From: a virus
IMG/VR virus record: IMGVR_UViG_3300044613_001691
Location: 1 to 28,102 of that record
DNA length: 28,102 bases
Strand: one strand, 5' to 3'
Made by a program: the position numbers and the translations under genes. The notes beneath the pieces were generated by a model. The model did no database searches. It was given only the letters and a program-made list of their open reading frames with translations, and was not told the DNA's origin. Shown piece after piece: positions 1 to 28,102 of the stretch; positions within the stretch are counted from its first letter, which is position 1; each line of letters begins with the position of its first letter.

Positions 1-739
1 GGTGCCCCAGGTGAAGCCGACCGGCTCCCGCCTTCTCCATCTCGACGTGCGTCGCCCCGCTGCGGCGGAGGAACTTCGACGTTCCGCCGATGCCGATCGA
101 GTCGATCAGCACACGCATCCACCGCATCGCCATCCGGCGACCGCAGGCCCAGCCGAGAATCCGCCCGTCGGGTGATTTCGCGAGCATCGCGTCGATCGCC
201 GTCAGGCACGCCGGGGTGAGCGGTCGCGTGAGCGGGTCGCCCGTCTTCGACTGCACCCACGCAAGGGCATCGTCGCGGAGGTTGTCGCGCGTGAACGCCA
301 TGCAATCGCCGAAGCGGCTGCCCGTCTCGTAGCAGACGAGCACCCAGCAACGAAGGAAGAGCCCGAGATCCGCACCGCTGCGGAGCCGCTTGCCGTCGTG
401 TGCCTTCGTCGCCTCGAGCAGCTTCTTCAGTTCTGGCACCGTCCATGCCTTCGTCGGGCGGCGGCGGATCTTGATCCGCAGGATGCCACGCGGGGCGTGA
501 TCGACCACGCCGGCGTCGTACGCCCAACGCCAGAGTGAGAGCAGGATCGTGCGTTCGCTCCTGGCCGTCGTGCTCTCCACGATCTCCGCCCGGGCTCGGA
601 GGTGCCGGTTCAGATCGTCAGCCGTGACGAGCCCCGCACGCGAGGCCACCTTCGCGACATTGCGTTCATAGGTAACTGAGACGCGACGCTGGGCGAGATA
701 GAGCGGCGCGAGGTCGGAAAATGTTTTCGGTGTTTTCAT
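1..739 (-). CDS. Tyrosine recombinase (phage integrase), C-terminus cut by window edge
   Basis: The frame is open from an ATG at 739 to the left edge (246 codons). Residues ~1-90 look like an SAM-like core-binding domain and ~95 onward like the catalytic domain. Visible box residues are Arg142 in ETGSRFGD, Lys165 in QSKTGDP, the LRRSGATH block with Arg225, and HLGH ending at 246. The position before LRR usually held by His is Lys here (KFLRR). The nucleophilic Tyr would lie beyond the edge. GGAGGGGAG lies about 10 nt before the ATG, inside the end of the upstream gene 4 nt away, so it is the last visible gene of the early operon. It would catalyse site-specific integration or excision. It is clearly different in sequence from the recombinase at 5412-6308. 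Confidence 0.93.
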   Translation of the reverse strand, partial: MKTPKTFSDLAPLYLAQRRVSVTYERNVAKVASRAGLVTADDLNRHLRARAEIVESTTARSERTILLSLWRWAYDAGVVDHAPRGILRIKIRRRPTKAWTVPELKKLLEATKAHDGKRLRSGADLGLFLRCWVLVCYETGSRFGDCMAFTRDNLRDDALAWVQSKTGDPLTRPLTPACLTAIDAMLAKSPDGRILGWACGRRMAMRWMRVLIDSIGIGGTSKFLRRSGATHVEMEKAGAGRLHLGH

Positions 740-743
740 CGTG

Positions 744-1109
744 CTACCACTCCCCTCCGAAACGCGCCCTCATCCTGTCGATGTATTCGTCTTCCCGCCC
801 CGCCTTGAACGCCGCTCTGGCTGCCGCGTTCCCGGGCCGCAGGAAGTCGCCGCCCGCGGGTGGAGTCCAATCGTCGGCGTAGTAGATCGACGTAATCTTC
901 GCCCCGCTGGCGTAGACGCGAGTGCGGAAGGTCTTGCCGTCGCGCGTCTCGCTCGTGTCACTGACGAGGTCGCTCACCGCCGCGGGAGGCGGCGTCTCGA
1001 GCACCTTCGCAATGTCGGGCTCGAACGTCGCCCGGTCGGCAGCCTCGCGAGCCACTCGCTCGCGGAACTCTTCGATCGACTCGAAGTCTCTTCGGAATGT
1101 GTCTTTCAT
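744..1109 (-). CDS. Hypothetical protein, 121 aa
   Basis: A 121-residue, charged, soluble protein starting MKDTFRRDFESIEEF. I do not recognise a family. The first ~35 residues look helical and acidic/basic; the C-terminal part (AAFKAGREDEYIDRMRARF) is also helical. There is no signal peptide or membrane segment. AGGAGGTGA sits about 6 nt before the ATG. The ATG overlaps the stop of the preceding small gene as ATGA, and its own stop is 4 nt before the recombinase, which supports translation as part of one early transcript. Confidence 0.7.
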   Translation of the reverse strand: MKDTFRRDFESIEEFRERVAREAADRATFEPDIAKVLETPPPAAVSDLVSDTSETRDGKTFRTRVYASGAKITSIYYADDWTPPAGGDFLRPGNAAARAAFKAGREDEYIDRMRARFGGEW

Positions 1110-1312
1110 CTCTCACCTCCTTGTGTATTGGCCCCGTGAGGTGGGGCATCCCGCGAAGTCAGCCGGCGGCTGGAGGCTTGGGTTGCCGACCCTTCGCTGC
1201 GGTGGTGGTTTTCGGTACTCCCGCTGACCGTCCGCTTCGCCGCGATGATCGGCGAGTCTGGCCCTGCGGCTGGGCCTTCTGTTTCAGTCCCTTCCATCCA
1301 ACGTCGTGCCAT
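1106..1312 (-). CDS. Hypothetical small protein, 68 aa
   Basis: A short hydrophilic protein starting MARRWMEGTETEG, rich in Ser, Arg and Gly, without a recognisable domain. Support comes from its signals: AGGAGA about 7 nt before the ATG, and a TGA that overlaps the next gene's ATG as ATGA. It begins 25 nt after the HNH stop. Its low-complexity composition makes it the least certain gene of this operon. It may serve mainly to couple translation to the 121-aa gene. Confidence 0.5.
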   Translation of the reverse strand: MARRWMEGTETEGPAAGPDSPIIAAKRTVSGSTENHHRSEGSATQASSRRLTSRDAPPHGANTQGGER

Positions 1313-1337
1313 GCCATTGGGTCTCTCCTGTTGTGGG

Positions 1338-1766
1338 TCACGAGCGTTTGGTTATGTACTTGCCGTGTTCCATCAAGTGATGCACTCGGCACAGCCAACG
1401 AACCTCTAGAGGTCGCGAATAGTCATCGTGGTGTGCATCAACAGTGCCACAACCGCATACCTCACACACGCCCCTGGCCAGCTTCCCGCTGCGAACTGCC
1501 CTTGCCACTGCGGCATGCGCCGCATCCTTGTGCGGGTTAGCCTTCCTGTATGACACCATTCGCGCTGCGCGAGTTAGTTGTCTGCTTGGATCGTGAAAGC
1601 GCTTCCTGTCATAGTCGCGGTAATAATCAAGCCGTTGCCGCCTGTTGTTCCTAGCGTCAGCACAGCAGCACTGCTTGCACTTGTTCAGCCTTCCATCTGC
1701 CATGTTCGGGTGCTTGTAGAAGCAGTCGAGTGGCAGCAGGGCAGAACACTTGATGCAGTTCTTCAT
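1338..1766 (-). CDS. HNH endonuclease, 142 aa
   Basis: Begins with a zinc-binding module (CIKC near residues 4-7, a second Cys pair in CKQCC near 30-34, with HPNMADGRLNKC between). It ends in an HNH/treble-clef domain with CEVCG, AHHDDYSRPLEVRWLC and a final VHH. This is a common free-standing phage HNH architecture; such proteins nick or cut DNA and are often mobile. The start was set at the ATG at 1766 because family members begin M-K-x-C-x-x-C and GGAG lies about 9 nt upstream; the longer frame to 1820 lacks a site. It starts 2 nt after the stop of the DUF669-like gene. It looks less GC-biased than its neighbours, consistent with independent acquisition. Confidence 0.88.
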   Translation of the reverse strand: MKNCIKCSALLPLDCFYKHPNMADGRLNKCKQCCCADARNNRRQRLDYYRDYDRKRFHDPSRQLTRAARMVSYRKANPHKDAAHAAVARAVRSGKLARGVCEVCGCGTVDAHHDDYSRPLEVRWLCRVHHLMEHGKYITKRS

Positions 1767-1768
1767 GG

Positions 1769-2308
1769 CTACGCTCCGAAAACAGAAGACACGGCAGATG
1801 CGATGAACGGCACGATCCACAGGAACGGGATGTCGTCATCCGGCGTGGTCGCGAGCACCGCCCGCCTGGTCGCGGCCGTCGGGCTCGCCGCTCGTGCCGC
1901 CTTCGGCGTGGCGACCGCTGGCACGTACTTCTTCACGACCGCACTCACCTTGCCGACCTTGCTGGTGTAGTGCGTGATCTCGACCGTCACCTTCTGGCCC
2001 ACGAGCTCGTCGGGCACGAGGTCGAGAGCGTCACCCGCCGGCACGATCGCGAGGGCTGCGGCGAACTGCCGAGCCCGCCACGCGAGGTGCTGCGGGATGT
2101 CGTCGAACACGAACTTGTGCCCGCCGTCGGTGCCCAGGCGGAGCTTGAGACAAAGCCCTTCCGGGTTTTCGTCGCTCCGCTTGTATTCGTTCGGGCCTTC
2201 CTCGGCATGAACGATCGTCAGCACGTGCGTTCCCGGCGGCACGAGCGGACGGTCGACCGTCTCGACCGGGGCGGGGGCGTTGTCGTCTTGGGTCATATCG
2301 AATCGCAT
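1769..2308 (-). CDS. Probable DUF669-like recombination/ssDNA-associated protein with SSB-type acidic tip
   Basis: A 179-aa protein. Residues ~25-130 form a beta-rich domain (THVLTIVHAEEG, LRLGTDGGHKFVFDD, VGQKVTVEITHY, GKVSAVVKKYVP) that resembles DUF669-type proteins found beside phage Sak4-like ATPases. A low-complexity Ala/Thr linker (~131-155) leads to DDDIPF at 157-162, the same hexapeptide that ends E. coli SSB, followed here by a hydrophobic 17-residue extension. TAGGAGA precedes the ATG. It lies 28 nt downstream of the Sak4-like gene, which fits a partner in single-strand annealing or replication. The family call is from recalled resemblance; the acidic tip is read directly. Confidence 0.7.
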   Translation of the reverse strand: MRFDMTQDDNAPAPVETVDRPLVPPGTHVLTIVHAEEGPNEYKRSDENPEGLCLKLRLGTDGGHKFVFDDIPQHLAWRARQFAAALAIVPAGDALDLVPDELVGQKVTVEITHYTSKVGKVSAVVKKYVPAVATPKAARAASPTAATRRAVLATTPDDDIPFLWIVPFIASAVSSVFGA

Positions 2309-2336
2309 GGGTCTTTCTCCTAGGGGTGTGGTGGGT

Positions 2337-3275
2337 CTACTTGTCGGACACTGCCGCCGGCTCGATCTCGTCGTGGCGGGCGTTCACTTCGTCGGTGAGC
2401 GCCGACCACTCGTCGCCCGTGATCTTGTCCTCCGAGACAAGGGCATCGAGGCGGTCGGTGATCGCGCCCAACTTCTTCACGGTGGTCGCCGCCGCGATCG
2501 TCTCGCGGATCTTCTCGACGAGCGGTGGCGTCCCCTGTGCCGCCGTCGCGGCTTTTGCACGTGCTGCCGGCAGCACGACAGGGGACGCGGTCCCGCCCGA
2601 CAGCCACTCGGCAAGTCGCTTGCCGGTGTCTGCGGTGATCGGCTTGGGATCGCCGGCGAAGAGCCCGGTCCGATCCTTGCTCACCGTGGCGTAGTGCCCG
2701 TCGTGGATGATGTCGAGAACGCAAGTGAACTCGAACTCCAGCCCGTCACGGGCTTCGAGCTTCATCCCGAGCTTCGCCACCTTCTTCTTCCCGTGGTCAT
2801 CCACCTGGGCCGTCTCGGTCTTCGAGCGGCCGCAGCAGATGACGTGGGCCGACGAGCGCAGGAGCTTGTCCACAAACGCCCGCCATCGCGGCGTGATGAC
2901 GCTGAACGCCGACCACGTGTTGCCGCGGAACTGAGCCTTGGCAACGTCCTCGAGGATCTCCAGGCAACCGCCCGGGCCGCTCCAGCAATGCGTCACCGAA
3001 TCGACGATGATGATCTCGTAGCCCGCCTGCTCCGCAGCGGTGATCGCCTCGATGTACGCTTCGGGCGAAAACGGCGGGCGAAGGTCGAGCACGTCGAAGT
3101 CGTGGAGGTGATCGTAGAGATCGGAAGATCCTTCCTCGGTGTCGATCACCACGCACTTTCCGGCGATGCCTTTCGCAATCTGCAGGGCACCCCAAGTCTT
3201 GCCCGAGCCCGATGGCCCGGTGAGCAGAAGCCGCAGTTTCGTGGCACTGCGACGGGCCTTGCGAATCTGAACCAT
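2337..3275 (-). CDS. Sak4-like RecA-fold ATPase (phage recombination protein)
   Basis: A 312-aa P-loop ATPase. Walker A is GPSGSGKT at residues 20-27 and Walker B is IIIVDSVTH near 88-96. Further conserved-looking stretches are VVIDTEEGSSDLYDH and the polar CCGRSKTE. Sak4-like proteins are RecA-core ATPases that assist single-strand annealing in phage recombination and usually sit near a ssDNA-binding protein, as here. The C-terminal ~60 residues are helical and may be a separate interaction domain. The start at 3275 is chosen because AAAGGGA precedes it and because the P-loop domain starts right after; an in-frame extension to 3344 has no site. A general AAA_24-type ATPase is the alternative label. 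Confidence 0.85.
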   Translation of the reverse strand: MVQIRKARRSATKLRLLLTGPSGSGKTWGALQIAKGIAGKCVVIDTEEGSSDLYDHLHDFDVLDLRPPFSPEAYIEAITAAEQAGYEIIIVDSVTHCWSGPGGCLEILEDVAKAQFRGNTWSAFSVITPRWRAFVDKLLRSSAHVICCGRSKTETAQVDDHGKKKVAKLGMKLEARDGLEFEFTCVLDIIHDGHYATVSKDRTGLFAGDPKPITADTGKRLAEWLSGGTASPVVLPAARAKAATAAQGTPPLVEKIRETIAAATTVKKLGAITDRLDALVSEDKITGDEWSALTDEVNARHDEIEPAAVSDK

Positions 3276-3388
3276 GTGAATCCCTTTCGTTTTCTGTCGT
3301 TCCGTTCTGGAAAAGCCGCTTCCCGATCCATCAGTCCGCGGCACGATGCGTCCTTGCGTTCGGCGGCTCCGCCGCCTCTCCTGTTGAG
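3276..3388 (-). other. Intergenic leader of the Sak4-like gene
   Basis: No gene is visible in these 113 bases. A GC-rich inverted repeat (CGGCG, 4-nt loop, CGCCG) lies near 3364-3377 but has no following T-run. A block at about 3309-3334 loosely resembles the repeated AAAAGC...GCTT...CATCAG module of 3786-3812. No convincing -35/-10 pair is seen. Confidence 0.4.
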
Positions 3389-3673
3389 TTAGAAGGGCCG
3401 GAAACTGTCGATGTGTGCGGCGATCACTTCCTGCCCGCCACCGATCAAGTGGCAGCGGACGAGGTAAAAGTCACCGTCTTGGGCCTCGATCACGTAGCCG
3501 CGGCGGGGCTCGCCGAGTTCGTCAGTGAACTCCACGTAGTCGCCGACCGCGTGGGTGTCGATGAGGCGACCGGCTCGCATGGTGGTCGTGGGCGGCGTCA
3601 GCGGGCGGCCGTAGAAGTCATTCATCGCCGCGGCGGCGGCGGCGTACTCAGCGGCGTGGGGATCAGCGATCAT
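3389..3673 (-). CDS. Hypothetical early protein, 94 aa, possible small beta-barrel
   Basis: Starts MIADPHAAEY, followed by an Ala-rich helix. The C-terminal half (VGDYVEFTDELG, RRGYVIEAQDGDFYLVRC, GGGQEVIAAHID) alternates like an SH3/KOW-type small beta-barrel, but I do not recognise a family. The start at 3673 follows AAAAGGA by about 9 nt; the longer frame to 3757 would run through a good promoter at 3730-3757. It has its own promoter and sits before the Sak4-like gene, so it is a likely early gene. Confidence 0.7.
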   Translation of the reverse strand: MIADPHAAEYAAAAAAMNDFYGRPLTPPTTTMRAGRLIDTHAVGDYVEFTDELGEPRRGYVIEAQDGDFYLVRCHLIGGGQEVIAAHIDSFRPF

Positions 3674-3729
3674 CGTTTCGATTCCTTTTCGAGTGATGGG
3701 GAACAAAGGTTCAGGCGTTGAGGGGCGGT

Positions 3730-3757
3730 AATGTATCGGGAGTGCGGGGGGTGTCAA
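3730..3757 (-). promoter_or_regulatory. Sigma70-type promoter for the 94-aa early gene
   Basis: On the minus strand TTGACA (3757-3752), a 16-nt spacer and TACATT (3735-3730) match a sigma70 promoter. Transcription would start near 3723, about 50 nt before the ATG at 3673. It shares the TTGAC-16-TAC layout with the promoters at 4832-4859 and 5237-5264. Confidence 0.6.
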
Positions 3758-3785
3758 GCATTTCCAGCAAGAAAATTTGACGCTT

Positions 3786-3801
3786 GAAAAGCAGGCTTTT
3801 C
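3786..3801. repeat. Perfect 7-bp inverted repeat in early leader
   Basis: GAAAAGC, AG, GCTTTTC. A possible protein-binding palindrome or small hairpin. The right half with flank (CAGGCTTTTCGC at 3792-3803, then ATCAG at 3808-3812) recurs at 4885-4896 with ATCAG at 4902-4906, next to the second copy of the promoter repeat. Confidence 0.55.
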
Positions 3802-3832
3802 GCTCGCATCAGTGGCGGCAACGCAACATAAG

Positions 3833-3857
3833 GTAGCAGTATCGCAACTATTGTCAA
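3833..3857. repeat. Promoter/operator repeat module, copy 1
   Basis: GTAGCAGTATCGCAACTA, two variable bases, then GTCAA; 23 of 25 positions equal copy 2 at 4835-4859. On the minus strand it contains TTGACA (3857-3852) with a poor -10 (TACCTT, 3835-3830), so it may be mainly an operator. An extra CGCAAC lies just beside it at 3822-3827. It overlaps the stop of the 47-aa gene. Confidence 0.7.
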
Positions 3858-3997
3858 CCAAAAATCTGCGCGGCGAGGCGGATGCTCCAGTCGATGCCGG
3901 CCGCGATGTTCTGTGCGAGTTCCGAGTCGGTGCCGAGCTCCTGGCCGACACGAACCCAGATGAGCGTCTCGAGCAGGCGGTTCCATACGCGTTTCAT
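3854..3997 (-). CDS. Small hypothetical protein, 47 aa
   Basis: A 47-residue frame starting MKRVWNRLLETLIWVRVG and ending AAQIFG. The only strong signal is translational: GGAGGGAC lies about 8 nt before the ATG, directly after the stop of the Prim-Pol gene (19 nt gap). The peptide is amphipathic with an N-terminal Trp-rich helix; I recognise no family. Its stop lies within the operator repeat. Confidence 0.6.
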   Translation of the reverse strand: MKRVWNRLLETLIWVRVGQELGTDSELAQNIAAGIDWSIRLAAQIFG

Positions 3998-4015
3998 TGA
4001 CAGTCCCTCCATGAG

Positions 4016-4504
4016 TTAGGCGATGCCGAGAGCGGGCAGGGTGATCGTGGCAGGGCCGATCTGCTGCGGGCTCACGAGCCACGTGTAGGCTCGCCCGCTG
4101 GGGTGAAGGCTGGGCGGCAGCACGCTCTGGGCAGGCTTGCCACCGATGCGAATTTCGGCTCCGCCGATTTTCTTCCAGCCCCACGGCGGCAGCGGACCTT
4201 CTAGGCGAAACAGCCGGTGCTCGCCGCGACCGCTGGCCCAGGTCGGCGTCTCAATGTCGAGGAGCCCAAGGCGGGCGAGGTGGTCGCGGCCCGCCTCATC
4301 GTCATACTCCACGTCGATGATGTTCGACGAGCCGCAGAGCAGCCCGATGTTGTAGCCCTCGTGCAGCCAACCAGCGATCACGTCGGCGATCGTGGTGGCG
4401 AGTGTGTTCCAAGCGTTGCCGAGCGGTCGCTTGTCGTGCTTGGCAACCCGCACCACGGCCGCGCCGTGCTCAAGCAGTGCCAACATGTCGTGATCCAGAG
4501 TCAT
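4016..4504 (-). CDS. Stand-alone primase-polymerase (Prim-Pol) domain protein, 162 aa
   Basis: Matches the N-terminal half of bifunctional DNA primase/polymerase proteins (PF09250 type). Seen in order: NIGLLCG then IIDVEYDDEAG with the acidic metal-binding residues near 64-70, SGRGEHRLFR (91-100), and a third block IRIGGKPAQSVLPPSLHPSG (119-138). Full phage primases of this type usually carry a helicase or extra domain and exceed 250 aa, so this is a minimal version with no attached helicase. AGGAG about 8 nt before the ATG at 4504 sets the start; the frame could extend to 4570 but lacks a site. It would synthesise primers or short DNA in the early module. Confidence 0.82.
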   Translation of the reverse strand: MTLDHDMLALLEHGAAVVRVAKHDKRPLGNAWNTLATTIADVIAGWLHEGYNIGLLCGSSNIIDVEYDDEAGRDHLARLGLLDIETPTWASGRGEHRLFRLEGPLPPWGWKKIGGAEIRIGGKPAQSVLPPSLHPSGRAYTWLVSPQQIGPATITLPALGIA

Positions 4505-4582
4505 GGTCGAATCTCCTGTGTGTGAAAGTGCCACCCGTTTCGCGGCTGTCGGCTGGCCGGGTGGCCCCACCGTGATCGGTTG

Positions 4583-4780
4583 TCAGGCTGCGGCTTCGAG
4601 GGCTTGGCAGAGGGCGATGAACTTGCCCGACTGCATGCGGGCTTCGGCGATCTTCATGCAGGCGAAGAACACCGTGTCGGCTTCGGGGCGGAAGTCGTTC
4701 ATCAGTCCGCACATCACCTCGGTGATCTGCTCGTCGGTCATGGCTTCGATGCGGGCGGTGAGGGTTGCGGTGGCGTTCAT
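4583..4780 (-). CDS. Hypothetical early protein, 65 aa
   Basis: Starts MNATATLTARIEAMTDEQIT and is almost wholly helical, with no known motif. The start is supported by GGGAGA about 8 nt upstream and by a promoter at 4832-4859 giving a leader of about 45 nt; the in-frame extension to 4849 would begin inside that promoter. It is the first gene of the transcript that continues into the Prim-Pol gene 78 nt downstream. Confidence 0.7.
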   Translation of the reverse strand: MNATATLTARIEAMTDEQITEVMCGLMNDFRPEADTVFFACMKIAEARMQSGKFIALCQALEAAA

Positions 4781-4831
4781 CGTTTCGTCTCCCGGTTCGC
4801 GGCTGCGAGTCTCAATCGCTCGCACACCCAC

Positions 4832-4859
4832 ATAGTAGCAGTATCGCAACTACGGTCAA
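4832..4859 (-). promoter_or_regulatory. Promoter with operator repeat (copy 2)
   Basis: On the minus strand TTGACC (4859-4854), a 16-nt spacer and TACTAT (4837-4832). The spacer holds the 18-bp repeat GTAGCAGTATCGCAACTA (4835-4852, plus strand) shared exactly with 3833-3850. A regulator binding this repeat would cover the -10/-35 region. Expected start is near 4825, before the 65-aa gene. Confidence 0.65.
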
Positions 4860-4863
4860 GGGG

Positions 4864-4906
4864 ACTTGAAAGATTTTCTAGAAACAGGCTTTTCGCCCGA
4901 GAATCA
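4864..4906. repeat. Second copy of the CAGGCTTTTCGC...ATCAG module
   Basis: CTTGAAA at 4865-4871, CAGGCTTTTCGC at 4885-4896 and ATCAG at 4902-4906 repeat elements of 3783-3812. Here they lie on the opposite side of the promoter repeat from copy 1, as if the two modules had been shuffled. The last three bases contain the stop of the helix-turn-helix gene. Confidence 0.5.
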
Positions 4907-5230
4907 GCGGCTTTTCTTCCGCTTGGCGGCAGGCCGCTTTTTGGCCGCCGGTGCCTTCCTGGCTGCCCTGGCAGGGGCGTGGATCGCCGCCCTGGTCGAG
5001 AGCTTCTCTCTGAGGGCTTGAGCCGACGCCACGCTCACCATCCACGCGCGACCGTTGACGAGCCAGCCCTCCAGCCGCCCGCCTGTCGTGCGGTCGGAAG
5101 TGGGCTTCTTCTTCTCGTCGCGAGGAAGGTGCTCGAGTAGATCGCGCCGGATGTACTGCTCGCTGCAGCCGGCGATTTTCGCCGCCTTCGGCACCGATAC
5201 CCACTCGTCTTGAACAGCCATTGCGATCAT
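4904..5230 (-). CDS. Helix-turn-helix DNA-binding protein with basic C-terminal tail
   Basis: A 108-aa protein. Residues ~9-45 (VSVPKAAKIAGCSEQYIRRDL) form a MerR/excisionase-type helix-turn-helix. Residues ~85-108 are Lys/Arg/Ala-rich (RKAPAAKKRPAAKRKKS), like a histone H1 or nucleoid-protein tail that would bind DNA non-specifically. It is transcribed away from the integrase at 5412, so it may be an excisionase or the regulator of the early promoters. The promoter at 5237-5264 places the transcript start close to the ATG at 5230, with no Shine-Dalgarno, so translation may be leaderless. A second ATG at 5221 is the alternative start. Confidence 0.75.
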   Translation of the reverse strand: MIAMAVQDEWVSVPKAAKIAGCSEQYIRRDLLEHLPRDEKKKPTSDRTTGGRLEGWLVNGRAWMVSVASAQALREKLSTRAAIHAPARAARKAPAAKKRPAAKRKKSR

Positions 5231-5236
5231 GCCCCT

Positions 5237-5264
5237 ATCGTAATTGCGAAACCGCAACAGTCAA
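5237..5264 (-). promoter_or_regulatory. Promoter with palindromic operator upstream of the HTH gene
   Basis: On the minus strand TTGACT (5264-5259), a 16-nt spacer and TACGAT (5242-5237). Inside the spacer is a perfect inverted repeat, TTGCG-AAAC-CGCAA (5244-5257). Its CGCAAC half-site is shared with the repeat modules at 3833 and 4835. Candidate autoregulatory operator. Confidence 0.65.
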
Positions 5265-5411
5265 ACCGCTGCCGCCCGCACGAAACACGATTTCTTGCCA
5301 GCCGAATACCGCTCGCCGTAGGATGACTACTGAACGGAATCGGACTGGAGACGATGGGGACTCACGCTTGTACAGTATGGCATGATGCCGACACCAAAAA
5401 CGGAGGCAATC
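5265..5411. other. Divergent intergenic region before the integrase
   Basis: No gene is visible between the helix-turn-helix promoter and the integrase. A weak extended -10-like TGTACAGTAT lies near 5371-5380, but I see no clear -35 for the integrase. An attachment site could lie here or past the left edge; nothing in the bases proves it. Confidence 0.35.
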
Positions 5412-6308
5412 ATGGACCGTCTGATTGACATTCTGAACGACGATTATTCGCTGCTTCGCGGGCTGAAGCCGAAGGCTCACCTACAGTTTCGGCTTTCCAT
5501 CGAGCAGTTCCGCGACCACCTGGGCAGAGACCCGGTCGTGTCCGATCTGACGGGCGTGGCGGTGCAGCGATTTCTCTCGGCAAGAAAAGCCAAGGTGTCG
5601 ATCGCCACGACCGTCAAGGATCGCACGCATATCTGTGCCCTCTGGAATCACCTGTTCCGCCTGCGGCGAGTCGATGTCGCCCCTGCGGCAGTGCTGCCGC
5701 CCATGCGGGCTCCCAAACGCGTCCCGAAGGCGTACAAGGCCGACGAGGTGTCAGCCGTGATTCGGGCGGCGCTGGCCTATCCAGGGGGCGTAGCGGGCAA
5801 GCCAGCGAATATCTGGCACGCCTCGCTGATCCGGGCGGCTTTTGAGACGGCAGAACGCGTAGGAGCTCTGCTCGCCGTCGAGTGGCGGGATGTCGATCTC
5901 GACGAGCGGGTGATCCTCCTGCGGGCAGAGAACCGCAAGGGCGGGTATCGCGACCTTTTGCGGCCGATCTCGTCTGAAACGGCCTCCTGGCTGCGTCAGT
6001 TGCGGCGTGGATCGCCAGACAAGGCGAAGGTCTGGGAGTGGGATCGCGTTCCGGGGCACCTCTGGTATCACCTCCGGGCAATCTGCAAGCGTGCCGGCGT
6101 GCCAGCCCGCGGCTACCACGGGTTCCGCAAGTCCGCCGCGTCTTACCTTGCCGCCGCCGGCGGGCTTGGGGAAGCCGCCTCCGCCCTCGGGCACGCGTCT
6201 CCCACCACGACCCAGGTTCACTACATCGACCCGACGATCGCCAAGCCGACGCGGACGTTCGTGGATATGCTGCCGCGCATCGAACTTGAAGATCCGCCGT
6301 CTCAATGA
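5412..6308 (+). CDS. int: Tyrosine recombinase (phage integrase), complete
   Basis: A 298-aa integrase and the only clear plus-strand gene. The N-terminal ~90 residues are a helical core-binding domain. The catalytic domain shows Arg149 in ETAERVGALL, Lys176 in NRKGGYRD, His236 and Arg239 in HGFRKS, His261 in ALGHASP and the nucleophile Tyr271 in HYIDP, so the active site is complete. CGGAGG about 5 nt before the ATG at 5412 supports this start over ATGs at 5382/5385. It is divergent from the helix-turn-helix gene and convergent with the late gene cluster, the usual position of a lysogeny integrase. Confidence 0.95.
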   Translation: MDRLIDILNDDYSLLRGLKPKAHLQFRLSIEQFRDHLGRDPVVSDLTGVAVQRFLSARKAKVSIATTVKDRTHICALWNHLFRLRRVDVAPAAVLPPMRAPKRVPKAYKADEVSAVIRAALAYPGGVAGKPANIWHASLIRAAFETAERVGALLAVEWRDVDLDERVILLRAENRKGGYRDLLRPISSETASWLRQLRRGSPDKAKVWEWDRVPGHLWYHLRAICKRAGVPARGYHGFRKSAASYLAAAGGLGEAASALGHASPTTTQVHYIDPTIAKPTRTFVDMLPRIELEDPPSQ

Positions 6309-6319
6309 CGGCAAGCGGC

Positions 6320-6356
6320 GAGCGGCGCGGGGAAAGGGAGAAAGCCCGCGCCGCTC
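6320..6356. terminator. Bidirectional hairpin between convergent genes
   Basis: A perfect 12-bp inverted repeat, GAGCGGCGCGGG / CCCGCGCCGCTC, with a 13-nt loop, lies 12 nt after the integrase stop and touches the stop of the converging gene. It has no T-run, so it may stop transcription by stem strength or with Rho. Confidence 0.65.
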
Positions 6357-6562
6357 TAGCCGCCGCCCGGCTCCGGTTGAATGATGTTTTCCCGCGCCGC
6401 GATGATCGCTAGCAACCGCTCGCGTTCCTCGAGCAGCCGGCCGATCATGCGGGCCGCGGTGCCGTTGGTCGCGGTCCAGGCGTTCGCCGGCCCGTAGCGT
6501 CCAACGAACAGCCACGCCTCCTGGGCTTCGTCTTCGCTGTAGGGAATCCGCTGGTCAGCCAC
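6356..6562 (-). CDS. Hypothetical protein, 68 aa
   Basis: Starts at GTG 6562 (VADQRIPYSEDEAQEAWLF), with GGGAGG 6 nt upstream; it overlaps the end of the preceding gene by 8 nt. The first half has aromatic residues (AWLFVGRYGPANAWTATNG); the second is a helix (RLLEERERLLAIIAARENII). No family recognised. It is the last gene of the late-strand cluster and ends at the terminator hairpin. Confidence 0.65.
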   Translation of the reverse strand: MADQRIPYSEDEAQEAWLFVGRYGPANAWTATNGTAARMIGRLLEERERLLAIIAARENIIQPEPGGG

Positions 6563-7037
6563 CCCGTTCCTCCCGATGCAGCAGCAACGCAAGCAACGCA
6601 TACGAAGCAAGATCAACGAGATTGTCTTCGAGGCTCTCGTTCTCCAGCCGCCCGGTGGCGTTGTACGCGGCGAGCCTTGTTACCTTGTCGCTCAATCGAA
6701 CCATCGCACCTTTCCACGACGGGATGCCCACGAACCGCGCCCCGTTGCGAATGTTCGCGAGCGGGTCTTCGCCACTCGGGCACCCGTAGTCGCGGCTCTT
6801 GCGGCGGTGCATCTCTTTGAGCGCGTCGCACAGATCGAAGAACTGCTGCGAGGTGGGATGCACATCGCTCGATGCGAGCAGCGAATCCCCGATCAGCGGC
6901 GGCGGCGAGTCTTCGTCTTGCGGATCGTACCACTGCTCAGTCGATCGGCCCGCGGCGACTGCGGCGATCCTCGTCCCGACGGCTTGGCGGAGCGCGGCGT
7001 TTGCTTCCTGGAATGTTGTCCCGGTTGCGGTGGTCAT
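6555..7037 (-). CDS. DUF1599/MazG-like nucleotide-associated protein
   Basis: A 160-aa protein. The C-terminal ~90 residues (HRRKSRDYGCPSGEDPLANIR, then WKGAMVRLSDKVTRLAAY, then ESLEDNLVDLASYALLALLL) match the pattern of a phage family called DUF1599 or nucleotide-modification-associated domain 1, whose helical fold is like MazG/dUTPase-type NTP pyrophosphohydrolases. The K-x-x-D-Y, E/D and D-x-x-Y residues would be functional. The N-terminal ~70 residues are unrecognised. AAAGGGAAAC precedes the ATG, which overlaps the phosphoesterase stop as ATGA. Family call from pattern memory. Confidence 0.7.
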   Translation of the reverse strand: MTTATGTTFQEANAALRQAVGTRIAAVAAGRSTEQWYDPQDEDSPPPLIGDSLLASSDVHPTSQQFFDLCDALKEMHRRKSRDYGCPSGEDPLANIRNGARFVGIPSWKGAMVRLSDKVTRLAAYNATGRLENESLEDNLVDLASYALLALLLHREERGG

Positions 7038-8110
7038 TTGTTTCCCTTTCTCAAGTCTCGGTCACAGAACAACGGATACGCTCGCGTCACCTCTTGCCTG
7101 CCGTGATCGACAATTGCCATTCCTTGGCATGGACGTTCAGGAGAAGCGACCCGTTCAGCGTATGGCGAGTGTCCAATCACGCTCCCGTTCGCGATGTACC
7201 GCGCTCCGCGCAGCCAGCCCCAGGAGTGGTAGTGCCCAAAAATCGTCAGATCGGCGCGCCGCCCGGCATCCCACCGGGCGATCGCCTTGCTCGCCGGCAG
7301 CGCGAGCCCGTAGACGCCACCAGCAAAGCGAATTGAGTGACCGTGGGTCGTGCGAACAAGAAAGCCGTCGAGGTCAACATAGCCGAGGTGCCCTTCGGCG
7401 ATCTGCCACCGGACGTTCTTGTTCTGCTCTTCGCGGGCGAGCGTGAAATACATAAGTTGCTCCCACGAGTGATCGAGCTCGGTGGCGATCCGATTCTTCT
7501 CGGTGCTCCGCCCGTGGTTGCCGGCGTTCGTGCAGACGATCACCTCGCCCGCCTGGGCGGCGATTGCGTCGATCATTCGCCGCAGCCGCTCGGCGATCCA
7601 CCGCGTCGCGTTCATCGGCGAGAGTTGAGCGACCTCGGCACAGTCGGGATGGATATGCCCGGTAATGAAGTCGCCCCCGAGCCAGATCAGCACGCGGCGA
7701 ACGTCGGCCTGGTTGCGCTCGTGCTCCAGGCAGTCGAGGAATCGCTGTTCGAGTTCCTGCATCCGCTGCTCGCAGACGGCGAGCGAGTAGTCGTTCTCTC
7801 CGTTGACCGTCTCGGGCAGCACCCGCTCTTCGGCGTGAACGTCCGAGAGCATGAGGATCGCCGTCGCGGCGTGCGGCTTGCGCGACGCCTTGACAGTTTT
7901 GGTCAAGGGCTTCGCCGGCGTGATGCCTTGCAGGCTCACAAGCGTGTCCGCCCGCTCCCGCTCCCGGTCGATCTGCTCTAGAGCAGCGGTATACCGTTTC
8001 CGGTATGACGCAATCTCGGCCCGCAGCCGTGCGAGTTCGGCGTCGGCGGCGAGTTGCGAGGCGGCGTCGAGAGACGCGGCGACTTCTTCGGCTATTGTTT
8101 TTCGAGCCAT
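7034..8110 (-). CDS. Calcineurin-like metallophosphoesterase with N-terminal coiled coil
   Basis: A 358-aa protein. Residues ~8-60 are a predicted coiled coil (ELARLRAEIASYRKRY). The catalytic motifs of metallophosphoesterases follow: D90 and H92 in LSDVHAEE, GGDF with D147, GNH at 197-199, THGH with H256, and GHYH with H293 and H295. The GNH motif is followed by Gly rather than the usual Asp/Glu. It would hydrolyse a phosphodiester or phosphomonoester with two metal ions; in phages the substrate is mostly unknown. The start at 8110 follows GGAGTG; it overlaps the upstream gene by 19 nt. Confidence 0.88.
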   Translation of the reverse strand: MARKTIAEEVAASLDAASQLAADAELARLRAEIASYRKRYTAALEQIDRERERADTLVSLQGITPAKPLTKTVKASRKPHAATAILMLSDVHAEERVLPETVNGENDYSLAVCEQRMQELEQRFLDCLEHERNQADVRRVLIWLGGDFITGHIHPDCAEVAQLSPMNATRWIAERLRRMIDAIAAQAGEVIVCTNAGNHGRSTEKNRIATELDHSWEQLMYFTLAREEQNKNVRWQIAEGHLGYVDLDGFLVRTTHGHSIRFAGGVYGLALPASKAIARWDAGRRADLTIFGHYHSWGWLRGARYIANGSVIGHSPYAERVASPERPCQGMAIVDHGRQEVTRAYPLFCDRDLRKGNK

Positions 8111-8346
8111 CGCAGCACTCCGAGAAAGCCGACCGGCACGCCTCGCGGCTGAAGCGATGCGGAGATGAGTTTTGCCAGCGTGGTCTTGTTCGTTTGCAGT
8201 TTGCCTTCGCGCCACTGCGTCTTGATGTCGGCGACTTCGCGGGCCGTGTCCGCGTCGAGGTTGTCAAACCACGTCGCGCTGCGCTTGCGATCGCGCTCGG
8301 CGATGCCGGCCCGCACGTCATCCAGAAGAGATTTCGCCTTCGCCAT
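8092..8346 (-). CDS. Hypothetical phage protein, 84 aa
   Basis: Starts MAKAKSLLDDVRAG and contains a block VADIKTQWREGKLQTNKTTLAKLIS followed by RGVPVGFLGVLRWLEKQ, which looks like a small helix-turn-helix-type DNA-binding fold. I do not know the family. AAGGAGGAG precedes the ATG, which overlaps the previous stop as TGATG, so the two are coupled. Confidence 0.75.
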   Translation of the reverse strand: MAKAKSLLDDVRAGIAERDRKRSATWFDNLDADTAREVADIKTQWREGKLQTNKTTLAKLISASLQPRGVPVGFLGVLRWLEKQ

Positions 8347-8615
8347 CACTCCTCCTTCCGTCGATACCTGAGCGTCGAGTAGAGCAACCGCCGCAAGTCC
8401 CTCGCCCCGTTCGTGACGCTCTCCTCCGAGAGATCCGGGTAGAGGCAGTGCAGCGCCTCGTGGAGTTCGACTTCCAGCCGCCGCTGCGGCGGGAGGCGGT
8501 CGTGAATGAGCACCGTCCCGTTGTCGTTCGCCCAGCCGTCGGCCGACCCCCGAAGCCTGGTGTAGCACCAGTGCCAGACTCGCCCGGCTAATCTGACGCG
8601 GTGGCGGATTCCCAC
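8346..8615 (-). CDS. Small HExxH (zinc metallopeptidase-like) protein
   Basis: An 89-aa protein with HEALH at 52-56 inside a helix (RLEVELHEALHCLYPDL), followed by acidic residues in DLSEESV (~61-66) that could supply the third zinc ligand. It resembles very small zincin-like phage proteins, but no substrate is known. A GTG start at 8615 preceded by AAAGGG is used. It lies between tail-end genes and accessory genes and overlaps the 84-aa gene. Fully catalytic zincins are usually longer, so activity is uncertain. Confidence 0.7.
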   Translation of the reverse strand: MGIRHRVRLAGRVWHWCYTRLRGSADGWANDNGTVLIHDRLPPQRRLEVELHEALHCLYPDLSEESVTNGARDLRRLLYSTLRYRRKEE

Positions 8616-8651
8616 GGGCGAGCCCTTTCGCCCGTCAATGTGAAGGGGCTG

Positions 8652-9119
8652 TCAAGCGGAGGCGGTTCGCTTGGCCTCCGCTTTGCGGGCGTTGCTGATC
8701 GCCCGTCGCACCAGCAACCTAGCGGCCATGTCAACGAACGGCAGCCCGCGCTCGTCGGCAGCCTCGCGCAGGAAGCCCATGATCTCGGCCATGCCTTCCT
8801 CGCTCTCGCACCAATCGCAGCCCTTGGCGTCCATGTAGGCGGCTCGGCTCGTGCATTTGCAGTCGGGCGTGGCGACGATGCGGAAGGGCCAGCCTGCAAG
8901 CAGGGCTTTGAGTTCGGTGCCGGGGCCACGTGGCGGTGGCGGCTCTGGCGGCGGCGGCGGCTCAAAGCCTATTTTCGGCTCCTGCGGATATGCTGCATGG
9001 TTAACGTCAATGGTCCACTGGTCGCCGTCTTGCGCGATGACGCACGGCATCACCTCTTCAAGCGTGTAGCCACGCTCGCGGCATCTTGCCTCTAAGTATT
9101 TTCTGTGGCATGTGGTCAT
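8652..9119 (-). CDS. Tail-end protein with Pro-rich linker and Cys-rich domain
   Basis: A 155-aa protein with three parts: an N-terminal CHRKYLEARCRERGYTLEEV block with VIAQDGDQWTIDV, a Pro-rich linker (FEPPPPPEPPPPRGPG) at ~58-73, and a C-terminal module with CKCTSRAAYMDAKGCDWCE and a conserved-looking helix FVDMAARLLVRRAI. The Cys spacing suggests metal binding. I recall the same combination at the end of tail clusters in planctomycete phages, but the role is unknown. The ATG at 9119 overlaps the previous stop as ATGA; an upstream GTG at 9149 is less likely. Confidence 0.75.
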   Translation of the reverse strand: MTTCHRKYLEARCRERGYTLEEVMPCVIAQDGDQWTIDVNHAAYPQEPKIGFEPPPPPEPPPPRGPGTELKALLAGWPFRIVATPDCKCTSRAAYMDAKGCDWCESEEGMAEIMGFLREAADERGLPFVDMAARLLVRRAISNARKAEAKRTASA

Positions 9120-9658
9120 GGAAGCGGATTTGCTGAGAGCTTTATCCACTCTGGAAAAAGTGGATCATCTGCTGGATTCAAGCCGCACCTGTAAGTAGTG
9201 CCTGCGTCGGTTTCGTCATAGAAGACTACAAAATCGCTACGGGTCAGCGTAATGTCGCCGGTCGGGAATGCGTAGAAACAATCGCCCAAATTTTCCAGTC
9301 CATCTGTGCTGAAGACACTTGTTTTGTTCGCGCAGTTGGTGCTGGACCCTTTCGCTATTTCGTTGGAATCTAAGTATTTGAGATGTCCAAGAAAATTGCT
9401 GCCTCTAACTGGATATCTCTGCAGAGTATAAACTCTCCATCCGCCGCCCATGCACGAGCCAACCAGATAGGCGGATTCAAAAAGTTGCGGGGTGCTTGGC
9501 TCGTTGCAAACACCATTAAGGATGTAGGCATTTGCAGCACACCAAGTGATTGTCCGCACTGCGCGCGCGCCTGAATAGATTAAAGGCGGCTTTATGTGTA
9601 TGTATGCGTCGCTGCATGCGCACACGCCACCACCACCACCACCACAACAACACGCCAT
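9116..9658 (-). CDS. Tail-associated protein with Cys/Gly-rich N-terminus
   Basis: A 180-aa protein starting MACCCGGGGGGVCACSD, with five Cys in the first 17 residues. The rest is beta-rich with many aromatic residues (WRVYTLQRYPVRG, CFYAFPTGD, DFVVFYDETDAGTTYRCG) and more Cys. It could be a tail-tip or receptor-binding protein given its place just after the tail proteins. AAGGTG precedes the ATG, 2 nt after the upstream stop. Its DNA looks less GC-rich and less codon-biased than the neighbours, as expected of a fast-changing host-contact gene. The Gly run is encoded by a GGT/ACC triplet repeat near 9626-9643. Confidence 0.72.
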   Translation of the reverse strand: MACCCGGGGGGVCACSDAYIHIKPPLIYSGARAVRTITWCAANAYILNGVCNEPSTPQLFESAYLVGSCMGGGWRVYTLQRYPVRGSNFLGHLKYLDSNEIAKGSSTNCANKTSVFSTDGLENLGDCFYAFPTGDITLTRSDFVVFYDETDAGTTYRCGLNPADDPLFPEWIKLSANPLP

Positions 9659-9660
9659 GG

Positions 9661-10176
9661 TTACACCTTGAACCGAACGAACGTTGAAGTAAACGTGGAA
9701 GACACAATCGTGACCGAAGTTGTCACGAGCGTCTTGCCGATGCTGATAGTGCAGGCAGACGTGTTGAGCGAAGCCGACAGCGTCACGTCTGTCATTACTG
9801 CCGTAGATGATGTTGCTCTAACAAAAACCGCCGTGGCCATCTCAAACGGCACGTCGATAAGAAACCACGCGGTGCCCTCTTTCGCGATCCCGCAGTCGCT
9901 GCCGGCGGATGAAGCGATCGGAAAGAACAGGTTCGTCACGCTCGCCGTATTCGGCGTCGCCGTCTGATACTTGAACGTCACCGTCTTCGTGGCGTTGATC
10001 GACCACGCGCCGGTGAACGTCGCCACGCGGAAGAGCTTGACCTTGCGAGGGTCTAGCACCGGATCGAATCGTAGCGGGCTCGCCTCGGGCGTCGCGAGCT
10101 CCGCCGCCCGCACCACGTTTGCGATACGCTCGGCGCTCTCGCGCGTGAACTGCGTGGGATCGAGAGGCTTGGTCAT
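9661..10176 (-). CDS. Putative tail protein, 171 aa
   Basis: Begins with a helix (TRESAERIANVVRAAELA) and continues into Thr/Ser/Val-rich beta strands (ATFTGAWSINATKTVTF, DVTLSASLNTSACTISIG). This is a typical make-up for a tail-tip or fibre-associated structural protein; no family recognised. ATGA overlap with the upstream gene supports the start. Confidence 0.75.
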   Translation of the reverse strand: MTKPLDPTQFTRESAERIANVVRAAELATPEASPLRFDPVLDPRKVKLFRVATFTGAWSINATKTVTFKYQTATPNTASVTNLFFPIASSAGSDCGIAKEGTAWFLIDVPFEMATAVFVRATSSTAVMTDVTLSASLNTSACTISIGKTLVTTSVTIVSSTFTSTFVRFKV

Positions 10177-11057
10177 GGGGGCGTGCCGAAAGTTGCGAAA
10201 CTAGCCCGCGGGTTCACGCGGCGAGTCAAAATCGCAGGAGCCCCAAGCGTCTGACCGCCAGAGCCGTCGAGGCCAACAGGATTCGGGCTGGCGACCCATT
10301 CGGCGTTTTGAAAATCGAAAACCATCGCGCGACGCTTTTCTGCGCCGTCGATGAAATTGAATCCGACGTCGGGTATCAGCAGATTGTGCCCGGACTGCCG
10401 GTATGCCAGCGTCGCCGTCGTGGCGTAGTAGCTCACGAGCGTGTTATTGAACTCCTCGGTCGTGTATTGCGAGTCAACTCCGACCACCTTCACCGTGTCC
10501 ATCGCGCAGCCAAGAAACCCTGCGTCGTTCAAATAGTTTTGCAGCCCTAGCCACGTGCTCGGATACGAAGAGAAGTTTTTCCGAATCGTGATCTGAACCA
10601 GGCTTTCGTCGGTAGTCAGCCCGGGGAAGTAGTCGAAGGCAGAGTTTGTCAGCGGCTCTTGGTCGGTTCCATCGTAGTAGAAGAACGCCGGCACCTGTCC
10701 CGCCTTGCTCTCAAACGACCACACCGCCGCCCTGGCCGTCGGCGTCAGCAGTTCGTCATTGGTGACGAGCCCGTATTCGACAACTACTTCGATTGCATAC
10801 GGATTGTCTTCAAATCGCTCGTTTATCGTTATTTTGCGTGCCCGCAGCGCATTGTGGACGGGGTGATAGTCGCCCCAGACTCCAGCACTTAGGCCGAGCG
10901 GAGCGGCTATTGCAGTAGCCGGAGGCGGGCCGCCGGCCGTCAGCGTGTCATCGCTCAGCATGCACACCCAGCGACGCTTCGCCACGCCGCCGGCGCTGCC
11001 GACTTCGTTCTCGAAGGTGCGGGCAAGTTCTTTTGTTGCGACGATGGTGCCTGGCAT
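10173..11057 (-). CDS. Putative tail protein (distal tail/baseplate-like), 294 aa
   Basis: The first gene after the tape measure protein, a place where distal tail or baseplate proteins are encoded in siphoviruses. The protein is mixed beta, with many aromatic residues (AFFYYDGTDQEPLTNSAF, DYFPGLTTDESLVQITIRK, STWLGLQNYLNDAGFLG). No specific family recognised, so the distal-tail role is inferred from position. The ATG lies 3 nt after the tape measure stop, with a weak GGTGAT site. Confidence 0.75.
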   Translation of the reverse strand: MPGTIVATKELARTFENEVGSAGGVAKRRWVCMLSDDTLTAGGPPPATAIAAPLGLSAGVWGDYHPVHNALRARKITINERFEDNPYAIEVVVEYGLVTNDELLTPTARAAVWSFESKAGQVPAFFYYDGTDQEPLTNSAFDYFPGLTTDESLVQITIRKNFSSYPSTWLGLQNYLNDAGFLGCAMDTVKVVGVDSQYTTEEFNNTLVSYYATTATLAYRQSGHNLLIPDVGFNFIDGAEKRRAMVFDFQNAEWVASPNPVGLDGSGGQTLGAPAILTRRVNPRASFATFGTPP

Positions 11058-11060
11058 AGA

Positions 11061-14000
11061 TCACCCAAGGACCGCGCCGCCGACGATAGCGACGGGCGTG
11101 TTGAAGTAATTCGACGCGGCTTGCGAAATGCCCTGTGCGATGAGTTGCAACTGCTTCGTCTGAAGCCTCGCCTCGATCAACGCCGGGTCTTGCGCGTTCG
11201 CGGCGAGATCGAGCACGAGGTTCTGCCCCTCCTGCGTGCGGATGTCGGCGGTCGAAACGGTGCGCGAGCCGAGGGTGTTCAGTTCGCGGATGCGTTCGGA
11301 TTGGCGGTTGAACTCGGCTTCTTCGGCCTTGCGACGTTCTTCGGCAAAGCGGGCCTGCTCCGCCGCAACTGCCTGTTGCTGCTTCGCATATTCGGCCTGC
11401 TGTTGCTGAATCAACTGCTGCTGTTGCTTGACAGCCTCTTCCGCCTGCTTGACTGCTTGGGCCTCAGCCTGCTCGCGGAGCTTGGCGTTCTCTTGAATCT
11501 TCTGCTTCCGCAACTGGTCGGTCTTTTCGAGGTTAGCGACTTCCTTGTTGAACACCTCTTGCTGCCGGGCGACCTCCGCGTCAAACGCCTCTTTGTTGAG
11601 GATGCCCGCTCGGGCCTGCTCCTGGGCACGGGCGATGCCCTCTTGTAGACGCTGGGCCGCCTCCGCCCCGGCATTGCCAAACTCTGCCGCCTTGTTGATC
11701 ACCTCGCCGATCTTTTGATCGACTGCCGTGAACGCCTGGGCGAAGCCGTCGCCGAAGCCTTGCTCGGCGGCTTGCTGCGATTCTTCAAGCGATGCCTGCA
11801 ACTGGTCGAGTTGAGCGAGCCGGGAGGCGGCAGCGTTCGCCGCCTCTTCGTTGCCAGCCAGCCGTGCGGCGGCGAGCTCCTGGGCGGTACGAGCCTGCAC
11901 CCCCTGCACGTCGGCGATCTGTTGCTCGAGTTGCGTCTGCTCACGCCCGGCGTTCAGGAGAGCGTTCACCCGCTGCTCTTGATCGGCAAGCCGCTGGGCT
12001 TCGTCGGCGGCAGCCTTGGCGGAGCCGTCCGCGATCGCCTGCTGTTCTGCCTTGATCCGTTCCAATTGGGCGATCCGCGTCTCGCCGTTCGTGACCGCCT
12101 CCGCGTCTCCGCCATCGCGAGCCGCAGCGACCTCTTGGCGCACGCGGGCAATCTCTCGCTCCACGGCGAGCGCGTCTTGGGCAGCCTTCGCCCGCGTGTT
12201 GTCACCGCCGAACTCACGAGCGATGCGAGCCTGCTCCAGCAGTGCGTCAGAGACTTGCCGATCCGCATCGACGCGACGCTGGGCTTCCTCGGCTGCCTTG
12301 CGTGTCTCTTCCTGCACTTGCCGCAGCGACTCGACTTGCTTGTCGAACTCTGCCGTCGCAAGTGCCACGCCACGGCTGTATTGTTCGGCGTTCAGTTCAT
12401 TGTTGTCGGCCTGCTCCTTCAAATCCGCGAGCGCGTTCTGGAACTCCAAAGCGGCGTTGAAGCCTGCCTGCCCGAACTCGCCAGCCTTCGCGATTGCGTT
12501 GTCGAGGGCTTGGCCGCTGCCGGAAATCGCCTTCTGAACTTCGGCGTAGCCTTTCTTTTGCTCTTCGGTGAGTTGCTGCGTGCTTTGCGTGACTTGTTCC
12601 ACGCCAGCGGACGCACCTTCTGCGGAACGCTCGATGCCAAGAAGGTTTTCTGCCATCGTCAGCAGTCGCCCGACGGTGCCGCCGATGGCGTTTGCGATCG
12701 TGCTGAACACCGACGAGACAGAACCGAACACGCGGCCGATCACTGTGCCGATCGCTTCGATGGCACCGGACAGCCCGATGAAATCGGAGAACTGACTGAT
12801 CGTCTCGCCGACAACCGTCGCCGCGCGTCCGAGGGTATTCGCAATCAGTTCGCCAATCTGAGAAAACGCAGTCGTGACGATCGTCGAAACGCGGCTGATC
12901 ACGTCGCCGATCTGGGCGAACGTGTCGCGGAACGCTGCCGAGACTCCTTCAAACTTGAAGAACTCTCGGAAGCCCAGCACGACATCGTTGATGCGACCGA
13001 ACGTGGCAGTCGTGGCTTGGCTGATGCTGTCGAATACGCCAGCGATCGTGCGACCAGCCGTTGCGAATGGCTCCAAGGCTGTCCCGATCACGTTGCCGAT
13101 CGTTGAGCCAAGTTGCAGAAATACGTTTGCGATCAGCCCGACGGCGCTTGTAAGTGGCGAGAGCGAATCAAGCACTGCCCCAATGTTGCGGCCAAACGTA
13201 GCAATGGCAGGGGCGAGCCCTTCGCTGATCGACTGCGTGACGCCGATGAACGGCGTGAGCAACTCGCGACCGAGCCCGAGGATCGACCGCTGCACGTTCT
13301 CGAATGCACCGTCGAGGGCGAGCAGGCGGTTCGCGTCGAGTTCCGAAATCGCCCCACCGAACCTTCGCACGGCCTGGGCTGACCCTTCGATCTCGCCGAA
13401 CGCCCGCACGAGGCTTTCGCCACCACGCCCGAGAATGTCGATCTGCAACTGTGCCCGCTTCGCTGGCTCTGGAATCGTGTCGAGTGCGGCAGCAACGCGA
13501 CCAGCAAACGCGGTCGGGTCGTTCTGTGCCGCCTGAATGTCTGCAAGAGAAAAGCCCAACTGCTCCAATGCCGTGAATGTTTCGCCGCTGCCCTTCGTCG
13601 CGTCGGCGAGTCGGGCTCCAAACTTCTGGATGCCGGTCGCAAGGGCTTCGACCGGCACGTTCGCCCTGGTCGCTGCCTCTTCAAGAACTTGAATTGTTGC
13701 CAAGTCGACGCCAGCCTGCCGAGCCGCGAATCCGAGCTCTTCGACTTTGCCGCTGAGTTGCGTCAGCCCGCCCACCACCGCCGTCGCGGCGGCTCCGAGT
13801 CCAGCCACGGCAGCGACGCCGGCGGTGAAAGGATTGACAAGGGCGGCAACGCTCGTGCCGACGCTCGTCAGCCCGCCCGCCAATCCGCCTGAAAACACGC
13901 GAGCCAGCCCTTCGCCGGCAGACGATAGCCCCGAGAGACGGCCAGCCACGCTGCCCAGCGGGCCGGGCAGGGCCGACAGGATGCCGGAGAGTTCATTGAA

Positions 14001-14513
14001 CTGGAGATTGCCCTTGCCCGCGCCTTCCAATGCGTTGCCATAGCCCTGTGCCGCCGCTTCGGCCTTCGTAAATGTGCCTGTCGCCTTCGCGACCGCTCTG
14101 TCGAATGTCTCTTGGTCGATTCTCCCGGCTTCAAGGTCTTGGGAGAGAACCCGCACTTCCGCGTCATACCGCTCCAGCGGCGTGCGGTTCGCCTCGATCG
14201 TGCGGGCGGCACGTTCAAATGATGCGACTTCGGCATCGACGGCGTTGCCTAGTTCCTCGAAAGCCTTTGCGTACTCCGGGGCAGTGATCGCCCCTTCCTG
14301 AAGTTGCTGCGTCAGCCGCTCGAGGTCGGCGGCGGCCTTCGCCTGCGCCGCTGCGGCTGCGGAACTCGAGCCTGCAAAGCGGTCGAAGGAACCCGTGATC
14401 GCCTTCGCTTGATCGTCGAGCTTGGCGAGCGCCCGCTCTACGGGCGTGAGCGACTGCTGGACGCCGGTGGCGTCCGCAGAAATCTTCATCGCCAGCCCGA
14501 GGATTGTCGCCAT
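11061..14513 (-). CDS. Tail tape measure protein, 1150 aa
   Basis: The longest gene of the window, directly after the G/T chaperones as in most siphoviruses. It sets tail length and helps DNA entry. The N-terminal ~170 residues are helical, residues ~173-252 are hydrophobic and Gly/Ala-rich, ~400-660 hold repeated IG/VIG-rich amphipathic segments, and ~680-1100 form a long Gln/Glu/Ala coiled coil. A ~30-residue motif of the form Q-x-x-G-x-[IL]-x-x-x-x-[FY]-x-x-x-[VA] appears near residues 64-90, 116-145, 698-735 and 958-990. At 0.15 nm per residue an extended helix of this length would suggest a tail near 170 nm. AGGACAG precedes the ATG. Confidence 0.93.
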   Translation of the reverse strand: MATILGLAMKISADATGVQQSLTPVERALAKLDDQAKAITGSFDRFAGSSSAAAAAQAKAAADLERLTQQLQEGAITAPEYAKAFEELGNAVDAEVASFERAARTIEANRTPLERYDAEVRVLSQDLEAGRIDQETFDRAVAKATGTFTKAEAAAQGYGNALEGAGKGNLQFNELSGILSALPGPLGSVAGRLSGLSSAGEGLARVFSGGLAGGLTSVGTSVAALVNPFTAGVAAVAGLGAAATAVVGGLTQLSGKVEELGFAARQAGVDLATIQVLEEAATRANVPVEALATGIQKFGARLADATKGSGETFTALEQLGFSLADIQAAQNDPTAFAGRVAAALDTIPEPAKRAQLQIDILGRGGESLVRAFGEIEGSAQAVRRFGGAISELDANRLLALDGAFENVQRSILGLGRELLTPFIGVTQSISEGLAPAIATFGRNIGAVLDSLSPLTSAVGLIANVFLQLGSTIGNVIGTALEPFATAGRTIAGVFDSISQATTATFGRINDVVLGFREFFKFEGVSAAFRDTFAQIGDVISRVSTIVTTAFSQIGELIANTLGRAATVVGETISQFSDFIGLSGAIEAIGTVIGRVFGSVSSVFSTIANAIGGTVGRLLTMAENLLGIERSAEGASAGVEQVTQSTQQLTEEQKKGYAEVQKAISGSGQALDNAIAKAGEFGQAGFNAALEFQNALADLKEQADNNELNAEQYSRGVALATAEFDKQVESLRQVQEETRKAAEEAQRRVDADRQVSDALLEQARIAREFGGDNTRAKAAQDALAVEREIARVRQEVAAARDGGDAEAVTNGETRIAQLERIKAEQQAIADGSAKAAADEAQRLADQEQRVNALLNAGREQTQLEQQIADVQGVQARTAQELAAARLAGNEEAANAAASRLAQLDQLQASLEESQQAAEQGFGDGFAQAFTAVDQKIGEVINKAAEFGNAGAEAAQRLQEGIARAQEQARAGILNKEAFDAEVARQQEVFNKEVANLEKTDQLRKQKIQENAKLREQAEAQAVKQAEEAVKQQQQLIQQQQAEYAKQQQAVAAEQARFAEERRKAEEAEFNRQSERIRELNTLGSRTVSTADIRTQEGQNLVLDLAANAQDPALIEARLQTKQLQLIAQGISQAASNYFNTPVAIVGGAVLG

Positions 14514-14515
14514 TT

Positions 14516-14833
14516 CTACTGTCCTAAAAGCCCGAGTTGTTTCGCCAGATCACGTATCACATCTGCTGCCTGGGCCTCGTGCTGCGGCGGCTTTTGTAAC
14601 GGGATGAAATCCTTCGCCGTCGGTGCCTTTCCTCGTGCCGAGTATTGAATCGCTGCCAGTGACGCGAGCAGTCCCGTCTCCGCCCATGAATCCGGGATCG
14701 CCTCGTAGTACCTCGTGTATGCCCGCCACTCCGATAGTTCGCGGGAGTCCATCCGTTCGGACAACTCCCGCACCGTCATCTTCAAGTGCCCCGCCAGCCG
14801 AAACATGAACTGTCGCGTCGGCGAGACATTCAA
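14516..14833 (-). CDS. Tail assembly chaperone, T-like part (made by -1 frameshift)
   Basis: A 105-aa frame resembling the T part of lambda G/GT chaperones (FMFRLAGHLKMTVRELSERM, SRELSEWRAYTRYYE). Its only upstream in-frame start is a TTG overlapping the G stop; there is no good independent site. The GGGAAAA heptamer at 14836-14842 puts ribosomes into this frame, giving a G-T fusion of about 219 aa that recruits tail tube subunits to the tape measure protein. The stop is 2 nt before the tape measure gene. Confidence 0.82.
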   Translation of the reverse strand: MNVSPTRQFMFRLAGHLKMTVRELSERMDSRELSEWRAYTRYYEAIPDSWAETGLLASLAAIQYSARGKAPTAKDFIPLQKPPQHEAQAADVIRDLAKQLGLLGQ

Positions 14834-15174
14834 CCTTTTCCCAGTTCTTCCACGTCCTCCTCGCTCATCGCGTTGTGCTTCATCGCACGCTCAAACAACC
14901 GGCTCATCACGGCGGCCGACTTCTTGCCCAACTGCTCGATCTGCTCGCGCGTAAACAGGAGCTTGCCGCCCTCGTCGCAGAGCACGCGCTGCAGATACTC
15001 GGTGCGGAAGTTCTCGATGCCTGTCTCCTTCTTCCCGATCCACATCCGCTCGTAGGCGTCGCGCTCGCCAACGCTCATCACGCGGATGAACACTGAACCC
15101 TTCCACTCCTTGACCTTGACTTCGAGGAGCCCGAGATCATCCGCCGCTAAAATCTGTTCAGCCGAGAGAGCCAT
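14830..15174 (-). CDS. Tail assembly chaperone, G-like
   Basis: A 114-aa protein starting MALSAEQILAADDLGLLEVKV, with a central beta part (WKGSVFIRVMSVGERDAYERM) and a helical C-terminus (SRLFERAMKHNAMSEEDVEELG). Position between tail tube genes and tape measure, and the terminal slippery site, identify it as the shorter tail assembly chaperone. GGAG lies about 7 nt before the ATG at 15174; the gap from the previous gene is 4 nt. Confidence 0.85.
   Translation of the reverse strand: MALSAEQILAADDLGLLEVKVKEWKGSVFIRVMSVGERDAYERMWIGKKETGIENFRTEYLQRVLCDEGGKLLFTREQIEQLGKKSAAVMSRLFERAMKHNAMSEEDVEELGKG
14836..14842 (-). promoter_or_regulatory. Programmed -1 ribosomal frameshift site GGGAAAA
   Basis: In the G reading frame the codons are CTG GGA AAA GGT TGA, so the heptamer reads G-GGA-AAA, the exact X-XXY-YYZ form and close to lambda's GGGAAAG. 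Slipping back one base leads to AGG TTG AAT, continuing straight into the T-like frame. It lies 4 codons or fewer from the G stop, as in many siphoviruses. Confidence 0.85.
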
Positions 15175-15178
15175 GCTT

Positions 15179-15499
15179 CTACTCCATGACGATGCGATAG
15201 GAGACGTTGTAACGAGCAACGTCGTTCACCTTGCCAGCCATGGTGAGCGTCTGAAAGACCGCTTTCGTGGAGCAAGTCAGACCGCCGCCAGTGAACTGGA
15301 GCGTCTTTTTCAATCCACGTTCGGTCAGTCCGATGTTCGCCGTGGCGAGGCACACAATCTCTATAGTGCCTGCGTCAAGCGCAATCACGCTGTCGCGGCC
15401 GATCGGCAGAGAGCCGCCGGCGGTGATCTTGATGTCAGTCACCTCTTCAAGTGACTGACCGCCCCACGTGACCGTCACTCCCGTGCAGGGTGTTGCCAT
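15179..15499 (-). CDS. Tail tube-like structural protein, 106 aa
   Basis: Beta-rich with a start like small tail-tube or stopper proteins (TPCTGVTVTWGGQSLEEVTDIKI) and an end in RYNVSYRIVME. It lies between a second tube-like protein and the chaperones. GGAGG precedes the ATG. The exact role (tube, tube initiator, terminator) cannot be read from the sequence. Confidence 0.7.
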   Translation of the reverse strand: MATPCTGVTVTWGGQSLEEVTDIKITAGGSLPIGRDSVIALDAGTIEIVCLATANIGLTERGLKKTLQFTGGGLTCSTKAVFQTLTMAGKVNDVARYNVSYRIVME

Positions 15500-15519
15500 G
15501 ACGGGCCTCCGTCACGGCA

Positions 15520-15918
15520 CTAGACGCGGGCGACTCGAAGCGTGGCCTGGCCGCGGATCGCGTCGTTCGTGGCAAGCGTGAGGGTCGAGGCGTTGACCGT
15601 GTAGGCGAGCGACGAGAACCCGGTGAGCACCGTTCCGGCCACCGTGATCGAGCACGTGCCAGTCGAGGCGTCCGCGATCATAACGCGACCGAGGTAGTCG
15701 AACTGAATCGTGCGGCCCGTGTCGCTCGTGGAGCCCTGGAGGGGGCGGTCGAGGGTCAGAATCGACGCCCCCGTTGTGAGCCCGAGGTGCGAAACGTCGA
15801 TCTTCTCTTGATCTGCCGTCGGATCGGTGAACTGAATGACGATGTTGGTGACGGTGTATTGCGTGCCGCCGACATTGAGGACGGTGCCCGACCCGGCATG
15901 GGGAGTCGTGATCGACAT
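15520..15918 (-). CDS. Probable major tail tube protein, 132 aa
   Basis: Beta-rich, with features of phage tail tube proteins: an early TPHAGSGTVLNVGGTQYTV hairpin, IVIQFTDPTADQEKIDVSHLG, a middle TIQFDYLGRVMI strand and a C-terminal TLTLATNDAIRGQATLRV. AGGAGA lies about 9 nt before the ATG. Both this and the following 106-aa protein have tube-like make-up; this one is the more likely major tube because it follows the tail completion gene. Confidence 0.72.
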   Translation of the reverse strand: MSITTPHAGSGTVLNVGGTQYTVTNIVIQFTDPTADQEKIDVSHLGLTTGASILTLDRPLQGSTSDTGRTIQFDYLGRVMIADASTGTCSITVAGTVLTGFSSLAYTVNASTLTLATNDAIRGQATLRVARV

Positions 15919-15922
15919 TTTT

Positions 15923-16339
15923 CTATGTCTCCTGCCACATGATTGAGAACGTCATCGTCACGCTATACACCGGCGGGGCGTCGCCGCCCGCCAGTTGCAC
16001 GAACCCGTCGCTCTCGGTGTCGAGAGAGACGTGCTCTACCTCTATTCCTAGTTTCTGCTCCCCCCAGCCATCCAGAACGCGGCGGATCTTGTCTGCCAAG
16101 TCCCTTACTGCCTCATAGGTCAACGCGTAGCAGTCGATCGCGAGCACGACCGTCGGCATCCCCATCGGGCCGGAAAGCGTCTGCGAACGCTGTACGGCCT
16201 GCCGCCGCCACGTCACGAAGGGTATGTCCGCGGTCGCCGGGGCGAGCACCGGGTAGATCCGGTCGCCCACGGCGAGGGCCACCGCCGGGTCTTGGAGGAG
16301 GGCGGTGGCAACGGCCTGTTCCGGGGATTGCAGGGGCAT
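15923..16339 (-). CDS. Tail completion protein, DUF3168 (gp17-like)
   Basis: A 138-aa protein with the DUF3168 pattern: an N-terminal helix (EQAVATALLQDPAVALAVGDRIYP), a strand with IPFVTWRRQ, then VVLAIDCYALTYEAVRDLADKIRRVLDGW, and a C-terminal PPVYSVTMTFSIMW strand. Proteins of this family cap the tail tube and join it to the head. The stop is 4 nt before the tail tube ATG. No strong Shine-Dalgarno is seen. Confidence 0.85.
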   Translation of the reverse strand: MPLQSPEQAVATALLQDPAVALAVGDRIYPVLAPATADIPFVTWRRQAVQRSQTLSGPMGMPTVVLAIDCYALTYEAVRDLADKIRRVLDGWGEQKLGIEVEHVSLDTESDGFVQLAGGDAPPVYSVTMTFSIMWQET

Positions 16340-16378
16340 ACCCGCAGGATGCCACGCCGCCCCCGGAGGCTTGCAGGG

Positions 16379-17161
16379 CTAGAGCGTGTCGGTTCCGGTG
16401 ATGGAACCGGAGTCGCGGTAGCGGAGGGCAGCCCAGGCCTGGGCGAGTGTCAGCGAGAGTTCCCGCTGGAGGTACTGTGCGACCTCGCCTTGCGTTTGAT
16501 CCCACGCGGTTTGTACCGGGGGCTTGCCGGCGACGCCGCCCTCGGGGGTCGGAGGAATGACGATTGGCTCCGAACTCGCCCTGAAGAATGCTTTCGGGTA
16601 AGCCGGATCGGTCTGAACGCGATTGCGGTTCAGATCGCGGATCATCTTGAACGGGCCGAGCCGATTGAAACTCGAAGCGATGTATTTTCCCTGCCCCTTT
16701 TGCACGACGTGCGGCTTCACTTCCGTTGTGGTTCCGCTCGGCATTCGGCGGGTGTGTCCGCGTCGGCTGTAGGGCTTGGTGCTTTTCTTCTGAATCACTC
16801 GCTGCTTCGTTCCGAACTCCAACCACCATTGGTGAAACGCACGATCCGGTCCAACCCGCACCGTACCGCCCTGCGCCTCAACCGAACCGGCTGCCCCCGC
16901 CCGGCGATACCCGATAAGCCCCACCGCACCGCCGTTCTGCGGATACTTCTTCACCTTCATCGACCGAGCACGGTACAGATTCAGCGTCGGCCCGCGTGGC
17001 GTCACTTCTCCCAGCCGACGAAACGCCGGCCAAATCGCTTTCTCGATCGCCTCGCCGAGCACTTCCGACGCCTCTTTCGGCGGGAAAAACGCCTTGATCC
17101 GGTCGCGGAGATCGCGCAGTTGCTCGGTGTTGATGTTGAGCGAGATTCCGGCAACAGCCAT
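16379..17161 (-). CDS. HK97 gp10-like neck/tail protein, 260 aa
   Basis: Contains the gp10 signature (IKAFFPPKEASEVLGEAIEKA at the N-terminus and FHQWWLEFGTKQR near residue 110). It is longer than the usual ~130-150 aa: a basic insert (RRGHTRRMPSGTTTEVKPH) and a C-terminal extension of ~80 residues follow. AGGAGA precedes the ATG, which directly follows the stop of the head closure gene. Confidence 0.82.
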   Translation of the reverse strand: MAVAGISLNINTEQLRDLRDRIKAFFPPKEASEVLGEAIEKAIWPAFRRLGEVTPRGPTLNLYRARSMKVKKYPQNGGAVGLIGYRRAGAAGSVEAQGGTVRVGPDRAFHQWWLEFGTKQRVIQKKSTKPYSRRGHTRRMPSGTTTEVKPHVVQKGQGKYIASSFNRLGPFKMIRDLNRNRVQTDPAYPKAFFRASSEPIVIPPTPEGGVAGKPPVQTAWDQTQGEVAQYLQRELSLTLAQAWAALRYRDSGSITGTDTL

Positions 17162-17479
17162 CTACGTTGTCTCCTGGCAGATGACTTCGTGCTCACTGCG
17201 GTTCGCGTGCTCGAGGAGCGACACGATCTCCAGCGTCCGCCCTCGCCACGAGGCCCGCATCTGCTGCGTGAGCCCGGGCACGTAGCGGCAGCGGATGCGG
17301 TGCGACATCTCGATCTGCTGCTGCCCGGCGAGCAGGAACTCGCGCGACGAGACGCCTTCGACGCTCGCCCATACCGTCTTGAAATCCGCCCAGGTCGAGA
17401 CGCTCTCGCCGAGCGCGTTCCGGTTCTCGGTAGGCGATTGCCACGTCACCCGCTCGCGGAGTTTGCCGGCGTCGATCAT
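17162..17479 (-). CDS. Head closure / head-tail adaptor protein (SPP1 gp16-like)
   Basis: A 105-aa protein with the head-tail joining pattern: AGKLRERVTWQSPTENRNALGE, then WADFKTVWASVEGVSSREFL, then SHRIRCRYVPGLTQQMRA. This family closes the connector after packaging. The ATG at 17479 overlaps the previous stop as TGATG with GGGG about 8 nt upstream; a GTG at 17482 is an alternative. Confidence 0.88.
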   Translation of the reverse strand: MIDAGKLRERVTWQSPTENRNALGESVSTWADFKTVWASVEGVSSREFLLAGQQQIEMSHRIRCRYVPGLTQQMRASWRGRTLEIVSLLEHANRSEHEVICQETT

Positions 17480-17931
17480 CACACGCCCCAGATCACGAGA
17501 CGGTAGGAGCCTGTTCCTGAATTGCTGAAGATTCTTATCGACGGGTTGAAATTTCGTGAGTGCTCGACCGCGGCTCGACCGCGACGAGAAACGAGCCTCG
17601 CGACCTCATTGTCGACGTCATCGCCAAGCCTCACGTATCCGCCGTCGATCGAGTCAAAAGAAAATGCCATTCCATCCATGTACCCACCGGCCCACTGAAA
17701 GTTTTGTCCGTCCGCGTTTTTGTATGGAGGCGTAAAGCTCCCGCCATTAGATAGCGTGATGCCGCTGGTTCCGGCGGTGCCGGAAAACGAGGCTGCGACC
17801 ATAGGAAGACCGCTGTCTGCAAATTCGCTCGGAATGCGGTAGTCCTCAAACTTGATCACCTTGATTCGGTTTCCCGACGCCTTGTCGTGCAGCGAAATGC
17901 CGACGGTGATGTAGCCATCGTCGATGCTCAT
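17479..17931 (-). CDS. Hypothetical head/neck structural protein, 150 aa
   Basis: Starts MSIDDGYITVGISLHDKASG. It is beta-rich with Gly and aromatic residues (FQWAGGYMDGMAFSFDSIDGGYVRLGDDVD) and ends in a strand, TGSYRLVIWGV. The same kind of ending (YSLLVVGT) is seen in its upstream neighbour, so the two may be distant paralogues. ATGA overlap with that gene supports the start. I recognise no family; a decoration or neck protein is possible. Confidence 0.72.
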   Translation of the reverse strand: MSIDDGYITVGISLHDKASGNRIKVIKFEDYRIPSEFADSGLPMVAASFSGTAGTSGITLSNGGSFTPPYKNADGQNFQWAGGYMDGMAFSFDSIDGGYVRLGDDVDNEVARLVSRRGRAAVEHSRNFNPSIRIFSNSGTGSYRLVIWGV

Positions 17932-18335
17932 GTGCCCACCACCAGAAGCGAATAGGTCGCCGTGCCTGTCGTGGTTCGCACCGCGAAGGAAGTGTTCGTC
18001 CGCTCGGTGCCGGTCATCTCGTAGATGCCCACGCGACTGCCGCTGGAGAAGTAGGTGCGACCGGCAGCGTTCGTTGTGAGTTCCGCGTGCGGATTCGCCG
18101 CGAACGCAACGCGCTCCACGAATTGAAACGTGACGCTCGTGCCTTCGGCGGCCGTGTATGGAAACGGCTGCCGGGAGATGAAGATCGTCTGCGTGCCCAC
18201 GGTGCCCGTCGTGAATGCCGCCTTGCCGGACGATGCGACGGGGCTGGACGATTCCAGCGACAGGACGTTCAGCGCCGTCGTGCCGTCGAGGTCGTGAACC
18301 ACCACGTCGGAATTGAATCGCCCGTCGAGGCTCAC
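17928..18335 (-). CDS. Hypothetical head/neck structural protein, 135 aa
   Basis: Starts at a GTG that overlaps the connector stop as GTGA, with GGGGG about 8 nt upstream. A TTG at 18350 is an alternative. Beta-rich with Thr/Ser/Gly strands (VTFQFVERVAFAANPHAEL, TYFSSGSRVGIYEMTG, TATYSLLVVGT). No family recognised. Its position inside the connector block suggests a virion protein. Confidence 0.7.
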   Translation of the reverse strand: MSLDGRFNSDVVVHDLDGTTALNVLSLESSSPVASSGKAAFTTGTVGTQTIFISRQPFPYTAAEGTSVTFQFVERVAFAANPHAELTTNAAGRTYFSSGSRVGIYEMTGTERTNTSFAVRTTTGTATYSLLVVGT

Positions 18336-18910
18336 GCGTACTGCCCCCAAGAGACAGAGTCGAGGAGTGCCTTCGCCCCGGCGGGCAGTTGGGCATCGCC
18401 GCGCTTCTCATAGAGTTCGAGCACGGTCATCAAGATCGCGTTCTTCACCCGCTGCGGCACGCTCGCCGCGGCACCGTAGCCCGCCCACCACGTGACGCTG
18501 ATCGAGTTCTGATCGTCGCGGTTGCTCGGCCACGTGCCGCCGTAGAGGTTGCGGATCGCCCCGGGCGTCGAGTCGCGGTCGACGCGGTACTCGCTCGTCG
18601 AAAGCGTTGCCGTCGCCCCGGTGTCGTTCAAGGTGTACGTGACCACGACAGCTGTAGTGGTGCCGCTGCCGCTCATCGGCGGGCGGGGTACCTCGATCTC
18701 CGGGGGGAACTGGTCGAGCCGCATCACGTATTGCTGGGTGACGAGAGCCCTGTCGAGGTAGTCCTCGCAGAGCTCGCGGGCAGCGGTGATGAAGCCCGTG
18801 ATCAGCGAATCGTCGGTGTCGATGTCGACGCGGCAGTGGGCCTTGGCTTCCGCCAACGTCACGGGCTCCACACCCGGGGCGGTGAGTCGCTTCAGACTGC
18901 GGTATCGCAT
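18332..18910 (-). CDS. Head-tail connector protein (HK97 gp6-like)
   Basis: A 192-aa connector with the gp6 signature: PVTLAEAKAHCRVDIDTDDSLI, a long helix TAARELCEDYLDRALVTQQ, a beta insert, and a C-terminal helix VPQRVKNAILMTVLELYEKRG. These proteins form the ring below the portal. GGAGGT precedes the ATG, 3 nt after the upstream stop. Confidence 0.9.
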   Translation of the reverse strand: MRYRSLKRLTAPGVEPVTLAEAKAHCRVDIDTDDSLITGFITAARELCEDYLDRALVTQQYVMRLDQFPPEIEVPRPPMSGSGTTTAVVVTYTLNDTGATATLSTSEYRVDRDSTPGAIRNLYGGTWPSNRDDQNSISVTWWAGYGAAASVPQRVKNAILMTVLELYEKRGDAQLPAGAKALLDSVSWGQYA

Positions 18911-18913
18911 CGC

Positions 18914-19081
18914 TTACCTCCGCTCGGCTTTGGGCTGGGCGACCGCCTTCTCGACCTTCGGCTCGTCGCGGTACTCCACGGCGTAGCCTTCCTCGATCAA
19001 CTGCCGGGCAGGCTTCTCGTCAACGTCTTGGATGGTGCCTTCCGCCATCTTGCAGAAGCGTTGAATCATGCGGATCTTCAT
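18914..19081 (-). CDS. Small hypothetical head protein, 55 aa (paralogue 2)
   Basis: Starts MKIRMIQRFCKMAEGTIQDV and aligns with the preceding 59-aa protein over its whole length (MKIRM, a central Gly then Val/Asp, an RQLIEEGYA block, then a Lys/Pro-rich tail). The [R/A]-x-LI-x-x-G/Y-x-A pattern is common in tiny proteins beside connector genes. ATGA overlap with its paralogue. Confidence 0.75.
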   Translation of the reverse strand: MKIRMIQRFCKMAEGTIQDVDEKPARQLIEEGYAVEYRDEPKVEKAVAQPKAERR

Positions 19082-19257
19082 GGCTGCTTCTTCTGCTTGG
19101 GCTTCGGCGTGTCGAGGAGCGGCTGATCGGCGTCGGCGGCCCGCGTGGCGTACTCCCACGCGATCAGCGACTCGGCCTGGCGTTCCGGCAACTCGACCAC
19201 TTCGCCTTTCTTGTAGGCCGCGTAGGGCTTGGTCATCCTTATCTTCATCATCTTCAT
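19078..19257 (-). CDS. Small hypothetical head protein, 59 aa (paralogue 1)
   Basis: Starts MKMMKIRMTKPYAAYKKGEV, with the VVELPERQAESLIAWEYA block and a basic tail ending KPKQKKQP. It is coupled by ATGA overlap to the glycosyltransferase upstream and to its paralogue downstream. Function unknown. Confidence 0.75.
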   Translation of the reverse strand: MKMMKIRMTKPYAAYKKGEVVELPERQAESLIAWEYATRAADADQPLLDTPKPKQKKQP

Positions 19258-19988
19258 TGGGGCACGCTCCATGCAGATTCGGGCGGCTTGCGGGTGTTCT
19301 GCCATTCGGTCGTGTATTGGTAGACCGGGCCGCTCAGGTTCTTGCCCGGCCACGTGATCACGTATTCGCCGTGCCCGATCGTCACGCGCGGCGTCACGTA
19401 GAGGCGGTTGCCCGACGCTTTGAAGTTCGCCCAGAACGCGATGTCGGCGTCGCGCCGCCCTTCGCCCCAGCCGCCCTTCGGATCGGGCGTCTCGGAGAAC
19501 CACGGCTTCGCCATGCGGCGGAGAGCCCTGGTCGAGATGATCGTGCAGCCGAAGTGCGCGGTGTCCACTTGTTGAACGGGAGCGCCGAACCACCCGACCG
19601 GCACCTCGGTGATGCCGCCCTCCGGCGGATTGTCCAGCGTGTCGAGGAGCGTCAGCATCGGGCGACCGTCCTCGCGTTTCGTCTGGAGCGGTGCCAACGC
19701 ATCGCACTGAAACGTCATCGCGAGAGCGAATAGATGTTCGATGTTGTCCCGGCTCACGAAACTGTCCATATCGAGAGTGATGATGTATTCCGTGGTCGGC
19801 TCGAACTGTTCGAGCATCCGCGTGAGCACCTGGCTCCAGTAGGCTCCTTGTCCGAGTGTCGGGCGAATGTGCAGCGGCATCATCGCTTCGATGAAGCCGA
19901 AGATGTTGATCAATGGGCCGAACCTGGGGCCGGACAGGATCGCCTCGCACCGCACTTCGACCTTTGTATCGCCAACTTGAACCAGCAT
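19254..19988 (-). CDS. Glycosyltransferase-like protein (GT-A fold) in the head module
   Basis: A 244-aa protein with a DxD motif in ITLDMDSFVS (D73-D75) as in GT-A enzymes that bind a nucleotide sugar with a metal. Other supportive blocks are HFGCTIISTRALRRMAKPWF, GRRDADIAFWANFK and TPRVTIGHGEYV, like the acceptor and catalytic parts of family-2-type transferases. GAGGTG precedes the ATG at 19988, which begins just after the capsid-operon terminator; the frame reaches 20051 but has no site there. It would add sugar to a virion or host surface component. Confidence 0.8.
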   Translation of the reverse strand: MLVQVGDTKVEVRCEAILSGPRFGPLINIFGFIEAMMPLHIRPTLGQGAYWSQVLTRMLEQFEPTTEYIITLDMDSFVSRDNIEHLFALAMTFQCDALAPLQTKREDGRPMLTLLDTLDNPPEGGITEVPVGWFGAPVQQVDTAHFGCTIISTRALRRMAKPWFSETPDPKGGWGEGRRDADIAFWANFKASGNRLYVTPRVTIGHGEYVITWPGKNLSGPVYQYTTEWQNTRKPPESAWSVPQ

Positions 19989-19999
19989 GGGCACCTCGC

Positions 20000-20040
20000 A
20001 AAAAGAAAGCGGCGGGTGTGACGCGTGCCACACCCGCCGC
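20000..20040 (-). terminator. Rho-independent terminator after the capsid genes
   Basis: On the minus strand a perfect 12-bp stem (GCGGCGGGTGTG / CACACCCGCCGC, 8-nt loop) is followed directly by TTTCTTTTT. It lies 26 nt after the stop of the 153-aa gene and before the glycosyltransferase ATG. Confidence 0.88.
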
Positions 20041-20066
20041 CTAGATTGCACTGCCTGTCAAGCCGA

Positions 20067-20528
20067 TCAGCCGACCGCCTGTGTGCTCACACCCTTGTCG
20101 CTTGCGGACATCGGGCCAGCCTCGCCCTTCGACAGCCGAGCCACCGTGATCACACCGACCGTGCTCACGGGCGTGGCGTACACCGTCAGATAGCGCCGGC
20201 GGCCGCGGAGGTCAACGTCGAACCGATGCACGTAGCCCGTCGCGGAACCGCTGGTGCTCGTGGCACCGGCGGCAACCGTGAAGTCCGTTCCGCTCACGAA
20301 GCCAGAGATGTTGCTCTGGGCAGCCGTTCCGGTCGTGTCGGAGTGAGCAAGCCGGATCACCGTCGCGGCGGTTGCGGCAGTGGCCGCAGCCGACGTGAAC
20401 GGCGAGAAAACAAGGTCAATGGACGCGTACTCGAACCCGAGCGTGTCGATCTCAAGCGAGTGGGTCGCACTCGAGAGCACCGCCGTCTCGGCCTTCGCAA
20501 CCGTCTTCTGAGCAGCACCGTAGTTCAT
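20067..20528 (-). CDS. Probable head structural/decoration protein, 153 aa
   Basis: Directly downstream of the major capsid gene (26 nt) and before the terminator, so co-expressed with it. Rich in Ala, Thr, Ser and Val, with strands LEIDTLGFEYASIDLVFSP, TGYVHRFDVDLRGRRRYLTVYA and VGVITVARLSKGE. Decoration or capsid-stabilising protein is the best guess from position. AGGAGA precedes the ATG. Confidence 0.75.
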   Translation of the reverse strand: MNYGAAQKTVAKAETAVLSSATHSLEIDTLGFEYASIDLVFSPFTSAAATAATAATVIRLAHSDTTGTAAQSNISGFVSGTDFTVAAGATSTSGSATGYVHRFDVDLRGRRRYLTVYATPVSTVGVITVARLSKGEAGPMSASDKGVSTQAVG

Positions 20529-20554
20529 CTACCTAATCTCCTAGAGGGTTGTTA

Positions 20555-21931
20555 TCAGCCGAACCGGAGGGCCACGATCGGACCCGCCTTCGAGGTCGAT
20601 CCCAGATCGTTGACCACGATCGCGTTGCGAGCCGTGGCGAACGTGAGGGTCTGATCGAACTCCACGTACCGCTCGCTCGCAGTCTTGATCGAGATCGCCC
20701 GGCGATCGCCGTAGATCGCAGCCTGCGAGAGATCGCCGAACAGGGCGGCCACCTGGCCGGTCGTGCCGGTGAGGCGGCTCTCCATCGGCTGCACGAGGGT
20801 CACAGGGTAGCCCAAGAACGTCTCGCCGAAACCGGCCGCGACGTTGTCGGTGCTGTTGCCACCGGCGTTCGACGCACCGCCTGGCAGCATGGCGAGCCGC
20901 AGCATCGCGGAGCCCCAGCCAGCCGGCGAGATGTACCACCGGGCGTTCCGGTTGCGAGCGTACAGCGGCAGCCGGGCGAGCGTGTCGGTGAAGTTCAGCA
21001 TGGTCAGCGAGCCGAACGTCGTGTTGCTGGTCGCCGTGACCACGCTGCCGGAAAACGCCGACTGCAGAATCTTCGGGCAGACGCCGGTCACGCCGTGGTA
21101 TTGGGAGGTGCCATCGCCGATGAACGCCGAATTGTCGATTGCCTCGGCAAACGCCTGAGCCACTTCGAGGGCCATCAGATCAGCGAGGTCAATCACCGAG
21201 TCTTCGAGCAGCGAGTTCGGGACGCGGTTCGCCACGCCCCAGATCTTCGCGTTCAGTTCGACGTTGTCGAACGTCACGTCGCTCGCCGACACTTCGACGT
21301 TCTCGCCAACCGGGCGAGCGGTGAGGCCGCCCGTCCGACGCGGGATGATCATCGTGTCGCTGTTCATCGGCATCCGGCGGGCGTACTGCGGGTAGACGCC
21401 GAACTCTTCGACCAGGCGGATGATCTCGGTGCTCATCTCGGGGCTGGTCAACACACCGCCGAGCGAGTTGATTCCGCCGGCCTGGACGCGGGTTTCGACG
21501 CCGTGATCCTTGCACCACCGACGGGCTTCGGCATCGCCGAACACGTAGCCCTTCAGGTGCATGCCCGCGCGGTACGCGGTTTCGTTGTCCTTGAACGCCC
21601 GGAGGTTGTGATTGGCCTTCGGCACGGCATACTCGGTTCGCTTCTCCACGTTCGTCTCCTCGGGGGTTGCGGCCTTCTCGACCACCTTCGCGGGAGCGGC
21701 ACGCTCCAGAACGCTGCGGAGCTCGAGCTCCTTCGTTTGAACTCGCTGCAGGAACTCGATCCGCTCGCGGAGCTTGTCGGCCTTGCCTTCGAGCGAACGG
21801 AGGGAAGCCTCCTGCTCCTCGGTCATGGGTGCCGCCTCTTCGCCCTCGGGGGCGTCCTCGGTCATCGCTTCCATCTCGGCGACAACGGCAGCCAACTCGT
21901 CCAGCAGAGCCTTGAGCTTCTCGACAGCCAC
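20555..21931 (-). CDS. Major capsid protein, HK97 fold
   Basis: A 458-aa capsid protein. Residues ~1-85 form a Glu/Leu coiled coil typical of the HK97 delta scaffold domain. The mature protein probably starts after ~105-125, near the RTEYAVPK stretch. HK97 features follow: INSLGGVLTSPEMSTEIIRLVEEFG (N-arm to E-loop), AEAIDNSAFIGDGTSQYHG and FLGYPVTLVQPM (A-domain), ending in STSKAGPIVALRFG. The start is GTG with GGAGATC about 7 nt before. The 116-nt gap upstream of it holds a 6-bp hairpin (22011-22029) but no clear promoter. Confidence 0.95.
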   Translation of the reverse strand: MAVEKLKALLDELAAVVAEMEAMTEDAPEGEEAAPMTEEQEASLRSLEGKADKLRERIEFLQRVQTKELELRSVLERAAPAKVVEKAATPEETNVEKRTEYAVPKANHNLRAFKDNETAYRAGMHLKGYVFGDAEARRWCKDHGVETRVQAGGINSLGGVLTSPEMSTEIIRLVEEFGVYPQYARRMPMNSDTMIIPRRTGGLTARPVGENVEVSASDVTFDNVELNAKIWGVANRVPNSLLEDSVIDLADLMALEVAQAFAEAIDNSAFIGDGTSQYHGVTGVCPKILQSAFSGSVVTATSNTTFGSLTMLNFTDTLARLPLYARNRNARWYISPAGWGSAMLRLAMLPGGASNAGGNSTDNVAAGFGETFLGYPVTLVQPMESRLTGTTGQVAALFGDLSQAAIYGDRRAISIKTASERYVEFDQTLTFATARNAIVVNDLGSTSKAGPIVALRFG

Positions 21932-22047
21932 GGGCGATCTCCTCGTGTTCGGGGTCGCGGCGGCTTCTCTGCCGTCGCTCTACACCGAACCTACGGAGGC
22001 AGCCCTCGACCCTTGCAGCACACGCAAGGCGGGGCAGTAAAGAAGGG

Positions 22048-22221
22048 CTAGGCTGCGGGCTTCACGCGCCGCACTTCGGCAGACGGAAGCACGTGCTTGT
22101 CGGTGTTGCCGCAGCGGCACCGCAAGTACCGAATTTGGTACTCGCCCTGGCGTTGACTCGACGCCACGAGGAGTTTTCCGATCTTGCAATTCGGGCACGA
22201 ATCGCCGGACTTAGCGGCCAT
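22048..22221 (-). CDS. Small zinc-ribbon protein, 57 aa
   Basis: Starts MAAKSGDSCPNCKIGKLLV and has a second Cys pair in LRCRCGN (residues 35-37), giving a CxxC...CxC zinc ribbon. It overlaps the end of the protease gene by 11 nt, with GAGG four bases before the ATG. Similar tiny Cys proteins (for example Com of phage Mu) can act on translation, but nothing here proves that. Confidence 0.75.
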   Translation of the reverse strand: MAAKSGDSCPNCKIGKLLVASSQRQGEYQIRYLRCRCGNTDKHVLPSAEVRRVKPAA

Positions 22222-22876
22222 GAGACCTCAGATACTCGCGGAACTCTGCGGTCTTCGCGGCCGACTGCACACGCCGGGCGACCACCGCCTCGCGCTGCTG
22301 GCGGAACTGTTCGAGCGACCGCTGGGCGACTTCAAGCCCGCCGTCGCCGTAGGCCGGATAGGTGCAGGGGCCGACATCGAGGAGCGAATCGACCGAGCGA
22401 ATCGTCCGCACGCTCTGCCCATCCTCAATCGCCCACTCATCGCCACCTGGAGCAACGGTGAACGCGAAGGATGATCCGAGCACGATCCCGTCGCGGATGT
22501 TGTTCGCCAGATCGCGGCCGTAGGTGGAGTCGGGCACCGGGAACTCGTACCGCAGCCCGACCTCGTCTACCGTGAGCGACAGCGTGCGCGGGTAGCGGGC
22601 GAGCGGATAGTTGCTGTCGTGGTTAAAGAGTGCCCGCGTCTCGAGCTTCTTCTTCCGGCCGCGCCGCTCCGAGACGAGCCCAAACGCTGCCGGGTCGATC
22701 CGTTCGTAGAAATCACCAAGCAGGAGCGAGCGCACGCCGAAGCGGGCGGCGTAGCCGACGATGTATTCACGCTCGCCCTCGCCCTCGATGCTCCGCTTCT
22801 CGACTGCGAGCAGCGGCACGGCGGCATCGGCGTTCTCCTCGATCAACAGGCTGCGGCGTTCAACTGCGTTGCTCAT
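22211..22876 (-). CDS. Prohead maturation protease (HK97 family)
   Basis: A 221-aa serine protease that cleaves the capsid delta domain. Visible: GYAARFGVRS with FYERIDPAAF, catalytic His86 in ALFNHDSNY, the GLRYEFPVPDSTYGRDL block, and Ser135/136 in IVLGSSFAF. The start at 22876 follows GAGGAGAG; the open frame runs further up to the TAA at 22955-22957, which separates it in frame from the 92-aa gene (see findings). Confidence 0.9.
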   Translation of the reverse strand: MSNAVERRSLLIEENADAAVPLLAVEKRSIEGEGEREYIVGYAARFGVRSLLLGDFYERIDPAAFGLVSERRGRKKKLETRALFNHDSNYPLARYPRTLSLTVDEVGLRYEFPVPDSTYGRDLANNIRDGIVLGSSFAFTVAPGGDEWAIEDGQSVRTIRSVDSLLDVGPCTYPAYGDGGLEVAQRSLEQFRQQREAVVARRVQSAAKTAEFREYLRSHGR

Positions 22877-22954
22877 CGTTCTCTCCTCGTCTGCGGCGTT
22901 CATTTGTTTCACCAACTTGTTCGCCCAATCTTGCCCGGGGTCTCCGCCCCATAG

Positions 22955-23233
22955 TTAAAGCGCCCAGGCGATGCGGCCGGCCGACGGCCAACCTTCTTCG
23001 CCTGGGCGGTAGCCCTTTCCTTGCTTGTCGATTTCGTGCCGGTCGAAATATGCCTTCATGCGGCGAGCGGTCTCAGGCGAGATGTTCGTTCCGTTCGACA
23101 GGTCGCGGGCGCGAGCAACGCCCACGGCGGTGCCGCCTCGGTTGAACTCGCTACGCCACGCGAGCCCCTTCGCGGCTTCGTCGCGGACGCCGGAGGGAGG
23201 CGTGAAGTCGATGTGGTCATACCTAGCCGCCAC
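22955..23233 (-). CDS. Portal-adjacent protein, 92 aa
   Basis: Starts at GTG 23233 (GGCGGAAGC upstream) and overlaps the end of the portal by 11 nt. It contains DFTPPSGVRDEAAKGLAWR, NRGGTAVGVARARDLSNG and YRPGEEGWPSAGRIAWAL. I recall this block in many phage head clusters; it usually continues WGGDPG. Here a TAA follows the WAL and the expected LWGGDPG comes after it in the same frame. Function unknown. Confidence 0.8.
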   Translation of the reverse strand: MAARYDHIDFTPPSGVRDEAAKGLAWRSEFNRGGTAVGVARARDLSNGTNISPETARRMKAYFDRHEIDKQGKGYRPGEEGWPSAGRIAWAL

Positions 23234-25088
23234 GCTTCCGCCCCTTTCGCTTCGGCTTGCTGTATGCCTTTTCCTCGACCGGCGGCTCGGGCAGCGGGTC
23301 GATCTTCGTGAGCGTCGCGACTTTGTGCCCGACTTGCGTCTCGGTCGCACGCCACCCGCCGCCCACCTCTTCGTACAGCGTGATGAGGGCGGCCGGGTCT
23401 TCCTCGCTCGCCTCAACCTTGAAGTCGGTGTTCGGCACATCGAGCGTGCCGTCGAACATCACGTGGTCGATCCGACCCCGAGCACGACCACCCGACGAAT
23501 CCCACGAGACGAAGTCGCCTTCGGCCACGGCGTCGGGAGCGGCACGCTGCTCGTCGCTTTCGATAACGGGCGGTTCCGGCGGCACGGCGTCGCGCTGCCC
23601 GGGTTGAGTCGGCAAAGCAATCGGCGTCGTGTTCGTGCCGGCGATGATGGCATTGACCGTCGAGGCTGGCACGCCTGGGAACGCGGCGGCGATGATCGCC
23701 TTTGCCCCCATCTCGTTCAGAAGCCCCGCATTGTATTGAGTCACGATTTCCAAGAGGCTGGAGACCTGGGCACCGTTGAGGGAAACGTCAGCGATCTGCG
23801 GGCCTTCGTCCGCAGCCGGCACTGCTTCCGCCGCAGCCAGCCCGCCCTCGACCGCCTGGCCGTCGATGCCGCTTCCCGGCTGCTGCTGCGCGAGCACGTC
23901 GGTCGCCGTAGGCTCCTGGCCCAGCGTGCCCATATTCAGCGGGCGGTAGCGAACGTCTCCGCCGTCCACCGGGTTCATGCCTTCTTCGGTACGGATGTCG
24001 TTCGTGTTGAAGACGCCGAGATCCCACATCTGCCGGTAGTACGTGGAGCGACTCGCGGAGTCGGCCCGCAGCATGAAGCGAGTGTCGAACGACACTTCGT
24101 AGCGGTCATCCTCAACGATCAGATCGCGAGTGAACGCAGACTCAAAACGCCGCAGCCACGGCATGATCGTGTCGGTCAGGAACTCTTGCGACGAGGTTTC
24201 CAGCGACCCGGGCGGGGTCGAGCCAGCGGCTTGGATTTTCCAACCCGGCACGCGCCAGAGTCGGCAGATTTCTTCGATCTGGAAACGCCGGCCCTCAAGC
24301 CACTGGCTGTCGGTGTTCGTGTTCTGCGGCAGCCCGTAGGGCTTCAGCCCGCCCGTGAGTACGGCGGTGCGGTGAGAGTTGCCGACGCCAGCGTGCTTGC
24401 GGTCCCACTGGTTCGCCAGCGTCTCGCGGGCTTCGGCGTTGAGATTGCCTTCGGTCGAGAGCACGAAGCCCGGGCGGGCACCGGCGGCGAAGTAGCGAGC
24501 ACCGTGGAGTTCGTAGGCTCGGGCGAGGGCGATCGCGTCCTTGCACGTCTCGACCGGAGATAGCCCGTTGATGCCGTCTTCGGTGAGGCCGCGAATGGCG
24601 AGAATCTGCTCTTGGTTGTAGAGCGTCTCCTGGCCCTTCTCTTCGCGGTACTTGTACCGAAGCTTGCCGTTCTCCAGCCGCTCCACCTTCATCCGCGACG
24701 GGTGCAGCGGAATCAGTTGCTCGACCGATCCAGACTGCCCGGGCACGATCTCGCAGTACGCGACGTTGTAGAGACCGGCGTGGAGCATCAACTGGCAACG
24801 CCACTCGAACGAAGTCTGCCACCCGTTCGGCTGGAGGTTCAACTTCCGGTAGAGCGGGAGCTCGGTCGCGCGACGCTTTCCGCCGTCTCGCATTCGCTCG
24901 AGCACGTGGAGAGCAGGCGTCGCCACCGCCTCCGCGAGCACGCGGATGCAGGCGAACACGGTCGAGACCATGAGCGCGTTATCGGGGCTGATCCGCACGC
25001 CGGCAGAGGATCGCGAGCTCGCGTCCTCGTCCCACATGCGTTCCTCGCCGGGAAGCCAGAGGATGCGGTGCTCGTTTTTCGCGATCAT
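23223..25088 (-). CDS. Portal protein (HK97 family) with C-terminal extension
   Basis: A 621-aa protein. Residues ~1-400 are the portal domain: VFACIRVLAEAVATPALHV, a clip/stem region with GLSPVETCKDAIALARAYE, and EFLTDTIMPWLRRFESAFTRDLI. HK97 portals are ~400-450 aa; the extra ~200 residues include an Ala/Pro/Gln linker (~405-520) and a beta-rich domain (GDFVSWDSSGGRARGRIDHV to GHKVATLTKI) before a basic tail. The ATG overlaps the terminase stop as ATGA; there is no Shine-Dalgarno, so translation is probably coupled. Confidence 0.93.
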   Translation of the reverse strand: MIAKNEHRILWLPGEERMWDEDASSRSSAGVRISPDNALMVSTVFACIRVLAEAVATPALHVLERMRDGGKRRATELPLYRKLNLQPNGWQTSFEWRCQLMLHAGLYNVAYCEIVPGQSGSVEQLIPLHPSRMKVERLENGKLRYKYREEKGQETLYNQEQILAIRGLTEDGINGLSPVETCKDAIALARAYELHGARYFAAGARPGFVLSTEGNLNAEARETLANQWDRKHAGVGNSHRTAVLTGGLKPYGLPQNTNTDSQWLEGRRFQIEEICRLWRVPGWKIQAAGSTPPGSLETSSQEFLTDTIMPWLRRFESAFTRDLIVEDDRYEVSFDTRFMLRADSASRSTYYRQMWDLGVFNTNDIRTEEGMNPVDGGDVRYRPLNMGTLGQEPTATDVLAQQQPGSGIDGQAVEGGLAAAEAVPAADEGPQIADVSLNGAQVSSLLEIVTQYNAGLLNEMGAKAIIAAAFPGVPASTVNAIIAGTNTTPIALPTQPGQRDAVPPEPPVIESDEQRAAPDAVAEGDFVSWDSSGGRARGRIDHVMFDGTLDVPNTDFKVEASEEDPAALITLYEEVGGGWRATETQVGHKVATLTKIDPLPEPPVEEKAYSKPKRKGRKRGG

Positions 25089-26707
25089 AGGAAGAAGATT
25101 TCGGGGTTAGTTGTCGCGTTCGTCACGCTGTTCGCTTCCCAACCGCCCAACGCGAAGATGCAGGCGACGATACCGTCGATGCGTCCAGTGCTCTTTTTCT
25201 TGACCGGGCGAACGTCCTCGAACGCATTGCTCTCTGTGCAGACGCAACCGGCCATCCACGACAGCACCGGGTTGCCGCCGTGCCGAATCCGCTGCTGAAG
25301 CACAAGCGATTCCAGCAACTTCGTCGGGCTGCTCATCGAGCGAAAGCCTTGCCCGAATGATTCCACAATCAGCCCCGACCCTTGCAGTTCCACGCCCAAC
25401 TGCACCGCCCCCGTCATGTCCATCAGCACGCGTTCGACTTGATGTTTCTTGGCGTATTCCAGCACGTATTCGCGGATCACGCCGTGGTCGATCACGTTGC
25501 CGTCGGTGGCCGTGATCCAGCCTTCGTTCACCCAATGCTGGAACGGCTGGCGATCAGTTCGCTCTCGCTCCATGATCAGATCGCGGGGAGCCCAGAACAT
25601 CGCCTGGATGTCGAACGTCCCGTCTTCGCACGGGAACAACGCCACGCATGCGGAGAGGTCGGTCGATTTCGACAAGTCCATGCCGATGATGCACTTTCGG
25701 CCGGCAAGCGGCTCCGTAGGCCCGGAGGAGCACGCTGCCCACTTGTCTGGATCAAGCCACCTATTCGTGCTTTCTGTCCACACTCCCAAGGAATACCTAA
25801 GCCAGCCGTTTAATTTTGTCGGCTTGTTCTTCGCCTCCTGAGCATCAGCGGCAAAACTCTCCTCGGTCATGGTGATCCCCATCCCGGGATTCGCACGCCG
25901 CCACACCTTCGGGTCGAAGTAGTCATCCGACCCGTCAGCCTTCGCGGCGAAAATCTTGCCGTAGAAACGCGGGTCATACTTCGGATCGGCGAGCACTTGC
26001 TCCGCGTACTCGTGCTGCTCCCAGCAGATCGTGTCGCGCCTGTCGCCGGCTGTCGTGATCGTCGCGAGCAGCGGCTCCCGCCTGGATCGGCCCGAGTAGC
26101 GAAGTGCCTCAAAGAGACGCCTGTCGGGCCACGCGTGCAGTTCGTCGCAGAACACGAACGAATAGGACGGGCCTTCCGCCGCCCCGGCGTCGCGGGAGAT
26201 CACCCGCATGCTCGATCCTGTCGCAGCGCAGACGATCGTCTTCCGGGAGTCGATCACCTCGAGCGACGCCGCCAGTTCCGGCGACCGCTTCACCATCGCG
26301 GCCGTCTCGTCGAAGATGATCGCCGCCTGGTTGCGATCCTTCGCCGCGATGCACCCGAGCTCGCCGTCGCCTTCCATCAGCAAGTGCCAGATCGAGAGGC
26401 AGGAGAGCAGCGTTGACTTGGCGTTCTTTTTCGGAACCTCCAGATACGCGAGCCGATACCGGCGAGTGTCTCCGCCGGCAACCTTCCACCCATAGAGCGG
26501 CTCGATCACATCGTGCTTATGCCACTCCAAGAGCCGCATGGGCTCGCCAGCCTTTGCGGTCGGAGAGTCTTTTGTGTGGCAACAGACGGCCTCGAGGAAC
26601 TGAATGACGAGGTTGGCGGCGTCCTGCTTGTAGTCATACCCCTCGACCCACTCATGCCTTCTTCTTGAGGGCAAGGAACTTGGACAGCGTGCTTTCTTGC
26701 TTGGCAT
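25085..26707 (-). CDS. terL: Terminase large subunit
   Basis: A ~540-aa packaging motor with an ATPase P-loop of the Terminase_1 type (VPKKNAKST, ~91-99), Walker B in FVFCDELHAW (~184-193), and the C-terminal nuclease acids D in IIGMDLSKSTDLS (~344), LMDMTGA (~430) and RIDGIVA (~511). The start is uncertain: the ATG at 26707 has AAGG upstream, TTG codons at 26716 and 26674 also exist, and it overlaps the small subunit by ~56 nt. It cuts concatemeric DNA and pumps it through the portal. Confidence 0.94.
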   Translation of the reverse strand: MPSKKARCPSSLPSRRRHEWVEGYDYKQDAANLVIQFLEAVCCHTKDSPTAKAGEPMRLLEWHKHDVIEPLYGWKVAGGDTRRYRLAYLEVPKKNAKSTLLSCLSIWHLLMEGDGELGCIAAKDRNQAAIIFDETAAMVKRSPELAASLEVIDSRKTIVCAATGSSMRVISRDAGAAEGPSYSFVFCDELHAWPDRRLFEALRYSGRSRREPLLATITTAGDRRDTICWEQHEYAEQVLADPKYDPRFYGKIFAAKADGSDDYFDPKVWRRANPGMGITMTEESFAADAQEAKNKPTKLNGWLRYSLGVWTESTNRWLDPDKWAACSSGPTEPLAGRKCIIGMDLSKSTDLSACVALFPCEDGTFDIQAMFWAPRDLIMERERTDRQPFQHWVNEGWITATDGNVIDHGVIREYVLEYAKKHQVERVLMDMTGAVQLGVELQGSGLIVESFGQGFRSMSSPTKLLESLVLQQRIRHGGNPVLSWMAGCVCTESNAFEDVRPVKKKSTGRIDGIVACIFALGGWEANSVTNATTNPEIFFL

Positions 26708-27143
26708 CTGGTTCAACCTTCAGGGAGGTTCGGGCCGCTGGCGAAAGCCCGAAGTCAGCCTCCAACTGGCGGAGTTGCTGCGCGAGTTTGTGGGCAATGC
26801 TGACCTCCGGCCTCTGGGCGATGTATTTCACCTGGCCGCCGTCGTTCAAAATCGGATATGTGTCTCCCTCTGCCTTCAACTTCGCCCGCACGGCAAGCCA
26901 CCACTCCCACGTGTCGCAGTAGCGGGCGAGCGCCTCGACATCGGCGCGCGTCATCACGCGAACCGCCTGGAGCATGGGAAGCAACTCGCGCCACCTTGCC
27001 GCAGCCGTCTCCCCGAGATGCGGCGGCATGACGATGCCGTCGGATGGCGGCGCGGGTTCGGCAGCGTTCAGCTTTTGCTTGCCAGGATTTCCCCGGAGGA
27101 TCTTCAGTTCAGTCGGTATCGGTCTTGGTCCGCGTCGGCCCAT
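26652..27143 (-). CDS. terS: Terminase small subunit, P27 family
   Basis: A 163-aa protein with the P27-type start (GRRGPRPIPTELKILRGNPG), a MPPHLGETAAARWRELLPML block and a helical TRADVEALARYCDTWEWW part. It recognises the packaging site and recruits the large subunit. GGAG about 9 nt before the ATG at 27143, which lies 2 nt after the HNH stop. Confidence 0.93.
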   Translation of the reverse strand: MGRRGPRPIPTELKILRGNPGKQKLNAAEPAPPSDGIVMPPHLGETAAARWRELLPMLQAVRVMTRADVEALARYCDTWEWWLAVRAKLKAEGDTYPILNDGGQVKYIAQRPEVSIAHKLAQQLRQLEADFGLSPAARTSLKVEPDAKQESTLSKFLALKKKA

Positions 27144-27145
27144 GA

Positions 27146-27997
27146 TCAGCACTCCACGAATGCAAGCCTAAGTTGTGCTCCGCGCTTGTTCCGCTTTCGC
27201 CCGTTGCACCTGCGGCATAAGCACTGAGAGTTGTCGAACGTGTTTCCCTTGTCCGAGTTCTTCGCAGACAGTGGAACGATGTGGTCATGCTCGGCATTCC
27301 TCCGGCTCATCTTCCGGGTTCGCTTGTTGAACCTATGCCTTCCTTTGTGGCATTGAACGCCGCACTGCTGGCAGACCCACCCGTCACGCTCGCACACCGC
27401 CTCCCTAGTGCAAGCCGGATCGAAAGGCTTGCCGTAGTTTTTGCATCGCTTGCGGAGAGATGTGGCGAGCGAGTGGCGAGACGCTTGCTCAATCTTCCCG
27501 ACGGAGGTCTTTTTTCTCGGCCTGTCTTTTCCAAACCTGTCATCGTAGTAGCACTCTCTGGAGCAGTACCTTCCTTTGTCTTGATCGGGACGAAGCCCAT
27601 GGAGCGCACGATTGAATCGTTCTCCGCAGCCGACACACGTTCTCCAGTGACGGCGAGATTCAGAGAAGCATCGAGGCGAGCAGAACTTACGGCTTTCGAC
27701 GTGGCTTGGAACCAACTCAAATTCTTTTTTGCAATGCTGGCATTCGGATGTCGCTCGCCTACGAGATGCCGTATGGCCGCAAAGCGGAGAGCAATACTGT
27801 TGATGCAAATGCCCTGTTCTGTACTCCTTGCCGCAATGCCCGCACTGCTTCTCGTACCTTTCGAGCTCGGCCTTGATCCTGCAGGCTTGACATCGCTTCG
27901 GCATTGGTCCGCGTCGAGGCTCTGTCCCGATGTCACAACCGCACTCACCACACCTTGCGGCCAGCCATTTATTTTTCAGTTCAAATGTTTTGCACAT
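27146..27997 (-). CDS. HNH endonuclease with several zinc-finger modules, next to terminase
   Basis: A 283-aa protein with repeated Cys pairs (CGECGCD, CQAC, CGHCG, CSPLC, CQHC, CSPRC, CVGC, CSREC), then CQQCG and the HNH motif AEHDHIVPLSAKN...FDNSQCLCRRCN. HNH proteins beside terminase can be needed for cos cleavage (shown for HK97-like and other phages); free-standing homing nucleases are the alternative. The DNA looks less GC-rich than the head genes. The start has only a weak site (GGCGGC). Confidence 0.87.
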   Translation of the reverse strand: MCKTFELKNKWLAARCGECGCDIGTEPRRGPMPKRCQACRIKAELERYEKQCGHCGKEYRTGHLHQQYCSPLCGHTASRRRATSECQHCKKEFELVPSHVESRKFCSPRCFSESRRHWRTCVGCGERFNRALHGLRPDQDKGRYCSRECYYDDRFGKDRPRKKTSVGKIEQASRHSLATSLRKRCKNYGKPFDPACTREAVCERDGWVCQQCGVQCHKGRHRFNKRTRKMSRRNAEHDHIVPLSAKNSDKGNTFDNSQCLCRRCNGRKRNKRGAQLRLAFVEC

Positions 27998-28102
27998 GCC
28001 GCCATGATCGACAATGCGTCAAACAGCCAGGCCTACCCCCTTAACTTTAGGGTCGCAGGGTCCGATGCGACGGAACAGATGGTTTTCCCCAGACAGCCGA
28101 TT
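27998..28102. other. Region upstream of the HNH-terminase genes; possible cos or promoter area
   Basis: No gene visible. It holds a perfect 6-bp inverted repeat GTCGCA (28052-28057) / TGCGAC (28066-28071) with an 8-nt loop, and a CCCTTAACTTTAGGG stretch. No clear -10/-35 on the minus strand. Position before the HNH and small terminase genes makes it a candidate packaging region. Confidence 0.3.

Follow-up and report, generated by a model that had tools for sequence, protein, structure and literature searches.

A putative autoregulated early repressor co-varying with predicted operators in the promoter spacers of uncultured phages

Genes, promoters and repeats of the early region

The window analysed here is the entire IMG/VR record IMGVR_UViG_3300044613_001691 (28,102 bases), which probably represents a fragment of a larger phage genome, as its relatives reach 46-49 kb. 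The early region (Table 1) is read from the minus strand in the order P1 and the gene of a helix-turn-helix (HTH) protein, followed by P2 and the genes for the 65-aa protein, the PrimPol protein and the 48-aa protein, followed by P3 and P4 and the genes for the 94-aa protein, the Sak4-like ATPase and further proteins. At the end of this last gene run a second tyrosine recombinase gene is located (window 1-739, minus strand), which is truncated by the left edge of the window; both tyrosine recombinases are present in several relatives.

Table 1. Features of the early region, given in window coordinates
Feature	Position	Strand	Basis
Sak4-like AAA ATPase, PF13479	2337..3275	-	domain match
94-aa protein, first gene of the P3/P4 operon	3389..3673	-	also found in relatives
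P4, second promoter of the 94-aa/Sak4 operon, TTGACA-16-TACATT, no operator	3730..3757	-	position kept in relatives
O3b, degraded second predicted operator GTTGCGTTGCCGCCAC, just past the P3 -10 box, 21 bp from O3a	3812..3827 (about)	-	sequence
P3, operator-bearing promoter of the 94-aa/Sak4 operon, TTGACA-16-TACCTT, predicted start ~3823	3830..3857	-	comparison with relatives
O3a, predicted operator in the P3 spacer, TAGTTGCGATACTGCTAC	3833..3850	-	repeat search, relatives
48-aa protein, last gene of the P2 operon	3854..4000	-	also found in relatives
PrimPol domain protein, PF09250, E 3.4e-23	4016..4504	-	domain match
65-aa protein, first gene of the P2 operon	4583..4780	-	also found in relatives
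5'-terminal RNA hairpin of the predicted P2 transcript, UGCGAG-CGAUUGAGA-CUCGCA	4804..4824	-	covariation, folding
P2, promoter of the 65-aa/PrimPol early operon, TTGACC-16-TACTAT, predicted start ~4825	4832..4859	-	consensus scan, relatives
O2, predicted operator in the P2 spacer, TAGTTGCGATACTGCTACTA	4833..4852	-	repeat search, relatives
HTH regulator, 108 aa, excisionase/MerR-like winged-helix fold, basic C-terminal tail	4904..5230	-	profile, fold model, operator covariation
P1, promoter of the HTH gene, TTGACT-16-TACGAT, predicted start 5230 (A of the ATG)	5237..5264	-	consensus scan, relatives
O1, predicted operator in the P1 spacer, TTGCGGTTTCGCAA, perfect inverted repeat TTGCG-N4-CGCAA	5244..5257	-	sequence
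Tyrosine recombinase, divergent from the HTH gene	5382..6308	+	domain match, relatives

A consensus scan identified four promoter-like sites within 9.2 kb where 1.0 was expected, and these sites, P1 to P4, are predicted sigma-70-like promoters of the minus strand. Two reused modules (3833-3857 and 4835-4859) had been pointed out in the first-pass annotation and are indeed there: the two 25-mers are 92% identical and share the 18-mer GTAGCAGTATCGCAACTA, which has exact copies at 3833-3850 and 4835-4852 but no other match in the window with up to three mismatches allowed, with 0.01 matches expected by chance at this tolerance and two copies found in none of 100 shuffles. Likewise, the third site described there shows the same layout together with its palindrome (5264-5237), and the fourth (3757-3730) shares the layout only, the TTGCG motif being located in the spacers of P1, P2 and P3 but absent from P4. 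Judged from the letters, the repeats are genuine DNA sites that form part of three promoters. Counterparts of the degraded operator O3b are better preserved in two relatives (L003 and L006), where TGTTGCGTTGCTGCTAC follows the P3 -10 box. Some 9-20 nt upstream of the P2 -35 box (window about 4868-4879) an A-tract/T-tract element (AAAAATCTTTTC-like) is found, which resembles an UP element and was recognised by a loose regular expression in 60 of 106 loci.

The distance between the end of the P1 -10 box and the start codon of the HTH gene is 6 or 7 nt in 83 of 84 relatives, meaning that transcription should start at or next to the A of the ATG; the HTH mRNA is hence probably leaderless and would be translated as such.

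Co-variation of the operators with the HTH protein

Had the repeats been absent from relatives carrying the same genes, the idea of a common regulator would have been weakened, and here the outcome depends on the HTH protein: where the same HTH is encoded the repeats are kept, but where it differs they are swapped for another operator. Among loci fetched by the HTH protein, the P2 and P3 sites are kept with 0-3 changes wherever the contig covers them, and P1 is unchanged in position and more variable in sequence. When whole records were searched with up to three mismatches allowed, the A-type operator was found in 8 of 8 records with an A-type HTH versus 0 of 9 with other HTH types. Each of the eight carries two or three A-type operators, exclusively at these promoters.

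The reverse case is provided by L013, whose PrimPol and 94-aa proteins are 98% and 97% identical to those of the window and in which the 65-aa and 48-aa genes are also present, while its HTH protein shares only ~25% identity with that of the window. Here, the same three promoters carry operators of the CCTACCGATATCGG type (CCTATCGCTGTCGGTAGG at P1, CCTACCGATATCGGTA at P2 and CCTACCGACATCGGGC at P3), and P4 resides at the same place without an operator. Further operator classes are ACTACCGATAGCCTA (L020, L036), ACTGACGATAGCCTA (L025) and GGTTCCGATATCGGTA (L019). In some subfamilies or classes the operators are asymmetric and lack a clear palindrome, which leaves the mode of operator binding uncertain. 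In two loci (L166 and L174) the HTH gene and P1 are present, P2 and the hairpin described below were not found, and the downstream sequence looks by eye like the beginning of a gene for a DNA methyltransferase.

The sites, their positions and the co-variation of all three operators with the HTH protein are thus read directly from the compared sequences. As the loci are related to each other, the permutation p-values are optimistic and overstate independence, and within this limit it was found that (i) P2 and P3 are more similar to each other within a locus than in permuted pairings (0 of 20,000 permutations with 11 loci, 3 of 20,000 with seven subfamilies), (ii) P1 and P2 gave 206 matches over 21 HTH clusters as compared to 158.4 +/- 6.6 upon permutation (equalled in 0 of 20,000; clusters were defined at 70% identity, and the result also holds with 41 and with 10 clusters) and (iii) in partial Mantel tests with 16 loci, operator similarity followed HTH identity at P2 (r 0.84, p 0.0002) and P3 (r 0.88, p 0.0002), but PrimPol at neither of them (-0.08, p 0.77 and -0.02, p 0.55, respectively). 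The comparison with L013 stands apart from these p-values. Since PrimPol is located between the HTH gene and P3, simple linkage does not explain the P3 result, and linkage alone was rejected for P3, as PrimPol fails to predict the P3 operator.

It was also considered that a host regulator binds the sites, or that the repeats are duplicated promoter DNA without any regulator. Phage promoters could be bound by a host factor, and an exact 18-bp repeat common to P2 and P3 is what a duplication gives; yet the operator class tracks the phage HTH and not the relatedness of a neighbouring gene, in L013, with its nearly identical PrimPol, the HTH and all three operators differ jointly from those of the window, and across at least 21 HTH clusters the promoter positions are kept while the operator sequences change. 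As the operator-HTH co-variation is independent of PrimPol relatedness, both variants were rejected and are regarded as highly improbable. The regulon suggested initially, comprising the HTH gene, the 65-aa/PrimPol operon and the 94-aa/Sak4 operon with the HTH protein at 4904-5230 as regulator, is strongly supported by the regulator-operator co-variation across relatives, and a single regulon under this protein can be considered well supported at the sequence level.

The HTH protein, further regulators and the P2 leader hairpin

A profile built from 17 HTH proteins matched Pukovnik Xis (4j2n, E 1.2e-5), and the match of the same profile to Tn916 Xis was below significance. For the AlphaFold model (pLDDT 75) the top fold match was again 4j2n, followed by RacA and MerR-family proteins, all with E > 0.1. 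The PHROG matches of the HTH protein are mainly excisionases and DNA-binding proteins, Pfam HTH_17 was matched by 9 of the 17 members, and in the HTH protein the domain search did not find HTH_3, the domain that a CI-type repressor would carry. It is hence described as a small winged-helix protein of the excisionase/MerR fold, with a structure model of moderate confidence and weak fold matches.

The MerR-superfamily fold and the location of the operators between the -35 and -10 boxes would fit a protein that activates P1 to P3 in the manner of MerR, i.e., by reshaping the promoter from its spacer. MerR-type activation uses over-long promoter spacers of 19-20 nt, but across 84 loci the spacers measure 16-17 nt at P1 and 16-18 nt at P2, with -35 and -10 hexamers near consensus; MerR-type activation is disfavoured by these spacers and was judged improbable. 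Repression is favoured over activation, as the sites reside inside normal 16-18-nt spacers of near-consensus promoters, which suggests that the HTH protein may act by steric repression.

In the first-pass annotation no CI-like repressor had been seen, which stands in so far as the domain search identified no HTH_3 repressor in the window record and 12 relatives; however, 9 of these 13 records (G002, G003, G004, G006, G008-G010, G012 and G015) carry a LexA-type DNA-binding domain, which makes a second regulator likely in the part of the genome outside the window. The main hits are frames of 86-166 aa and hence too short for full LexA. By eye, positions 6232-6870 of L037 are similar to LexA-type proteins as well.

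A LexA-type protein could serve as the outside repressor which governs lysogeny if the HTH protein were mainly a recombination directionality factor (RDF; Xis/Cox/Apl type) for the divergent recombinase and an early repressor in addition. Pukovnik Xis being the best match in both sequence and fold, the several excisionases among the PHROG matches and the tyrosine recombinase gene lying divergent to that of the HTH protein in all loci that include 800 nt or more of upstream sequence (86 of 86) are consistent with this, as is the mentioned occurrence of LexA-type domains. Small winged-HTH proteins of excisionase fold are what is expected for RDFs, and the HTH protein is one, its fold E-values being weak; some proteins of this fold act chiefly in recombination, and with Apl there is a precedent for one protein doing both jobs (PMC7498355). 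RDF sites, however, are direct-repeat arrays one helical turn apart (PMC7498355), whereas the sites found here are single and reside in spacers. Their inverted symmetry is enriched (reached by 0 of 1000 shuffles at P2 and 2 of 1000 at P1), the 10-11-bp direct-repeat signal, scored in the promoters only, was reached by 259 of 1000 shuffles at P1 and 36 of 1000 at P2, and no further operators were found elsewhere in the A-type records. A role mainly as RDF is therefore possible but rather unlikely, and autoregulated repression of P1 to P3 is the reading followed below.

The predicted P2 transcript would start with a hairpin. Within 26 hairpin-bearing leaders, 98.4% of the stem cells pair and the loop hardly varies. 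Double-changed cells amount to 39, whereas shuffles gave 15.2 +/- 3.4 and slid controls no more than 10. RNA folding predicts one more C-G pair on the inside of the stem, a bulged A and a loop of six bases. As the loop is conserved, the stem covaries and G-U pairs occur, the hairpin is suggested to be an RNA element rather than a DNA site, for which no Rfam match was found. An exact-pattern scan identified at least 120 viral stretches; among the matches listed, promoter-like sequence (by regular expression) ends 2-18 nt upstream of the hairpin in 95 of 106 distinct cases and an HTH gene resides upstream in 99 of 118. When loci were chosen by the HTH alone, P2 was present in 28 of 30 and the hairpin in 20 of 30, hence it is common but not obligatory. 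A 5' hairpin of this kind, not matched in Rfam and found in more than 100 viral contigs among the matches listed, points to a possible RNA-level control of the early operon.

Beside the main one, extra hairpin-bearing leaders were observed in L036 (4678-4742), L022 (1677-1738) and L019 (about 1140-1205). Those of L036 and L022 each follow another promoter of the same operator class, and the regulon may thus have more members in some phages. In L043, L059, L105, L148 and L143 the hairpin follows promoters whose operators are of a different kind (e.g., CTAGACGCTCGTATAG), and upstream of it the search gave no HTH match; possibly, another type of regulator occupies the HTH slot there.

Database searches were carried out for host and relatives. 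Scanning GTDB genomes with PrimPol gave no match and hence neither a prophage nor a cultured relative, and scanning GTDB with the left-end recombinase gave one 6.9-kb MAG contig only, which reads as a phage fragment, so that no host is claimed. L037 (RFPR01000114.1), a MAG contig labelled Proteobacteria bacterium, shares 96% DNA identity over 347 bp with the window and reads as a phage fragment continuing past the window's left end, its binning and host being uncertain. A search of INPHARED gave nothing for the L036 HTH, a single weak match for PrimPol and only weak partial ones for the divergent recombinase, and the many Sak4 matches are uninformative on the control region.

Proposed early control circuit and known systems

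Taken as a whole, the locus is best explained by an autoregulated HTH repressor of P1 to P3 which co-evolves with its predicted operators into specificity classes, an explanation that is held with good confidence. Most likely, the HTH protein would turn off expression of its own gene as well as of the early genes for replication and recombination. It is suggested to bind the operators between the -35 and -10 boxes of P1, P2 and P3, whereby RNA polymerase would be blocked, and so to limit its own level via P1, the primase operon via P2 and the recombination operon via P3, which has two operators, the second of them at the start site. P4 would escape it and supply the P3/P4 operon regardless. 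Like phage immunity modules, the regulator and its operators would split jointly into a large number of specificities; judged by sequence co-variation, predicted cognate operators overlap the early promoters, and both partners have diversified together (21 HTH clusters, partial Mantel tests).

The phage carries integrase-type recombinases, and the unusual lysogeny switch considered initially is no more than plausible. That the HTH protein would keep a prophage silent was given a little less than an even chance. A still wider reading, in which a widespread group of uncultured temperate phages employs an excisionase-fold protein, translated from leaderless mRNA, as main lysogeny repressor and possibly as excisionase too, and in which the novel hairpin, bound by a phage or host factor, adds a further control of the early operon, is doubtful. 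For uncultured phages, a candidate early control circuit becomes readable from sequence, with a regulator, three operator regions and numerous specificities (21 HTH clusters at 70% identity). If excisionase-fold proteins act as early repressors through single operators embedded in promoters, this would broaden the Cox/Apl concept and could provide naturally orthogonal pairs of repressor and operator; metagenomic phages might also be assigned to immunity groups by their operator class.

The literature was searched for leaderless repressors of planctomycete phages and for immunity repressors that resemble excisionases, which yielded nothing beyond Apl, XisF and cluster A. Among phage immunity repressors, lambdoid CI is one with co-evolving sites. 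In cluster A mycobacteriophages, repressors and sites diverge together (PMC6550527), and as in these the repressor and its sites are here split jointly into specificity classes among otherwise similar phages. Cluster A repressors, however, use many stoperators genome-wide as compared to three operator regions here, and the DNA-binding domain found here is excisionase/MerR-like and not HTH_3. Apl (phage 186) and Cox (P2-like phages) are RDFs which in addition act as repressors of early and lysogenic promoters (PMC7498355); like them, the HTH protein is a small phage protein of the excisionase kind that is encoded in the control region and would repress early promoters. The sites of Apl are direct repeats of six bp, arrayed at distances of 10-11 bp between face-to-face promoters and at attP, whereas single, often inverted-repeat sites inside the spacers of three separate promoters are found here, and unlike for Apl/Cox there is no separate CI gene between recombinase and HTH. 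XisF of Pf prophages is an excisionase doubling as transcription regulator of replication and the lysis-lysogeny switch (PMC7379572); XisF4 activates replication and faces the separate repressor gene pf4r, whereas here repression is suggested and no such partner is adjacent. The closest solved relative of the HTH protein, by profile and as top fold match, is Pukovnik Xis (PDB 4j2n), an excisionase acting on head-to-tail repeats (PMC7498355).
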